64,000 nucleotides of DNA from Prevotella sp. (GTDB lineage: Bacteria > Bacteroidota > Bacteroidia > Bacteroidales > Bacteroidaceae), in NCBI GenBank assembly GCA_017462915.1, contig JAFTQG010000012.1, positions 25,426-89,425 on the forward strand. Reading direction: 5' to 3'. This document shows, in pieces, positions 1 to 64,000 of the stretch; position 1 is the first letter of the stretch; each line of letters begins with the position of its first letter. Position numbers and translations under genes: made by a program. The notes beneath the pieces were generated by a model. It saw nothing but the letters and a program-made list of their open reading frames with translations, was not told where the DNA came from and did no database searches.

Positions 1-42
1 TGTAAGTTTGGCGAGTGGCTTACACCCTAACAACCATTATGT

Positions 43-1452
43 ATGATGAAATGTTTTAATCTGAAATGTTCATTTGTACTGTTTCTGTTCCTTGTATGTG
101 CATCGCAACTATGGGCGCATGACTGTCAAATTGACGGTATCTTTTACAATTTGAACAAACAAACACAGACGGCTGAGGTCACATACAAGGAAAGGCCATA
201 CTCTTATTACGGTGAGGTGCATATTCCGGATAAGATTACATTCAACGGGATGGACTATACTGTCACGTGTATTGGCGACAGTGCATTTTGTGGGTGCGTC
301 CAGGTAAAGGTCACTATCCCGGAAAGCGTGACGAAAATTGGTGATTATGCCTTTAGTAAAATACAATTGTCAGAGATAGAATTTCCACAATCGATACAGG
401 AAATGGGTGAATATGTTTTTGCCAGATGCTGGCTATATTCGGTCACTCTGCCACGAAACATCACACGTATAGAAAGGGGGTCTTTCTATAAATGTAATAA
501 TTTGGAAGAGGTTAATATTCCAGATGGTGTAAAGTTTATCGGAGACAGTACATTTTGTGACAGTAAGAATCTCTGCGACATCAATATCCCGAATGCTGTT
601 GAGAGCATTGGCAATTACGCCTTTTCTGGTTGCGAAAGTCTCACCGACATCAATATCCCGAGTTCTGTCGAGAGTATTGGCAGTCATGCTTTTCGTAACT
701 GTCTGCGTCTGAGAAAAATAGCTCTTCCAAATTCCGTCAGATATCTTGGTGAGTATGCGTTTTATAATTGTGGAAGTTTGGAGACAATAGCTATGTCAAA
801 TAATATACAGAGTATAGGAAAGTGTACTTTTACTTATTGTGGAAGCCTGCAAACAATAAACATTCCAGGAGCGGCAACAAGTGTTGGGCAATACGCCTTC
901 AGCCAATGTAGCCAGTTGCAAGAGGTGCGTATCTTGGAAGGCGTGCAGACAATCGACAGATTTGCGTTTAATGATTGTCGCAAGCTCTCCACGGTAATAT
1001 TTCCCTGTACGATGACAAAGATAGAGGACTATGCTTTTGAAGGCTGTAATGCCCTATCTCAGATCTATTGCTATTCTGCAATTCCGCCAGAGATTGGGTA
1101 TCATACTGTAAAACAAACTGATGTTGGTCTTGGCAGTGGTGGATTTATGGTAAAGGCTCCAAGAAAATATGTAGAGGGACTTGTTAGTGTTTCAGAAACC
1201 TTTACCGAACCAACAGTAAAGACAGGAGTGCTTAATGTGCCTTACGGTTCGATTGAATCCTACCGCAATGCAGACTTTTGGCATAATTTCGTGAATATTA
1301 CCGGTTTTGATACATCTCAGTCTCTGCCTGTCAATGCCGTCATTATGCCAAATAGCGTGGAGATGAAAATCTATGACATTAACGGCGTACAGCAGGATGC
1401 TCCTAAGCGCGGACTGAATATTATTAACGGAAGGAAAGTCTTGGTTGAGTGA
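43..1452 (+). CDS. BspA-like leucine-rich-repeat surface protein
   Basis: The 469-residue product opens with a hydrophobic signal peptide (about residues 8-25, probable cleavage after LWA). Residues about 60-360 are a run of roughly a dozen 23-residue LRR_5/BspA repeats with the recurring pattern I-P-x-S-V-x-x-I-G-x-x-A-F-x-x-C-x-x-L. The last 30 residues (IYDINGVQQ to NGRKVLVE) look like the short C-terminal tail of Prevotella type IX secretion cargo. BspA-family proteins are surface adhesins in related bacteria; an adhesive role here is inference. Two ATGs lie in tandem (43 and 46) and either could be the start. Only 42 bases lie upstream, so no promoter can be judged. It converges on the thiamin operon. 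Confidence 0.85.
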   Translation: MMKCFNLKCSFVLFLFLVCASQLWAHDCQIDGIFYNLNKQTQTAEVTYKERPYSYYGEVHIPDKITFNGMDYTVTCIGDSAFCGCVQVKVTIPESVTKIGDYAFSKIQLSEIEFPQSIQEMGEYVFARCWLYSVTLPRNITRIERGSFYKCNNLEEVNIPDGVKFIGDSTFCDSKNLCDINIPNAVESIGNYAFSGCESLTDINIPSSVESIGSHAFRNCLRLRKIALPNSVRYLGEYAFYNCGSLETIAMSNNIQSIGKCTFTYCGSLQTINIPGAATSVGQYAFSQCSQLQEVRILEGVQTIDRFAFNDCRKLSTVIFPCTMTKIEDYAFEGCNALSQIYCYSAIPPEIGYHTVKQTDVGLGSGGFMVKAPRKYVEGLVSVSETFTEPTVKTGVLNVPYGSIESYRNADFWHNFVNITGFDTSQSLPVNAVIMPNSVEMKIYDINGVQQDAPKRGLNIINGRKVLVE

Positions 1453-1578
1453 CAGCAAGACATTCGTTTTTGATAATACGTCCAAACAGACGGTGTGCTA
1501 TTGATGCATAATCACCATAGTGGTGACTGCTGCTGCCATGTAGTTTTTCACCACAGACGTATGCATACGCCATATAAT

Positions 1579-1613
1579 AAAAGGTCGGACTTATTGAGAA
1601 AGCCCGGCCTTTT
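1579..1613. terminator. Bidirectional intrinsic terminator
   Basis: AAAAGGTCGG (1579-1588) pairs with CCCGGCCTTTT (1603-1613) across a short loop, with T-rich sequence following on both strands. It lies between the convergent LRR gene and the pnuC-type gene and can end both transcripts. Confidence 0.75.
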
Positions 1614-1652
1614 ATTGTGAATATTGACTCCCGTGATGATAAGCACCATTTG

Positions 1653-2267
1653 TCAGGCAGACACCATCCGCCTGCGCCATGCATAGTATCCATAGACTGC
1701 GATGACAGTGTAGATGGCATACAGCAATGCGCGTGCGTATATACCTTTATATATATAAAGGGCGGAGGAGATGGCATCCACCACGAGCCATACCCACCAT
1801 TGCTCGATATATTTGCGTGAGAGCATCCACAGGCCTGTGATGGAGAGAGCTGTGGTGAAGGCGTCGAGTATCGGCACATTGCTGTCTGTGCAAAAGTGGA
1901 GAAACGCCCATAGCGCAGCCCACAACACGGCTGTCAGCGGCAGAAGCACCGCCATTACGGATATCGGCGTATGGGTGATGGTTAAGGCTTTGGCGGCCTT
2001 CCCGTCCTGCTGTTGCGACGCAACGCCGTTTCCTGCACGTCGTTTTCTCCATGAGCAGAAGCCGTATATGGCAGCAAGGAAGTAGTAGAACTCCATGCCG
2101 CAGTCGGCATACAGCCCTGCACGGTAGAGCACAATGGTATATATGACGGGCATTATTGCACCGATAATCCACATCAGGATGTTCTCTTTAAGTTCGAGAT
2201 ACAGATAAAGCAGCCCCAGAACCGTGCCGAGCACATCCATCCAGTTGGTAGCCAGATATTCTGTCAT
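1653..2267 (-). CDS. pnuT: PnuC-family vitamin permease, probably thiamin (PnuT)
   Basis: This 204-residue integral membrane protein has about seven hydrophobic helices and the PnuC-family signature near the C-terminus (WVWLVVDAISSALYIYKG, then an aromatic-rich final helix). PnuC proteins are facilitators for vitamin precursors: PnuC for nicotinamide riboside, PnuT for thiamin. Here the thiamin assignment rests on context. The gene starts 6 bp after the stop of a TonB receptor whose leader is a TPP riboswitch, the arrangement known for thiamin uptake in Bacteroidetes. No thiamin pyrophosphokinase gene, which often completes this operon, is present downstream; the LRR gene terminator follows instead. 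Confidence 0.85.
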   Translation of the reverse strand: MTEYLATNWMDVLGTVLGLLYLYLELKENILMWIIGAIMPVIYTIVLYRAGLYADCGMEFYYFLAAIYGFCSWRKRRAGNGVASQQQDGKAAKALTITHTPISVMAVLLPLTAVLWAALWAFLHFCTDSNVPILDAFTTALSITGLWMLSRKYIEQWWVWLVVDAISSALYIYKGIYARALLYAIYTVIAVYGYYAWRRRMVSA

Positions 2268-2273
2268 CGCTTT

Positions 2274-4643
2274 TTAGAATCTCAATGTGATGTTGCCCAT
2301 TACGGTGAATCCTGCCATAGGAATATAGCCTATCTGGTAGTATCTGTTGTCCATCGTATACTTTTCACCAGAAATGGCGGAGTATACCCATCCGCCGGCA
2401 GCATAGTGGCGGTTGAATATATTGTTGAAATTAAGTCCGAAGACAGCCTCCTTTATGCCGGCGTTCAGCTTTTTCAGACCAAGAGTGTATCTGAGGCTTA
2501 TGTCTGTCGCGGAGTAGCATGGGAGTGATCTGTCTGCATTCTCGGAGTTGTCAAGATACTGGCGGCTCACGAAGTTCGTGTGCCATACACCCTGGAATCC
2601 CTTGTAGTGGAAATCTATGAAGCCGTTGAGGATTGTCGACGGAGAGAATGACAGTGTGGAGTGGTCATGATGGACGGCATCAAACTGTTCTGTATCCCAG
2701 TTTTCCACATACTCGTCAAAGTCGTTTATCCTGTTTCTGCTGAGTGCCGCATTTCCCTCTATGGAGAGCCATGGGAGAGGAGCGATGCCGGCGCTGAACT
2801 CAATGCCCATTCGGTATGAGTCCTTTATGTTTGTCGTCAGATTCTCGCCGATGTCAGACTGCGCTCCTGTCTGCACAAACTGGTTGTCGTAGCCCATATA
2901 ATAAAGGTTGAGGTTGACAGACCATTTCTTTGCCTGATAGCCGTAGCCCAACTCGAAGTCGTTGAGAGTCTCGGCTTCAGGGGCAGGATATGAGCCGTTG
3001 TCTGTAAAGTTGTTGCGCTCCGGTTCGCGGTTGCTGCGTGCGTATGACACGTATGCGTTGTGACCGTCTTTATGGAAGCTGATGCCGACTTTAGGGTTGA
3101 AGAAGTTGTATTTCGCGTTGATGTCGAGCCTTTGGTTTGTGAACGAGCCATCATTGTTCTCGTAGAATTTGTCATTGACACCGTCTGTGGTATATTTCAC
3201 ATATCGGTACTGGATGTCGGCGAACGCGTCTAACGCAGGCGTTATATGGTATGTAGCCTTGGCAAAGGCGCTGAAATCCGTCTTGTCGGCGTCGGAGTCG
3301 TAGTAATGATATTCGCCGTTGGAGTTGAGATAGTAGTCACGTACATCCTTGTCAGCAATGTATGTGAGGTAGCCGTAGTGGTTGCCGCTGTATTGGCGGA
3401 CAGCGATATTGCCTATGATGTCCCATTTTGTGTCCTTGTAGTTGGCGTTCATGATTATGCCGTAGAAGTCGTGCGACAGACCTTTCTTGCGGACAAAATC
3501 CGTGCGCTTTGCGAAACTGTGGTCGGCATCAGGCGTCATCGACAGACCGAACTTGGACAGTTTGTTGTTGTATCTGAACTCGTCGTAGTATCCGTGGCCA
3601 TGGGTATAGTGGGCGGTGGCAGAGGTGCTCCACTTGTCGTTTATCTGCCATGCCATGGAGAGGATGTTGTGATTATACCAGAAGTTGTCGGTAGTCTTTT
3701 CCCACAGTGAGCCGTCAGCCATCTTGTATCGGGATACTTCCCAGCCTCCGTTATTGTCAGGCTCAAAGCTCTCGTAGAGACTGTTGAACTTCCCGAGCCC
3801 GAGGCGGTACATGTCCTTGTAGGTCCTTACCCCGTTGTAGATGTTGAGGCTATAGTCGTCGTTGCCTGCTGTGACACCGCTCCATGCCTGTCCTGTAGAC
3901 TCGAAACTCCCGATGTTCTTGTAACTGAGCTTGAAGTTCTGCTGCTGGTTGATGAATGTCAGGCCACCGTAGTAATTGCCCGACTTACCGTCTGTGCCAT
4001 GGATGTATCCGTCGGTTGTCGTCTGGTGATAGGCTCCCTCGAGTACGAGATAGTGTCGCGGCAGACGTATGCCTGTCAGTCCTGTGGAGAATTGCGCGCC
4101 CCAGTTCCATGTATTGTATGAGCCGTAGGAGGCGGAGACCTCTGCTGACGGAGCATGTTGCGGGAGAGCTGTCATGAGCGAGATGGTTCCTCCGAAAGCT
4201 CCGTCACCGTTTGATGACGTTCCTACTCCGCGCTGTATCTGTGCACTGCCGAGAATAGAACCGAAGCTGTTCATGTTTGCCCAGAAGACACACTGGTCTT
4301 CCGGCGAGTTGAGTGCCACGCCGTCAAGTGTGACATTGATTCGCGAGCCAGCCGCGCCTCTTATGCGCATGTAGGTCGTACCTGTTCCTACACCGTTCTC
4401 GCTCCATGCCAGTACGCCCGGTGTACGGGCAAAGAGGAATGGCAGTTCCTGTCCTGTCTTGGAAAATTCCTGAAGCTGTTGCTTCTTGACATTGGATATG
4501 GCAAATGGTGCATCCTTGGATGCACGCACGCCTTTCACCGTGACTTCTCCGAGTTGCTGCACACGGAGAGAATCCTGGCTCTGTGCCATTGCCATGCCGT
4601 CTGTGGCTATGGCAATAATGGCGGTAAAGAAGAATTTCTTCAT
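2274..4643 (-). CDS. TonB-dependent receptor for thiamin (TPP-riboswitch controlled)
   Basis: The 789-residue outer-membrane receptor has a signal peptide (residues 1-20, ending MAMAQS), a plug domain beginning around residue 30 (LGEVTVKGVRASKDAPFAI) and a 22-strand-type beta barrel ending in the aromatic C-terminus TLRF. It lacks the carboxypeptidase-regulatory-like N-terminal domain of SusC-type receptors, as expected for a small-vitamin transporter. Its leader carries a TPP riboswitch and the next gene is a PnuC-type permease, so the likely path is thiamin across the outer membrane here and across the inner membrane through PnuT. The substrate is inferred from the riboswitch, not from binding residues. 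Confidence 0.9.
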   Translation of the reverse strand: MKKFFFTAIIAIATDGMAMAQSQDSLRVQQLGEVTVKGVRASKDAPFAISNVKKQQLQEFSKTGQELPFLFARTPGVLAWSENGVGTGTTYMRIRGAAGSRINVTLDGVALNSPEDQCVFWANMNSFGSILGSAQIQRGVGTSSNGDGAFGGTISLMTALPQHAPSAEVSASYGSYNTWNWGAQFSTGLTGIRLPRHYLVLEGAYHQTTTDGYIHGTDGKSGNYYGGLTFINQQQNFKLSYKNIGSFESTGQAWSGVTAGNDDYSLNIYNGVRTYKDMYRLGLGKFNSLYESFEPDNNGGWEVSRYKMADGSLWEKTTDNFWYNHNILSMAWQINDKWSTSATAHYTHGHGYYDEFRYNNKLSKFGLSMTPDADHSFAKRTDFVRKKGLSHDFYGIIMNANYKDTKWDIIGNIAVRQYSGNHYGYLTYIADKDVRDYYLNSNGEYHYYDSDADKTDFSAFAKATYHITPALDAFADIQYRYVKYTTDGVNDKFYENNDGSFTNQRLDINAKYNFFNPKVGISFHKDGHNAYVSYARSNREPERNNFTDNGSYPAPEAETLNDFELGYGYQAKKWSVNLNLYYMGYDNQFVQTGAQSDIGENLTTNIKDSYRMGIEFSAGIAPLPWLSIEGNAALSRNRINDFDEYVENWDTEQFDAVHHDHSTLSFSPSTILNGFIDFHYKGFQGVWHTNFVSRQYLDNSENADRSLPCYSATDISLRYTLGLKKLNAGIKEAVFGLNFNNIFNRHYAAGGWVYSAISGEKYTMDNRYYQIGYIPMAGFTVMGNITLRF

Positions 4644-4689
4644 CTTTTCGTGTATATAATGATAAGTTGTAAAAGGGAGGGATTAGTGG

Positions 4690-4775
4690 TTTTGGGTTTT
4701 AGGTTTTGGGTTTTAGGTTACCGATAACCCACAACTCACAACTCACAACCGACAACCATCAACCAACCTGTTTTT
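4690..4775. repeat. Low-complexity tandem oligomer block
   Basis: Three near-copies of a (G)GGTTTTAGG(T)-type unit on the left face several AACTCACAAC/AACC-type units on the right, an imperfect inverted arrangement also seen in other gaps of this window. Here it sits in the 5' leader, between the TPP riboswitch and the start codon of the receptor. Confidence 0.6.
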
Positions 4776-4799
4776 CGCGCTGTCCATCTCATCCGGTTT

Positions 4800-4887
4800 A
4801 CAGGAGATGTTCGTCTTTCCTACGCTGGCATTACCCAGATCAGGTCGAGGGTTTAATCTCAGCACCACCAAAAAGTGGGCACCCCTT
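4800..4887 (-). promoter_or_regulatory. TPP (thi-box) riboswitch
   Basis: Read on the minus strand, the segment has the conserved TPP aptamer elements in order: GGGGTGCCC (4885-4877), GTGCTGAGAT, ACCC, then CCTGATCTGGGTAATGCCAG and GCGTAGGAAAG, closing with ACATCTCCTG. The aptamer lies about 20 nt after the predicted transcription start and upstream of the thiamin TonB receptor. Thiamin pyrophosphate binding is expected to turn the operon off. The expression platform overlaps the low-complexity block at 4690-4775, and a classic terminator is not obvious there. Confidence 0.95.
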
Positions 4888-4911
4888 AAAAAGCACTTTG
4901 CTTTTCATCTG

Positions 4912-4942
4912 CAAAGGTACAAAGAATCTTGTTGTTCACAAA
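4912..4942 (-). promoter_or_regulatory. Bacteroidales promoter of the thiamin operon
   Basis: On the minus strand TTTG (4942-4939) is followed after 19 nt by TACCTTTG (4919-4912), matching the Bacteroidetes -33/-7 consensus TTTG-N19/20-TAnnTTTG. Transcription would begin just before the riboswitch. Confidence 0.8.
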
Positions 4943-5069
4943 ATATTATAAAGAACAATGGCTAAAAGTTAAGATTTGTTATGATTAGATGCCGTTATCT
5001 TGCCGTTGACGTGGTGATTTACAATGGATTGTATCTGTGTATGAGGTATATCCCGTGCGCATCTGTCTG

Positions 5070-5966
5070 TTATGGTTTTGCCAATGCCCTTGCCATGCCG
5101 AGTGTCAGCACTATCATGCCGCATAAGCCCATTATCGTTATCTGTTCGTCCAGCACGGCGGCTCCGACGAGCATTGTTACCATCGGTTGCAGATAGACAT
5201 AGTTAGTACAGTTTACGACTCCCAAGCGACACATCGCCCAGTTCCATAGAAGGTATGCGCCGAAGGAAGCTATAAGTCCGAGAAACAGTATGTTACACCA
5301 GATTACCGATGCATTGTCTCCTGTAAGTTGCGTATACCATGTGTCAGGAGTGGAGGCCATCCAGCGGGTATAGCCTATATATGGCAATATTGTGGCTATG
5401 CCATAGAAGAATATCTTGCGTGTGATAAAATCAGGGCTGTAGCGTCCCATCACTCTGCGCATGAAAAGGGAGTACAGTCCCCATGTGATGGCGGCGGAAA
5501 AGGCGAGGATGTCACCGACAGGATTGAGATGGAGAATCAACTGTCCGTTGAGGACTACCATGATCATGCCGGCAAATGCCACGGCAGAGCCCAGCAGTTG
5601 TCGTTTGCTGAGTTGCTTGTCCTTATAGAAGCAAGCCATGAACAATGCGGTAATGAGTGGACATGTGCATACGAGGATGCAGACCTCGGCGGATGTGGAG
5701 AGAGTCAGCGCGATATTTTCCAAGAGGAAATACAATGAACCGCCCATGATGCCGAGCCCGCACATTGTCAGCTCGTCTTTCCAGTCGTCAGCCCATAGCC
5801 TCTTGTGGGACACTATAGCAAGGCATATATAGGCGAGAAGGAAACGCATGAAGAATATCTCCTCGGGTCTGATGCCGTTATTGAGCAATACCTTGCTGCT
5901 TACGAATGTCGTTCCCCATACAGCGGTGACGAGCAAAGCTCCTATATGTCCGTAGATGTCTTTCAC
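5070..5966 (-). CDS. EamA/DMT-family transporter
   Basis: A 298-residue protein with about ten hydrophobic segments in two homologous halves (two EamA domains), typical of 10-TMS drug/metabolite transporters. The first half contains WGTTFVSSKVLL, the usual opening of DMT permeases; the second contains WGLYSLFMRRVM. These carriers export metabolites or drugs across the inner membrane; the substrate cannot be read from sequence. The gene follows folC by 24 bp on the same strand and is probably cotranscribed with it. Confidence 0.85.
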   Translation of the reverse strand: MKDIYGHIGALLVTAVWGTTFVSSKVLLNNGIRPEEIFFMRFLLAYICLAIVSHKRLWADDWKDELTMCGLGIMGGSLYFLLENIALTLSTSAEVCILVCTCPLITALFMACFYKDKQLSKRQLLGSAVAFAGMIMVVLNGQLILHLNPVGDILAFSAAITWGLYSLFMRRVMGRYSPDFITRKIFFYGIATILPYIGYTRWMASTPDTWYTQLTGDNASVIWCNILFLGLIASFGAYLLWNWAMCRLGVVNCTNYVYLQPMVTMLVGAAVLDEQITIMGLCGMIVLTLGMARALAKP

Positions 5967-5990
5967 GGTAAGTCTGATACAATAGTCTTG

Positions 5991-7262
5991 TTATGAGTGT
6001 TTCAGGTATGTCATGAGGTCAGCCACGATATAGCTTGAGCCGCCTATGAATATCATGTCGTCCGCTGTACTGTCGCCGTATGCTGCGTCGTATGCTTCAT
6101 GTACGGAAGCGAACGCCGTGCCTCGGAGTGAATGGCGTGCGGCTGCTTCCATCACCTTGCCGGAAGGGATGGCACGATGTGTCTCTGCCTGTGTGAAATA
6201 GTAGACGGCTTCTTTTGGCAACATCTCCATGACGGTGTTTATGTCCTTGTCGTCTACCATGCCGAATACTATCCGTAGGGTAGAACTCTCAGGCAAAGAA
6301 CTGAATGTCTCGCTGATCTGCTGTGCAAGATACTTCCATCCTGCGACATTGTGTCCTGTGTCGCATATCACCAATGGTCTGCTGCAGAGAGTCTGCCAAC
6401 GTCCCATAAGTCCTGTTAGTTCGCAGACGTGTGCCATGGCGTATCTTACTTTTTCTGTGGCGTCACATATTTCTATGCCATGCTTTTTCAGCTGGTCTAT
6501 AAGCAGGGGAACACAGTTCAGGACAGTCTGTCTGTTCTTTTCCTGATAAAGTCCTTTCAGTTCAAAATCGCCGTCAAATACTATGGCGTTGTCCTCTGCA
6601 AAACGAATCGGAGCACCGACGGCTGTAGCCTTATCCTGAAACACCGGGCGTGTCTCGGCTGTTGTCTCGCCGATTACGACAGGGACTCCGGACTTGATTA
6701 TACCAGCCTTTTCCGATGCAATGGCAGCAAGTGTATTACCGAGGAACTGTGTATGGTCGAATGAAATGTTCGTTATGACCGACAGTATCGGCGTGATGAT
6801 GTTTGTGCAGTCAAGCCTTCCGCCAAGGCCGACTTCTATTACAGCAATATCCACGTTGCTTTCACGGAAATATTCCAATGCCATGGCTGTTGTCAGTTCG
6901 AAGAAAGACGGATGCAACGGTTCAAAGAACGCCCTGTTGTCTGCTACCCAGTCTGTTATATACTGCTCGCTTATCATTTCTCCATTGACCCTTATCCGTT
7001 CACGGAATGTCACAAGATGCGGGGAGGTGTACAGTCCGACTCTCAAGCCTGCCGACTGTAATATTGCCGCAATGGTATGGCTGCATGAGCCCTTGCCGTT
7101 GGTTCCGGCAACATGGATGGTGAGATATTCCTTGTGTGGATGCCCTGCATGTTTGTCCAAGGCCTCTGTAGTGTAAAGCCCTGGCTTATATGCATCAGCC
7201 CCAACCTTTGTGAAGGCTGGGGCTGATGTATATAAATAGTCTATTGTTTCAGAATAGTTCAT
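5991..7262 (-). CDS. folC: Folylpolyglutamate synthase / dihydrofolate synthase
   Basis: A 423-residue Mur-ligase-fold enzyme that adds glutamate to dihydropteroate and folates using ATP. The P-loop is GTNGKGS (about residues 53-59), followed by the omega-loop region GLYTSPHLVTFRERIRVNG, the VGLGGRLDCTN motif and SFDHTQFLGNT, all diagnostic of FolC. The C-terminal ligase domain carries DTGHNVAG. Length is normal for the family. It lies 77 bp downstream of dnaJ and 24 bp upstream of the EamA gene on the same strand. Confidence 0.95.
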   Translation of the reverse strand: MNYSETIDYLYTSAPAFTKVGADAYKPGLYTTEALDKHAGHPHKEYLTIHVAGTNGKGSCSHTIAAILQSAGLRVGLYTSPHLVTFRERIRVNGEMISEQYITDWVADNRAFFEPLHPSFFELTTAMALEYFRESNVDIAVIEVGLGGRLDCTNIITPILSVITNISFDHTQFLGNTLAAIASEKAGIIKSGVPVVIGETTAETRPVFQDKATAVGAPIRFAEDNAIVFDGDFELKGLYQEKNRQTVLNCVPLLIDQLKKHGIEICDATEKVRYAMAHVCELTGLMGRWQTLCSRPLVICDTGHNVAGWKYLAQQISETFSSLPESSTLRIVFGMVDDKDINTVMEMLPKEAVYYFTQAETHRAIPSGKVMEAAARHSLRGTAFASVHEAYDAAYGDSTADDMIFIGGSSYIVADLMTYLKHS

Positions 7263-7339
7263 GTTATAATACTGTTGTCAATGATACGCGCAACCCGTGC
7301 GAAAGTCGTTGCTTTGACGTCTTGATGAGATTCCGGAGA

Positions 7340-8551
7340 TTAGTTGAAGTAGTTGCGGAACTTCTCGAATATCGTACGCTTCGTAGAGCTGTCTGCCTTG
7401 AAGTTGTCGCTGTTCTTCATCTTCTCCAGAGCATTCTTCTCGTCCTTTGACAAGGTCTTCGGAACGTATATGGAGATGTTCAGTACCATGTCGCCTGTGC
7501 CGTATCCGTATCCCTGTACCGTAGGAAGACCCTTGCCACGGAGGCGGAGTGTCTTGCCTGGCTGTGTTCCCGGTTCAATGGTTACGGCAAGTTTCTTGTT
7601 GTCAATGGTCGGTACCTCGACCTTGCCACCAAGGGCGGCAGTAGGGAAGTCGAGCAGCAGGTTGTAGCGGATATCGTTGCCGTCACGTACAAATGTATCG
7701 TTAGGCTCTTCCGTTATGAACACCTGTATGTCGCCGTTGACACCATTGTGCGCTCCGGCATTTCCCTTTCCAGGGACAGTGACGACCATACCATCCTGTA
7801 CACCGGCAGGAATCTGAACCTCAACAATCTCCTCGTCCTTTACAAGACCTGTGCCGTGGCAGTAGTTACATTTGTTCTTTATTACCTTGCCTTCACCCTG
7901 ACACTCAGGACAAGGGCTCTGGGTCTGCATCATGCCGAAGAGGCTCTGCTGTGAGCGGAGCACATAACCGCTGCCATGACATGTGTTACATGTCTCTGGC
8001 TGTGAGTTTCCCTCTGCACCAGTGCCTTTACAATGCGGACAGGTGCAGTCCTTGCGCACCTTGAACTTTTTGGTAACGCCTGTCGAGACCTCCTGCAGAT
8101 TGAGCCTGACCTTAAGACGAAGGTCAGAGCCACGGTGTACTTGCTGGCGTCGTCCGCCGCAGCCACCGCCGCAGAAGCTCTCAAAGCCACCGCCTCCGCC
8201 ACTGAAGTTGAAGCCGGAACCGAAGACGGAATTGAGGATGTCGTTGATGTCGAATCCGCCAAAGCCACCGCCTCCGCCAAAGCCACCGCCTCCGCCGAAT
8301 CCTCCGTCCATATTAGGGCCGTTGAATCCGAACTGGTCATACTGCTGGCGCTTCTGCTCGTCGGAGAGTATGGAATAAGCCTCCGCAGCCTCCTTGAACT
8401 TGTCTTCAGCCTCCTTTTTCTCTGCGTCACTCTTTCCTGCCTGACGGTCAGGATGATATTTTATAGCCAGTTTCTTGTAGGCCTTCTTTATTTCATCGGC
8501 ACTTGCCTGTTTTCCAACGCCAAGCACCTCATAGTAATCTCTTTTTGCCAT
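7340..8551 (-). CDS. dnaJ: Chaperone DnaJ
   Basis: A 403-residue type I J-protein. The J domain (residues 1-75) has the HPD motif in YHPDRQ. A Gly/Phe-rich linker follows (repeated GGGGFGG and FGGFDI). Then comes a zinc-binding region with all four CxxCxGxG motifs ([32 protein letters not shown]) and the substrate-binding C-terminal domains. It stimulates DnaK ATPase and delivers unfolded clients. The partner grpE lies immediately upstream (166 bp); dnaK is not in this window. Confidence 0.97.
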
Positions 8552-8624
8552 AGTGGTGTGTTCTGAAAGTTACGTTTTTACTACCTGTTCTGTGGTGGGG
8601 TCTCGTCCGTATCATATCATATCC

Positions 8625-8647
8625 GTCTGCCAAATTGTCTGGCAGAC
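8625..8647. promoter_or_regulatory. Inverted repeat in the grpE-dnaJ gap
   Basis: GTCTGCCA (8625-8632) and TGGCAGAC (8640-8647) form a perfect 8-bp inverted repeat with a 7-nt centre. A second small palindrome, AGACA-AAG-TGTCT, follows at 8649-8661. It could be an mRNA hairpin or an operator for dnaJ; neither is shown by sequence alone. Confidence 0.4.
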
Positions 8648-8717
8648 AAGACAAAGTGTCTTTTTGTCAGACGTCCCGGCGTCGTTTCCTGAACCCACCA
8701 TAATGTCAAAATCCGAA

Positions 8718-9296
8718 CTACTGTCCGACAGCTACCTTGGCATGACGGATGACTTTGCTGTTGAGGGTATATCCTGTCTGTACACAGTCAATGACCTTGC
8801 CTTTCTTGTCGTCACCCATTCCCGGGACAAGAGCGACAGCCTCGTGGAGGTCGGTATTGAAATCTACATCCTGAGTCTCTATCTTCTCTACACCCATCTT
8901 CTTCAGTATGTCGACAAATTTCTTGAAGATGAGTTCCATGCCCTCCTTCACGGCAGTGACATCCTCTGCCGTCTCGGCCTGCTGCACGGCACGCTCAAAA
9001 TCGTCAAGTACAGGGAGAATGGCCTTTACGGTCTTCTCTCCACCGTTGAGGATAAGGTCTGCTTTCTCCTTCAGAGTGCGCTTGCGGAAATTCTCGAACT
9101 CAGCCTGCTTGTAAAGCATTTGTGTCTTGAGTTCCTCAATCTGCTCTTCGAGGGTAGGCTCTGCAGGAGTCTCTTCCTTCTCCTCTTCCTGTCCGCAGTT
9201 CTCTGCCTGTGTCTCGTCTATAGTGCTCTCTTCATTTACAGGAGCTTCAACCTCAGGCTGAAGCTCCTCGTTTATATTCTGTTCCTTTTCTTCCAT
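8718..9296 (-). CDS. grpE: Nucleotide exchange factor GrpE
   Basis: A 192-residue product starting MEEKEQNINEELQ. It has an acidic, disordered N-terminus, a long coiled coil (about residues 50-90, EEQIEELKTQMLYKQAEFEN) and the C-terminal beta wing ending GYTLNSKVIRHAKVAV, the conserved GrpE tail. It releases ADP from DnaK. The frame is open upstream to 9401, but those 35 residues are not GrpE-like and overlap a candidate promoter at 9332-9348, so the ATG at 9296 is chosen. The gene is followed by dnaJ on the same strand. Confidence 0.95.
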   Translation of the reverse strand: MEEKEQNINEELQPEVEAPVNEESTIDETQAENCGQEEEKEETPAEPTLEEQIEELKTQMLYKQAEFENFRKRTLKEKADLILNGGEKTVKAILPVLDDFERAVQQAETAEDVTAVKEGMELIFKKFVDILKKMGVEKIETQDVDFNTDLHEAVALVPGMGDDKKGKVIDCVQTGYTLNSKVIRHAKVAVGQ

Positions 9297-9331
9297 AATG
9301 TTTGTTGTGTATTTGGTCTGCCCTGTATTCT

Positions 9332-9348
9332 TACAAATAGTGTGCCAA
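9332..9348 (-). promoter_or_regulatory. Candidate sigma-54-type promoter of grpE
   Basis: The minus strand reads TTGGCACACTATTTGTA, matching the sigma-54 consensus TTGGCACRNNNNTTGCW with correct -24/-12 spacing and one mismatch at the final C. It would place the transcript start about 25 nt before the grpE ATG. No TAnnTTTG box is seen nearby. No sigma-54 activator binding site could be identified. Confidence 0.4.
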
Positions 9349-9466
9349 TCCATGATGCTCTTGCGGAAACGTGTGAATAATGTGTTTCTTTTTCCCATCA
9401 TTGTTGTTTAGGACCAAATATTGATGCAAACTCCTATAATATAATAATGTATATATAAGTCAGACA

Positions 9467-11119
<1,653 letters not shown>

Positions 11120-11161
11120 TCATTGACGGGTCTTCCCGTCCTGATAGCGTCGCCTTATGGC

Positions 11162-12202
11162 TTAGTATGCGTTCTCGAATTCCTTGAGGAACGGAGTATA
11201 GTTCTCGGAGAACATGCGGAGATCGCTCACCTGATACTTGAGGTTCGTTATGCGCTCCACGCCGAGGCCGAAGGCGTATCCCGAATATACAGTGGAGTCG
11301 ATGCCGCAAAGCTCGAGGACATTAGGGTCTACCATGCCGCATCCGAGAATCTCCACCCATCCGGTATGCTTGCAGAATCCGCATCCCTTGCCGCCGCAGA
11401 TATGGCATGAGATATCCATCTCGGCAGAAGGCTCCGTGAACGGGAAGTAAGAAGGGCGGAGGCGGATATTGGTCTCAGGGCCGAACATCTCGCGTGCGAA
11501 AGTCAGCATCACCTGCTTGAGGTCTGTGAAAGAGACGTTCTTGTCTATGTACAGACCCTCTATCTGGTGGAAGAAGCAGTGTGCGCGTGCCGTGATAGCC
11601 TCGTTGCGGAACACTCGTCCCGGACAGATGACACGTATAGGAGGCTGTGAAGCATCCATCACGCGAGCCTGTACGGAAGATGTGTGTGAGCGGAGCAGGA
11701 TGTTCTTCGTCACATCATTGAGCCTTGACTGCTCCACGAAGAATGTGTCCTGCATGTCGCGTGCCGGATGGTCGGCAGCGAAGTTCATCTTGGTGAACAC
11801 ATGCAGGTCGTCCTCTACCTCTGGACCGTCGGCAAGAGTGAAGCCCATGCGCTGGAAGATGTCTATTATCTCGTTCTTGACGATTGTCAGCGGATGGCGC
11901 GAACCGAGCTGGATAGGATATGGAGTGCGTGTCAGGTCTATGGTGTCGTCTCCGCTTTCCTGTACGGCGGTCTGCTCTTTCAGCTCGTTTATGCGTGCTA
12001 TGCACATCTGTTTCAACTCATTGATTTTCATGCCGACTTCCTTTTTCTGCTCGGCAGGGACATTGCGGAAATCCTGCATCAGGAGTGTGATATCGCCTTT
12101 CTTGCTCAGATGCTTCACATACAGCTCATCAGTCTCAGCTGCGTTATTGGCAGTCATGTTTGCCACCTCAACTTTCAGTGCTTCTATTTTCTCGAGTATC
12201 AT
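11162..12202 (-). CDS. pheS: Phenylalanyl-tRNA synthetase alpha subunit
   Basis: A 346-residue class II synthetase subunit. An N-terminal coiled coil (residues 1-90) is followed by the catalytic core with motif 2 (GRVFRNEAITARAHCFFHQI), the Phe-binding stretch and motif 3 (GYAFGLGVERI), ending in the usual short tail. With PheT it charges tRNA-Phe. pheT is not adjacent, which is common in Bacteroidetes. The ATG at 12202 is preceded by a TAATTTTG box at 12240-12233, giving a leader of about 25 nt. Confidence 0.97.
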   Translation of the reverse strand: MILEKIEALKVEVANMTANNAAETDELYVKHLSKKGDITLLMQDFRNVPAEQKKEVGMKINELKQMCIARINELKEQTAVQESGDDTIDLTRTPYPIQLGSRHPLTIVKNEIIDIFQRMGFTLADGPEVEDDLHVFTKMNFAADHPARDMQDTFFVEQSRLNDVTKNILLRSHTSSVQARVMDASQPPIRVICPGRVFRNEAITARAHCFFHQIEGLYIDKNVSFTDLKQVMLTFAREMFGPETNIRLRPSYFPFTEPSAEMDISCHICGGKGCGFCKHTGWVEILGCGMVDPNVLELCGIDSTVYSGYAFGLGVERITNLKYQVSDLRMFSENYTPFLKEFENAY

Positions 12203-12232
12203 TTTATGATGTTGTTGTTTTTAATTTGGCTA

Positions 12233-12240
12233 CAAAATTA
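12233..12240 (-). promoter_or_regulatory. -7 box of pheS promoter
   Basis: The minus strand reads TAATTTTG followed by T, matching TAnnTTTG, about 31 nt upstream of the pheS ATG. A matching -33 TTTG is not clear, so this is a partial match. Confidence 0.5.
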
Positions 12241-12290
12241 ATAATTTTTCTTGTAAAAACGGGAGTGTTGTGAATAAAGTTACCTAAAAA

Positions 12291-12322
12291 TTTGATTTTC
12301 TCATGAGAGTTGTGTAAATTTG
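12291..12322 (+). promoter_or_regulatory. Bacteroidales promoter of the DUF4348 lipoprotein
   Basis: TTTG (12291-12294), 20 nt, then TAAATTTG (12315-12322): a full consensus match, 37 nt before the ATG and divergent from pheS. Confidence 0.8.
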
Positions 12323-12358
12323 CACCAATTTTGTTGAAAACAAGTAAATTTTGCAAAG

Positions 12359-13204
12359 ATGAGAAGAAGCGCTTATGTTATCGTGCTGTTGTCTGTCCTG
12401 ACGATGATATGGACCACTACGGGCTGCAACCACAAGGCTACCGAGGGGCAGGACAGCATCATTGATTCTTCGTATGTGGACACGGCAAGCACCGATACCC
12501 TTGAGAGCCTTATCGAGGAGACGGTGATGCCGAAGGCGGCTGACGAGCTGTTTGATGATTTCATCTTCAATTTCGCCGCCAATAAGAAGCTGCAGAAGGA
12601 GAGGATAATATTCCCGTTGCGCCATGAGGTCTACGGCACAATATCCTCTGTAGACAGGAATCATTGGCGTATGGACCATTTCTTCATGCGTCAGGGATTC
12701 TACACGATGGTCGTGGGCAGTATGAAAGAGCTCCGCGGCACAAAGGATACGACGGTCTCCCATGTGGTCCTGGAGAAGATCTTCCTCACGGAGCGGTATG
12801 TCAAGCAGTATGTCTTCGACCGTATCGACGGGCTCTGGCGTCTCCAGATGATGCGCACCGAGGATATGGCGAAGAACAGTAACGGCGACTTCTACATGTT
12901 CTACGACAAGTTTGTCAACGACTCCATCTTCCGCCACCATGCACTCGCAGAGAGCGTGGAGTTCTCCGGTCCAGACCCTGACGACGACTTCTCGCGCATG
13001 GAAGGCTCCATCATGCCCGAGCAATGGTCGATGTTCGCGCCGGAGTTACCTCGCGAGATGATATACAACATCATCTACGGCAAGCAGCCGAAGCATGGCG
13101 ACCAGCGTATACTTGTCGTCCGCGGCATAGCCAACGGTTTCGAGACGGAGCTCACTTTCAAGAAGACACGTGAAGGCTTCATGCTTGTGAAGCTGACTAC
13201 TTAA
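12359..13204 (+). CDS. DUF4348 lipoprotein
   Basis: A 281-residue protein with a lipoprotein signal peptide (hydrophobic residues 5-20, lipobox ending TTGC at Cys22), so it is likely anchored in a membrane facing the periplasm. The rest, from ADELFDDFIFNFAANKKLQ onward, resembles the Bacteroidetes-specific DUF4348 family; no biochemical role is known. It has its own consensus promoter. Downstream lies a long octamer repeat array whose left part forms an inverted repeat that could terminate the transcript before murB. Confidence 0.8.
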   Translation: MRRSAYVIVLLSVLTMIWTTTGCNHKATEGQDSIIDSSYVDTASTDTLESLIEETVMPKAADELFDDFIFNFAANKKLQKERIIFPLRHEVYGTISSVDRNHWRMDHFFMRQGFYTMVVGSMKELRGTKDTTVSHVVLEKIFLTERYVKQYVFDRIDGLWRLQMMRTEDMAKNSNGDFYMFYDKFVNDSIFRHHALAESVEFSGPDPDDDFSRMEGSIMPEQWSMFAPELPREMIYNIIYGKQPKHGDQRILVVRGIANGFETELTFKKTREGFMLVKLTT

Positions 13205-13208
13205 GACA

Positions 13209-13377
13209 GTGGTTTGGTTGTTTAGTGGTTTGGTCGTTTTGTTGATAGCTAAACCACTAAACAACCAAACCACTAAACCACTAAACGACTAAACGACTAA
13301 ACCACCAAACCACCAAACCACCAAACGACCAAACCACCAAACGACCAAACCACCAAACGACCAAACCACCAAATGAC
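13209..13377. repeat. 8-bp-period repeat array with inverted left arm
   Basis: Sixteen consecutive octamers of the form (C/T)AAAC(C/A/G)AC occupy 13250-13377. On the left, GTGGTTTG-GTTGTTTA-GTGGTTTG (13209-13232) is the reverse complement of the first three units (23 of 24 positions), so a 24-bp hairpin with a 17-nt loop can form. The last unit reads CAAATGAC and supplies the murB start codon. Confidence 0.9.
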
Positions 13378-14422
13378 CGACAAAACGAACTATAACCTGC
13401 TGGCAAACAACACCTTCGGCATAAGCGAGGAGTGTCGGCGCTTCATACAGTTTGACAGTGTCGAGGAGTTGCGCGGTGTGCTTCTCTCCTTGACCCCTGC
13501 CGACCTTCCGCTCCTTGTCATAGGCGGAGGAAGCAACCTGCTCCTTACACAGCGTTTCGACGGCACAGTGTTGCGCTCCGGCATCAAGGGCATCGAGGTG
13601 CTCGACGGCGGTGACGGAGACTCCGTGCTGATACGCTGCGGCTCGGGAGAGTGCTTCGATGATGTCGTGGCATACTGTGTAGAGCATGGATATCACGGCG
13701 CGGAGAACCTGTCCATAATACCGGGCGACGTAGGAGCCTCTGCCGTTCAGAATATCGGAGCTTATGGCTGTGAGGCAAAAGACATCATCCATCGTGTCGA
13801 GGCCCTTGACATAGCGACAGGCGAGGAGACGGCCTTCACCAACGAGGACTGCCGTTACGGCTACCGCCAGAGCCGCTTCAAGGGTGAGTGGAAGGGGAAA
13901 TACATCATCACATACGTCACATACCGCCTGTCAAGGACATTCACTCCGCATCTCGAATACGGCAACATCACATCCGAGCTGGACAAGCGCGGCATATCTG
14001 CCCCTGACGCAAAGGCTGTGAGAGACGTGATTATCGACATCCGCAACGCCAAGCTCCCTGACCCGAAGGTGGAGGGCAATGCCGGTTCGTTCTTCATGAA
14101 TCCAGTCGTCTCCCGTGAGACATTCTCCCGCCTGATAGCCGCTTATCCTTCCATGCCGCATTATCACATAGACGACTGCCACGAGAAGATTCCTGCCGGA
14201 TGGCTCATAGAGCAGTGCGGATGGAAAGGCCGCGGCCTGCACGACGGCAAACCTGCCGATGCCTCGTGTTGCACGGCTGCTGTACACTCGCGGCAGGCCC
14301 TTGTGCTTGTCAACAAAGGCGGAGCCACGGGTGCCGACATCGTGGCTCTCAGTGACGCCGTGAGGAAGAGTGTGAAGGAGAAGTTCGGCGTAGATATTTA
14401 TCCGGAGGTGAATTTCCTATGA
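13373..14422 (+). CDS. murB: UDP-N-acetylenolpyruvoylglucosamine reductase
   Basis: A 349-residue FAD enzyme that reduces UDP-GlcNAc-enolpyruvate to UDP-MurNAc with NADPH, in the cytoplasm. Visible features are LVIGGGSNLLL (FAD-binding loop), AENLSIIPGDVGASAVQNIGAYG split by family positions, CRYGYRQSRFK (catalytic Tyr/Arg region), GNAGSFFMNPVV with the catalytic Ser, and a C-terminal Glu in DIYPEVNFL. The ATG lies inside the last octamer of the preceding repeat array, so the leader is repeat DNA. It overlaps the next gene by 4 bp (ATGA), implying translational coupling. Confidence 0.95.
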   Translation: MTDKTNYNLLANNTFGISEECRRFIQFDSVEELRGVLLSLTPADLPLLVIGGGSNLLLTQRFDGTVLRSGIKGIEVLDGGDGDSVLIRCGSGECFDDVVAYCVEHGYHGAENLSIIPGDVGASAVQNIGAYGCEAKDIIHRVEALDIATGEETAFTNEDCRYGYRQSRFKGEWKGKYIITYVTYRLSRTFTPHLEYGNITSELDKRGISAPDAKAVRDVIIDIRNAKLPDPKVEGNAGSFFMNPVVSRETFSRLIAAYPSMPHYHIDDCHEKIPAGWLIEQCGWKGRGLHDGKPADASCCTAAVHSRQALVLVNKGGATGADIVALSDAVRKSVKEKFGVDIYPEVNFL

Positions 14423-15189
14423 AGCTGACATTCTTGGGCACAGGGACATCATGCGGCGTGCCGGTGATAGGATGCCATTGTGAGGTATGCACGAGTGCAG
14501 ACCCGAGGGACAAGCGTATGCGCACATCGGCACTCGTGGAGACGGAGGACGCGCGCATACTGATAGACTGCGGTCCCGATTTCTACCATCAGGCGCTGAA
14601 GATGCCTTTTCAGAGGATAGACGCCATACTCCTGACACACAAGCATTATGACCATGTCGGCGGACTGGACGATGTGCGTCCCTTCTTCTATGAGTTCGGC
14701 GACATCCATGTCTTTGCCAATGCCGATACAGCGCAGGCCATCACGCAGACCATGCCTTACTGTTTCGGAGACCATCTCTATCCCGGCGTCCCGAGGCTGG
14801 ATCTCCTCACAGTCGAGCCGCATCAGGCGCTGAAGATAGGTTCCACGACGGTTGTCCCGATAGAGGTGATGCACAAGAAGCTGCCTATCCTCGGCTACAG
14901 GATAGGGGAGAGGCTCGCCTATATCACAGACATGAAAACCATCGCCGACAGCGAATACAGATACCTTGAGGGCGTAGACACGCTGGTTGTCAATGCCTTG
15001 CGTTTCACATGCGACCATCCTGCCCACATGCTTGTCGACGAGGCGATAGCTTTCGCCCGTAAGATAGGTGCGCGGAGGACATACTTTATACATACCACAC
15101 ACGACATAGGGCTTCATGATGCAGCCAATGCGCGTTTGCCGGAGGGCTTCCGGTTTGCATACGACGGTCAGACGATAACTATCCGCTGA
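14419..15189 (+). CDS. Metallo-beta-lactamase-fold hydrolase (PhnP-like)
   Basis: A 256-residue cytoplasmic MBL-fold protein. The N-terminus FLGTGTSCGVPVIGC and the following Cys pair are typical of the PhnP/cyclic-phosphodiesterase branch. The zinc motif is HKHYDHVGGLDD (HxHxDH), with later ligands around VMHKKLPILGYRIG, YITDMKT and IHTTHDIG. Members hydrolyse phosphodiesters such as 5-phosphoribosyl 1,2-cyclic phosphate; the exact substrate here is unknown because no phosphonate genes are nearby. It overlaps murB by 4 bp. Confidence 0.85.
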   Translation: MKLTFLGTGTSCGVPVIGCHCEVCTSADPRDKRMRTSALVETEDARILIDCGPDFYHQALKMPFQRIDAILLTHKHYDHVGGLDDVRPFFYEFGDIHVFANADTAQAITQTMPYCFGDHLYPGVPRLDLLTVEPHQALKIGSTTVVPIEVMHKKLPILGYRIGERLAYITDMKTIADSEYRYLEGVDTLVVNALRFTCDHPAHMLVDEAIAFARKIGARRTYFIHTTHDIGLHDAANARLPEGFRFAYDGQTITIR

Positions 15190-15247
15190 CCGTCGTATGT
15201 CGTTTCTGCAATGCTTATATTTTATACTGCGCGTTACGGTAAAGAAG

Positions 15248-15327
15248 AAAAAGGGTGACACTTTACCGTGTGAAAGGTGACGTCCTGTCTCTAAAAAGGT
15301 GACCCTTTGCCGTGTGAAAGGTCACCT
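15248..15327. repeat. GGTSACC 22-bp-period cluster A
   Basis: GGTGACA (15254), GGTGACG (15276), GGTGACC (15298) and GGTCACC (15320) start exactly 22 bp apart. Most are embedded in an AAAGGTSACCTTT-like palindrome, separated by variable linkers (two read TACCGTGTG and TGCCGTGTG). It lies between the MBL gene and the DUF3795 gene. Confidence 0.85.
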
Positions 15328-15425
15328 TCCGTAAAGTGTCGCGACATACTTATTGGGCATAGTGTAGGCTTTCGTGTCATCGGGCAGTGTGATTTATATG
15401 ATGAATACGATATAAATATTTGATA

Positions 15426-15770
15426 ATGAAAGATATAAAATCTGATAAAGACTTGATTGCGGCATGTGGGCTCTACTGCGGTGCGTGTCGGAAATATCTT
15501 GCTGGGAAATGTCCGGGATGTCATGAGAATGACAAGGCGTTGTGGTGCAAGATAAGGAAATGTGTCAGACAGCAGGGCTTCCGCACATGTGCCGGATGCT
15601 GTAAGGATGTCACCGTGTGCAAGACATACTCCAATCTTATAGGAAAAGTGTTCGCGTTCCTGTTCAATTCCGACCGCCCGGCATGTATCCACTATATCAA
15701 GGAGCATGGCGAAGAGGCATTTGCCGAGGAGATGACAAAGCGGAAATGTCAGACGATGAGACGTAAATGA
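15426..15770 (+). CDS. DUF3795 cysteine-rich protein
   Basis: A 114-residue protein with ten cysteines, starting CGLYCGAC and CPGCHEND, then CKIRKC, CAGCC and C-x5-C-type spacing, the pattern of the DUF3795 family. The cysteines probably bind zinc or an iron-sulfur cluster; function is unknown. There is no signal peptide. The ATG at 15426 is chosen over an upstream in-frame TTG at 15420. It lies between two 22-bp repeat/linker regions and a DJ-1-type gene 68 bp downstream. Confidence 0.75.
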   Translation: MKDIKSDKDLIAACGLYCGACRKYLAGKCPGCHENDKALWCKIRKCVRQQGFRTCAGCCKDVTVCKTYSNLIGKVFAFLFNSDRPACIHYIKEHGEEAFAEEMTKRKCQTMRRK

Positions 15771-15838
15771 CAGCACGCCAGATGTTCAAGGGCTGTGGCA
15801 AGCGATAAGTGTAAATATATTAAAAATCAGCGAAATAT

Positions 15839-16450
15839 ATGAACAACGAGATTCTATACATTCTTCTGCCAGACTATGCGGCGCATGAAGTGGTGTATCT
15901 TTCAGAGGCAGTCGCCTCAGACGAGACGGCATTGAAGGAGTGTCCGAAGTATGTCAACAGAGCTGTCGCTCCTACATTGGAGCCGGTGAGGTCGATAGGA
16001 GGTTTCCGTACAGTGCCTGATTATTCTCTCGGGACAATGCCAGACGACTACGCGGCACTGGTGCTTATCGGCGGTTTCGGATGGAAGACGCCTGTGGCAG
16101 ACGAGGTCGTGCCTGTCGTCCGCCGCGCCATAGAGCAGGGGAGACCTGTCGGTGCAATATGCAATGCCGCGTCGTTCATGGCAAAGCATGGATTCCTCAA
16201 TGATGTCCGCCATACAGGCAACGGCCTTGACCAGCTGAGACAGTGGGGCGGCGACAGCTATACCAATGCCGCCGGATATGTCCATGCACAGGCGGTGAGC
16301 GACAAGAGGATAGTGACAGCCAACGGTTCGGCGACACTCGAGTTTGCCAGAGAGCTCCTCCTGCTTCTCGAAAACGATACGCCCGAGCGCATAGAGATGT
16401 ACTATCAGTTCAACAGGCAGGGCTTCTGCGCCCTATTCCCTGCACCATAG
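15839..16450 (+). CDS. DJ-1/PfpI-family protein
   Basis: A 203-residue protein of the class I glutamine-amidotransferase-like fold. The nucleophile elbow is VGAICNAASFMAKHG with Cys at about residue 107, preceded by LVLIGGFGWKTP. A later NGSATLEFARELL completes the DJ-1/PfpI core. Related proteins are deglycases, chaperones or proteases; the activity cannot be chosen from sequence. It is followed by a strong terminator at 16494-16530. Confidence 0.85.
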   Translation: MNNEILYILLPDYAAHEVVYLSEAVASDETALKECPKYVNRAVAPTLEPVRSIGGFRTVPDYSLGTMPDDYAALVLIGGFGWKTPVADEVVPVVRRAIEQGRPVGAICNAASFMAKHGFLNDVRHTGNGLDQLRQWGGDSYTNAAGYVHAQAVSDKRIVTANGSATLEFARELLLLLENDTPERIEMYYQFNRQGFCALFPAP

Positions 16451-16493
16451 GATATTCGGGGAGATAAGACTATCTTATACGAAATGGACTTGT

Positions 16494-16530
16494 AAAAAGA
16501 GGATATGCCTATTTTGACATATCCTCTTTT
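16494..16530 (+). terminator. Intrinsic terminator after the DJ-1/PfpI gene
   Basis: AAAAAGAGGATATG (16494-16507) pairs with CATATCCTCTTTT (16518-16530) across a 10-nt loop, ending in a T run. It lies 44 bp after the stop codon. Confidence 0.9.
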
Positions 16531-16661
16531 GTCTTTATATGTTTTTACCGAATAGTTATGTGTTTGTATTTGCAATATGTTAAAAATAGCTATCCTTGCG
16601 GGTGTATTGTTAATAAGTATTACCCCTCCCTTAAAACATAGTTAAATTACGATAATATTGT

Positions 16662-16669
16662 TATCTTTG
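16662..16669 (+). promoter_or_regulatory. -7 box and long leader of the secreted-protein operon
   Basis: TATCTTTG followed by C matches TAnnTTTG; the -33 region is not a clear TTTG. If used, it gives an unusually long leader of about 150 nt before the ATG at 16829. The rest of the 378-bp gap after the terminator shows no gene; GTATCC (16690s) and GGATAC (about 16757) could pair weakly in the leader. Confidence 0.5.
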
Positions 16670-16828
16670 CATAAATGAATTTCCATAGTATCCATTTGTG
16701 AATACATAAGAAATGTTTGCTATGTAATAGAGCCGTTTGTTTGTAACCATGGCAGATACTGGATACTTGCCGGGAATATCTGTACGCCTTTTCATATAAC
16801 ATAAATATTCATATAAAAACAAAATCAG

Positions 16829-17647
16829 ATGAAGAAATCCGCATTAGTATTATTGATGTTGAGTGTATTCACCTTAGCCGTCAGGGCACAGAATTACTTT
16901 GACGACAAATGGTTTGACACCCCGGTGAAGCACCGCATCACTTATACCAACGAACGCTACCGCATCACGAAGATTGTGCGCAACAGCTATTGGACAGTGT
17001 TTGAAGTGATGTATGATGATCCGTATTGCTTCGCAGGGAGTCTGTACGTCGATTATACGGTAAGTCTGCAAGACCAGGACACGGGAAAGATGTACTGGCT
17101 TGTCAGTTCCAAAGGGATTCCTAAGAAGCCTTCAAGGATTATAACCCATGAAACAGGGCCTGTCAAGAAACTTATCACCTTGTTTTTCCCGCCTTTGCCG
17201 GAAAGTGTAAAGACCGTCACGCTGAGGGGAAGCGAGATGTCATTCTATGATGTGGCAATCGGAAACGTCAAGCCACAGTTGAGCCAGAGCGCAAGGGTGC
17301 AGGAATCACCGCAGTATGTATGTAAGGACAATGCACTGAAACTTGACCGCATAATACATGATGAAGGGCTTACATGGATGCATTTCACTTACACCGCACC
17401 TGTTTCCGATTATGTAAATATATCCGGCAGTACAACGCTTGTCGACCCTTTGACAGGAAAGACGTATGAGTTGATGAAAGTCGGAGGCATACCGCAGAAC
17501 TCTGAGAAGCTGTATATGGAAAAGGGGACATCGCTCAGCTTCCTCCTTGGATTCCAGGCTGTGCCGTCAACGGTGAAGAAAGTAAACATGAGAAAACCTG
17601 CTGCAACTACGGCTGGCGGATGGGATGTCTACGGCATAGTCCTCTAA
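16829..17647 (+). CDS. Exported protein of unknown function with internal duplication
   Basis: A 272-residue protein not recognised. A signal peptide occupies residues 1-20 (LALLMLSVF-type core ending VRAQ). The mature part looks like two related halves of about 110 residues. Each has an I(T/D)xIxxxxxxTxxxF-type strand, then a line with D-P/D-x-x-TGK-x-Y/M and a GIP turn (SSKGIPKKPSR and KVGGIPQNSEK), then VK-V/VKKVN strands. It is probably a periplasmic or surface beta-sandwich protein. It leads a run of three exported proteins read in the same direction, 43 bp before the SH3 gene. Confidence 0.7.
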   Translation: MKKSALVLLMLSVFTLAVRAQNYFDDKWFDTPVKHRITYTNERYRITKIVRNSYWTVFEVMYDDPYCFAGSLYVDYTVSLQDQDTGKMYWLVSSKGIPKKPSRIITHETGPVKKLITLFFPPLPESVKTVTLRGSEMSFYDVAIGNVKPQLSQSARVQESPQYVCKDNALKLDRIIHDEGLTWMHFTYTAPVSDYVNISGSTTLVDPLTGKTYELMKVGGIPQNSEKLYMEKGTSLSFLLGFQAVPSTVKKVNMRKPAATTAGGWDVYGIVL

Positions 17648-17690
17648 TGGCATTGTAATGAGTTCGATTAATATATAAAAGACAGACAAA

Positions 17691-18320
17691 ATGAAAAGAA
17701 GATTATTGTTATTGGCTCTTATAGCCGTCATGAGTGTGACATGCGTAATGGCAGAGAAGTTCGTTGCCGTGAAGAAAGACGGTGTTAACCTGCGCGAACA
17801 GCCTAATACGACATCGGCTGTGGTAGGCAAGGCCACGAAGGGCATGACGCTTATATTGCTGGGCAACAGCAACGGGTGGTCTCATGTGAAAGATGTCGTG
17901 GAGGGAAAAGAGGCATACGTGTCGTCTGCATTGGTGACAGTGCTGCCGGAATACTCCACTCCTGATGCGGAGCAGCTTGTGAGAATGCCGGACTCTGAAG
18001 TAGGATTTGAGAATGCACAGAGAGGCAAGACCAGTGAAACCATCTCGCTGTGGCGCTTCTGGAAACAGGCTCCGGAGGGCAATGTTGTGATGGCATGTCT
18101 TTCAGAGCAGTATAATGACGTGTCGGGACGTTCGCAGACCTTTGAGAACTATTACCGTGGCGTAGTGAAACCGTATTGCATAGTACTGACAGAGACAACG
18201 GACTATGAAGGCAATAATGCTGAGAAACTGGAGACACCTATTATAATATATCAGACATCTCTTGACAAGTCTGGAATATATGTTGACGGTGTATTCTTCA
18301 TGGACCAGGACAGCATGTAG
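17691..18320 (+). CDS. Exported SH3b-domain protein
   Basis: A 209-residue protein with signal peptide (residues 1-22). Residues 25-80 form a bacterial SH3 domain (VKKDGVNLREQPNTTSAVVG, then GWSHVKD...AYVSSALV). SH3b domains usually bind cell-wall or cell-surface ligands. The remaining 120 residues are not recognised. It is likely cotranscribed with the exported protein before it and the lipoprotein after it. Confidence 0.75.
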   Translation: MKRRLLLLALIAVMSVTCVMAEKFVAVKKDGVNLREQPNTTSAVVGKATKGMTLILLGNSNGWSHVKDVVEGKEAYVSSALVTVLPEYSTPDAEQLVRMPDSEVGFENAQRGKTSETISLWRFWKQAPEGNVVMACLSEQYNDVSGRSQTFENYYRGVVKPYCIVLTETTDYEGNNAEKLETPIIIYQTSLDKSGIYVDGVFFMDQDSM

Positions 18321-18368
18321 TGTGGAGGATAGGGACAGAAAGTGAAAACCGTAAAATAGATTGTGATT

Positions 18369-19067
18369 ATGAAACAGTTGACAGCAAAGTTGTATGTTGC
18401 CGTATTGGCATTTGCAGGAGTATTCCTTGCATCATGCGGAGGAAACGGCGAGTCTGATGCCGACAAGGTGGCGGCTGCCTATTATGAGGAACAGTTCAAT
18501 GACGAGGGCAACTCTTATGACAAGACCATGAAAGGGGCGGTGACGAAATGGGAGACCATGAAGGATTCGCGCAAGATGAGCGTGAAGGGTCTTATCATGA
18601 AGATGACTATAGGCTTTTATCACGAAAAGGAAGAGTCACCTGTAGGACAGTATTTTGTAATGGAGAATGACGGAAAGGAATGGAAAGTGAGGTCCATGTC
18701 AAGAGGAGCATTCTTTACAAGTGACATGGTGGATGAAGCCAAGGAGAATGTTGGCGACAAGAAAGCAGAGCCGCAGTTCGGTCCGCAGGAGCAGGCTGCA
18801 TTGGACGCATGGCTGGAAATGTTTGCCGGCAAGAAGGATATCTTCGGCCACGAGGTTACAGACCCGGCCGTTGTTGCCAAGAGTGCGGAAAGCTATCGCG
18901 AGAAATACGGGGAATACATCGACTGCTTTGTTGACAGCGGTTCTGACGAATGGACCAACGAGGATGGCGGAAACATATGTCTGGAGGTGTACCATGAGAA
19001 GGGGAGCAAGGACTTTACCGCTCTCATACGCCGTCAGGATGATGGCTCATGGGCTATTGCTCATTGA
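18369..19067 (+). CDS. Lipoprotein of unknown function
   Basis: A 232-residue protein with a lipoprotein signal peptide (lipobox FLASC, Cys at about residue 24) followed by an acidic, soluble domain with no recognised motif. The start at ATG 18369 is preferred to an in-frame GTG at 18363 because it gives a standard signal peptide. It is the last of three exported proteins, 48 bp after the SH3 gene, and is followed by a strong bidirectional terminator. Confidence 0.7.
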   Translation: MKQLTAKLYVAVLAFAGVFLASCGGNGESDADKVAAAYYEEQFNDEGNSYDKTMKGAVTKWETMKDSRKMSVKGLIMKMTIGFYHEKEESPVGQYFVMENDGKEWKVRSMSRGAFFTSDMVDEAKENVGDKKAEPQFGPQEQAALDAWLEMFAGKKDIFGHEVTDPAVVAKSAESYREKYGEYIDCFVDSGSDEWTNEDGGNICLEVYHEKGSKDFTALIRRQDDGSWAIAH

Positions 19068-19097
19068 GTCCGGAGCGTCATTTCACTGCATATAACC

Positions 19098-19133
19098 ACA
19101 ACGGGTTGTCACGTTCTTGTGACAACCCGTTGT
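19098..19133. terminator. Bidirectional intrinsic terminator
   Basis: A perfect 15-bp stem (19098-19112 with 19119-19133) encloses a 6-nt loop GTTCTT. It lies between the convergent lipoprotein and porin genes. The downstream T run is short on either strand. Confidence 0.8.
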
Positions 19134-19194
19134 AGTTTACGTCATTTTGTCTTGTTAGTATGATTTGTAGCGGTAGTTGAAAATGCCCTGTTTC

Positions 19195-20232
19195 TCAGAA
19201 ATGTACTGTAAATTCGGCCACTATCTTGTTCTGTTCGGAGATGGCAGGAGAGACGCCTTTTGCGTAGAAATACTGCTCGTAATTCAGTCGCAGGTCAGCC
19301 TGCAGCGACTTGTTCCCGAGCCCCAGTGTCACGCCGCCTGTAAGACGGTGACGCTCAGGGTCATCGGTCTTCAGGTTACCGTTGTCGTCTGTGCTGCCTT
19401 TGCTGTGGTCGGACATGTAGTCGTAACGGCCGAGAAACGATATTGAGGTAAGCCCTTTCTTCAACGGAAGACGGTAGACGGCAAACGCATCGACGGCGTT
19501 GACAGGCCTGAAAGCTCCTCCGGAATAATGTTTCCTGAGATACTCCGCCTCCAGATGCCATCGGGAATTGTCCCAATATGTCCCGACATCGTACATCATC
19601 ACCCCTGTATCGCCGGCATTTGCCTTCTGGCAACTCAGGGTGATATTCAGTTGTCGGGCTATCAATGTCTGTGCCTTGAACGAGAAGTTGTACTTGTCTG
19701 TCCAGTAGTCTTTCTGTCCTGTGAGTCCCGATCCGTTGAATATGCCGCCCTCAAGCGTCACAGGGAGTCTGTCGCCGAAGGTCCATGACGCAGCCACTCC
19801 CACATCGCGCACGTTGCCAACCTGCTTTGCTATGAATGAACGGTTTGCAAAATACTGCAGGTGTGGCGAGCGGTGGGCATCGATGGTGAAGGGAACACGC
19901 ATCTGTCCCACTGTTATATTGAGAAAGTCCTTCGGCAGTATTCTCACATAGGCGTCGAGCATCTTTATCGCTCCCTCGTCAGAAAGGTCTATCTCCGCCT
20001 TGTATCTTACGGCAGGAATCACCTTGCCCTCGACATTGATACGGGCATTCCTTATCTCAAATCTGCCTTTGGAGATCTGAGGCTCATACTCATATTTCGC
20101 CCTTATCGTCCCGTGAATCTCGGGCAAATATCCGGGTCTCTGCAGACTGTCCTTGGCGTTCCGTGCGAATGTCGCAGGAGATGAAAGTCCTAAAGTGACG
20201 GCAACAAGCGCCGCAATCTTCATATTATCCAT
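19195..20232 (-). CDS. OprP/OprO-type phosphate-selective porin
   Basis: A 345-residue outer-membrane barrel of the Porin_O_P family: signal peptide (residues 4-22), then IHGTIRAKYEYEP, a FEIRNARINVEG strand, LPKDFLNITVGQMRVPFTID (the family landmark, split here by position), and a terminal EFTVHF with C-terminal Phe. It likely admits phosphate or other anions. The frame opens further to a TTG at 20259, but that falls in the -7 box (20264-20257), so ATG 20232 (or 20223) is the real start. It is divergent from a TonB receptor and an acid phosphatase, supporting a role in phosphate acquisition. Confidence 0.85.
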   Translation of the reverse strand: MDNMKIAALVAVTLGLSSPATFARNAKDSLQRPGYLPEIHGTIRAKYEYEPQISKGRFEIRNARINVEGKVIPAVRYKAEIDLSDEGAIKMLDAYVRILPKDFLNITVGQMRVPFTIDAHRSPHLQYFANRSFIAKQVGNVRDVGVAASWTFGDRLPVTLEGGIFNGSGLTGQKDYWTDKYNFSFKAQTLIARQLNITLSCQKANAGDTGVMMYDVGTYWDNSRWHLEAEYLRKHYSGGAFRPVNAVDAFAVYRLPLKKGLTSISFLGRYDYMSDHSKGSTDDNGNLKTDDPERHRLTGGVTLGLGNKSLQADLRLNYEQYFYAKGVSPAISEQNKIVAEFTVHF

Positions 20233-20256
20233 TTTTGTCTGTTTGGAAATGCAGGG

Positions 20257-20264
20257 CAAAGGTC
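20257..20264 (-). promoter_or_regulatory. -7 box of porin promoter with adjacent palindrome
   Basis: The minus strand reads GACCTTTG followed by C, one mismatch from TAnnTTTG, about 25 nt before the ATG. A 15-bp palindrome, ATGTTTC-A-GAAACAT, lies just upstream at 20273-20287, near the expected -33 position, and could be an operator. Confidence 0.5.
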
Positions 20265-20383
20265 GCGACTTTATGTTTCAGAAACATTTCCATGATGTTA
20301 CGTTTCTGTTAAGAAGCGCTTCCCGTGTGTCAGGCTCTGTGTGGCGATTGTTTTACAATGAAGGCAGGAGAGGTATAAGTCAG

Positions 20384-20425
20384 ATTCATCATGAGTCATA
20401 TATAATTCATCATGAGCCATATATA
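20384..20425. repeat. Two tandem 21-bp direct repeats
   Basis: ATTCATCATGAG(T/C)CATATATA occurs twice head to tail (20384-20404 and 20405-20425) with one difference, in the gap between the divergent porin and TonB genes. Two helical turns of spacing suggest tandem protein binding, as for PhoB-type activators, but no consensus for this group is at hand. Confidence 0.6.
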
Positions 20426-20466
20426 ATATAATAATGTATATAGGAAAGGAGGATAAAAACAGGCTT

Positions 20467-20489
20467 TTTGCTTTTTCATGAAAAGCAAA
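20467..20489. promoter_or_regulatory. Palindrome upstream of the TonB receptor
   Basis: TTTGCTTTT (20467-20475) and AAAAGCAAA (20481-20489) are perfect 9-bp arms around TCATG, about 35 bp before the -7 box at 20523. It is a candidate operator. Confidence 0.45.
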
Positions 20490-20522
20490 TGATTTTGCAA
20501 CAGTCGTGAAACATAATCATAC

Positions 20523-20530
20523 TACCTTTG
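20523..20530 (+). promoter_or_regulatory. -7 box of the TonB/phosphatase operon
   Basis: TACCTTTG followed by C matches TAnnTTTG and lies 26 nt before the ATG at 20556. The -33 TTTG at 20494 is 25 nt away, longer than usual, so an activator may be needed. Confidence 0.6.
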
Positions 20531-20555
20531 CCGGCGAATCAAAAACATACCAACA

Positions 20556-23306
20556 GTGAAAAGAGTAATTACAATCATTATGGTCATGCTCACAGTGAGT
20601 ATCGCCATGCAGGGAGCTAACAGCCCGTCCTCCTTATTGATTAAAGGACGTGTTCTTGACGATAGCGGGAATCCTTTGCCCGGTGCGGTGGTGACGCTCG
20701 ACGGCAAGACACGCTCGACAGTCACCGATGCCGACGGTTTCTATTCGTTTGCCAATCTTTCAAAAGGCAACCATGCGCTGAAAGTGGCGTATATAGGTTT
20801 TGCGCCATCGCAGAAAGTTGTGGCTGTAAAAGGCGGCGATGTCGTCCTCGACATCGTGATGAAAGACACGTCGCAGGAGCTGGGAGAGGTAGTCGTGGCA
20901 GGCGTTTTCTCCGGTCAGCAGAGAGCCATCAACATGCAGAAGAGCAATCTCAATGTCACCAATGTCGTATCGGCAGACCAGATAGGAAAGTTTCCCGACT
21001 CCAATATAGGTGACGCTCTGAAGCGCATAAGCGGAATAAATGTGCAGTACGACCAAGGCGAGGCACGCTTCGGACAGGTACGCGGCACTCCCGCCGATTT
21101 CAGTTCTGTCACCGTCAACGGTTCGAGAATACCGTCGGCAGAGGGCGATATAAGAAACGTGCAGCTTGACCTCATCCCCTCAGACATGATACAGACCATC
21201 GAGGTGAGCAAGACATTGATGCCTGACCAGGACGGAGACGCCATCGGAGGCTCCATAAACCTCGTCACCAAAAGTTCTCCGCAGCGCCTCACGCTTAACG
21301 CTGTGGCAGGCAGCGGCTATAACTGGGTAAGCCGAAAGGCACAGATGAACTTCGGGCTTACGGTAGGCAACCGCTTCTTTAACGACAGACTCGGATTCAT
21401 GGCGGCGGCCTCATACAACTATGCGCCTGTAGGTTCTTACGATACAGAGTTTATCTGGGAGAAGGACGATGACGGCAAGGTATATCTCAGCGACTACCAG
21501 ATGCGTCAGTATTATGTGACACGCGAGCGTCAGAGCTATTCACTGTCGCTTGACTGGAAGTTCGATGATTTCAACAAGATATGGTTCAAGGGAATCTTCA
21601 ATAACCGCAACGACTGGGAAAACCGTTACCGTCTCAATCTTAAGGACATAACTCCTGAAGGCACGGCAGACGTGAGAGTGCAGACCAAGGGCGGCTCTGG
21701 CGATGAGCGCAACGCGCGCCTGGAGCGTCAGCGCACCATGGACTTCACGTTCGGCGGCGAGAACCGCCTCGGCCCTGTAGGGCTTGACTGGAAGATAGGA
21801 TACGCGAGAGCCTCGGAGGAGCGTCCTAACGAGAGATACATCGACTACCGCATGAAGAAGCAAAAGTTCTCGTTTGATCTCACCAATCCGCGTGAACCGT
21901 TTGCCACGGCAAAGGAAGGTTTCACGATGCTCCTCGACGATGACTTCTCCCTGAAGGAGTTAACACAGCAGCAGGAGACCATAAAGGAGCAGGATTTCAA
22001 GGTCGCCCTCGACTTCAACACCAAGCTGGGAGAGCGTTCAAAGCTCAAGTTCGGCTTCAAGTTTGTCAACAAGACAAAGGACAAGGACATTGATTTCTAC
22101 GAATATACTCCTCTCAACGAGAAGGCGTTCGACGCCGATGCCTTTGCCAATACCGTAAACCAGTCGACAGACAGGTTCATGCCGTCAGCAAAATACCAGA
22201 CCGGCACGTTCATCACCAAGGAGTTTCTCGGAGCTCTGAACCTTGACGATGCGACGCTGTTCGACAAGAACCAGGTGGCAGAGGAGCTTGCCGGCAACTA
22301 CAATGCCCGTGAGAATGTCACATCAGGGTATGTCCGTATCAACTCACGCCTGTCAGACAAGATAGAGTTCATGGGCGGTCTGCGTGTGGAAAATACAGAC
22401 CTTAGATACACAGGCCGTGTCTATGACGACGAGAGCAACACGGTTGCCAACACCGACCCTGCCACATCAAGCTATGTCAACCTGCTTCCGTCGCTGCTTT
22501 TCAAGATGGAGCCTGCCAAGGACCTCATCGTCCGTGCCGGATACAACCAGTCTCTGTCGCGTCCGAAATACTCTGCCATCGTGCCGGGCATGAACATCAA
22601 GCGCGGCGACAACGAGCTTGTGATAGGCAATCCCGGCCTGGAGGCCACCACATCGCACAATGTGGATCTGAGTGCGGAATACTACTGGAAATCCGTGGGT
22701 CTCGTCTCTGCCGGACTGTTCTATAAGCGCATCGAGGGCTTCATCGTAGACGAGGTGGCGTTCAACCGCGAATATGACGGACATGTGTGGACGAAGCTCA
22801 CCCAGCCAAAGAACGGCGGCAACGCCAATATCTTCGGAGCAGAGGTCTCATGGCAGCGCGATTTCGGATTCATCTCTCCTGCATGGAAGTGCGTAGGCCT
22901 TTACGGCACATATACATACACCCGTTCCCGTGTGACGGACTTCAACTTCGAGGGCCGCGAGAATGAGGAGGGACTGAGCCTGCCAGGCTCGCCGGAGCAT
23001 ACGGCAAACCTCTCTCTCTATTTCGAGAAGCACGGTATCTCTGCTCGCCTCTCGTTCAATTACGCCTCGTCGTTCATAGACGAGATGGGACAGAGCAAGT
23101 TCTATGACCGTTACTACGACGCTGTGAAATACATGGACTTCAATATCGGCTACACTTTCGGCAAGAAGACGAAGATTACCGTGTATGCAGACTGCACCAA
23201 TCTGCTTAACCAGCCGCTCAGATACTATCAGGGAACGAAGGAACACACGATGCAGGCAGAGTATTACGGCGTGAAGGTCAACGGCGGCATAAAGCTGAAT
23301 TTCTGA
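20556..23306 (+). CDS. TonB-dependent receptor (phosphate/phosphoester locus)
   Basis: A 916-residue outer-membrane receptor. The signal peptide ends near residue 20 (AMQGA). Residues about 27-110 form a carboxypeptidase-regulatory-like beta sandwich (IKGRVLDDSGNPLPGAVVTL, then GFYSFANLSKGNH). The plug spans about 115-235 (VVSADQIGKFPDSNIGDALK, GGSINLVTK), and the barrel ends GGIKLNF. The plug style (IGKFPDSN, VQLDLIPSDMIQTIEV) matches the Caulobacter-type TonB receptors. The next gene encodes an exported acid phosphatase and a phosphate-selective porin is divergent, so uptake of phosphate or an organophosphate is the best guess. Confidence 0.85.
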   Translation: MKRVITIIMVMLTVSIAMQGANSPSSLLIKGRVLDDSGNPLPGAVVTLDGKTRSTVTDADGFYSFANLSKGNHALKVAYIGFAPSQKVVAVKGGDVVLDIVMKDTSQELGEVVVAGVFSGQQRAINMQKSNLNVTNVVSADQIGKFPDSNIGDALKRISGINVQYDQGEARFGQVRGTPADFSSVTVNGSRIPSAEGDIRNVQLDLIPSDMIQTIEVSKTLMPDQDGDAIGGSINLVTKSSPQRLTLNAVAGSGYNWVSRKAQMNFGLTVGNRFFNDRLGFMAAASYNYAPVGSYDTEFIWEKDDDGKVYLSDYQMRQYYVTRERQSYSLSLDWKFDDFNKIWFKGIFNNRNDWENRYRLNLKDITPEGTADVRVQTKGGSGDERNARLERQRTMDFTFGGENRLGPVGLDWKIGYARASEERPNERYIDYRMKKQKFSFDLTNPREPFATAKEGFTMLLDDDFSLKELTQQQETIKEQDFKVALDFNTKLGERSKLKFGFKFVNKTKDKDIDFYEYTPLNEKAFDADAFANTVNQSTDRFMPSAKYQTGTFITKEFLGALNLDDATLFDKNQVAEELAGNYNARENVTSGYVRINSRLSDKIEFMGGLRVENTDLRYTGRVYDDESNTVANTDPATSSYVNLLPSLLFKMEPAKDLIVRAGYNQSLSRPKYSAIVPGMNIKRGDNELVIGNPGLEATTSHNVDLSAEYYWKSVGLVSAGLFYKRIEGFIVDEVAFNREYDGHVWTKLTQPKNGGNANIFGAEVSWQRDFGFISPAWKCVGLYGTYTYTRSRVTDFNFEGRENEEGLSLPGSPEHTANLSLYFEKHGISARLSFNYASSFIDEMGQSKFYDRYYDAVKYMDFNIGYTFGKKTKITVYADCTNLLNQPLRYYQGTKEHTMQAEYYGVKVNGGIKLNF

Positions 23307-23377
23307 CGGCTTGCCTCTCTCTCCGTAATATAAATCCATAAAACAAGAAAATAATATCAATAAAGAAACAACAGAAT

Positions 23378-24313
23378 ATGATACGCAGATTATTAATCGT
23401 CTTGGCGGCTTTCGTCACCATTGCCGCAAACTCGCAGACAGCAACAGAATGGAAAGAGTGTGCAAAGGGCAATGTCCGCCTTATCGTGGCTAACGACCTG
23501 GGACGCAACGGATACTACGACCAGAAGCCGATAGCCTCACTTATGGGAGAGGTGGCCGACGGCATGGGTCCCGATGCTGTCCTCGCCCTCGGCGACATAC
23601 ACCACTATGGCGGTGTCAGGAGCGTCTCCGACCCTCTGTGGATGACAAACTACGAGACGGTCTACACACATCCTGAACTCCTTGTCGACTGGATGCCGAT
23701 ATGCGGCAACCACGAGTACCGCGGCAATACGCAGGCGATGATAGACTACAGCGGTGTCTCGCGCCGGTGGAACATGCCTGCCCGTTACTACACCCGTACA
23801 TTCGAGAGCAAAGGCACGACGGTGAAGGTGGTGTTCATAGACACTACACCGCTGATAGACAAGTACCGCAATGACGCGGAGCAGTATCCTGATGCGTGCA
23901 AGGAGGATATGGACAAGCAGTTGAAATGGCTCGACTCCGTCCTCTCGGCGGCGAAGGAAGACTGGGTGCTGGTAGCGGGACACCATCCTGTATATGCCGA
24001 AACGTCCAAGGCAGAGTACGAGCGTGCCGATATGCAGCGACGTGTAGACGCCGTCTTGCGCAGACACAAGGTAGACATGTATCTGTGCGGACATATACAC
24101 AATTTCCAGCATATCCGTGCCAAGGGAAGCGATATAGACTACATAGTCAACTCGTCTGCATCGCTGAGCCGCAAGGTAAAGCCTGTCGAGGGCACACAGT
24201 TCTGCAGCGGGGAGACTGGCTTCTCGTTGGTTACTGCCGACAAGAAGGCCTTGAACCTCTATATGATAAACAGGGATGGCAAGGTGCTTCATACTGTGAC
24301 GCGCAATAAATGA
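23378..24313 (+). CDS. Exported tartrate-resistant-type acid phosphatase
   Basis: A 311-residue metallophosphoesterase with a signal peptide (residues 1-20). The dinuclear-metal motifs appear in order: NDLGRNGYYDQ, LALGDIHHYGG, CGNHEYRG, AGHHPVY and CGHIHNFQH. This order and spacing match the purple/tartrate-resistant (type 5) acid phosphatase group. It would release phosphate from esters in the periplasm. It follows the TonB receptor by 71 bp and probably forms an operon with it. Confidence 0.88.
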   Translation: MIRRLLIVLAAFVTIAANSQTATEWKECAKGNVRLIVANDLGRNGYYDQKPIASLMGEVADGMGPDAVLALGDIHHYGGVRSVSDPLWMTNYETVYTHPELLVDWMPICGNHEYRGNTQAMIDYSGVSRRWNMPARYYTRTFESKGTTVKVVFIDTTPLIDKYRNDAEQYPDACKEDMDKQLKWLDSVLSAAKEDWVLVAGHHPVYAETSKAEYERADMQRRVDAVLRRHKVDMYLCGHIHNFQHIRAKGSDIDYIVNSSASLSRKVKPVEGTQFCSGETGFSLVTADKKALNLYMINRDGKVLHTVTRNK

Positions 24314-24386
24314 TGTGGATATCCGTAACGGACATCGTCGGCGTGGAAGAAAGAGAATCAGATAACGTGTGATGGACGCCTCGATG

Positions 24387-24465
24387 GAGGGTGACCTTTT
24401 GCTCGGCAAAGGGTCACCCTTGACCGTGTAAAAGGTCACCTTTCATCATGCGAAAGGTGACCTTC
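24387..24465. repeat. GGTSACC 22-bp-period cluster B
   Basis: Four intact heptamers start at 24390 (GGTGACC), 24412 (GGTCACC), 24434 (GGTCACC) and 24456 (GGTGACC), exactly 22 bp apart. Linkers are variable (for example TTGCTCGGC and TTGACCGTG). This is the cleanest of five such clusters. Confidence 0.9.
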
Positions 24466-24475
24466 TGTAATGTGT

Positions 24476-24690
24476 TTCCCCTCGGCTCGGCATGTGAATA
24501 GCCAGGACAACCCTGACCTTAACCATAACCTTAACATGCAAAAACCGTGGATCGCATGGCCAAATGACCGTCCGCCCACGACGTGTGTTTATGCGTTTCA
24601 CGCATGGCGAACGCACCACGGTACGTCCCTACAGTTATGGCGAGAATCCCTGTTCCGTATTCTTTCTTGGCTGTTGGAATATTGAATACG
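24476..24690. other. Gene-free stretch
   Basis: No credible gene is visible. It contains a CCTTAACCATAACCTTAAC run (24512-24530) and a semi-palindromic ACGCACCACGGTACGT followed by CCCTAC (about 24612-24633), which resembles short dispersed repeats seen in other Bacteroidetes gaps. A 71-codon frame here has no protein-like features. Confidence 0.5.
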
Positions 24691-24785
24691 GTTATGAGTT
24701 ATGAGTTATAGAAGAGTAATATCCGCACAACCTCCTAACCGCCTAACCGTATAACCGTACAACCGTATAACCGCAAAATCATGGA
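24691..24785. repeat. Composite repeat: ATTACTCTTC core plus AACCG octamers
   Basis: Left, GAGTTAT units and the core AGAAGAGTAATATCCGC (reverse of the ATTACTCTTC core found at 26363, 38501 and 40551). Right, octamers of the AACCGTAT/AACCGCCT type up to about 24785. The whole is an imperfect inverted repeat upstream of the MATE gene promoter. Confidence 0.75.
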
Positions 24786-24833
24786 AACCGTACAAAATTG
24801 AGGCATAGCGAATGGAAATTGAAAACTTTTGAT

Positions 24834-24841
24834 TAACTTTG
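24834..24841 (+). promoter_or_regulatory. -7 box of the MATE gene
   Basis: TAACTTTG followed by C matches TAnnTTTG; the -33 is weak. The leader of about 85 nt holds a small hairpin (GCACG-GCGT-CGTGC, 24854-24867) followed by GGTTTTT, which could act as an attenuator. Confidence 0.5.
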
Positions 24842-24931
24842 CAGGCTGATTCTGCACGGCGTCGTGCGGTTTTTGCTTGTAAAGATCCGGGATGATGTTA
24901 TTATTGACGTTATGGCTGGCGTTGATAGCAA

Positions 24932-26284
24932 ATGAAAAAACAATGGATTATGAAGAGATTTTTTGATATATACAAGGAGCATTACAAGGCTCTCGTACAA
25001 CTTGGATTGCCTATCGTCATAGGACAGATAGGAGTGATAGTGCTCGGCTTTGCCGATACGCTGATGATAGGACATCACAGCACGGCAGAGCTGGGTGCGG
25101 CGTCGTTTGTAAACAATGTGTTCACGCTTGCCATAATCTTCAGCACAGGATTCTCATACGGCCTGACACCCGTCGTGGGAGGCATGTACGGCACAGGACA
25201 ATACACCTCTGCCGGACAGGCTCTGCGCAACAGCTTGGTTGCCAACAGTATAGTGGCACTGCTGATTACGGTGTGCATGACGGTGCTGTACATTAACATC
25301 GGGAATATCGGACAGCCCGAAGAACTGCTCCCGCTGATAAAGCCCTACTACCTTGCACTGCTTGCCTCGCTGGTGTTTGTGATGCTTTTCAACGGTTTCA
25401 AGCAGTTTACGGACGGCATTACCGACACGAAGACCGCGATGTGGATACTCCTTGGAGGCAATGTGCTGAATATCATCGGCAACTGGATGCTGATATACGG
25501 CAAGGCAGGTCTGCCGGAGCTCGGTCTCTTGGGTGCCGGCATCAGCACTCTTGTATCACGTGTGGCGATGGTCGCGGTATTTGTTGCCGTCTTCATGCGT
25601 GGCTCCCGTTTCCGCCGTTATAAGGTGGGCTTCTTCCGTTTGGGAATGTCGCGTGCGCTTTTCGGCCGTCTGAACGGTCTCGGCTGGCCTGTGGCGTTCC
25701 AGATGGGCATGGAGGCTTCGTCGTTCAGTCTCAGTGCCGTCATGATAGGATGGCTCGGCACGATAGCTCTTGCGTCGCATCAGGTGATGATAGTCATCTC
25801 GCAGTTCACGTTCATGATGTACTATGGTATGGGTGCCGCTGTGGCAGTGCGTGTCAGCAACTTCAACGGTCAGCACGATATGCTCAATGTACGCCGCTCC
25901 GCCTATGCAGGTTTTCATCTTATGGTAGCGCTTGGAGTGGTGTTGTCGTCTGTCGTCTTCCTGCTCAGGGACAGTCTGGGCGGATGGTTTACCGACAGCC
26001 GTGAGGTGGCGGACACGGTGACATCGCTGATATTCCCGTTCCTCGTCTACCAGTTCGGCGACGGTCTGCAGATAACTTTCGCCAATGCTCTGCGCGGCAT
26101 CTCTGACGTGAAACTGATGATGCTTATAGCCTTTATAGCCTATTTCGTCATCTCCCTCCCCATGGGATATTTCTGCGGATTCGTTATGAACTGGGGCGTA
26201 GCAGGCGTATGGATGGCCTTCCCCTTCGGACTTACCAGTGCTGGCCTGATGCTTTGGGGACGGTTCCATTATATGACAAAGTGA
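24932..26284 (+). CDS. MATE-family multidrug exporter
   Basis: A 450-residue protein with twelve hydrophobic helices in two repeats, opening LVQLGLPIVIGQIGVIVLG and FADTLMIGHHSTAELGAA, typical of NorM/DinF-type MATE carriers, which export cationic compounds by sodium or proton exchange. An in-frame ATG at 24950 (MKRFFDIY) is an equally plausible start. It converges on trpA; the gap is an inverted octamer repeat that probably terminates both. Confidence 0.9.
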   Translation: MKKQWIMKRFFDIYKEHYKALVQLGLPIVIGQIGVIVLGFADTLMIGHHSTAELGAASFVNNVFTLAIIFSTGFSYGLTPVVGGMYGTGQYTSAGQALRNSLVANSIVALLITVCMTVLYINIGNIGQPEELLPLIKPYYLALLASLVFVMLFNGFKQFTDGITDTKTAMWILLGGNVLNIIGNWMLIYGKAGLPELGLLGAGISTLVSRVAMVAVFVAVFMRGSRFRRYKVGFFRLGMSRALFGRLNGLGWPVAFQMGMEASSFSLSAVMIGWLGTIALASHQVMIVISQFTFMMYYGMGAAVAVRVSNFNGQHDMLNVRRSAYAGFHLMVALGVVLSSVVFLLRDSLGGWFTDSREVADTVTSLIFPFLVYQFGDGLQITFANALRGISDVKLMMLIAFIAYFVISLPMGYFCGFVMNWGVAGVWMAFPFGLTSAGLMLWGRFHYMTK

Positions 26285-26289
26285 GGTAT

Positions 26290-26442
26290 GCGGTTTTTCG
26301 GTTAGGCGGTTATACGATTATACGGTTATACGATTATACGGTTGTGCGGTTATACGGTTTTACGGATATTACTCTTCCTGTAACTATAAGCCAAGAACCA
26401 ATATCCGCATAACCGCAAAACCGTATAACCGCAAAACCGAAA
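26290..26442. repeat. Inverted 8-bp-period array between MATE and trpA
   Basis: Left, octamers GGTTATAC/GATTATAC/GGTTGTGC/GGTTTTAC (about 26300-26362). Centre, the core GGATATTACTCTTCCTGTAAC (26364-26384, one element of 20 or so bases). Right, ATCCGCAT-AACCGCAA-AACCGTAT-AACCGCAA octamers (26402-26440). The two sides are complementary and can fold back, fitting a bidirectional terminator between convergent genes. Confidence 0.85.
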
Positions 26443-26443
26443 A

Positions 26444-27220
26444 TCATTCCGCCAGAGCCACCATCAGCCTGTCAAGAGCTTCGTCGGCGTTACGGCTTTC
26501 GTTGAGCAGAGTCACGAACTTAGAGCCTATGATTGCTCCGGCAGAGTACATTTGCGCGCTCTCCAGTGTCTGCCTGTTGCTTATTCCGAAGCCGGTCATC
26601 AATGGGTTGCGCAGTCCCATGTCATTGATACGTCTGAAATATTCCAGCCGACTGTCGTCGAAAGACTGCTGTGCACCTGTTGTGGCGGCAGATGACACCA
26701 TATAAAGGAAGCCTTCCGTATTGCTGTCGATGAGGCGTATGCGCTCTTCGGATGTCTCTGGTGTTATGAGCATTACTATCCTTATGCCGTATTTGTCGGC
26801 GACAGGCTTTATCTTTGCCATATAGTCGCTGAACGGCAGGTCAGGGATTATCGCTCCGCTTACTCCGCTGTCGGCACATGCGCGGCAGAAATCCTCGATG
26901 CCGTACTGCATGATTACGTTAAGATAGCCCATGAGTATCACAGGTATGTCTATCTCGTCCTTTGCCTCCTTCAGCTGGTCGAATATCTTCTGCAGGGTCA
27001 TGCCGTTTCTCAGGGCTTTTGTCGCGGCATCCTGTATCACGGGGCCGTCGGCCATAGGGTCGCTGAAAGGTATTCCCACTTCCACCATTGATATGCCGTG
27101 ACGCTGCATTGCACGTATCACGTCGGCAGTGTCCTCTGCTGTAGGGCAGCCTGCACAGAAATACAGGGACAGGAGCTTCCTGTCTTTATTGTCTGCGAAT
27201 AGTCGGTTGATTTTATTCAT
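26444..27220 (-). CDS. trpA: Tryptophan synthase alpha subunit
   Basis: A 258-residue TIM barrel of normal length. It cleaves indole-3-glycerol phosphate to indole. Visible residues include the catalytic Glu in MVEVGIPFSDPMADGP and the Asp in IIPDLPF, plus the MVSSAATTGA loop and GFGISNRQTL phosphate site. It is the last gene of the trp operon, 18 bp after the TrpC-TrpF chimera. Nothing in it looks degraded. Confidence 0.96.
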   Translation of the reverse strand: MNKINRLFADNKDRKLLSLYFCAGCPTAEDTADVIRAMQRHGISMVEVGIPFSDPMADGPVIQDAATKALRNGMTLQKIFDQLKEAKDEIDIPVILMGYLNVIMQYGIEDFCRACADSGVSGAIIPDLPFSDYMAKIKPVADKYGIRIVMLITPETSEERIRLIDSNTEGFLYMVSSAATTGAQQSFDDSRLEYFRRINDMGLRNPLMTGFGISNRQTLESAQMYSAGAIIGSKFVTLLNESRNADEALDRLMVALAE

Positions 27221-27238
27221 TTTCGTGTGTTAAGTAAG

Positions 27239-27904
27239 TCACAAAATTATTTGTGCTTGGTTTTGTATATTCGTTTCGTCTGCTTTCTTCTGTAAGTCTG
27301 CCAGCTTACCTATGAATCTTCTCACGGCTTCGGCATCCTTGCAGGCAGGAGCGGTCTCGAACTTTGAGTTTATGTCTATGCCGAGCATCATCGGGTGGTG
27401 TATATGCATGACACGGCTGGCATCGTCAGAGCCTATCCCTCCGCTGAGAAGGAAAGGCCTGTTGCCGTCGTATGCGTTGATGATCGTCCAGTCGAACTGT
27501 CTTCCGCTGCCTCCTGATGTCTCGCATCTTGTGTCAAAAAGGAACAGGTCCACGCAGTCTTCATAGCGGCGGAATGTCTGCATATCGTCTGCATTGCCTA
27601 TGCTTATCGCTTTCATTATCTTGATGTCTTGGCGTACTTGCCTTGCGACAGAGCTGCGGAGCTCGCGTATCATGGCAGGACTCTCGTTGCCATGAAGCTG
27701 CAGTATGTCAAGGCGGTAGTCTATGGAGGTGCTGATGATGCCGCTTCCCTCCATTATCGCCTTGCTCATGGATGCTGTCGGTACTGTTTCTCCAAGAATC
27801 ATGTCCTCCACCTGACGGCGGATGTCCTTTTCTGTCAGTATCTTCTTGAAGCGCTCCACTTCAGTACGCTTGTGGGCTGTTATCTCGTTCAATATATCTT
27901 TCAT
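27239..27904 (-). CDS. trpC'-'trpF: Chimeric TrpC(N-term)-TrpF(C-term) ORF
   Basis: One 221-codon frame joins parts of two enzymes. Residues 1-58 (MKDILNEITAHKRTEVERF to SGIIS) are the N-terminus of indole-3-glycerol-phosphate synthase, stopping just before the EFKRRSPS active-site strand. From about residue 59 (YRLDILQLHGNESP onward) the sequence is phosphoribosylanthranilate isomerase, with LFDTRC (catalytic Asp), LLSGGIG and GIDINSKFE. Missing are about 200 residues of the TrpC barrel and about 60 of TrpF, including the KVCG cysteine. Neither activity should survive. The junction is near 27727-27735. The start is 9 bp after trpD and the stop 18 bp before trpA, as expected for the ancestral pair. 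Confidence 0.85.
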   Translation of the reverse strand: MKDILNEITAHKRTEVERFKKILTEKDIRRQVEDMILGETVPTASMSKAIMEGSGIISTSIDYRLDILQLHGNESPAMIRELRSSVARQVRQDIKIMKAISIGNADDMQTFRRYEDCVDLFLFDTRCETSGGSGRQFDWTIINAYDGNRPFLLSGGIGSDDASRVMHIHHPMMLGIDINSKFETAPACKDAEAVRRFIGKLADLQKKADETNIQNQAQIIL

Positions 27905-27913
27905 GACACTTTC

Positions 27914-28912
27914 TTATGAGTTTATCTCTGCAAATCTTCTGAATGCGGCAAATGCCCTGCCGCTGTCTATTGACTCACGGGCGGCTTCCACGCAGTCTTC
28001 GATGCTCTTCCTGCCTTTCTCCATCACCTGTATGGCAAAGGCGGCATTAGCCATGACGACATCCTTCTGGGCTTTTGTGGCAGTGTTTGCCAGCACCTTG
28101 TCGAATATCTCCTTTGCCTCCATCTCGTCGGCGCCGGCCTTTAGCTCCTCGGGAGTGATTGTCTCCATGCCGAGCTCGGAAGGCTTGAATATGCGTTCGT
28201 AGTCGTTTGTGGTTACCTTGAAGTCGCCGGTGAGTGAAATCTCGTCATAGCCGTCCATGCTGTTCACTATGCCATAGTCTATGCCTATCTTCTGATACAC
28301 ATTGCTGTAGAGGCGCATCTGGTCGAGGTTTGCCACGCCGAGCAGTTGGCATTGCGGTTTTGAGGGGTTGACAAGCGGACCGAGAAGGTTGAAGCATGTA
28401 GGGAACTGGAGTGCCTTGCGTATCGGGCCGACAAACTTCATGGCATGGGCAAAGAGCTGTGCATGCAGATATACTATGCCTGCTTCGTTGAGGCTTCTGT
28501 TGAGGATGTCGGCGTCGGCAGTGAATCTTATGCCGTGGTTTGCCATTACATCTGAGGCTCCGCTGGTGCTTGTCGACGCATAGTTGCCGTGTTTAGCCAC
28601 CTTGTAGCCTGCACCGGCAATCACGAAACAGGCGGTGGTGGATATGTTGAACGTATTCTTGCGGTCGCCTCCTGTGCCCACCACATCTATGTATCTGTCG
28701 CAGTCAAGTATGGCAGGCACGCCCGTCTCCAGTATTCCGTCACGGAAACCTAACAGTTCGTCTACCGTAATGCCTCTCATCTGCAGCGCCGTGAGCAACG
28801 CCGTTATCTGTTCCTTGGCATATCGCTCCTGTGTTATGCCTATGAGGATGTCCTTTGTCTCCTCGCGTGTCAGTGCTTCTTGATTGAGCACTCTTTCCAG
28901 AATCTGTTTCAT
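27914..28912 (-). CDS. trpD: Anthranilate phosphoribosyltransferase
   Basis: A 332-residue enzyme of full length that joins anthranilate to PRPP. Visible motifs are DVVGTGGDRKNTFNIST (PRPP-binding), KHGNYASTSTSGASDV, and FNLLGPLVNP followed by LLGV. It sits between the two chimeric ORFs, 5 bp after the TrpE-TrpG chimera and 9 bp before the TrpC-TrpF chimera. With TrpE/TrpG and TrpF missing, its substrate supply and product use inside the cell are both doubtful. Confidence 0.95.
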   Translation of the reverse strand: MKQILERVLNQEALTREETKDILIGITQERYAKEQITALLTALQMRGITVDELLGFRDGILETGVPAILDCDRYIDVVGTGGDRKNTFNISTTACFVIAGAGYKVAKHGNYASTSTSGASDVMANHGIRFTADADILNRSLNEAGIVYLHAQLFAHAMKFVGPIRKALQFPTCFNLLGPLVNPSKPQCQLLGVANLDQMRLYSNVYQKIGIDYGIVNSMDGYDEISLTGDFKVTTNDYERIFKPSELGMETITPEELKAGADEMEAKEIFDKVLANTATKAQKDVVMANAAFAIQVMEKGRKSIEDCVEAARESIDSGRAFAAFRRFAEINS

Positions 28913-28917
28913 GATTG

Positions 28918-29541
28918 TCAGTGTTTTATCCAGTTTTCCATCATTTCTCTGCCGTCAGTCGTCAGCACGCTCTCGGGATGAAACTGCAGTCCTCTTATGT
29001 CGAGTGTCCTGTGGCGCAGTGCCATGATATGCCCCTCGTCGCTTTCTGCCGTTATCTCCAGACAATCGGGCAGGTATTCCCTGCTCACCACCCACGAATG
29101 ATACCGTCCCATGGTAATGCGGCGCGGAAGTCCATTGAACATATAGTCATTGCCCAGCTGTGTCCCTTCTGTCGCAATGCCATGAAACACACGGTCGAGA
29201 TTGGCAAGTCTGCCGCCGCAACACTCAGCCTTTTCGCCTTCGATGCTGATCCTTTCCGTCAGCGACCTTATGGCGTCGTGTACGTGGCAGTCATCATCTA
29301 TGTCACGCTCCTCACGGGTGCTGTCGGGCAGTGTGATGATGGCTTTGCCGTGGTCTATCGCTACCTGTGCCATAGGACGCACGCAGATGAACGAACGGCT
29401 GTTGTTACGGTCGTGGTAGTCGCTGCTTTCCATCAGCACGCTCTGCGGATACATGTCGCGCAACCTCATGTATACGCTCACAGGGGTATGCATGTCGGCA
29501 AGCATCGTCCTGGTTTTTGTGGTGTAGTTAAAAGTTTCCAT
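28918..29541 (-). CDS. trpE'-'trpG: Chimeric TrpE(N-term)-TrpG(C-term) ORF
   Basis: One 207-codon frame. Residues 1-109 (METFNYTTKTRTMLADMHTP to EGEKAECCG) are the N-terminal, Trp-binding part of anthranilate synthase component I, including the MESSDYH motif. Residues 110-207 (RLANLDRVFHGIATEG to FHPESVLTT and WIKH) are the C-terminal half of the glutamine amidotransferase TrpG, keeping the catalytic His in QFHPESVL. Lost are about 350 residues of TrpE with the whole chorismate site and about 90 of TrpG with the Cys nucleophile. The junction lies near 29208-29222. The start codon overlaps the trpB stop by 14 bp, as in an intact trpBE junction. Confidence 0.87.
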   Translation of the reverse strand: METFNYTTKTRTMLADMHTPVSVYMRLRDMYPQSVLMESSDYHDRNNSRSFICVRPMAQVAIDHGKAIITLPDSTREERDIDDDCHVHDAIRSLTERISIEGEKAECCGGRLANLDRVFHGIATEGTQLGNDYMFNGLPRRITMGRYHSWVVSREYLPDCLEITAESDEGHIMALRHRTLDIRGLQFHPESVLTTDGREMMENWIKH

Positions 29542-30736
29542 ATTCTCCAGCCATATGTTTATGTGAAATATAAGTTTCCATATCCTTGTCGCCGCGTCCG
29601 CTTACGGTAAGCACGACGACATCATCCTTCCTGAAATCCATCTTCTGCAAGGCGGCGATGGCGTGCGCGCTCTCCAGTGCAGGTATTATTCCCTCCATAC
29701 GGGTCAGTTCGTAGGCTGCCTTTATCGCCTCGTCATCGTTTATCGGCAGTACCGTGGCACGGTGTTGCTGTGCTATATTTGCGTGCATGGGGCCTATCCC
29801 GGGATAGTCAAGTCCTGCCGATATAGACTCCGCCTCTATGATTTGTCCGTCGGTAGTCTGCATCACGAGGGTCTTGCTTCCGTGCAGTATGCCCAAGCGT
29901 CCGGCATGTATCGTTGCTGCAGTGTGTCCGGTATCGGCTCCGAGTCCTCCTGCTTCTGCCAGCACGATATTGACACGCTCGTCGTCGATGTAGTGGTATA
30001 TGGTGCCGGCGGCATTGCTTCCTCCGCCCACACACGCCATGAGCCAGTCGGGATAGTCGCGTCCGGTCTTCTCGAGCAACTGTTCCTTTATCTCCTCAGA
30101 GATGATACTCTGCAGGCGCGCCACCATATCGGGGTAGGGATGCGGACCTACCGTGCTCCCGATGATGTAGAAAGTGTCCTGCGGATGGCAACACCAGTCG
30201 CGTATCGCCTCGTTTGTGGCATCCTTCAGTGTCATGTTTCCTGTTGTCACAGGGCGCACCTCGGCTCCGAGCATCCTCATGCGCTCCACGTTGAGACGCT
30301 GCCTCTCCACATCGAGAGCCCCTTGATATACCACACACGGCATGTCCATCAGCGCGCAGACTGTTGCCGTCGCCACACCGTGCTGGCCGGCTCCAGTCTC
30401 GGCTATGATGCGCGTCTTGCCCATCTTCTTTGCCAAGAGTATCTGTCCTATGGTGTTGTTTATCTTGTGAGCACCGGTGTGGTTGAGGTCCTCACGCTTC
30501 AGATACAGTCGGCAACCGTATTTCTCGCTCATGCGCCTGGCATAATACAACGGCGAGGGACGCCCCACATAGTCGCGCAGGAGCTGCATGTACTCATCCC
30601 TGAACTCCTTGCTTTCGAGCACTTTCAGATACTCTTTCTTGAGATTTTCCACGGCGGCATACAGTATTTCCGGGATGTATGCTCCGCCAAACTCGCCGTA
30701 GAATCCTTGTCCGTCTACATGAAATGTCTTCTTCAT
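29528..30736 (-). CDS. trpB: Tryptophan synthase beta subunit
   Basis: A 402-residue PLP enzyme that condenses indole and serine. It is complete: the PLP lysine is in KREDLNHTGAHKINNTIG, followed by ETGAGQHG, the phosphate-binding CVGGGSNA and a normal C-terminus. It is the first structural gene of the trp operon, behind a Trp-codon leader peptide and attenuator, and its last codons overlap the start of the TrpE-TrpG frame. Confidence 0.97.
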   Translation of the reverse strand: MKKTFHVDGQGFYGEFGGAYIPEILYAAVENLKKEYLKVLESKEFRDEYMQLLRDYVGRPSPLYYARRMSEKYGCRLYLKREDLNHTGAHKINNTIGQILLAKKMGKTRIIAETGAGQHGVATATVCALMDMPCVVYQGALDVERQRLNVERMRMLGAEVRPVTTGNMTLKDATNEAIRDWCCHPQDTFYIIGSTVGPHPYPDMVARLQSIISEEIKEQLLEKTGRDYPDWLMACVGGGSNAAGTIYHYIDDERVNIVLAEAGGLGADTGHTAATIHAGRLGILHGSKTLVMQTTDGQIIEAESISAGLDYPGIGPMHANIAQQHRATVLPINDDEAIKAAYELTRMEGIIPALESAHAIAALQKMDFRKDDVVVLTVSGRGDKDMETYISHKHMAGEYGNF

Positions 30737-30799
30737 AATGCTTTATGTTTGTCTTTTGTCTTGCTGTTTTTTAGGCATTGCTGATTGTTGTCCTTGACG

Positions 30800-30842
30800 G
30801 GTATAAAGAAACAAGGCTCGCCGCAATCGCGACGAGCCTTGT
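30800..30842 (-). terminator. trp operon attenuator hairpin
   Basis: On the minus strand ACAAGGCTCG (30842-30833) pairs with CGAGCCTTGT (30820-30811) and is followed by TTCTTTAT. It is an intrinsic terminator 32 nt after the leader-peptide stop and about 75 nt before trpB, in the right place to be relieved by ribosome stalling. Confidence 0.85.
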
Positions 30843-30874
30843 ACTATGGTTATTCCAGCTTACAAAACAGGAAC

Positions 30875-30955
30875 TCAGGTATACGGCATCATGCCTCGCG
30901 ACTTTTTCAATCTCGAGTTCTGCCACCACCATGAGTTGGTCTGTATTCTTGTCAT
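30875..30955 (-). CDS. trpL: trp leader peptide with three tandem Trp codons
   Basis: A 26-codon frame starting ATG at 30955 and ending TGA at 30877-30875 encodes MTRIQTNSWWWQNSRLKK followed by SRGMMPYT. The three consecutive TGG codons lie at 30931-30923. The frame starts about 34 nt after the predicted transcription start, and a terminator hairpin follows 32 nt after its stop. This is the classic ribosome-stalling attenuator layout: when Trp-tRNA is scarce the ribosome pauses at the TGG run and the terminator is avoided. Confidence 0.85.
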   Translation of the reverse strand: MTRIQTNSWWWQNSRLKKSRGMMPYT

Positions 30956-30995
30956 GTTCTGAAACTTTTTGCTGTTTTATTTTCTGTTTCGGTTG

Positions 30996-31027
30996 CAAAA
31001 GTAATGGAAATTATGAATATCGCCAAA
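30996..31027 (-). promoter_or_regulatory. trp operon promoter
   Basis: On the minus strand TTTG (31027-31024), 20 nt, then TACTTTTG (31003-30996) followed by C: a full consensus match placing the start about 35 nt before the leader peptide. Confidence 0.85.
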
Positions 31028-31082
31028 CTTTTTGCTGATTATTTTCTCAAAAAGTGACGTTCACATATTATAAAAAGGCTGT

Positions 31083-31126
31083 TTAACGGTTATGCGGTTT
31101 GTCGGTGATACGATTATGCGGTCTGT
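31083..31126. repeat. Short CGGTTATGCGGTTT octamer block
   Basis: Degenerate octamers of the GGTTATGC/GGTGATAC type between the trp promoter and the GNAT promoter, on the GGTT side only; no AACC partner follows here. Confidence 0.6.
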
Positions 31127-31157
31127 TTTGCAATGTCATAAATTATTCGTATCTTTG
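31127..31157 (+). promoter_or_regulatory. Promoter of the GNAT gene
   Basis: TTTG (31127-31130), 19 nt, then TATCTTTG (31150-31157) matches the consensus. Two more TATCTTTG boxes follow at 31216-31223 and 31227-31234, 11 bp apart, without proper -33 partners, so several starts are possible before the ATG at 31303. Confidence 0.7.
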
Positions 31158-31302
31158 CAGAAGATAAGCTGCATCTCAGCAATTATGAGCAAGCTCCATT
31201 GCGTTCGGTTTGCATTATCTTTGCACTATCTTTGCAAAAGATTTGATGTTTTCTTAATCAAATCATGTTGAAGGCGAGATTTAAGCATGTAGTTAAAACA
31301 AT

Positions 31303-31743
31303 ATGAAAATGAGTGTGATAGAAAGATGTTATGACTATGAGGCACTGACGGCGGTATGGTATGCGTCGGTCAGGGCAACACATGATTTCCTGACAGAGGT
31401 GGATATGGAGTATTATCGGCGCCGGATACCGCGTGATTATATGCCTCATGTAGAGCTTTATGCCATCAGGGATGAGAGAGGACGTTGGTCTTCCTTTATC
31501 GGAATAAGCAGCGACATGATAGAGATGCTGTTTGTCCATCCTGACGAGATGGGCAGAGGGCATGGCTCGCGTCTGCTGAAATTTGCTGTAGAGGAGAAAG
31601 GTTTACGCAAGGTTGATGTCAACGAGCAGAACAAGCGTGCCTTGGAGTTTTACCTGAGGCACGGATTCTCTGTCGTCGGGCGTGACGCTACGGACGGTGA
31701 AGGCAAGCCGTACCCGATTTTGCATATGGAGAAGAAAATGTGA
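31303..31743 (+). CDS. GNAT-family N-acetyltransferase
   Basis: A 146-residue protein with the GNAT core: IEMLFVHPDEMGRGHGSRLL, where V-HP-x-x-x-GRGHGS is the acetyl-CoA pyrophosphate loop, followed by KVDVNEQNKRALEFYLRHGF, the standard last strands. It transfers an acetyl group from acetyl-CoA to an unknown small molecule or protein amine. An ATG at 31309 is an alternative start. It is a single-gene unit between repeat-rich gaps. Confidence 0.85.
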   Translation: MKMSVIERCYDYEALTAVWYASVRATHDFLTEVDMEYYRRRIPRDYMPHVELYAIRDERGRWSSFIGISSDMIEMLFVHPDEMGRGHGSRLLKFAVEEKGLRKVDVNEQNKRALEFYLRHGFSVVGRDATDGEGKPYPILHMEKKM

Positions 31744-31787
31744 TTAGGTAATACCTTGCAAATCAATATGTTGTAATTTATATTGGG

Positions 31788-31866
31788 ATGGGTCACCTTT
31801 CACAGGTCAAAAGGTGATACTTTGATGTGTGAAAGGTGACCTTTTTCATGACGAACCGTCATCCTT
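31788..31866. repeat. GGTSACC 22-bp-period cluster C
   Basis: GGTCACC (31791), GGTGATA (31813), GGTGACC (31835) and a degenerate CGTCATC (31857) keep the exact 22-bp pitch. It lies after the GNAT stop codon. Confidence 0.8.
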
Positions 31867-31899
31867 TATCTGAGCGTTGTGGTTTCTTGTTTTTGTCAG

Positions 31900-31996
31900 T
31901 AACCGCAATTTCCGCCTGACCGCCCAACCGCGTAACCACACGACAACCGTCCTTAACTGCCTGACCGCACGACAACCACAAAACCGTCCCAACCCC
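31900..31996. repeat. Degenerate AACCG/GACCG oligomer block
   Basis: Units such as AACCGCAA, GACCGCCC, AACCGCGT and CAACCGTCC recur with 7-9-bp spacing before the purA promoter. The pitch is less regular than in other arrays. The surrounding 383-bp gap otherwise holds only cluster C and the purA promoter. Confidence 0.6.
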
Positions 31997-32048
31997 TAAA
32001 AAATATAAATATTCGGGATGGATGTTCTTCTGTCTCGTTTTTTTTTGT

Positions 32049-32056
32049 TACTTTTG
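32049..32056 (+). promoter_or_regulatory. -7 box of purA
   Basis: TACTTTTG followed by T matches TAnnTTTG; the -33 region is T-rich but lacks a clear TTTG. The predicted leader is about 65 nt. Confidence 0.55.
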
Positions 32057-32126
32057 TAGCGGATTATGCCATGTACGGTACATGGCGAGAAAAGGGAATA
32101 AGAACAAGAAACAATACTATAGGATT

Positions 32127-33407
32127 ATGAATACAGGAAAAATCGATGTCCTGCTCGGATTGCAGTGGGGTGATGAAGGCAAGGGCAAGGTCGTTGACGT
32201 GCTTACGCCGAAGTATGATGTTGTTGCCCGTTTCCAGGGTGGTCCTAACGCCGGCCATACGTTGGAGTTTGAGGGACAGAAGTATGTCCTCCGCTCCATC
32301 CCTTCCGGCATATTCCAGGGCGGAAAGGTGAATATCATAGGCAATGGCGTGGTGCTTGCGCCGGACCTTTTCATGGGCGAGGCAAAGGAGCTCGAGAAGA
32401 GCGGCCATGACCTCAAGGAGCGTCTCTATATCTCCAAGAAGGCCCATCTCATCATGCCTACCCACCGTCTGCTGGATGCGGCATACGAGTCTATGAAGGG
32501 CAAAAATAAGGTCGGCACCACAGGCAAGGGCATCGGTCCGACATATACGGACAAGGTGTCGCGCAACGGTCTGCGTGTCGGCGACATCCTGGACGGTTTC
32601 GAGGAGAAATACGCTGCCCACAAGGCACGCCACATGCAGATACTCGAGTCTGTAGGCTTCGAGTATGACGAGGCTCAGCTTGCAGAGACCGAGAAGGTGT
32701 GGATGGAAGGCGTGGAGTATCTCCGCCTGTTCAATATCGTGGATTCCGAGCATGTCATAGGCAAGTCGCTCAAGGCAGGCAACACGATACTCGCCGAGGG
32801 TGCACAGGGCACGATGCTCGATGTCGATTTCGGCTCTTATCCTTTCGTCACCTCCTCCAATACGGTATGCGCTGGAGCCTGCACAGGTCTCGGTGTCGGT
32901 CCTAACAAGATAGGGGAGGTATTCGGCATCATGAAGGCCTACTGCACGAGAGTCGGCGCAGGTCCGTTCCCTACAGAGCTTTTCGACGAGACAGGACAGA
33001 AGATGCGCGACATAGGTCATGAGTATGGAGCCGTGACAGGCCGTGAGCGCCGTTGCGGATGGATAGACCTCGTGGCGCTGCGCTACTCCATCATGGTCAA
33101 CGGTGTCACACAGCTCATCATGATGAAGTCTGACGTGCTTGACACATTCCCTACCATCAAGGCCTGCACAGCCTATAAGGTGAACGGCAAGGAGACACGC
33201 GATTTCCCTTACGACATAGAGAAGGGCATAGAGCCTGTATATACCGAGCTGCCGGGATGGATGACAGACATGACACGCTTCACGTCGGAAGAGGAGTTCC
33301 CGAAGGAGTTCAAGGACTATATAGCCTTCCTCGAGAAGGAACTGGAGACGCCTATCACTGTCATCTCCATAGGCCCTGACCGCGCCCAGACCATCGTGCG
33401 CAAGTGA
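32127..33407 (+). CDS. purA: Adenylosuccinate synthetase
   Basis: A 426-residue enzyme joining IMP and aspartate with GTP, the first committed step to AMP. The N-terminal [14 protein letters not shown] phosphate loop, [23 protein letters not shown] and the C-terminal region with [12 protein letters not shown] and [11 protein letters not shown] are all present. The frame is open from 32022, but the added 35 residues would start before the promoter, so ATG 32127 is chosen. hisS follows after 25 bp. Confidence 0.97.
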
Positions 33408-33432
33408 TTTTTTGAAGAACATAACGAGAATT

Positions 33433-34797
33433 ATGGCACAGAAACCAAGCATACCAAAGGGTACACGCGACTTCGGCCCTGTAGAGATGGCGAAGCGCAA
33501 CTACATATTCAATACCATCAAGGATGTCTATGCGCTCTACGGCTTCCAGCAGATAGAGACTCCTGCCATGGAGAATCTGTCGACGCTCATGGGCAAATAC
33601 GGCGAGGAGGGCGACAAGCTCCTCTTCAAGATACTCAATTCCGGCGACTTCCTCCACGGCATGACAGCCGACGAGGTTGCAGGAACGAGCACACAGAGAC
33701 TTGCCGCAAAATTCTGCGAGAAGGGTCTCCGCTACGACCTTACCGTACCTTTCGCACGCTATGTCGTGCAGCACCGTGAAGAGCTCCAGATGCCTTTCAA
33801 GCGTTACCAGATACAGCCGGTATGGCGTGCCGACCGTCCTCAGAAGGGCCGCTACCGCGAGTTCTACCAGTGTGACGCAGATGTCGTGGGCTCAGACTCC
33901 CTGCTCAACGAGGTGGAACTCATGCAGATTGTCGACACGGTCTTCACGAAGTTCGGCGTCCGTGTGCAGATAAAGATCAACAACCGCAAGATTCTTGCCG
34001 GCATAGCTGAGGTAATCGGTGAGGCGGAGAAGATTGTCGACATCACGGTCGCTATCGACAAGCTCGACAAGATAGGCCTCGACGCTGTCAATGAGGAGCT
34101 GCGCGGTGCAGGCATCTCTGACGAGGCTATCGAGAAGCTCCAGCCGATAATAAAGCTGGAGGGCACTAACGATGACAAGCTCAATGTCATCCGTGAGGTG
34201 CTTGCGGCAAGCGAGACAGGACTGAAAGGCGTGGAGGAGACACAGTTTATCCTTGACAGACTGAAGGATACGCTCGACAACGAGATACAGCTCGACCTCA
34301 CGCTCGCCCGCGGTCTCAACTACTATACAGGCGCAATCTTCGAGGTGAAAGCCCTTGATGTGCAGATAGGTTCCATCACAGGTGGCGGACGCTATGACAA
34401 TCTCACGGGAATCTTCGGAATGCCAGGTCTCTCAGGCGTCGGAATATCGTTCGGTGCAGACCGCATTTACGATGTCCTCAACAAGCTCGACCTTTACCCG
34501 AAAGAGGCTGTCAATGCAACACAGCTCCTGTTCATCAACTTCGGAGAGAAGGAGACGGCATACTGTCTCCCTGTCGCTGCGGCAGCCCGTAAGGCTGGAA
34601 TCCGCACGGAGGTGTTTCCTGATAGCGTGAAGATGAAGAAGCAGATGTCATACGCCAATGCCAAGCAGATACCTTTTGTCGCCCTTGCCGGCGAGAATGA
34701 GATTGCCGAAGGCAAGCTGACACTGAAGGATATGGCTACAGGCGAGCAGGCACTGGTGACTCCAGACGAACTTATCTCACGCATATCAGGGCGTTAG
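33433..34797 (+). CDS. hisS: Histidyl-tRNA synthetase
   Basis: A 454-residue class II synthetase. Motif 1 region ([17 protein letters not shown]), motif 2 ([17 protein letters not shown]), the histidine-specific [14 protein letters not shown], and [13 protein letters not shown] are visible, followed by the anticodon-binding domain. ATG 33433 gives the usual [14 protein letters not shown] start; an upstream in-frame TTG is unlikely. It is probably cotranscribed with purA. Confidence 0.97.
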
Positions 34798-34799
34798 TA

Positions 34800-35087
34800 G
34801 TCTGGTTGTTTGGTGGTTTAGCTGTTTAGTGGTTTGGTTATTTGGTGGTTTAGTTGTTTAGTTATTTGGTGGTTTAGTTATTGCTATAACATCTACCATT
34901 TCGGCTATTTCTACTATATCGGCTATCCCTCCATTCCCTCCCAAATAACCAAAGTCCCGATTAAGCGAGAGCAGAGCCAAGCTTGCTTGAGCTCTGCCGA
35001 GCGGAAGGGACTTCGAGCGAAGCTCAACAACCAAACAACCAAACAACCAAACAACTAAACCACTAAACCACCAAATAACCAACCAAA
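34800..35087. repeat. Inverted octamer array with palindromic insert
   Basis: Left (34800-34878): GGTTGTTT/GGTGGTTT-type octamers. Centre: TCGGCTATTTC and TATATCGGCTATCCCTCC, also found near 54150, then a 63-bp palindromic insert (34951-35013) with AAGTCCC/GGGACTT ends and GCAGAGC/GCTCTGC inner arms. Right (35025-35087): CAACCAAA/CCACTAAA octamers running up to the ATG at 35091. Confidence 0.85.
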
Positions 35088-35090
35088 CAA

Positions 35091-36161
35091 ATGAGAAGAG
35101 TAAAATACTTTTGCGGCATGGTCGTGGCTATATGTCTCGCGCTGCTCGTGTCTTCATCAAAATCTCAGACTAAGGTCTTTGTGATAGGCGACTCTACCGC
35201 TGCGGAGAAAGACATCTCTAAGGGTTCTCCCGAACGTGGCTGGGGCATGATGCTTCAGGGATGTTTCTCAGAGGACATTGTCGTGGAAAACCATGCGCGT
35301 AACGGCCGTTCCTCGCGCTCTTTCATAGATGAGGGTCTATGGCAGAAGGTACTTGACAGGATAAAGCCGGGCGACTATGTGCTCATACAGTTCGGCCATA
35401 ACGACGAGAAGCATGACCAGCCGGGAAAGACGAAGCGCTTCTCCAAGCCGGGCTCGACGTTCGATGCCAACCTCGAGCGTTATGTTAAGGAGACCCGTGA
35501 GAAGGGTGGTATACCTGTCCTCCTCAACTGTGTCGAGCGCAGGCTCTTCTATGATGCACGTCTGAAGGACACTTCTTCAGGAAAGGCAAAGGAAATGTCT
35601 GCTGCGGAGAAGAAAGGTGCTGCCGACGACGAGGCGTTGCGCGACGTGAAGTACGGAGAGGAAGAGGTCAATACGGAGTATCTCGTGGCGACCCACTATA
35701 CCAAGGACGGCGACTATACCGCTGCCCCGTATCTCGTGGCAAAGAGGCTTGACGTGCCTTTTGTCGATGCCAACCGCATAACCCACTGGATAGAGACGGA
35801 GCACGGTGTGGAAGGTTCGCGCCTGCTGCACATGTGGCTCAAGCCGGGTGAGGTGGCAAGCATACCTGACGGCAGAAAAGACAATACGCATTACAATGTT
35901 CATGGTGCGCTGATTGTGGCAAACCGTCTTGCGGACGCCATAGGAGAAGCCGTCCCTGCACTGAAGGAGCATGTCCGTCACTATGACTATGTCGTGTCGG
36001 CTGAGGGACGTGGCAATTTCCTTACACTCGACGAGGCTGTGAAGGCTGTGCCGGAAGGGACACAGATAACGGTCTTGGTGCTCGACGGCAAGTTCAAGAA
36101 GCCACGGACATCAAAGAAGATAAAGTACGAGACCCGTCAGAAGGCGGTGCTCACAGAATAA
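35091..36161 (+). CDS. SGNH rhamnogalacturonan acetylesterase with short pectinesterase-like tail
   Basis: A 356-residue exported protein (signal peptide residues 1-25). Residues 28-300 are an SGNH/GDSL esterase of the rhamnogalacturonan acetylesterase group: the Ser block VFVIGDSTAAEK, the Gly/Asn block IQFGHNDEKHD, and the catalytic Asp/His in DNTHYNVHGA. The last 58 residues (YDYVVSAEGRGNFLTLDEAV onward) resemble only the first strand of a pectinesterase beta helix and then stop. It probably removes acetyl groups from pectin. The start lies 3 bp after an octamer array. No pectin locus surrounds it. Confidence 0.8.
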   Translation: MRRVKYFCGMVVAICLALLVSSSKSQTKVFVIGDSTAAEKDISKGSPERGWGMMLQGCFSEDIVVENHARNGRSSRSFIDEGLWQKVLDRIKPGDYVLIQFGHNDEKHDQPGKTKRFSKPGSTFDANLERYVKETREKGGIPVLLNCVERRLFYDARLKDTSSGKAKEMSAAEKKGAADDEALRDVKYGEEEVNTEYLVATHYTKDGDYTAAPYLVAKRLDVPFVDANRITHWIETEHGVEGSRLLHMWLKPGEVASIPDGRKDNTHYNVHGALIVANRLADAIGEAVPALKEHVRHYDYVVSAEGRGNFLTLDEAVKAVPEGTQITVLVLDGKFKKPRTSKKIKYETRQKAVLTE

Positions 36162-36222
36162 ATAAAATAATGTGCGAGTGGGGATGGCTGCAATGGAAGC
36201 ATCCCTTTATGCAGAACGATAA

Positions 36223-38472
36223 GTGACGAAGACACTGATATACAGACTTTCACTGGCTTTCCTCATTTCCGTCTTCCTTATGGGCTGTTCCACGAAAGAA
36301 CGCTTTGCCGAGGGAGAGATGGAGATAAGGAAAGTCAGTGTCGTAACGGACAATCCTGCCATAGACACGCAGATGATGCGCAATTATGTGCGTCAGCTTC
36401 CTGGAATGGAAAACGGAAAGCGTGTACACCATGCCTATGATACAGTGCAGACGAGACTCACGTGCGAGGATCTTGTCACGGCTCTTTCCAATCAGGGTTA
36501 TCTGCACGCCGATGTCAAGTCGTCTGTCTATGTCCGCCCGAAGACCGCAGGGGATAGGAATCCCAAATGTGAGGTGATGTATTTCCTCCATCCCGGCGAG
36601 CCTTATATGGTCCGTGACATAAAGTATGATATACGTGATGCACGCATAGACACGCTGCTCCGTGGCATACCTGTGTCGGACAGGTATATCGTGGCAGGGA
36701 AGACATTCAGCGTGGCAGACCTGAACGCCGAGCGTTCGATGATAGCCGGTTTCCTGCAGGACAGGGGATACTACAGGTTCAACAAGGATTTCATACGCTT
36801 TGAGGCAGACACCGTCAGAGGGCAGAAGACCGTGGACCTTACGCTCCTGCTGCTCCCTTACCGTGCCAACAACAATGCCAAGGAAGAACCGCATCCGTGC
36901 TATACGGTGCGCAAGATAAATTATCTCCCGGGAGGAGGTGACGAGAAGGTCGTATTGAGAAACAGCGTGCTCGATGTCAGCACGGAACTGCGGGAGGGAA
37001 TGCCTTATAGCGCATCGGCCTTGCAGGGGACATATCAGCGTTTCGCGCGTCTTCAGGCACTGAGATACACCAATATCAGGTTTCGTGAGATAGTGGATAC
37101 ATTGACAGTGCCTGCGGATTCCATGGCTATGGCCGAGGCTCTGTATGACGTTGATGACGATGTGCAGCCCGATTCCGTGGCAGGGAAGTCTGTACGCTAT
37201 GCGCTGGACTGTGACATACAGCTGTCTTCACGCAAGCCGAACTCCATATCCGTGCAGCCGGAAGGGACGAATACTGCCGGCGACCTCGGAGCGGCGGTGT
37301 CTCTTACCTATTCCAACAGGAATCTTTTCCATGGATCCGAGACCTTCTCCCTTCAACTTCGCGGCGCATACGAGGCTATAACCAAGCTGGAGGGCTATAA
37401 CGACAAGAATTATATAGAGTATGGCCTGGAGTCAAAGGTGCAGTTCCCACGGTTCATAGCGCCGTTCATCTCCAACTCGTTCAAGCGTAATATACAGTCT
37501 ACAAGTGAGTTGAGCGTGTCGTATAACCTGCAGAACCGTCCGGAGTTTCATCGCCGTGTGTTCTCTACGGCTTGGCGTTACAAATGGTCTGAGCCACACC
37601 ATCATACCAGTTACAAGCTGGACATGATAGACCTGAACTACATCTATATGCCGTGGATTTCGGAGACATTCAGGCAGGATTATCTGGACTCGGACGACAA
37701 TCGCAATGCTATCCTCCGCTATAACTATGAGGACCTGTTCATAATGAAGATAGGCTTCGGTCTCTCGTACAACAACGGCACCAATGCGTATAAGTTCAGT
37801 ATAGAGACGGCAGGAAATATCCTCAACGGCTTTGCAAATGCCTTTGATTTCAAGAAGAATGACGACGGGCAGTACACACTGTTCAATATCGCCTATGCAC
37901 AGTATGTCAAAGGAGACTTTGATGCGACACATGTGATGAAGCTCTCGCCTGGTTCCGAACTCGTGTTCCACGGCAGGCTTGGCATAGCATATCCATACGG
38001 TAACTCCCGGATTCTGCCGTTTGAGAAGCGGTATTTCTCCGGCGGTGCCAATTCTGTGCGAGGCTGGGCGGTAAGAGGTCTCGGTCCAGGCAAATACGGC
38101 GGTACTGACGGGCGCATAGATTTCATAAACCAGACGGGCGACATAAAGCTCGACTTGAATATGGAGTATCGCATGTTCCTGTTCTGGAAGCTGTATGGCG
38201 CGGTGTTTGTCGATGTCGGCAATATCTGGACGATACGCGAATATGAGAACCAGCCCGGTGGACAGTTTAAGTTCAATGAGTTCTATAAGCAGCTTGCCGC
38301 TGCCTACGGAGTTGGCGTGCGTCTTAATTTCGGATACTTTATCCTGCGTTTCGACTGCGGCATGAAGGCTGTCAATCCGGCATACACCAAGCAGCGGGAG
38401 CATTATCCGATATTCCATCCTGACCTGTCGCGTGATTTCGCGTTCCATTTCGGTGTGGGATACCCGTTCTGA
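36223..38472 (+). CDS. TamL-like lipoprotein of the Omp85/BamA family
   Basis: A 749-residue outer-membrane protein with a lipoprotein signal (lipobox LMGCS, Cys about residue 22), POTRA-like N-terminal domains (residues 30-330) and a 16-strand-type Omp85 barrel with the lid-lock motif VRGW (SGGANSVRGWAVRG) and C-terminus FGVGYPF. Lipid-anchored BamA relatives (TamL) are known from Bacteroidota and help assemble outer-membrane or surface proteins. Start codon GTG 36223. It has no tamB beside it, unlike the second copy at 41304-43769. Confidence 0.82.
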   Translation: MTKTLIYRLSLAFLISVFLMGCSTKERFAEGEMEIRKVSVVTDNPAIDTQMMRNYVRQLPGMENGKRVHHAYDTVQTRLTCEDLVTALSNQGYLHADVKSSVYVRPKTAGDRNPKCEVMYFLHPGEPYMVRDIKYDIRDARIDTLLRGIPVSDRYIVAGKTFSVADLNAERSMIAGFLQDRGYYRFNKDFIRFEADTVRGQKTVDLTLLLLPYRANNNAKEEPHPCYTVRKINYLPGGGDEKVVLRNSVLDVSTELREGMPYSASALQGTYQRFARLQALRYTNIRFREIVDTLTVPADSMAMAEALYDVDDDVQPDSVAGKSVRYALDCDIQLSSRKPNSISVQPEGTNTAGDLGAAVSLTYSNRNLFHGSETFSLQLRGAYEAITKLEGYNDKNYIEYGLESKVQFPRFIAPFISNSFKRNIQSTSELSVSYNLQNRPEFHRRVFSTAWRYKWSEPHHHTSYKLDMIDLNYIYMPWISETFRQDYLDSDDNRNAILRYNYEDLFIMKIGFGLSYNNGTNAYKFSIETAGNILNGFANAFDFKKNDDGQYTLFNIAYAQYVKGDFDATHVMKLSPGSELVFHGRLGIAYPYGNSRILPFEKRYFSGGANSVRGWAVRGLGPGKYGGTDGRIDFINQTGDIKLDLNMEYRMFLFWKLYGAVFVDVGNIWTIREYENQPGGQFKFNEFYKQLAAAYGVGVRLNFGYFILRFDCGMKAVNPAYTKQREHYPIFHPDLSRDFAFHFGVGYPF

Positions 38473-38475
38473 CTT

Positions 38476-38600
38476 GCGGTTGTACGGTTGTACGGTTATA
38501 CGGAGATTACTCTTCTATAACTCACAACTGATAACTTATAACTCATAACTCACAACTTATAACCGCACAACCGCCTAACCGTAAAACCGAATAACCGCAA
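38476..38600. repeat. Composite inverted array with ATTACTCTTC core
   Basis: Left (38476-38503): GGTTGTAC/GGTTATAC octamers. Core: GGAGATTACTCTTCTATAAC (38502-38521). Then heptamers AACTCAC-AACTGAT-AACTTAT-AACTCAT (38520-38560) and right AACCGCAC/AACCGCCT/AACCGTAA octamers ending just before aroB. Confidence 0.85.
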
Positions 38601-38609
38601 AATAAAACA

Positions 38610-39719
38610 ATGAAGCAAAAAGTTATAATATCGACATCTCTGGAACAGCATATTGATGATGCTATAAAGGCTGTCACTCCCGACCGTCTGTTCCTTCTCT
38701 GCGATGAGACCACAGCAGAGGTATGTTTGCCGAAAGTAAAGACTTTCGGTTGTCTGAAAGATGCCCGTCTCATTGTCATAAAGTCCGGTGATGCCGACAA
38801 ATCTCTGGAGGCTGTCTCCAGTGTCTGGGAGTCACTCCAGAACGGTGGGGCGACACGCCACTCCATGATGATCAATCTTGGAGGAGGAATGGTCACCGAC
38901 CTTGGCGGCTTTGCGGCGTCGACATTCAAGCGCGGGATACACTTCGTGAACATTCCTACTACGCTCCTCTCCCTCGTCGATGCATCGGTAGGAGGGAAAA
39001 CCGGCATAAACTTCGGAGGTCTGAAAAACGAGATAGGAGTGTTTAATACCGCTGATGTCGTGATACTTGATACGCAGTTTCTCGATACTCTCAGCAATGT
39101 GGAGATACGCTCGGGCTATGCGGAGATGATAAAGCACGGCCTGATATACAACCCTGACAGTTGCGCAGGAGGCTCACGGGAGCGGATGTGGGCAGAACTG
39201 ATGAATTTTGACATCACAGCCCCTGACCTCGGTCAGCTTCAGTGTATGGTAGCGGAGTCGGTACAGGTGAAGGAGCGTATTGTGGAGATAGACCCTCTGG
39301 AGCATGGACTCCGCAAGGCTCTGAATCTCGGACATACGGCAGGACATGCCTTCGAGAGCTTCGGCATGGCGTGCGGCGAGCGTCTGGACGGCAGGCGTAA
39401 TGCCGGTGTGCATCCAGTCCCTCATGGCTATGCCGTCGCTTACGGCATGGTATGCGAGCTGTGGCTGTCGTGTGTCAAGACAGGATTCCCGCAGAATATC
39501 ATGCGCACGACAGTGAGGTTTATCGACGAGTATTACGGCAAGATGCCTATCACCTGCGATGACTATGAGACACTGTTCGAACTGATGACTCATGACAAGA
39601 AGAACACCGCAGGCACAATCAATTTCACCCTGCTTTCAGGCATAGGGGAGATAGTAATCAACCAGACGGCCACAAAGGAGGAAATCTTTGAGGCCTTGGA
39701 CTTTTATAGAGAAAACTGA
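38610..39719 (+). CDS. aroB: 3-dehydroquinate synthase
   Basis: A 369-residue NAD-dependent enzyme converting DAHP to dehydroquinate in the shikimate pathway. GGGMVTDLGGFAAST (NAD loop), PTTLLSLVDASVGGKTGINF, the zinc ligands in RSGYAEMIKHGLI, LNLGHTAGHAFES and the second His in HGYAVAYGM are visible. A short extra loop (GERLDGRRNAGVHPVP) precedes the last His. It overlaps rsmA by 1 bp (TGATG), so translation is coupled. The shikimate route feeds chorismate, yet anthranilate synthase in this window is broken. Confidence 0.95.
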   Translation: MKQKVIISTSLEQHIDDAIKAVTPDRLFLLCDETTAEVCLPKVKTFGCLKDARLIVIKSGDADKSLEAVSSVWESLQNGGATRHSMMINLGGGMVTDLGGFAASTFKRGIHFVNIPTTLLSLVDASVGGKTGINFGGLKNEIGVFNTADVVILDTQFLDTLSNVEIRSGYAEMIKHGLIYNPDSCAGGSRERMWAELMNFDITAPDLGQLQCMVAESVQVKERIVEIDPLEHGLRKALNLGHTAGHAFESFGMACGERLDGRRNAGVHPVPHGYAVAYGMVCELWLSCVKTGFPQNIMRTTVRFIDEYYGKMPITCDDYETLFELMTHDKKNTAGTINFTLLSGIGEIVINQTATKEEIFEALDFYREN

Positions 39720-40525
39720 TGAAGCAAGTTAGAGCGAAAAAGCAATTAGGCCAGCATTTCCTTACGGACCTCGGAATTGCGCGGCGCATAGCAGACACTG
39801 TCGATGCGTATCCTGAGATTCCAGTATTGGAGATTGGGCCGGGAATGGGTGTCATGACCCAATATCTGAAAGAGAAGCCACGCCCGTTCAAGGTCGTTGA
39901 GATAGACAAGGAGAGTGTGGAATATCTTAACGAACGCTGGCCGGACTTCAGCGCGCAGATAATCGGAGGAGACTTTCTCCGTATGGACCTTGACAAGGTG
40001 TTTGACGGCGCCCGGTTTGTGCTGACAGGCAATTACCCTTACGACATCTCCTCGCAGATATTCTTCAAGATGCTCGACAACAAGGATCTTATCCCTTGCT
40101 GCACAGGCATGATACAGCGTGAGGTGGCCCTGCGCATCGCCTCGGAGCCGGGCACAAAGGCCTATGGAATACTCTCCGTGCTCATACAGGCATGGTATGA
40201 TACGGAATATCTGTTCACTGTCGACGAGACAGTCTTCAATCCGCCGCCGAAAGTTAAGTCGGCAGTAATCCGCATGACGAGAAACGGTGTCACAGACCTT
40301 GGATGCGACGAGACCCTGTTCAAGCGCGTGGTGAAGACTGTCTTCAATCAGCGCCGCAAGATGTTGCGCGTGTCGCTGAAGCAGATATTCAACGGGACGA
40401 CACAGGCACGCCCAGAATTCTTCACAAACGAGATAATGACAAAACGTCCAGAGCAGCTTACTGTCCAGCAGTTTGTAGAACTTACAAATCTTGTCGCCGA
40501 GGAACTTGCTGCTGTAGGCGGTTAG
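39719..40525 (+). CDS. rsmA: 16S rRNA dimethyltransferase A (KsgA)
   Basis: A 268-residue SAM-dependent methyltransferase that dimethylates the two adjacent adenines of 16S helix 45. The N-terminus KKQLGQHFLTD, SAM motif LEIGPGMGVMTQYL and catalytic LTGNYPYDISSQIF are family landmarks. Its ATG shares one base with the aroB stop codon. Confidence 0.96.
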   Translation: MKQVRAKKQLGQHFLTDLGIARRIADTVDAYPEIPVLEIGPGMGVMTQYLKEKPRPFKVVEIDKESVEYLNERWPDFSAQIIGGDFLRMDLDKVFDGARFVLTGNYPYDISSQIFFKMLDNKDLIPCCTGMIQREVALRIASEPGTKAYGILSVLIQAWYDTEYLFTVDETVFNPPPKVKSAVIRMTRNGVTDLGCDETLFKRVVKTVFNQRRKMLRVSLKQIFNGTTQARPEFFTNEIMTKRPEQLTVQQFVELTNLVAEELAAVGG

Positions 40526-40597
40526 GCGGTTATACGGTTGTGCGGTTATACGGAAATTACTCTTCCTATAACTCACAACTCATAACTCACAACTCAT
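40518..40597. repeat. Composite array with ATTACTCTTC core
   Basis: GGTTAGGC/GGTTATAC/GGTTGTGC octamers (from 40519), core GGAAATTACTCTTCCTATAA (40552-40571), then AACTCAC/AACTCAT heptamers (40571-40596). It starts inside the rsmA stop region and ends 4 bp before the phosphopantetheinyl transferase ATG. Confidence 0.85.
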
Positions 40598-40600
40598 CCC

Positions 40601-41194
40601 ATGCTCCGCATAAATGACACTATAGAGACCATGAGAGGCGAGCATCTGCTTGCCGAGATGTCGCTGTTGCCGCAATGGCGACGGCAGGCCGCTCTGTGTT
40701 ACAACCATGAGTCAGGCAGGCGGGAATCTACTATGGCATTCCGTCTGTTGCAGGATATGACAGGGCTTCGTGACATCGAATTCTCTGTCGGTGAGCATGG
40801 GAAACCATGGATAAAAGGGATTCCGGACATTCATTTCAATCTCTCACACTGCAAGTTTGCTGTCGCCTGTGTCGTGGACAGCGTCCCTGTCGGTGTGGAT
40901 ATAGAGCGCGTCGGCAGATACAGCCCTCGTCTTGCAGAGTACACCCTCTCTCCTGAGGAGTGGCACTATATCCATTATGCCTCCTCAGATACATCCGTTC
41001 CACGCCCCTACGAGGAGACCGACCTGCTGTTCACTGTTCTCTGGACTAAAAAGGAATCGCTCCTGAAACTTATAGGTACAGGCATAACGGACAATCTGCG
41101 CCATGTGCTTGATGAATACGACGGGCAGGTCTTATTCAATACGGTCATGGATAAAGAATGCAGATATGTATGCACAGAGGCACATTTTCTGTAA
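40601..41194 (+). CDS. 4'-phosphopantetheinyl transferase
   Basis: A 197-residue Sfp/AcpT-type enzyme that primes carrier proteins with phosphopantetheine from CoA. Key motifs are HFNLSHCKFAVACV, VGVDIERVG with the magnesium Asp and Glu, and WTKKESLLKLIGTG with the catalytic Glu/Lys. It is read from an ATG just after a repeat array and is followed by a very long perfect hairpin. Confidence 0.9.
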   Translation: MLRINDTIETMRGEHLLAEMSLLPQWRRQAALCYNHESGRRESTMAFRLLQDMTGLRDIEFSVGEHGKPWIKGIPDIHFNLSHCKFAVACVVDSVPVGVDIERVGRYSPRLAEYTLSPEEWHYIHYASSDTSVPRPYEETDLLFTVLWTKKESLLKLIGTGITDNLRHVLDEYDGQVLFNTVMDKECRYVCTEAHFL

Positions 41195-41205
41195 GAAGGA
41201 CGAGA

Positions 41206-41297
41206 AGAACAATAAATCCCGACATGATTATTCATCCACATAATTATATAGGTATACCGTTACGTGAATGAATAATCATGTCGGGATTTATTGTTCT
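41206..41297. terminator. 30-bp perfect inverted repeat, bidirectional terminator
   Basis: Positions 41206-41235 and 41268-41297 are exact reverse complements (30 of 30) around a 32-nt centre. It lies between the convergent phosphopantetheinyl transferase and tamL genes, ending 6 bp from the tamL stop. A stem this long is unusual for a terminator and may be a remnant of a small mobile repeat. Confidence 0.85.
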
Positions 41298-41303
41298 ATT
41301 TGA

Positions 41304-43769
41304 TCAGAACGGGTATCCGATGGCGAAATTGAGGCATTGTGCCTTGCTGAATCTCGGTGTGTTGAAATATCCGCCCTTGCCGGTATCGTATGGTGCGTGT
41401 ACGACGAATGCCCAGTCGAGGCGTATGATGAAGAAGTCGAGGTCGTATCGTATGCCTATGCCAGCATCTACGGCAAGGTCTTTCAGGAAGTTCTTGGCAC
41501 GGAAGCTCATGCCCTCGGTATCCTTGCGGTTCTTGTCGAGCACCCATACGTTGCCGGCGTCTATGAATGCCGCTCCGTAGAGCGAGCCGAAGAGGCGCGG
41601 ACGGTATTCGAGGGAGAACTTGAGTTTCATGTCGCCGTTGGCAAGCAGGTAGTTCATCTCCTTGTTTTCCACGCCGGGAGCGTCAGGATCGCTGTACCGG
41701 AACGAGCCCGGTCCCACACTTCTTGTGGAGAAACCGCGGAGGTCGTTGGCACCTCCGACATAATATTGCTCTGAGAACGGTGCATAGCTCGTATTGCCGT
41801 ATGTGAACATCCATCCGCCGAGCGCGTGGGCTATGAGGCTGGCGTTCGGGCTTACGCGCCATAGCTTACGCCATTCGAGGTCGAACTTTACAAATTGTCC
41901 TACAGGGGCGTTGAACATTGTCTTCCCTTCCTCGTGCCATGATTTTTCTCCGATGGACAGTATGCCGTTGGCGACGTTACCGCATTCGGTGACTGTTCCC
42001 GAGAAGTATATCGGGTGGCGTTTCGTGGAAGGTGATGTGTAGGTGTAGGAGTAGCGCATCTTGGGCAGGAAGTTGTCTTCCAGTGCGACAAGGGCGACGA
42101 TGGAGTTCTCCATCTTGTCCCAGAACTCGTCGGAGCTCTCTGCGACGTATGAGTAGTCTACGCTCAGCGGTGTGAACGAGTGGCGTGATACTTCGTTTGG
42201 CTTGTAGTTGTATGTCAGTTCTCCTGAGAGGACATGCCGTCTGTAGGAGCCTGTGCGGTTTATTGTCTCTCTGGCTATGCGCAGGATTGTGCTTGCCGAT
42301 GTCTGTACGAGAGACAGCGGGGCAGTACGGTTTGCAGCTCTCATGCGGCGGAAGCGGTGTCTGTCCGGACGCATGAAGTTGGGTAGCAGAAGGCGTGGCA
42401 GTTCAAGGGTGAGGTCGGTGATGATGTTGTAGCTGCCGTTCTTTCCGGCATTGTTCTTCCCGACATTGAACTCATAGTTTCCCGAGACATTGAACGACAG
42501 CAGTTCGCCTCCGCGGAAGGCATTGCGCATGGCGAAGCTGACGCCTGCTCCTGGACCGAGACGGCCGTTGGACTTCTGGGTGTAGTTTGCCTGAAGGGCT
42601 ATGTCGTATGGTTTGTCGAGTATGCAGTCGACAGTCATGTCGAGTATGCACGAATCGGTGCTTGCAGAGTCTCGTATCGTCGTCAGACTGTCTGCTGTCG
42701 GCATTTGGCGCGGTGTGAAATTGATGTCGACGTAGGAGAATATGCCTTTCTGTGACAGTCTTGACAATGACTCTTCGTAATTGGTCTGTGAGAAAAGGTT
42801 ACGGCGGCGCAGAAGGATGTCTTTCAGCACTATCCTCGGTCGTACGGCAGGTCTCTTTCCTGCATAGTGTATAGTGAGTGTGCGGCGTGTGACGGAGTCT
42901 GTCAGCTGTTCGGTGAAGTTTCGGCGTATGCGGAAATTTGTCTTTCCTATATACCATTTCCTGCTTGCCTCGACAGGCAGTGAGTCTACTTTATGTAATA
43001 TGAGCTGTACACGTCCTGGGGTGTTTACCGTGTCGGCTGCATACGTGGAGTACTGCTGTTTGTAATAATAATAGCCGTTGTCGCGGAAGATGTTGTAGAG
43101 GCGGTTGCGCTCATTGTCAAGTGCACTTACGGAGAACGGATCGCCTTTATGGAGGAATGTGGTGCTGTCATTGAACAGTGCCGTCTCTTCTTCCGAGTAT
43201 CCCTGGTATGCTATGCTGTCAAGGGTGAATACGGGCCCCATGTTTACTGTGTATCCGACTTTTGCCTTGTGAGGGCGTAGGATGCTGTCGCGGCGTGTCG
43301 TGGTGGGCTTCCCCTCATAAATCTTGTATCCTACTGTGCCACGGAAATAGCCGTTGTTCTCAAGCACGGTCTTTGCCACGGATATGCGCAGTTCAGGGTT
43401 TACATCGCTGATGAGTACGGGAGCTTTGCCGAAACTGGAAGTCAGCCATTTCGGTATCCCGCCTTTTTTCTGTGAGAAGGCGTTCCATACCCATAGTCCC
43501 CAGGGGAATGGTGTACGGTAGTATGAAGAGCCGAAGAACGCTCCGTTAGGGGCACAGGCGAGCACAGCCTCAAGCTCTTCCTGAGTGTCGATGCAATGGT
43601 CGGCAGTCATGCGGTCATGCGGTTGTCCGGTCGTGATGTATTCGGTCTTCTTCATTCCTGTATACAGCTGCTCGCCGGGCTCCAGGGAAGAAGTCGTGGA
43701 GCATCCTGCCATGACGAGCATCAGTAGGAGAAACGTGGCAATATGTTTCAATGAATGTTTATTGAGCAT
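41304..43769 (-). CDS. tamL: TamL: lipoprotein Omp85-family assembly protein
   Basis: An 821-residue outer-membrane protein with a lipoprotein signal (lipobox VMAGC, Cys about 23), POTRA-like repeats to about residue 400, and an Omp85 barrel with the lid motif LRGF (YVGGANDLRGFSTR) and C-terminus FAIGYPF. Its start lies 11 bp inside the 3' end of tamB. In Bacteroidota, TamL with TamB links the inner and outer membranes for export or lipid transport; the pairing here supports that role. Converges on a 30-bp hairpin. Confidence 0.9.
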   Translation of the reverse strand: MLNKHSLKHIATFLLLMLVMAGCSTTSSLEPGEQLYTGMKKTEYITTGQPHDRMTADHCIDTQEELEAVLACAPNGAFFGSSYYRTPFPWGLWVWNAFSQKKGGIPKWLTSSFGKAPVLISDVNPELRISVAKTVLENNGYFRGTVGYKIYEGKPTTTRRDSILRPHKAKVGYTVNMGPVFTLDSIAYQGYSEEETALFNDSTTFLHKGDPFSVSALDNERNRLYNIFRDNGYYYYKQQYSTYAADTVNTPGRVQLILHKVDSLPVEASRKWYIGKTNFRIRRNFTEQLTDSVTRRTLTIHYAGKRPAVRPRIVLKDILLRRRNLFSQTNYEESLSRLSQKGIFSYVDINFTPRQMPTADSLTTIRDSASTDSCILDMTVDCILDKPYDIALQANYTQKSNGRLGPGAGVSFAMRNAFRGGELLSFNVSGNYEFNVGKNNAGKNGSYNIITDLTLELPRLLLPNFMRPDRHRFRRMRAANRTAPLSLVQTSASTILRIARETINRTGSYRRHVLSGELTYNYKPNEVSRHSFTPLSVDYSYVAESSDEFWDKMENSIVALVALEDNFLPKMRYSYTYTSPSTKRHPIYFSGTVTECGNVANGILSIGEKSWHEEGKTMFNAPVGQFVKFDLEWRKLWRVSPNASLIAHALGGWMFTYGNTSYAPFSEQYYVGGANDLRGFSTRSVGPGSFRYSDPDAPGVENKEMNYLLANGDMKLKFSLEYRPRLFGSLYGAAFIDAGNVWVLDKNRKDTEGMSFRAKNFLKDLAVDAGIGIRYDLDFFIIRLDWAFVVHAPYDTGKGGYFNTPRFSKAQCLNFAIGYPF

Positions 43770-46700
43770 TGATGGAGTCCTTTCTTACGTTTGTGGAGTC
43801 GACCGGCTGTACAGCATTCTTCCTGTTGCCAGTCATCTGTGAAGCAGCTGGATGGAACAGTTCATACAGGTTGCTGAACTTTCTCTTGTACATATATCCG
43901 GCACCGAACTGGTCTACATATCCTTCAAGATGGTCATAGACATCATGCTTGTAGAACAGGCGCAGATATTGGTTGGAGGTGTCGTGCAGACGGTATTGCA
44001 TCTCTACATTGTCGAAGATGGAAGCCGTCTTGCCGTCTGCTTCATGACCTGTGGCTATCTTTCCGCCTATGGAAACTGACAGGCGGTTGTTCCAGAAGCG
44101 TTTAGCAAACTTGAAAGCGTAGTCTGTGCGTATCGTGCCGTCTTCACGGATAGAGTTCTCAAGTCCGACACTGAGGTCGAGTGTGCGCAGGGCACTGCCT
44201 GTGATGCTGTTTATCTGCGACTGCAGGAAGTTGCTCAGCGCGGAGTTCATTGTGATGTTTGACGAGTTGTCTCCTGCGAGGAACATGCCGGTCGTGAGCA
44301 TGGTGACGGCTATCTTGCCCCTTTCTTCTATGGACATCATGTTGAGCTGGTCGGTGACCGACTGGTCTTCTGGGGCGGAGATGATAAACTGCAGTCCCAT
44401 ATCGTTAAGGGTCTTTGACAATACGACACCGCATTGGAAGTCCACGACTCTGTTGGCTTCGGCAGTATTGACATTGGCGCGCACATCCTCCGTGGCGGTG
44501 ATGGAGAGCTTCGGGTTCATTATGTCGCCAGTGAACTCCATGTATGAATCCTGTGATATGGTGAATGTCTTCAGCGGTATGACCGGCAGGGAGTATTTCA
44601 TCTCTCCTTGCGATATGGTATATCTTCCGGTCATGGACATCTTTTCCTGCTGGTAGAGGAAGCGCAGGCTTCCGTTGCCGATTATCTCAAGGTAGTTGCT
44701 GTGGTTTGTATTCAGCCAGCAGGTGATGTGTGAGCCCTCCTGTATGTTTATGTTCATGTCTACGGAGACGCCGTTTACAGGCGGCAGTTTTGATGCCTGC
44801 TGCTCTTCCTTTGAGAAGTCAACGAAATCTACAAGGTCCTTGAGTCTGTTGTCTGTTGTGATAGGGGAGTCTTTCAGGATATAATATACATCTGTGGTAG
44901 GAAGCACCTCAAGGCCACCGCGCACTTTCAGTGCATCCACCTCGCCCTTGACAGAGCAGAGGAAGTTGATGTATGCTTTTCCGTATGCGAGAGAGCTCCT
45001 GCTCTCTTTCGCATCGACCACGAGGATATTCTTGGCAGAGATTCGCAAGTCTGCATACATGTGGCCGAGGTCTGCAAAGTTGTATGTGCCGTTGACCGTA
45101 AGAGCCTGGTCGCGTGAGTCGAAGAACCTGAAGTTCTCAAATTTCACATGTGATTTCTCTATGGTTACTGGAGTGCTGTCCATCTTCAGCTTTACACCAT
45201 AAGGCACTGATACAAGTAATGCCCGTGACAGGTCTGCAGTGCCGTTGACATCTGGCCTGTCAAGTTCTCCTTGGATTGTAAGATGGCCGACAGCAACACC
45301 TTCCAGACCGATTATCTGGTCCGGGATGAAACCGTTGACGAGGTTCAGAGGCATCTCCTTCATGTCTATTTCAGCATCGATGCGGTCGCCGCCGTTGAGG
45401 AAATAATATGTTCCCTGCACTGTTGCTACCTCATTGTCGTCCTTATAGAGCACGCCGTCGATATGATGGGAGCCGTCATTCTGAGGCATGTATACGATTT
45501 CCGTCGACAGGTTGCCGAGATTGTATCCCTCGTACATGAACTGGTGTATGTCCATATTTGCCGATATGGACATGTCTTCCTTGTTGAGTATGATATGGTA
45601 GTCTCCGTTAGCGACGCCTTTTATGTCAGGCATGTATGGCATTACAGATATGATGTCGGCAAGGTCAAGATTGCTTATGGACACCGTCACGTCCTGCAGT
45701 GCAGTAGCGTTCTCATCATCGGTATATATCTGTATGCCTGTGTTCTCGTTGTCCTGCAACTGCACCTTTGCCGACACACGCATATCATTATTGAAAGCTA
45801 TATAGTTGTCTTTGTTGACCTTGAACTTTCTGTATCCGAGCACGGCATCATCTCCGTCGATAGTCACTTTAATGCCGTTCTCGGTCATCATGGCTGTAAG
45901 TCCTATCTCAAGTCCCCGCTTGTCATTCTTATCGTCAAGAGCCATAAGGAATGTCAAGCTGTTCGGACGCATGGCACCGTGCATGTCTGCCTTGAATGAG
46001 TATTGAGGATTGTCCTTGCCGTTTGCCACAGTGAGCCTATAGTTCGTCTGCTCCTGTTCAGACTGCAGTGCAAGGTGTATGTCGTCAAGCTGCATCTTTC
46101 CCGTTTTCAGAGTGTCAATCTGCATGTCTCCGTTGATACCTTTCTCCGGGGACATCTCCATATCGGCGTATACGGAAGAGAAAGAATAACCGATGCCGCC
46201 GAGCAGGCGTGCGATAGGGTTGTCTTTGTCGGCCTTGACATACAGCCGTCCTGTAGGAAACTTGCTACGCAGGGCTATCTCGTCGATTACCCTGTTGCTT
46301 ATTTGGGATTTTATCTCGTTAGTGAGAGCATTGCCGAGATTCAGGAGCTTCTTGTATCCGAGACTGAAATCTGTCTTGAACACAAGGTCTCCGCAGTCGA
46401 TGTCTACATGGGTGGTATCCCGTCGTGTAAGGGCATCGAGATTTATGTGATATGCATAGTGTACGTCAGCAGAATCCTTTAGGGTAAAATCGTATATCGT
46501 ACCCTTGACGGCATGGTTGTTGTCAAAGTCACTGGCGATGGCAAGCGATGCTGTCATCGATGTTGATAACGGAGCGTCGACAAGGTGTAGGGCGTAGAGG
46601 TCGACGTTTCTTACATCGCCGGATATCTTGCCTCTCACACCGCCCTTCATCATCTGCGCATCGAGGACAAAATCTGTGTTGAGTATTTCCGATGGTGTAT

Positions 46701-48282
46701 GTACCTCTGCATGGGCTATGCCGTTCCGCAACGACATGTCTGCCGAGGCGCCGCTTAGGTTATATTGTCCATAACGGAAATCATGTATCTTTGCCGTGGC
46801 TCTGATGTCGGTTCTCTTCGAATAGATGTCTGTGCCTTTCCCATTGATTTTGATATTCCCTGACAGCCTGCCCAGTCCATATCCCGGCAGGAATCTGTTG
46901 AGATTAAGCCTTTGGATGTCAAGTGCGGCCTTGTAGGTCTCGCCGCGCATGTCGTAAGCGAGCTTGCCGGATACCTTCCCGTTGTTGCCTGTAGCACGCA
47001 GGTTCAGCTGTGCATCTGCGGCAAGTCTGTCTGTGCTGTCGAGATTGCGCAGGGTGCATGTCAAGGTTCCCGACAACATTGTAGGTATGTTTATGGAAAT
47101 GTCATTGACCTCCATCCGCTTCATATTGCCGTCGATACATCCTTTTATAGTGGAAGGCTGTGCAGGCCATAAGCGTTTCATGTCTTTCGGGAGATATGCC
47201 GCGGCGAAAATCATGACATCTTCCTTGCCGAGTGAAGCGTCTAAACAAGCATTGGTCTTGCCGGGATTTGTTGCATCAAAGGTCGTGAAAGCAAAATCGA
47301 TATTACCTTTTATGGTGGAGTAGGGGGTGATGAGAGACAGGTCGTTGACATGCACGGTGGCTGTATCGAGGTCTATCTTTCCCTTCAAGGACTTTATTGT
47401 CAATCCCGATTTCTCATAGAGATGGCTGTCCCTTACGAGCATGGCAAGACTGTATTTCTTCTCTTCTTGTCTGAACATAAGGTCTGCGATGCTTATATTC
47501 AGTCTGCTGATGTCTATATGGTTGTAGTCCAGTCCTTTGACCTTTGTCTCGAATCGGTTGTCATATTGCAGTCTGCTGTCGGCAAGAGTCGCGGAAGCAA
47601 GTCTGTATTCTGAGGATTTAAGGTCGAAGAAACCGTTTCTCACGCCGAACGAGCCGATGCTGGCAGTGATGTTCAGCGTGTCTCCCGGGAGATGAACTTT
47701 TATTCTTGATTTGGTGATGTCAAGATTCTTCACCTTGACAAGCCATGGTGTTTCGGATTTTGTCGTATCCTCCTTTGCCGTGTCCGAGAGGCAGATGTCG
47801 AGATCTGCGCCTGTCATCCGTGCCTTGTTTATCAAGACAGAATCGTTTTTGAGGTCTATGCCGTGAGAGACGACACTCAGTTGTCTTACTTTGCCTTTCA
47901 CACGGCAGTCGGAGACAAAGCCGTTGGTGTTGAGCGTTACACTGTCAAACAGCAGTGCATCCACCTCGACTTTTCCTTTGAACAGCGGGCGTAACTGTAT
48001 GTCACACAATACGTCGCGTGCATCAATGATGGTGTCTTTCACATGAGGCAGCGAGTCATTCTGCTGGATGGCTTTTACGCCGTTGAGGCTTATGTCTATC
48101 GGGAAGCGTAGGCGGACATCCTCTATGGAGATGTCCATGCCTGTTTTCTCTGATGCATATTGCGTGGCAATGCCTACCGCCCATCTTTGTACGGGAGGAC
48201 AGTAGAGCAGCAATGTCAGCAACATGAATATGACGAATGGCGATGCTGCGATGCCAATCAGCCAATAGAATGATTTTCGCAA
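43759..48282 (-). CDS. tamB: TamB-like translocation/assembly protein (DUF490)
   Basis: A 1507-residue AsmA/TamB-family protein: an N-terminal membrane anchor (residues 5-27), a very long repetitive beta-strand region that would form a periplasm-spanning groove, and a C-terminal DUF490 domain (about residues 1150-1470). The start is TTG at 48282, directly after the CAAC-type octamer array; the first internal ATG would cut the anchor. It overlaps tamL by 11 bp. It probably moves lipids or assists outer-membrane proteins together with TamL. Confidence 0.9.
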   Translation of the reverse strand: MRKSFYWLIGIAASPFVIFMLLTLLLYCPPVQRWAVGIATQYASEKTGMDISIEDVRLRFPIDISLNGVKAIQQNDSLPHVKDTIIDARDVLCDIQLRPLFKGKVEVDALLFDSVTLNTNGFVSDCRVKGKVRQLSVVSHGIDLKNDSVLINKARMTGADLDICLSDTAKEDTTKSETPWLVKVKNLDITKSRIKVHLPGDTLNITASIGSFGVRNGFFDLKSSEYRLASATLADSRLQYDNRFETKVKGLDYNHIDISRLNISIADLMFRQEEKKYSLAMLVRDSHLYEKSGLTIKSLKGKIDLDTATVHVNDLSLITPYSTIKGNIDFAFTTFDATNPGKTNACLDASLGKEDVMIFAAAYLPKDMKRLWPAQPSTIKGCIDGNMKRMEVNDISINIPTMLSGTLTCTLRNLDSTDRLAADAQLNLRATGNNGKVSGKLAYDMRGETYKAALDIQRLNLNRFLPGYGLGRLSGNIKINGKGTDIYSKRTDIRATAKIHDFRYGQYNLSGASADMSLRNGIAHAEVHTPSEILNTDFVLDAQMMKGGVRGKISGDVRNVDLYALHLVDAPLSTSMTASLAIASDFDNNHAVKGTIYDFTLKDSADVHYAYHINLDALTRRDTTHVDIDCGDLVFKTDFSLGYKKLLNLGNALTNEIKSQISNRVIDEIALRSKFPTGRLYVKADKDNPIARLLGGIGYSFSSVYADMEMSPEKGINGDMQIDTLKTGKMQLDDIHLALQSEQEQTNYRLTVANGKDNPQYSFKADMHGAMRPNSLTFLMALDDKNDKRGLEIGLTAMMTENGIKVTIDGDDAVLGYRKFKVNKDNYIAFNNDMRVSAKVQLQDNENTGIQIYTDDENATALQDVTVSISNLDLADIISVMPYMPDIKGVANGDYHIILNKEDMSISANMDIHQFMYEGYNLGNLSTEIVYMPQNDGSHHIDGVLYKDDNEVATVQGTYYFLNGGDRIDAEIDMKEMPLNLVNGFIPDQIIGLEGVAVGHLTIQGELDRPDVNGTADLSRALLVSVPYGVKLKMDSTPVTIEKSHVKFENFRFFDSRDQALTVNGTYNFADLGHMYADLRISAKNILVVDAKESRSSLAYGKAYINFLCSVKGEVDALKVRGGLEVLPTTDVYYILKDSPITTDNRLKDLVDFVDFSKEEQQASKLPPVNGVSVDMNINIQEGSHITCWLNTNHSNYLEIIGNGSLRFLYQQEKMSMTGRYTISQGEMKYSLPVIPLKTFTISQDSYMEFTGDIMNPKLSITATEDVRANVNTAEANRVVDFQCGVVLSKTLNDMGLQFIISAPEDQSVTDQLNMMSIEERGKIAVTMLTTGMFLAGDNSSNITMNSALSNFLQSQINSITGSALRTLDLSVGLENSIREDGTIRTDYAFKFAKRFWNNRLSVSIGGKIATGHEADGKTASIFDNVEMQYRLHDTSNQYLRLFYKHDVYDHLEGYVDQFGAGYMYKRKFSNLYELFHPAASQMTGNRKNAVQPVDSTNVRKDSINAQ

Positions 48283-48283
48283 C

Positions 48284-48424
48284 TGGTTGTTTGGTTGTTT
48301 AGTTGTTTAGTTGTTTAGTTGTTTGGTTGTTTAGTTGTTTAGTTGTTTGGTTGTTTGATTGTTAATCCGGGTTAAGGTTGTACTATTAACCAAACCACCA
48401 GACAGCTAAACGACTAAACAACCA
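48284..48424. repeat. Inverted octamer/heptamer array upstream of tamB
   Basis: GGTTGTTT/AGTTGTTT octamers (about thirteen, 48284-48364), a centre with TTAATCCGGGTTAA (48362-48375), then AACCAAAC/GACAGCTAAAC/GACTAAAC units to 48424. In tamB's direction the CAAACAAC strand runs straight into its TTG start. Confidence 0.85.
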
Positions 48425-48426
48425 CA

Positions 48427-49137
48427 TTACGGTGCCAGAATCTGCCAGAGCTTGTCCTCCGGTACAGGGGCGGTGATGGATATCTGTTTTTTTGATACAG
48501 GATGTGTGAACTCCATCTTACGGCTCAGCAGCGATATGCTGCCGTCAGGATTAGAGCGTGGCGCACCATATTTCAAGTCCCCTTTTATAGGCAGACCGAT
48601 TTTTGCAAGCTGGCACCTGATCTGATGATGCCGTCCGGTAAGCAACCGTATCTCCACGAGCATGTATTTGTCAGAACTGCCGATGACCTTGTAGTCGAGC
48701 ATGGCCTTTTTCGTGCCGGGTCTCTCGTGCTCATAGGCGTAGCTCTTGTTTTGCTTCTCGTTTCTTGACAGCCAGTGTGTCAGGCGTGTAAAGCCGTCAG
48801 GCAGCAGTTCTGCATTCTTGCTTGCCTTCTCCTCTGTCTTTGCGACGATGGCCCAATATGTTTTCCTCACGCCCTCTTCCCCTTCCTTGTTCTGGAACAT
48901 CCTGTTGAGTCGTGGAAGGGCTTTTGACGTGCGTGCGAAGAGCACAAGGCCATATACAGGACGGTCAAGGCGATGTACTACCCCGAGAAACACGTTTCCG
49001 GGCTTCATGTACTTCTCCTTGATATACTTCTTGACAATATCCGAGAGGGGGACATCGCCGGTCTTATCGCCCTGGACAATCTCCCCACTCTCTTTATATA
49101 CCACAATGATGTGGTTGTCTTCGTAGATTACGTGCAT
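48427..49137 (-). CDS. RluA-family pseudouridine synthase
   Basis: A 236-residue enzyme with the RluA catalytic motif VVHRLDRPVYGLVLFA (Asp in HRLD) at about residue 55 and the C-terminal substrate motif LLTGRHHQIRCQLA. It lacks an N-terminal S4 domain, so it is the short form. It converts uridine to pseudouridine in rRNA or tRNA; the target is not predictable. Its ATG shares one base with the fabG stop (TAATG). Confidence 0.92.
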   Translation of the reverse strand: MHVIYEDNHIIVVYKESGEIVQGDKTGDVPLSDIVKKYIKEKYMKPGNVFLGVVHRLDRPVYGLVLFARTSKALPRLNRMFQNKEGEEGVRKTYWAIVAKTEEKASKNAELLPDGFTRLTHWLSRNEKQNKSYAYEHERPGTKKAMLDYKVIGSSDKYMLVEIRLLTGRHHQIRCQLAKIGLPIKGDLKYGAPRSNPDGSISLLSRKMEFTHPVSKKQISITAPVPEDKLWQILAP

Positions 49138-49895
49138 TACATGTTCATGCCGCCGTCAACCTGGATAACCTGTCCGCTGACATAGCTTGAGAGGTCTGAA
49201 GCCAGATATACGGCAGTGTTTGCGATGTCGGCAACCTGTCCTGCACGGCGAAGAGGAATCTTCTTTGCCCATTCCTTGCGCACCTCGTCAGGAAGCTGTG
49301 CTGTCATGGCTGTCTCGATGAAGCCCGGTGCGATAGCGTTTGCGCGGATGCCTTTTGCGCCCATCTCCTGGGCGATAGACTTAGCCAATGCGATGAGACC
49401 GGCCTTTGAGGCTGCATAGTTGCACTGGCCTGCGTTGCCGTGGACACCGACTACAGATGCCATGTTGATGATAGAACCGCCCTTCTGGCGCATCATGATA
49501 GGTGTGCAGGCGTGTATGAAGTTGAATGCCGATTTCAGGTTGACATTGATGACAGCATCCCACTGGGCCTCTGTCATGCGGAGCATAAGGCCGTCTTTTG
49601 TGATGCCTGCATTGTTGACGAGGATGTCGATGGCACCCATCTCTTCCTTTATCTTCTTGACAATGGCCTCTGTCTCCTCAAAGTCGGCAGCATTGCCTGC
49701 ATAGGCATTGCACTTTACGCCTACGGCTTCTATTTCCTTGCGTGTAGCTTCGAGTCCGGCAGCCATCTCGTCGTTGAGCACGAGGTCTGTGAATGCTATG
49801 TTAGCACCTTCTTCTGCAAATTTCAGCGCGATAGCCTTTCCGATACCGCGTGCAGCACCTGTGATAAGTGCTGTCTTTCCACTTAATAATCCCAT
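49137..49895 (-). CDS. fabG: 3-oxoacyl-[acyl-carrier-protein] reductase
   Basis: A 252-residue short-chain dehydrogenase: Rossmann motif TGAARGIGKA, NNAGITKDGLMLRM with the structural Asn, and the catalytic Ser-Tyr-Lys in NMASVVG and YAASKAG, then NAIAPGFIETAMT. This is the NADPH step of fatty-acid elongation. It is followed directly by the pseudouridine synthase and preceded by a TetR regulator 73 bp upstream, which may control this group. Confidence 0.93.
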   Translation of the reverse strand: MGLLSGKTALITGAARGIGKAIALKFAEEGANIAFTDLVLNDEMAAGLEATRKEIEAVGVKCNAYAGNAADFEETEAIVKKIKEEMGAIDILVNNAGITKDGLMLRMTEAQWDAVINVNLKSAFNFIHACTPIMMRQKGGSIINMASVVGVHGNAGQCNYAASKAGLIALAKSIAQEMGAKGIRANAIAPGFIETAMTAQLPDEVRKEWAKKIPLRRAGQVADIANTAVYLASDLSSYVSGQVIQVDGGMNM

Positions 49896-49968
49896 GGTAG
49901 TTGTTGTGTGTTAATATTTTTTGTTTTATGTCTTGAATTATCTGTCTGCATATCAGCCTGCATGGATA

Positions 49969-50562
49969 TTACAGTCCTTTGCTTTTCCCCAAAGCTCCGT
50001 ACACGAACTTCGCGACAAGCGGGCGTGTGCTGATGTCTGTGACACCCTTGCCGAGCCGCCCGTAGATGTACGGTACCTCAAGTCCCTTAATACAATAATG
50101 TGTAATGGCTGCCGTAAGCTCTACGTTGTCGATTTCGAAGACTCCCGCTTCCTTGCCGGCTGCGTATATCTTGCGGAACAGTTCTATCTCATCGTCGTCG
50201 AACTTCTTCCTTACCTTCTCCACCATCCAGATGTTGCGGAAAAATTCAGCACGGAGGTTGCCGTTACGTGCAACGGTCTCCCGTATCATCTGCAGATGGG
50301 TGTATATCAGTTCTATGATCTTCTCCTGAGGGCGCAACCGTTTCTCCGCCACCTGCTCGAGCTGTTCGGAAAGCCTTTCCAGCTCGTATTCTATGACAGC
50401 GGAGTAGACCTCTTCCTTGCTCTCAAAGTATGTATACAGAGTCCTGCGACCCTTGCCTGCTTCAAGGGCTATGTCGTTCATGGTCGTATTCTGTAGACCA
50501 TTCTTGGCGAAAAGTTGCCGTGCGACATTTACAAAATGTTGTCTTGTTTTTGATACTGACAT
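49969..50562 (-). CDS. TetR-family transcriptional regulator
   Basis: A 197-residue regulator. The N-terminal helix-turn-helix reads LFAKNGLQNTTMNDIALEAG and RRTLYTYFESKEEV (TetR signature); the C-terminal part is the variable ligand domain. The ORF remains open back to 50889, across the tRNA gene on the other strand, so ATG 50562 (MSVSKTRQHF) is the true start; a full promoter lies at 50657-50626. It leads the fabG operon and may regulate fatty-acid synthesis. Confidence 0.9.
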   Translation of the reverse strand: MSVSKTRQHFVNVARQLFAKNGLQNTTMNDIALEAGKGRRTLYTYFESKEEVYSAVIEYELERLSEQLEQVAEKRLRPQEKIIELIYTHLQMIRETVARNGNLRAEFFRNIWMVEKVRKKFDDDEIELFRKIYAAGKEAGVFEIDNVELTAAITHYCIKGLEVPYIYGRLGKGVTDISTRPLVAKFVYGALGKSKGL

Positions 50563-50625
50563 AAGAGATGGTATAGGTGCGGAAATATATGTATTGCAAT
50601 TATATTGCGTGGCACTCATTCTTTG

Positions 50626-50657
50626 CAAAAGTAGGCATTTTATTCCATATAGCCAAA
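50626..50657 (-). promoter_or_regulatory. tetR-fabG operon promoter
   Basis: On the minus strand TTTG (50657-50654), 20 nt, then TACTTTTG (50633-50626) followed by C: full consensus match, about 60 nt upstream of the tetR ATG. Confidence 0.85.
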
Positions 50658-50724
50658 TTATTATATGAAAATATGAAGCGAAATCAATCTTTTTACAGGA
50701 AAATATAAAATAATCGGGAAAATA

Positions 50725-50756
50725 TTTGCATAGTTCATAAAAAGTCCGTACCTTTG
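50725..50756 (+). promoter_or_regulatory. tRNA promoter
   Basis: TTTG (50725-50728), 20 nt, then TACCTTTG (50749-50756) followed by C. It fits the Bacteroidetes consensus and lies about 60 nt upstream of the tRNA. Confidence 0.85.
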
Positions 50757-50816
50757 CACCCGCTTTTGAAAACGAATGGATTCCCTGAGGTTGACATTCT
50801 GATTCAAATTCCATAT

Positions 50817-50889
50817 CGCGGAGTGGAGCAGTTGGTAGCTCGCCAGGCTCATAACCTGGAGGTCGTTCGTTCGAGTCGAGCCTCCGCAA
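50817..50889 (+). tRNA. Initiator tRNA-fMet (CAT)
   Basis: A 73-nt cloverleaf: acceptor CGCGGAG/CTCCGCA with an unpaired C1-A72, the hallmark of initiator tRNA; D arm GAGC/GCTC; anticodon loop CTCATAA; T arm GTTCG TTCGAGT CGAGC. The anticodon stem is CCAGG/CCTGG, so positions 29-41 are A-U instead of the usual third G-C pair. CCA is not encoded. A terminator follows at once. Confidence 0.93.
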
Positions 50890-50895
50890 CTATCT

Positions 50896-50925
50896 CAAGC
50901 AAGCCGTTCTGGCTTGCTTTTTTTG
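50896..50925 (+). terminator. tRNA terminator
   Basis: AGCAAGCC (50898-50905) pairs with GGCTTGCT (50911-50918), followed by a T run, directly downstream of the tRNA. Confidence 0.9.
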
Positions 50926-50929
50926 TGTC

Positions 50930-51481
50930 TTTATCCGGGCGGGAGCCATGGCCGGCGGCTTGTTCCAATATGAAAAGCCGAAGTGGCCGTATCTGTGAAA
51001 AAATGCCATTTGCATCAAAAAAAATGCAAAAAATATAGCATTAAGGGAAAAAATCAGTAATTTTGTATCGGTAATCATATATTATGAAAGTTCGGAACAT
51101 ATTTATCGTGCCTTCTGCTGTCGCGTCTGCGGCATCAGGAACGGAAGAAAGCCCTGGAGACAGTGAGGGCTCTCTTTTCCAAATCCCATGGCTAAAGCAA
51201 GATGGGGCTGAGCCTGAAGGCTGCCTCGGCGTTGCGGGCGACATGTCATGTATGAAGCATTGTCCTTGCAATAGGAGAGGGAAGCCAGATGTTTTTCTTT
51301 CTGTCATGCTCTTTTTTAAATATATCCGGACCGTATGTTTGAACAGCAAGAGTGTCAAACGGATAACCCTTTTCTGTAATTACAGGGCATAGAGATTCTA
51401 CACGGAAGTCAGGTTTAGCTGCCTCGGATTGCATATCCGGGACAGAGATATCATCTATAATTATCAAAAAAATATCTCTCT
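50930..51481. other. Gap with no confident gene
   Basis: A TAATTTTG box (51058-51065) and an ATG 18 nt later open a 102-codon plus-strand frame (51084-51392), and an overlapping minus-strand frame (51246-51467) is also open. Neither has recognisable domains, a signal peptide or clear codon bias. One of them may be a small gene, or the region is decayed sequence. Confidence 0.35.
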
Positions 51482-52510
51482 ATGTTTCTGATGTTCACAT
51501 ATCTCATAGGTGCGCTTTCCGTCTCGTTTCTGTGCTCTGTGCTTGAGGCGGTGCTGTTGTCTACACCTATGTCGTTCATAACCATGAAAGAGGGTGAAGG
51601 CTCTGCCAATGCCGTCCTGCTGAAGAAGTTCAAGACAAATATCGACAGGCCTATAGCCGCCATACTCTCGCTCAACACGATAGCCCATACGGTAGGAGCG
51701 GCCGGCGTAGGTGCTGAGGCCGTGAAGATATTCGGCGAGGAAAGTTTCGGCATAGTCTCCGCTATCCTCACATTGCTGATTCTGATTTTCTCTGAAATCA
51801 TTCCCAAGACAATCGGTGCCTCACATTGGAGACGCCTCGCCATGCCTGTAGCCCTGCTGATAAGATTCTTGATATTCGTCACCTATCCCTTGGTATGGCT
51901 GTCGGAGTATATCACGAAGCTGTTCGCTTCCGGCGAGTCAAGCCTTTCCGTGAGCCGTGAGGAAGTCTCGGCAATGGTGGCGGTAGCGTCAGAGGAAGGT
52001 GTCCTAAGGACGCAGGAAAGCAAGATAATACAGAACACTTTCAGGCTTACAGGTGTCTCGGCGGAGGACATCATGACCCCTAATCTTGTGGTGGTCTCTG
52101 TCCCGGACAGCATGACCGTCAAGGAGTTCTTCTCCAGTGTTGAACTGACATATTCGCGCATCCCTGTATATCATGACAACAAAGACTATATCGTAGGGTA
52201 TGTACTCAAGATGACGGTGCTGGAATTGCTTGCAAAAGACAGTTTTGACACACGCATGTCGGAGATTATCCGTCCGATACTTAGCTTTGATGAAGACGAG
52301 AAGGTCTTCGGTATATGGGAGAAGATGCTCGAGAAGAAGGAGCATATCTCGGTGATTTGCGATAAGTACGGCTGCCTGCGGGGTATCGTGACGATGGAGG
52401 ATGTCATAGAGACCATGCTTGGAGAGGAGATTGTCGACGAGGTTGATACCAATGTTGACTTGCAGAAAGTCGCGCTGGACAAGTTCAAAGCCATGAAGAC
52501 CGGCAAGTGA
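51482..52510 (+). CDS. CNNM/CBS-domain membrane protein (HlyC/CorC family)
   Basis: A 342-residue protein: N-terminal CNNM transmembrane domain (about three helices, residues 1-150), then two CBS domains (about residues 190-320; MTPNLVVVSVPDSMTVKEFF and RGIVTMEDVIETMLGEEIVDE). Relatives bind magnesium-nucleotide and affect magnesium or other ion balance. The C-terminal CorC_HlyC transporter-associated domain is absent or very short. Confidence 0.88.
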   Translation: MFLMFTYLIGALSVSFLCSVLEAVLLSTPMSFITMKEGEGSANAVLLKKFKTNIDRPIAAILSLNTIAHTVGAAGVGAEAVKIFGEESFGIVSAILTLLILIFSEIIPKTIGASHWRRLAMPVALLIRFLIFVTYPLVWLSEYITKLFASGESSLSVSREEVSAMVAVASEEGVLRTQESKIIQNTFRLTGVSAEDIMTPNLVVVSVPDSMTVKEFFSSVELTYSRIPVYHDNKDYIVGYVLKMTVLELLAKDSFDTRMSEIIRPILSFDEDEKVFGIWEKMLEKKEHISVICDKYGCLRGIVTMEDVIETMLGEEIVDEVDTNVDLQKVALDKFKAMKTGK

Positions 52511-52585
52511 ACCCATGAGGCCTGACGGCAAGTATGGTGATGAAAGCTACAGTATTATGCCGCGCTCTTCAGGAAAGTGGTAGTC

Positions 52586-52664
52586 AAGGGTGACCTTTTA
52601 CCATGCAGAAGGTGACCCTTTGCCCTGTCAAGTGTCACCTTTTTGTTGGCAAAGTGTCACCTTC
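52586..52664. repeat. GGTSACC 22-bp-period cluster D
   Basis: GGTGACC (52589), GGTGACC (52611), TGTCACC (52633) and TGTCACC (52655) are exactly 22 bp apart. The remaining gap to the ilvA promoter (52687-52863) shows no gene. Confidence 0.85.
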
Positions 52665-52863
52665 GGGAATGTCGATGGTGTCACGCGGCATGATACATAC
52701 ATGCCCCTGTGACCGTCGCTTCGCGGCATTATGCTGATTGTCAGTGCTGTGTGGCGATTTGACCGTTTCGTTTAGCTGTCTTGTCTCCCGTCGCAGATAC
52801 GTGAAGCGATGTCTTCTGTCCATGTATAGATAGAGACGTTGCAGGAAAAAACATCACGGAAAA

Positions 52864-52895
52864 TTTGGACGATGAGGAATAATGTATTAATTTTG
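52864..52895 (+). promoter_or_regulatory. ilvA promoter
   Basis: TTTG (52864-52867), 20 nt, TAATTTTG (52888-52895) followed by C: full consensus, 25 nt before the ATG. Confidence 0.85.
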
Positions 52896-52920
52896 CGTCA
52901 GAAAAACGAAAACTATCACA

Positions 52921-54114
52921 ATGCTCAACTTAGACAATTTCTATAAGGCACGCTATGTCCTGAACAGGATCATACGCAAGACGGAACTCGTGAAAGCCCC
53001 GAAGATAAATCCCGACTGTGAGGTTTATCTCAAGCTCGAGAATCTTCAGGAGACAGGTTCGTTCAAAATCCGCGGAGCTTACTACCGCATCTCGCAGCTC
53101 ACCGAAGAGGAAAAGGCCCGTGGCGTGATAGCCTGCTCGGCAGGAAACCATGCACAGGGCGTGGCGCTGGGAGCTGCCGCCCACGGCATCAAGTCGCTCA
53201 TCTGCCTGCCAGAGGGCGCGCCTATGAGCAAGGTCGAGGCGACGAAGAGCTACGGCGCTGAGGTATGCCTCGTGCCGGGTGTGTACGACGACGCTTACAA
53301 GAAGGCATTGCAACTGAAGGAGGAGAAGGGCTACACGTTCATCCATCCCTTTGACGACGAGAACGTCATAGCAGGGCAGGGAACCATCGGACTTGAAGTC
53401 CTTGAACAGCTTCCGGACGTTGAGGCTATCGTGGTGCCTGTAGGCGGAGGCGGTCTCGTAAGCGGAATAGCCTTTGCCGTGAAGTCGCTCAACCCCTCGA
53501 TAAAGGTCTACGGCATACAGGCAGCCGGTGCGGCGAGCATGGTGCACAGTCTCGACGTGAAGCGCAAGGAGGCGCTGCCGTCGGTATCGACCATTGCCGA
53601 CGGTATCGCCGTGAAAGAGCCGGGCGACCTGACCTATGAGATTTGCAGCAAGTATGTAGACGAGATCGTCACCGTGACCGAGGACGAGATATGCGGTGCC
53701 ATCCTCCATCTCCTTGAAAAGGAGAAGGTTGTGGCAGAGGGTGCCGGCGCGACAAGCGTCGCTGCAGTGATGTACAACAAGATTCCTGTCAAGGGAAAGA
53801 AGACGGTGTGCATCGTCAGCGGAGGCAATATAGACGTGACAATACTCAACCGCGTCATCAAACGTGGCCTTTCCAAGAGCGGACGCTACTGCGCCATCAA
53901 TATAGAGCTTGACGACCAGCCGGGCAAACTCGTGGAGGTGGCTTCCGTCATAGCACGCTGCGGCGGCAATATCACGAGTGTGCACCACGAGCGACATGGC
54001 GACAGCGAGAAGATAAACGCCTGCATACTGCGCATTGTCTGCGAGACAAGAAACGAAGAGCATGTAGCGGAAATAATAAATGCAATACGCGAAAGCGGAT
54101 TCAAGATGGTGTAG
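52921..54114 (+). CDS. ilvA: Threonine ammonia-lyase with ACT domain
   Basis: A 397-residue PLP enzyme that deaminates threonine to 2-oxobutanoate, the entry to isoleucine synthesis. The PLP lysine is in TGSFKIRGAYYR, with the SAGNHAQGVA and VPVGGGGLVSGIA phosphate-binding loops. Residues about 325-397 form a single ACT domain (AINIELDDQPGKLVEVASVI). It is followed, after an octamer array, by ridA, whose product removes the reactive enamine that IlvA releases. Confidence 0.94.
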   Translation: MLNLDNFYKARYVLNRIIRKTELVKAPKINPDCEVYLKLENLQETGSFKIRGAYYRISQLTEEEKARGVIACSAGNHAQGVALGAAAHGIKSLICLPEGAPMSKVEATKSYGAEVCLVPGVYDDAYKKALQLKEEKGYTFIHPFDDENVIAGQGTIGLEVLEQLPDVEAIVVPVGGGGLVSGIAFAVKSLNPSIKVYGIQAAGAASMVHSLDVKRKEALPSVSTIADGIAVKEPGDLTYEICSKYVDEIVTVTEDEICGAILHLLEKEKVVAEGAGATSVAAVMYNKIPVKGKKTVCIVSGGNIDVTILNRVIKRGLSKSGRYCAINIELDDQPGKLVEVASVIARCGGNITSVHHERHGDSEKINACILRIVCETRNEEHVAEIINAIRESGFKMV

Positions 54115-54115
54115 C

Positions 54116-54275
54116 GGATAGGCGGTTTTGCCGTTTAGTGGTTTAGTCGTTTATCTATATCGGCTATTTCCTCTATAACGGCTATAACGGCTATGTCGGC
54201 TATTCCTCCCAAACAACCAAACCACCAAACCACCAAACCACCAAATAACCAAACCACAAAACCACCAAACCACCA
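54116..54275. repeat. Inverted octamer array between ilvA and ridA
   Basis: Left GGCGGTTT/AGTGGTTT/AGTCGTTT units (54121-54152), a centre with TCGGCTATTTCCTC and CGGCTATAACGGCTATG (54158-54203) shared with the 34.9 kb array, then CCAAACAA/CCAAACCA octamers (54207-54275) ending 5 bp before the ridA ATG. Confidence 0.85.
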
Positions 54276-54280
54276 ACATT

Positions 54281-54655
54281 ATGAAAGCATTACACACAGA
54301 CAAGGCTCCTGCGGCCATCGGACCGTACAGCCAGGCAATAGAAGTGAACGGAATGGTATTCGCATCGGGTCAGATACCGCTCGACCCAGCTACAGGAAAC
54401 ATCGTGGAAGGCGGCATCAAGGAACAGACGCAGCAGGCCCTTACAAATGCAAAGGCCATCATGGAGGCTGCCGGACTGACACTCGCCAACGTCGTTAAGA
54501 CAACGGTCTTCATGGCAGACATGAACGACTTTGCCGCCATGAATGAGGTCTATGCCACATTCTTCAGCGAGCCTTATCCAGCCCGCTCTGCCGTAGCCGT
54601 CAAGGCATTGCCTAAGGGCGTGCTCGTGGAAGTGGAGTGCATTGCCGCACGGTAA
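54281..54655 (+). CDS. ridA: RidA-family enamine/imine deaminase
   Basis: A 124-residue protein of the YjgF/YER057c/UK114 fold. The family landmark KAPAAIGPYSQAI is at the N-terminus, the active-site Arg is in PARSAVAVKALP, and the end is LVEVECIAA. It hydrolyses 2-aminoacrylate and 2-aminocrotonate made by PLP enzymes. Its place after ilvA fits that job. Confidence 0.95.
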   Translation: MKALHTDKAPAAIGPYSQAIEVNGMVFASGQIPLDPATGNIVEGGIKEQTQQALTNAKAIMEAAGLTLANVVKTTVFMADMNDFAAMNEVYATFFSEPYPARSAVAVKALPKGVLVEVECIAAR

Positions 54656-54786
54656 GGCGTTTGCATCAGCTTCACAACAAGTCACCTTGGATGCATATAT
54701 AATATAATTATGTGTATGGATATATGATTTATGTGTATTATATGATTCAAATGACAACAGTAGGTGACATTTCTGAAAGACATATT

Positions 54787-54832
54787 CCAGTGAGATGTTG
54801 ACATCGTTCAACGTCTCACTGGAGTGTTTTTT
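54787..54832 (+). terminator. Intrinsic terminator after ridA
   Basis: CCAGTGAGATGTTGA (54787-54801) pairs with TCAACGTCTCACTGG (54808-54822), then a TTTTTT run. It lies about 130 bp after ridA; the sequence between shows no gene. Confidence 0.85.
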
Positions 54833-54932
54833 ATGGTGAGATGATAAGGAAGAGGAGAATGCTGGAAAATAAATTTTATGCAAAATTATATAAAAAGAAC
54901 ATGATTTATTTTCGTTTTATAGAAAAAATAGC

Positions 54933-55101
54933 TAAATTTGCAACGATTTACAACAAGTGACAAGGATTTTATAATGATTCATTAAGAAACAAGCATGACA
55001 TGTTGTGGCCTTTTACACCAAACGGCCTATCCATGTCGGACGTTTACGCTGACAGGCAGGGGATATATTACAACTAAAAATATTATTATCATTTTAAGCT
55101 T
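54933..55101 (+). promoter_or_regulatory. -7 box and long leader of the secreted Ig-like protein
   Basis: TAAATTTG (54933-54940) followed by C is a good -7 box; TTTC (54910-54913) is a near match to the -33 at 19 nt. The leader of about 155 nt contains GGCC-TTTTACACCAAAC-GGCC (about 55018-55036) and CATGTCGG/GCTGACAGG pairings, so it may be structured. Confidence 0.5.
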
Positions 55102-56955
55102 ATGAGGAATTTATACTCACTTTTCTTTACAGCATTGCTGTCATGCATATCGATAGCTGCCAATGCCATAAACATTACCGTAAACGTTGACGACCCGTCG
55201 CGTGTAAGCGTAACTACCAGCTACAGTTCGACACCTCTTGAACTTGTTGCAGGCGATAATGCTGTGTCGGTGGACGAATATACTCAGATTTACGTCCGGG
55301 CTAAAGAAAACGTATTCATCAATGAGGTCGTAAGGAGTAAGGATGGCGAAGACGACAAGAAGCAAGACCAATACTCCATGACCGAGGTCTATTTCTATGT
55401 ATATTCAACTGACGAAGGTGCCAAGTACACTGTTTCGTCTGCCAATGCCGATGACTTGCGCGACGGCTCATGCACGATATGGGTTGACGATCCGACAAAC
55501 GTCAGAGTGCAGCGTTCTGGCACATATACTGATGTGGATATTGTGGCAGGAGAAACCACAGTGAAGTACATCAAGGACAAGGAGTTGCCTCTTATGATAG
55601 GTGCAAAGAACTACGGGACAGAGCTCTATCAGGTAAAGGTCAATGACGAAGTCGTTTCCCCGCAGGGAAACATGTGGTACGTGACTCCTGCCGACGGTGC
55701 TAAAGTGGAGATATTCGCGAATTTCCCTGACGAGGATGTGGCCGTTGAGTTCAAGTATGCAAGTGAAGAAGCTAAGGGCTTTATCACTGGCGTGACGGTA
55801 AACGGTGAGACTGTGGAGAATTATAATGACGCAGACTTCAAGGTGAAAGTAGGCAGCCAGATTTCCATTTCCGGCAATATTACCGACTACAAGCTCAACT
55901 CTTTCAAGGTTAACGGCAATGAACCATATTTCTACAGTCCATACAGCTTTACTGTAAAAGAGGCGACAATCATCGAAGTCGACGCACATAAATACGGGAC
56001 TGTGAAGGCCACGCTGGATATAGACAATCCTGATAATGTGGTCGTTTATAAAGGTTATTCTTATGAGAATAATATAATTACGCTCAATCCGGGCGAGAAC
56101 GAGATTGAACTGAGCGAGACGAACGCACTGATACAGATAAAGGCTGTGTCAGGAAGCTATATCACATCGGTGACAGCTGACGAAATGAGTATCTCGGCTG
56201 ACTACGAGAGCAAATATAATGTAAATGTAACTGAAGGCATGAAGATTGTCGTGAAGTCTGGAACCATCGACCGCAACAAGACGGCTGTGATATATATAGA
56301 TGACCTGTCGAAAGCTCCTTACGGCAACAGTCTCAACCGTGCCGACAACTCGAACATAGACCTTGTCAATGGATATAATGAAATAAAATTCTATGACGGC
56401 GACAATCCGTTCAGACTGTCGTTCTACGGTGTGGAATCAGCAACTGCCTACAAGAACAACGAGACATTCAGTGGCGTGTATGGCGGTGCAAGCTACGAAC
56501 TGAGTCTGACAGACGGCGATGTCATCAAGATATTCCTTGCTTCCAATCCTGAGATGCTTGAGGCAGAACTTACAGCCGGAGACGGTGTCGATGCAAGCAA
56601 GGTGGCTGTGACTATGGATCGCATCGTCACTGTGACAGACTGGGCAGGCAAGCACAATACTCTGCCAGGAACAGAGATAAGCATAAAGCCGGCAGAGGAT
56701 TATGACATCTGCGTAGCTGTTGACGGAGAAAACGTTACTGCTGATGCTGACGGCGCCTTTACTGTCATTGTAAGCAAGAACACGACAATCGCAGTAAGCC
56801 TTCCAGTAGAAACAGGCATAAATGCTGTTGACGCGGAGAAGCTTGACAATGCCGGTGTCTATAACATGCAGGGCGTACGTGTAGGCAATGCAGACATGAA
56901 GCAGCTGCCGGCCGGTGTATACATCATCAACGGCAAGAAGGTAGTGAAGCGCTAA
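55102..56955 (+). CDS. Secreted repeat protein with Ig-like domains
   Basis: A 617-residue exported protein (signal peptide residues 1-22, ending ANA). The mature region has several beta-rich repeats of 75-95 residues, each opening with a V-x-V/I-D-D/N-P-x-x-V line (ITVNVDDPSRVSV, CTIWVDDPTNVRV, ATLDIDNPDNVVV, AVIYIDDLSKAPY) and an LxxGxNxIxxxE strand. The final 45 residues (GINAVDAEKLDNAGVYNMQG to INGKKVVKR) form a type IX-like C-terminal sorting tail. It is likely surface-exposed; function unknown. It begins a row of three such proteins. Confidence 0.7.
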   Translation: MRNLYSLFFTALLSCISIAANAINITVNVDDPSRVSVTTSYSSTPLELVAGDNAVSVDEYTQIYVRAKENVFINEVVRSKDGEDDKKQDQYSMTEVYFYVYSTDEGAKYTVSSANADDLRDGSCTIWVDDPTNVRVQRSGTYTDVDIVAGETTVKYIKDKELPLMIGAKNYGTELYQVKVNDEVVSPQGNMWYVTPADGAKVEIFANFPDEDVAVEFKYASEEAKGFITGVTVNGETVENYNDADFKVKVGSQISISGNITDYKLNSFKVNGNEPYFYSPYSFTVKEATIIEVDAHKYGTVKATLDIDNPDNVVVYKGYSYENNIITLNPGENEIELSETNALIQIKAVSGSYITSVTADEMSISADYESKYNVNVTEGMKIVVKSGTIDRNKTAVIYIDDLSKAPYGNSLNRADNSNIDLVNGYNEIKFYDGDNPFRLSFYGVESATAYKNNETFSGVYGGASYELSLTDGDVIKIFLASNPEMLEAELTAGDGVDASKVAVTMDRIVTVTDWAGKHNTLPGTEISIKPAEDYDICVAVDGENVTADADGAFTVIVSKNTTIAVSLPVETGINAVDAEKLDNAGVYNMQGVRVGNADMKQLPAGVYIINGKKVVKR

Positions 56956-57044
56956 AGACTGTCATGCCTGCAAGGATAACGGGCAGGCGGAAACCATAGA
57001 TATATGCACGATACGTACATATAAATAAAATATTTACAGCTATA

Positions 57045-57084
57045 CAGGCAACAGGGTATTCCATGGAGAATATCCGGTTGCCTG
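57045..57084 (+). other. 40-nt hairpin in the leader of the S8 protease
   Basis: CAGGCAAC (57045-57052) pairs with GTTGCCTG (57077-57084), extended inward by GG/CC and TATTC/GAATA around a CATG-centred loop. No T run follows, so it is not a typical terminator. Confidence 0.5.
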
Positions 57085-57147
57085 TTGGCCTGTGTAAAGG
57101 CAAAGCGATAACTCACAGAAAACAGAAAATAATATAAAGACATTAAA

Positions 57148-59466
57148 ATGAAAAGACATTTTTTATTTGCCCTACTGTTCGGGACGGCAATGGCGATGAC
57201 GGCACAGTCGTCTTTGGACCTTGTGAGCCGTGCGCAGCTGCGACAGCAACGGCTGATAATGAAACAAGAGGCTAAAGGTAATGCCAAGACTCTGAAACTG
57301 AAAGGTGTGACACAGGCATCAGGTACTAATGTGTTCGGAATGGTAAAACTCGCCGACGGATGCTCGGCAGACGAGCTTGCGGCAGAAGGCGTTAAGGTCA
57401 TGCGCAGCAGTCACGGCTTCGCCTGGGTATCGGTACCGGTAGGTGATGTGGAGCGCGTCGCATCGCTCAAGAGCGTGAAGCGTTTCCAGTTGGCACGGCC
57501 GGTAAAAGCCAAGAATGACAAGGCACGCGTTGCCACAGGCGTGGAGATGATACACGCCGGCACAGGACTGCCACAGGCTTACACAGGCAAGGGAGTGATA
57601 TGTGGCATTGTCGACAACGGCATAGACCCCAATCATATCAATTTCCGCGACGAGAACGGCAAGTCGCGTGTGGCATGGCTTGCACAGATGACGCCGAACA
57701 TGTCCACAGGAGAGGTGGTTGAAAAGTTTTATGGCAACAATCCTGCCGATATTGTAGGCGGAAAGGATATAACGACATTCACGACCGATGACCCCACAAC
57801 ATTCCACGGCAGCCATACGCTCGGAACAATGGCAGGCGGATACAGAGGGATGACCACTGTGGCGAGCGGCGACATACTGAATGGTGTTGATGTAAGCAAC
57901 GTGGCAAACCCGTATTACGGCATGGCATACAACTCGGATATAGCAGTGGGATGCGGTGATCTGTATGATGCCATCATAGCATACGGTGTTGACCATATCC
58001 TGGAATATGCCGCATATAAGGAAAAACCGTCTGTGATAAACCTCTCGCTGGGAAGCAACTCGGGAGCACACGACGGAAAAGGAATGATAAACCAGTATTT
58101 CGATGCTGTGGCAAAGCAGGACAATGCCATCATCTGTGTCTCAGCTGGCAATGAGGGCGACAAGAAGATAGCACTCCACAAGACATTCACCGCCACGGAT
58201 AACAAGGTGCAGACCTTTATCCTCGGTCAGGACATGTCGGACTACGGATATGGCTTCCTGTCGTATGGCAACATCGGCATGTACAGCAATGATGAGACCA
58301 CCTTGGATATACAGGCAGTGGTATATAGCAAGACCCGTGGAAGAATAGCACAGCGTTTCCCGTTGAGCATAGATATCAATAATCCGGGATACGGACAGTA
58401 TTGGGTAAGTTCGGCAAGTTATCAGCAAGACGATACAGACATAATAGATTCACAATTTGCCAGGTATTTCAACGGATATATCGGCATAGGATGGCTCTAT
58501 GATGAGGATAGTGGACGCTTCAATGCCATACTGGACTATTTTGCAGAAAACAACGAGGAAAACAACGCTGACGGAAACTATGTGCTCGGCTTTGTAATCA
58601 CCGGCAAGGAAGGACAGCGTGTCGACTGCTTCGGCGACGGACTGTTCTCCTCAATGACCAATTTCGGCATTGATGGCTGGGATGACGGCATGTATAACGG
58701 TACAATCAGTGACATGGCGACGGGAAACAGCATCCTTGTCGTAGGCTCTTATGATACGCGTAAGGACTGGGCGGCTCTCGATGGAGGACTGTACTATCCG
58801 GGATACGACATCAGCGAGGGCGGCATATCCAACTTCTCGTCATACGGCACACTTTTGGACGGCCGCAACCTGCCTCATGTATGTGCACCGGGAGCAATCG
58901 TCATCTCTTCCTACAACTCCTACTATGTACAGTCAGGCAATGCACCGGCTTCTTCGGTGACAGCACAGGTTGATGAGGATGGCCGCTCCAATTACTGGGG
59001 ATGGTCAATCGGCACTTCCATGGCCGCTCCTCATGTGGCAGGCTCCATCGCTCTTTGGCTTGAAGCCGACCCTACACTGACAATCAACGATGTTAAAGAC
59101 ATCGTGGCGCAGACAGCCATAAAGGACGAGGCTGTGCTCAATGCTGATCCTGTGCAGGCAGGAGCTGGCAAGTTCCGTGCATACGAAGGCCTTAAAGAGG
59201 TGATACGCCGTGGCACGACAGGCATAGGAAACATCGCTGCCGACAAGCCACGCATGTTGGTGACAGCCGTGGGTGACAGGATGTTCAGTGTCTTCATGGG
59301 CGGAGCTATGGATATTGATGCAGTGGTATATGACCTCGCCGGAAATAAACAGCTTCAGAGCAAGACACATGGCGATGAGACAGTCGTCGACATGTCGTCA
59401 CTGTCTAAAGGCATGTACATACTTACCGTGAACGGACATGCGTCGCAGAAGATAGCGATACGATAA
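57148..59466 (+). CDS. Secreted subtilisin-like (S8) protease
   Basis: A 772-residue protein with signal peptide (residues 1-20), an inhibitor-like prodomain (to about 130) and an S8 catalytic domain: Asp in GIVDNGIDPNH, His in FHGSHTLGTMAGG, the oxyanion region VINLSLGSNSGAHDG, and Ser in GTSMAAPHVAG. The C-terminal 80 residues (AVVYDLAGNKQL to HASQKIAIR) are a type IX-like sorting tail. The S8 domain carries a long insertion (about residues 350-520) before the Ser. It probably acts outside the cell. Confidence 0.9.
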   Translation: MKRHFLFALLFGTAMAMTAQSSLDLVSRAQLRQQRLIMKQEAKGNAKTLKLKGVTQASGTNVFGMVKLADGCSADELAAEGVKVMRSSHGFAWVSVPVGDVERVASLKSVKRFQLARPVKAKNDKARVATGVEMIHAGTGLPQAYTGKGVICGIVDNGIDPNHINFRDENGKSRVAWLAQMTPNMSTGEVVEKFYGNNPADIVGGKDITTFTTDDPTTFHGSHTLGTMAGGYRGMTTVASGDILNGVDVSNVANPYYGMAYNSDIAVGCGDLYDAIIAYGVDHILEYAAYKEKPSVINLSLGSNSGAHDGKGMINQYFDAVAKQDNAIICVSAGNEGDKKIALHKTFTATDNKVQTFILGQDMSDYGYGFLSYGNIGMYSNDETTLDIQAVVYSKTRGRIAQRFPLSIDINNPGYGQYWVSSASYQQDDTDIIDSQFARYFNGYIGIGWLYDEDSGRFNAILDYFAENNEENNADGNYVLGFVITGKEGQRVDCFGDGLFSSMTNFGIDGWDDGMYNGTISDMATGNSILVVGSYDTRKDWAALDGGLYYPGYDISEGGISNFSSYGTLLDGRNLPHVCAPGAIVISSYNSYYVQSGNAPASSVTAQVDEDGRSNYWGWSIGTSMAAPHVAGSIALWLEADPTLTINDVKDIVAQTAIKDEAVLNADPVQAGAGKFRAYEGLKEVIRRGTTGIGNIAADKPRMLVTAVGDRMFSVFMGGAMDIDAVVYDLAGNKQLQSKTHGDETVVDMSSLSKGMYILTVNGHASQKIAIR

Positions 59467-59490
59467 GAAAAATATAAATATTCAGGAAAT

Positions 59491-62400
59491 ATGAAAATGA
59501 TTAAAGACAAGTTCTTATGGCTCGCCATGCTGTTGGGAGCCTTTATGTGTCTTCCTCTGACGGCTGGGGCACAGACGGAAGAAGAACCTATCATGGTCAT
59601 CAAGACCCGTGTCTATGAGGCCAGCGGAGGTGCCGGTTCGATAACGCTGATGCTGGGTGCCACGGAAGACGGGTATATCGATGTCGACTGTGGCTATGGA
59701 GCTATAGAGTCTGAGATATCACAGGCTTATTTCGACTCTGATACAGGTTCTCTTAAAGGAACGTACATATCATGCAACGTCTCGCCGGAAGGCATGATCA
59801 AGATTTACGGCGATGCAAGCAAGATTGACGTATTCACTGCGCCTGAGTGTTATCTCACAGAGGTGCAGCTGGAGAAGCTTACAAATCTTGAGATACTTGA
59901 TGTAAGCAACAACGAGCTTACCCAGCTTGACCTGACACGCCAGAGCAAACTGCAGTCTATCAACGTAAGCGGCAATCCTTTCAATGTCAAGCCTTTGCTC
60001 ATCGGAGGCAACAAGCCCGACCTGATGATACTTGACATGGGCCGCATGACAGGTCTTGATGAATCCTTCAACCTGTCAGACTATCCAAGCCTTGTGGCAT
60101 TCGACGCTTGGGCCAACGCCGGACTGAAGAGGCTCGACCCTACAGGTTGTCCGAAGCTGAGCAAGATATCCATAGACAACACTCCTGTGGAGACACTCGA
60201 TGTGACACAGAACAAGGAGCTCACTATCCTCAATATCAGTGATACAAGGATACGGAACATAGACCTGAGCCAGAACACCTATCTTGTACAGCTCTATGCC
60301 GACCACATGTCGGGCTCTGTAAATGCTGATGTGAAACTGGAGAAGCTTGACGTGACCAACAACCCTAATCTTGTATACCTCTTCGCAAGCGGTAACGGAT
60401 TCACGGAACTGGACCTTACGAAGAATCCTCTTCTGCAAGATCTGTATATAAACAACAACAAGCTGACATCCATCGACTTGACAGGCAAGTCAAACCTTCT
60501 TAACCTGTCTATACGCAACAACAACTTCACCTTCGCCACGCTGCCTATGCCTGATGAAAACTGGCTGTATTACGCCTATAAGCAGAATGAGATGCCTGTG
60601 GCAAGAAGCCAGAAAGTGGGGACAGTGATAGACCTCAGCGACAAGGTGCTGCGTGAGGGGACAACTACAACAGCTGTGCTCTACAAGACCAACGATCGTA
60701 ATCCCAGCGAGCTGACGGCTCTCGGCAGCGACTACTACACATATGCCGACGGCAAGGTGACACTGCTCAAGGCTGTATCGGACAGTGTCTATGTGGCCTT
60801 CTCCAACGACGCGTTCCCGGAGAGCGCCGCAGGTCCTCTCTGTACAAACAAGTTCATGGTGAAGAGCGAGGCAGACTACGGACAGGACGATAAGGTCATC
60901 ACATTCTATGCTCCTGCCGCCTCGGCTGAAGGCGCGGCAGTGAAGTTCGGACTTGGCATAAGCGGTGCTACCGAACAGAACCCTAAGAAATTCTATGTAG
61001 ATTTCGGAAGTGGCAAGCAGGAGTTTGCAGCGACCTCCGAGTATGCTCCAGCCCTGCCGAACGCCAACGGCACGACTTACGGCAACGTCAGCGTATATGT
61101 TCCCGAAGGTGAACTCGTGACGGCTTTCGACATGGAGGACGTTACGCTCAACTCCATCGATGTCACTGCCGCACGCTCCCTGCGTACACTGCGCCTTGTG
61201 AACGCCGGCATTTACGGCAGCGGCAATATAGACCTCAGCTGGAACAGTATACTTGAATCACTCGTGCTCACAGGCAACCACTTCGCCTCGCTGAACATAC
61301 GCGGCGTGAACGACGCATACCAGAAGAACATGCTCCACGACATTGACCTGAGCAACAACGAGATGACGTCAGTCACTCTCAACGACATGCGCACCATCCA
61401 CAACCTCAACCTCAGCAATAACAAGCTGACTGAGCTGTCCCTGAAGGATGCCGACTACATGCAGACGCTGGATGTCTCCAATAACATGCTGGAGGCGATA
61501 GATATAAACTACTGTACGCTGATGACCCGTCTCAATGTGGCAAACAACAGGATTTCGTCCATCGTATTGCCTGCAGAGACAAGCATGAAGGAGCTCCACT
61601 GTGAGTATAATGCCCTTGACTTCAACACATTGCCTGTAATAGCAGGACTGGAGACCTACACCTTTGCTCCACAGAACGACATAACGATTGCCAGAATCGG
61701 TCCGGGATGCGACCTGTCGGCACACAACCTCGACGGGGCAACGGAATACATATGGAAGAAGGCCGACGGCACACCTATGGTGAAAGGCGTTGACTATACA
61801 GAGGAAAACGGTGTGGCACACTTCAAGGCTCCAGTCATAGGCACAGATGTGTATTGCGAGATGATAAACCCGAAGTTTGCGGGACTGACACTGAAGACCA
61901 CACTGATAACGGCAGCCGCTATGCCTACAAACGTGATAACATCGTTTGTCACCACAGCAGACCAAAGCGGTACACTCATCCTGCGTGCCGATACGGAGAA
62001 TACACCTATCTATATTGACTGGAACGGGACAGAGGCCGACTTGACGGAATACCAGGTAGGCACAAGCCCGCAGACATTCGCCGTGACATCCCGCAAGGGT
62101 GCGACAGTAAGGGTCTACACATATTCAGACACAAACAATCTCACGGTGTTCAGCATCGGCGGGCTGTCACTGTCGTCGATAGACGCATCACGACTTGGTA
62201 ACCTTGCGCTCTTCGGAGTGCAGGATGCAGGCCTTACAGAGAGCCAGATGATATTGCCAAACTCCGAGAACCTCAGGGAAATGCGCCTGAAAGGCAACAA
62301 CATCAGCAATATCGACCTGACACAGTATGCCTCACTCTACGACCTCGAACTGAGCAACAACAAGCTGACCTCGTTTGACGCATCACGCTATCCGAATCTG

Positions 62401-63174
62401 GAACTGCTGTCGATATCAAACAACCAGCTCACATCCTTCACCGCAGACAACGCCAGGCTATGGCATCTCGACCTTGCATACAACCAGCTGAGCGAGATAG
62501 ACCTCACAAAGCTGCCTGCGATGAACCAGATATCGCTCGTGGGCAACCAGCTCAGCAACATCGACGTATCGGGAATGAAAAGCCTCAACGTGCTCTATCT
62601 CGACCAGAACAGGTTCCGTCCGAGCACACTGCCTCTGAACAAGTATACACTGTATACCTGCGCCAACCAGGCTCCGATAGACATCTCGATAGCCGACGGA
62701 AAGGTAGACCTCGCGACAGAGGCCGTCATCAACGGCAAGGAGACCGTCTACAGATGGTTTGTAGACAAACCGACATTTGACACAGAAGGCAATCTCGTAG
62801 GCGAGGAACTCATTGCCGACGACGAATACTTCCTCGACAACGGCGTGACGACATTCGCGACATCCATAGACAACGTGATGTGTGTGCTCACAAACGAAGA
62901 GTTCCCGAACACATACTTCTACACCACTTTCATTGATGTCAAGACCGGCATAACCGATGCCACAGCCGACGGCAACGGGATATCCATAGACATCGACGGC
63001 AACAATGTCACCGTGAAAGCTGTAGGAGACATAACTGTAAGACTTGCAACTCTTGACGGAAAACTCGTACGCTCCGCCCGGACCGTGAACGGCACATGTA
63101 CCCTCAACGGCCTTCCGCGCGGCGCATATATCCTCATGGCGGGCAATGCAGCATACAAGTTCGCTGTAAGATAA
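59491..63174 (+). CDS. Secreted leucine-rich-repeat protein with sorting tail
   Basis: A 1227-residue exported protein (signal peptide residues 1-27). It has three LRR blocks of the L-x-x-L-D-V-S-x-N-x-L type (about residues 130-360, 560-720 and 940-1060), each preceded by a beta domain with an ITFYAPAAS/TSFVTTAD-type strand. The last 65 residues (GNNVTVKAVGDITVRLATLD to AAYKFAVR) are the type IX-like tail. It is 24 bp after the S8 protease and likely in the same operon. Such LRR proteins often bind host or dietary proteins; the ligand is unknown. Confidence 0.8.
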   Translation: MKMIKDKFLWLAMLLGAFMCLPLTAGAQTEEEPIMVIKTRVYEASGGAGSITLMLGATEDGYIDVDCGYGAIESEISQAYFDSDTGSLKGTYISCNVSPEGMIKIYGDASKIDVFTAPECYLTEVQLEKLTNLEILDVSNNELTQLDLTRQSKLQSINVSGNPFNVKPLLIGGNKPDLMILDMGRMTGLDESFNLSDYPSLVAFDAWANAGLKRLDPTGCPKLSKISIDNTPVETLDVTQNKELTILNISDTRIRNIDLSQNTYLVQLYADHMSGSVNADVKLEKLDVTNNPNLVYLFASGNGFTELDLTKNPLLQDLYINNNKLTSIDLTGKSNLLNLSIRNNNFTFATLPMPDENWLYYAYKQNEMPVARSQKVGTVIDLSDKVLREGTTTTAVLYKTNDRNPSELTALGSDYYTYADGKVTLLKAVSDSVYVAFSNDAFPESAAGPLCTNKFMVKSEADYGQDDKVITFYAPAASAEGAAVKFGLGISGATEQNPKKFYVDFGSGKQEFAATSEYAPALPNANGTTYGNVSVYVPEGELVTAFDMEDVTLNSIDVTAARSLRTLRLVNAGIYGSGNIDLSWNSILESLVLTGNHFASLNIRGVNDAYQKNMLHDIDLSNNEMTSVTLNDMRTIHNLNLSNNKLTELSLKDADYMQTLDVSNNMLEAIDINYCTLMTRLNVANNRISSIVLPAETSMKELHCEYNALDFNTLPVIAGLETYTFAPQNDITIARIGPGCDLSAHNLDGATEYIWKKADGTPMVKGVDYTEENGVAHFKAPVIGTDVYCEMINPKFAGLTLKTTLITAAAMPTNVITSFVTTADQSGTLILRADTENTPIYIDWNGTEADLTEYQVGTSPQTFAVTSRKGATVRVYTYSDTNNLTVFSIGGLSLSSIDASRLGNLALFGVQDAGLTESQMILPNSENLREMRLKGNNISNIDLTQYASLYDLELSNNKLTSFDASRYPNLELLSISNNQLTSFTADNARLWHLDLAYNQLSEIDLTKLPAMNQISLVGNQLSNIDVSGMKSLNVLYLDQNRFRPSTLPLNKYTLYTCANQAPIDISIADGKVDLATEAVINGKETVYRWFVDKPTFDTEGNLVGEELIADDEYFLDNGVTTFATSIDNVMCVLTNEEFPNTYFYTTFIDVKTGITDATADGNGISIDIDGNNVTVKAVGDITVRLATLDGKLVRSARTVNGTCTLNGLPRGAYILMAGNAAYKFAVR

Positions 63175-63256
63175 CATACACGCCCCAATACATGTAGGAC
63201 AGTCTTGAAATCTCCTGACAGGACGCCCTGTCAGGGATAGACACAGGACTGACAAC

Positions 63257-63298
63257 AAAGGGAGACATGGCAAAACGAAAACCGCCATGTCTCCCTTT
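63257..63298 (+). terminator. 15-bp perfect hairpin after the LRR gene
   Basis: AAAGGGAGACATGGC (63257-63271) and GCCATGTCTCCCTTT (63284-63298) pair perfectly around a 12-nt loop and end in TTT. A smaller hairpin, CCTGACAGG/CCTGTCAGG, precedes it at 63214-63235. Probably terminates the three-gene operon. Confidence 0.8.
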
Positions 63299-63454
63299 CA
63301 TGTCTTGGCAAAAGAAAACCCGCACGTCTCCTACCATGCAGACAGTCGCATGAAAACGAACGGGACAGGAAAATTCCGGAAACGGGAAAATATGCAGACC
63401 TCTTAATGTCTTGATAATTAAGAGATTGACAGTGCGCAGGGCGTGGAATGAACG

Positions 63455-63541
63455 GCAAAAGGTGACCCTTGACAGGATAAAAGGTCACTTTCGTCAAATA
63501 AAAAGCTCATGAAACTTGGGCAAGAAGGTCACCTTTTGCCC
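63455..63541. repeat. GGTSACC 22-bp-period cluster E
   Basis: GGTGACC (63462), GGTCACT (63484), degenerate GCTCATG (63506) and GGTCACC (63528) hold the 22-bp pitch. The outer units extend to a perfect 14-bp inverted repeat, GGCAAAAGGTGACC and GGTCACCTTTTGCC. Confidence 0.85.
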
Positions 63542-63820
63542 CTTCTTGCCTATAAAACTGCATGAAAGACCGTCATGAATAGCTATATTTATGCATAGGA
63601 GACACCTCATAATATGTCATTCCCGATATTATGATAAATAGCGCATTAGAAAACTTATGCATATTTTTTTACTGATAAGTAGAGGGATGATTATGTAAAA
63701 AATATTACTGTCCGCTAAACATGTAGAACTTCCAGTCTTTATATGATTTAGTGATTGACAAGCCCATTATATTGTCGTTCACTGTCTGCCAAAACCTGAG
63801 ATGGCTTCTTAATAGGACGG
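63542..63820. other. AT-rich gene-free stretch
   Basis: No open frame with protein-like features and no RNA gene is visible here. It separates cluster E from the REP-like element. Confidence 0.5.
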
Positions 63821-63925
63821 TGCGCTCTGAAAGAGCAGCAAGCACAGAGCCCAGGACAGAGCGTAGCGACACCTTGGGTAGTGTTAGGTAACAAAAAAAC
63901 ATATCTGGCGCGCTGAAAGCGCAAA
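63821..63925. repeat. REP-like palindromic element
   Basis: Contains GCTCT-GAA-AGAGC (63824-63836), CCCAGGAC...CACCTTGGG (63850-63878) enclosing GCGTAGCGAC, a GGGTAGTG sequence and GCGC-TGAAA-GCGC (63910-63922). This set of hairpins with a GTAG tetranucleotide resembles the REP elements moved by RAYT (IS200-like) transposases in Bacteroidetes. No transposase is present in the window. Confidence 0.45.
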
Positions 63926-63935
63926 AGCGTTGTAT

Positions 63936-64000
63936 AGTCGTTTGGTTGTTTATCCGTTTGGTTCTTCCTCGCAAAACCGTATAACCTCATAACCACCAAA
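63936..64000. repeat. Octamer array at the window end
   Basis: GTCGTTTG-GTTGTTTA-TCCGTTTG units, then a TTCTTCCTCG centre and AACCGTAT-AACCTCAT-AACCACCA octamers running off the window; same inverted layout as the other arrays. Confidence 0.8.

Follow-up and report, generated by a model that had tools for sequence, protein, structure and literature searches.

Probable recent loss of tryptophan biosynthesis in a Prevotella lineage, with two in-frame chimeric genes left in the trp operon

In the trp operon of a Prevotella genome trpC and trpF as well as trpE and trpG are each represented by one in-frame chimeric reading frame. We consider it likely that this arrangement reflects a recent and lineage-specific loss of tryptophan biosynthesis by two deletions. 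Going by the genes that are left, the cell probably no longer makes tryptophan from scratch, an ability which the closest relative that we found retains. The operon lies in the 64-kb stretch of DNA that was analysed (the window), which is part of contig C43 of a genome of 2.93 Mb in 59 contigs with a completeness given as 99.97%.

The two chimeric reading frames

On the minus strand the gene order is trpB, trpE::trpG, trpD, trpC::trpF, trpA, and the spacing between the genes is tight. The features are, by position in the window:

26444..27220, minus strand: trpA, full length, 258 aa, above the cut-off of TIGR00262 (NCBIfam)
27239..27904, minus strand: trpC::trpF chimera, 221 aa, in-frame TrpC and TrpF sequence
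27735..27739, minus strand: trpC::trpF join, 5 shared bases ATCAT, 830 bp absent compared with the sister genome
27914..28912, minus strand: trpD, full length, 332 aa, above the cut-off of TIGR01245 (NCBIfam)
28918..29541, minus strand: trpE::trpG chimera, 207 aa, Anth_synt_I_N at residues 16-102 and GATase at residues 108-205
29216..29226, minus strand: trpE::trpG join, imperfect repeat with 9 of 11 bases matching, 3 of them exactly shared, 1336 bp absent compared with the sister genome
29528..30736, minus strand: trpB, full length, 402 aa, above the cut-off of TIGR00263 (NCBIfam)

A sequence-only reading had proposed an in-frame TrpC-TrpF chimera at 27239-27904, and the assembly indeed contains it, as judged by the reading frame, a TrpF profile match and matches to TrpC N-termini. 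The 221 residues consist of TrpC residues 1 to about 57, followed in frame by TrpF from about residue 61. The shared ATCAT at the join encodes residues 56-57; the sister TrpC reads GSGII-AEFKRRSPS at this place, the chimera reads GSGII-STSIDYRLDILQLHGNESP, and the corresponding sister TrpF sequence is EIIITAMDYRLDILQLHGNESP. In a protein search of genus genomes the TrpC N-termini of the relatives align inside chimera residues 1-58, which agrees with the boundary of the TrpC part given in that reading. The TrpF part had been said to start with LQLHGNESP at about residue 59; this has to be corrected, as the motif begins at residue 68 with TrpF sequence already before it. The Pfam TrpF profile (PRAI, PF00697) covers chimera residues 58-198 with its positions 65-191 of 193 and scores 79.8 bits, well above its cut-off of 22.7, whereas no TrpC model, such as that of the barrel (IGPS, PF00218), matched the chimera in Pfam at E<=0.1 or in NCBIfam. 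The NCBIfam equivalog test for TrpF is non-discriminating, because not only the chimera (best score 110.7 against a cut-off of 216) but also the full-length TrpF of the sister (157.7 against 216) falls below it.

The catalytic residues and roles assigned to TrpC and TrpF allow a prediction of what has been lost. The N-terminal segment of TrpF with the KVCG cysteine, which we take to be a catalytic residue, is deleted in the chimera; KVCG stands within the first 14 residues in 30 of the 32 TrpF reading frames listed, and the remaining two have KICG in one case and a start further upstream in the other. The alignment shows that the conserved aspartate of FDT is retained, as are the segments SGGI and GIDINS. 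Thus, the claim that both active sites are missing stands for the TrpC barrel and for KVCG, but the TrpF site is incomplete rather than absent. The chimera should supply neither the TrpC nor the TrpF reaction, because its TrpC part ends in the first strand and its TrpF part is without the cysteine segment, and its most likely role is none as an enzyme. A natural bifunctional TrpCF enzyme was considered and can be ruled out, as both domains are incomplete.

In the trpE::trpG chimera Anth_synt_I_N and GATase each score above the Pfam cut-off. This chimera lacks the chorismate-binding domain as well as the first half of the TrpG-type glutaminase. A curated RNA leader was also considered and rejected, since Rfam at its gathering thresholds gives just one tRNA in the window.

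Comparison with relatives and with the rest of the genome

The closest relative found is the MAG Prevotella sp. SC0317_S2_2 (G060, in the following the sister genome), with about 90-94% DNA identity in BLAST pieces of the operon. One of its contigs (C207) carries trpB, trpE, trpG and the beginning of trpD, and a second one (C107) carries the remaining trpD, trpC, trpF and trpA; apart from the contig break inside trpD its trp genes are full length. The record JAIDEM010000195.1 of the same MAG is identical to C107 over 7862 bases. The outgroup genome G144 has seven trp genes, all separate and full length, and is 80% identical across trpB and the beginning of trpE. From alignment offsets against the sister the deletions measure 1336 bp (E/G) and 830 bp (C/F). 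The latter agrees with the deletion of about 0.8 kb that had been proposed to have joined trpC and trpF in frame, both of which are full length in the sister and, in agreement, in the outgroup; that reading had also spoken of a second deletion, and trpE and trpG do bear the other one. By parsimony, both deletions appear to be derived and later than the split from the sister genome.

This comparison covered 20 of the 64 kb, with all gaps >100 bases listed; about 5 kb below window position 24930 are without collinear counterpart. Over the ~15 kb that are collinear the trp deletions are the sole gaps of this size within genes, with one near-exception that reaches the last 15 bases of the reading frame 31303-31743. 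At 31728-31981, between this frame and purA, the sister has ~7.2 kb of extra sequence (C207:3806-11011). The convergent trpA and MATE genes are separated by arrays of an 8-base CGGTTATA-like unit (26285-26444), which are opposed in direction and together make up an imperfect inverted repeat; short stretches related to these arrays match many sites of the sister genome.

Intact copies of trpC or trpF elsewhere in the genome would contradict the proposed loss, and none was found by Pfam profiles in the whole assembly. Zero matches were obtained in the assembly for IGPS and likewise for Chorismate_bind (PF00425), and PF00697 is above cut-off only at the trpC::trpF chimera; each of the three profiles was positive in 14 of 14 control genomes. 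PF00425 is found in nine of ten genus genomes, the exception being the genome under study. Chorismate synthase is present in all ten and therefore chorismate may still be made by the common aromatic pathway. With trpA and trpB kept and IGPS and Chorismate_bind absent, the gene content is that of an auxotroph with indole salvage. When ten genomes were searched for tryptophanase with the broad family PF01212, the matches in this genome were weak (best E 1.6e-7).

Two further candidates were rejected. A spare intact TrpF is ruled out at the level of profiles, as two additional matches to PRAI, one on contig C58 and one on C21, are weak and below cut-off. The one on C21 lies in a 132-aa TrpF-like reading frame (L003, 263-661, minus strand) without KVCG; it scores 20.5 against 22.7 bits and crosses a TGA, and the frame is possibly a decayed TrpF paralogue. 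The sister has a second Chorismate_bind gene (L130, 784-1863, minus strand, contig C128, 359 aa). The loss of this second chorismate enzyme by formation of another chimera is ruled out, as the gene has no counterpart in the genome studied: on contig C1 (L139) collinearity with the sister stops before the gene and different genes lie beyond.

The genus was searched with both chimeric proteins. The trpC::trpF protein matched 52 of 60 genus genomes, including its own, and only its own genome spans both pieces, so that the chimera is found in 0 of the 59 others. The trpE::trpG protein matched 330 of 398 genus genomes, and among the matches listed only its own genome spans both pieces; of the near-complete genomes 148 of 176 matched, and the 28 unmatched ones pool loss and divergence. 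Among the titles and opening lines of abstracts listed, the literature yielded no natural TrpC-TrpF or TrpE-TrpG deletion chimera and no Prevotella trp operon.

Origin of the joins and alternative explanations

At the C/F join the five exactly shared bases are reached in 0.7% of 20,000 random trpC/trpF joins, whereas its best 11-base window, with 6 matches, is not unusual (14.5%). The E/G join behaves the other way round: its best window of 9/11 matches is reached in 0.15% of random joins and its 3 exactly shared bases in 5.6%, which is not unusual. Each join thus exceeds random joins on one measure only. These short similar sequences suggest that the deletions arose by slippage or end joining. 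Chimeras formed during amplification also typically have short shared sequence at their joins, and the joins are known from one assembly of one genome of the species. Both points would fit an artefact of library PCR, of whole-genome amplification or of assembly, with the true operon being intact. Under this explanation, however, it would be a coincidence that both joins hit one pathway. Moreover, the ~15 kb collinear with the sister hold no comparable gap within genes except the one at the last 15 bases, profile searches place the missing domains on none of the other contigs, and the remaining operon genes are without frameshift relative to the sister. The shared stretches would also seem too short for misleading an assembler. 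An intact operon is therefore improbable in our view, and an artefact of the chemistry unlikely as the source of the joins.

Alternatively the deletions could be real and the frame kept by selection, with trpD and trpA still being translated and the pathway being pared to tryptophan synthase. Both joins are in frame, they spare trpB, trpD and trpA, and the genes are tightly spaced; when the outgroup operon was given deletions of these sizes at random positions, 10.8% (1336 bp) and 10.4% (830 bp) of the positions spared these three genes and were in frame. This random-placement test was made after the fact. The fairer figure is 1 in 3 for each join, because with a given gene pair the frame follows from the size of the deletion, and hence 1 in 9 for both. 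In addition, trpD has been retained without obvious use, and purifying selection on trpA or trpB is not stronger in the window lineage. For the latter comparison substitutions were polarised with G144; between 3 and 24 sites per piece, at which the outgroup agrees with neither genome, were left out, and the sister trpD, which is interrupted by a contig break, was counted as two pieces. In trpB, trpD and trpA the window lineage has 31 silent and 13 changing substitutions and the sister lineage 65 silent and 24 changing ones (p 0.84). It is possible that selection has filtered out polar damage. We are rather doubtful, though, that the pair of in-frame, non-polar deletions is a trace of selection during pathway loss, leading stepwise toward tryptophan synthase with downstream translation unbroken, and we regard frame-keeping by selection in general with the same reserve.

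A further proposal is that the trpC::trpF protein is able to fold and either has gained a function or has retained a residual one. Its frame is open, the dN/dS between window and sister is 0.16 and 0.30 for its two pieces, and 27 invariant alignment columns are kept, the chimera itself being a row in that alignment. Yet the dN/dS signal may mostly predate the deletion, the cysteine segment and the first parts of TrpF as well as nearly the entire TrpC barrel are absent, and none of the 59 other genus genomes that were searched has the chimera. Such a function is extremely improbable. The chimera pieces show 16 silent and 16 changing substitutions in the window lineage compared with 21 and 12 in the sister (Fisher p 0.32), and p is 0.09 when they are compared with the other trp genes inside the window lineage. 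At most this is a hint of relaxed selection, which would fit a recent loss. The silent divergence between window and sister is 0.19-0.29, with 0.52 for the second part of trpD. Of four neighbouring genes, purA (0.236) and the reading frame 31303-31743 (0.189) have higher dN/dS values than the MATE gene (0.073) and hisS (0.042).

Thus, we prefer a recent loss of the pathway by two deletions. It is supported by the two deletions hitting one pathway, by the full-length genes of sister and outgroup and by the profile searches of the assembly; against it stand the lack of a clear relaxation of selection on the chimera pieces and trpD, which remains full length though it is useless without the other steps. 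The deletions of 1336 bp and 830 bp would each have occurred between short similar sequences and would have cost trpE-trpG and trpC-trpF, respectively, their catalytic parts; what remains is the operon trpB-(E::G)-D-(C::F)-A, with two in-frame chimeric reading frames among genes that are otherwise full length. Tryptophan or indole would then be required from outside, as the gene content suggests, and TrpB together with TrpA could still convert indole and serine to tryptophan. The event as such is ordinary gene decay, and what is unusual is how tidily both remnants have stayed in frame. The pathway appears to have been captured soon after its loss, and a sister of ~90-94% identity is available for mapping the events. 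The case also calls for caution when nutrient needs are predicted from genomes: both chimeras pass Pfam cut-offs (PRAI in one, GATase and Anth_synt_I_N in the other) and therefore a simple annotation could score TrpF, TrpG and even TrpE as present, although the cell is probably unable to make tryptophan.

Known fusion enzymes and tryptophan auxotrophs

In having TrpC followed by TrpF in one frame the chimera resembles the TrpCF fusion enzymes, among them PDB 1pii (452 aa), which we take to be the E. coli protein. Full-length TrpC-TrpF fusion genes are also present in a MAG called uncultured Prevotella (L036, 4954-6453) and in Marseilla massiliensis An824 (L040, 4966-6462); in genome G053 the two matches fall within frames with a stated length of 505 aa. 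The fusion enzymes hold both complete domains, and L036 and L040 are each about 500 aa long, whereas the chimera of 221 aa keeps ~57 TrpC residues and a TrpF that lacks its first part.

TrpE-TrpG fusion enzymes have been reported in several bacteria (PMC2395257). They have, like the trpE::trpG chimera, TrpE followed by TrpG in one frame; the chimera, in contrast, has kept of TrpE just the N-terminal domain and of TrpG just the C-terminal half.

Tryptophan is given as the most prevalent predicted auxotrophy in a catalogue of the human gut, with 63.9% of genomes (PMC10689445). Predicted tryptophan auxotrophs that have TrpA and TrpB but no other enzyme of this pathway have been described among gut bacteria (variant A1, 14 strains; PMC9026213). 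This variant shares with the operon described here the absence of the upper pathway, the retained tryptophan synthase and the possible use of indole. Unlike variant A1, the present genome has also kept trpD, and its lost genes persist as in-frame remnants.
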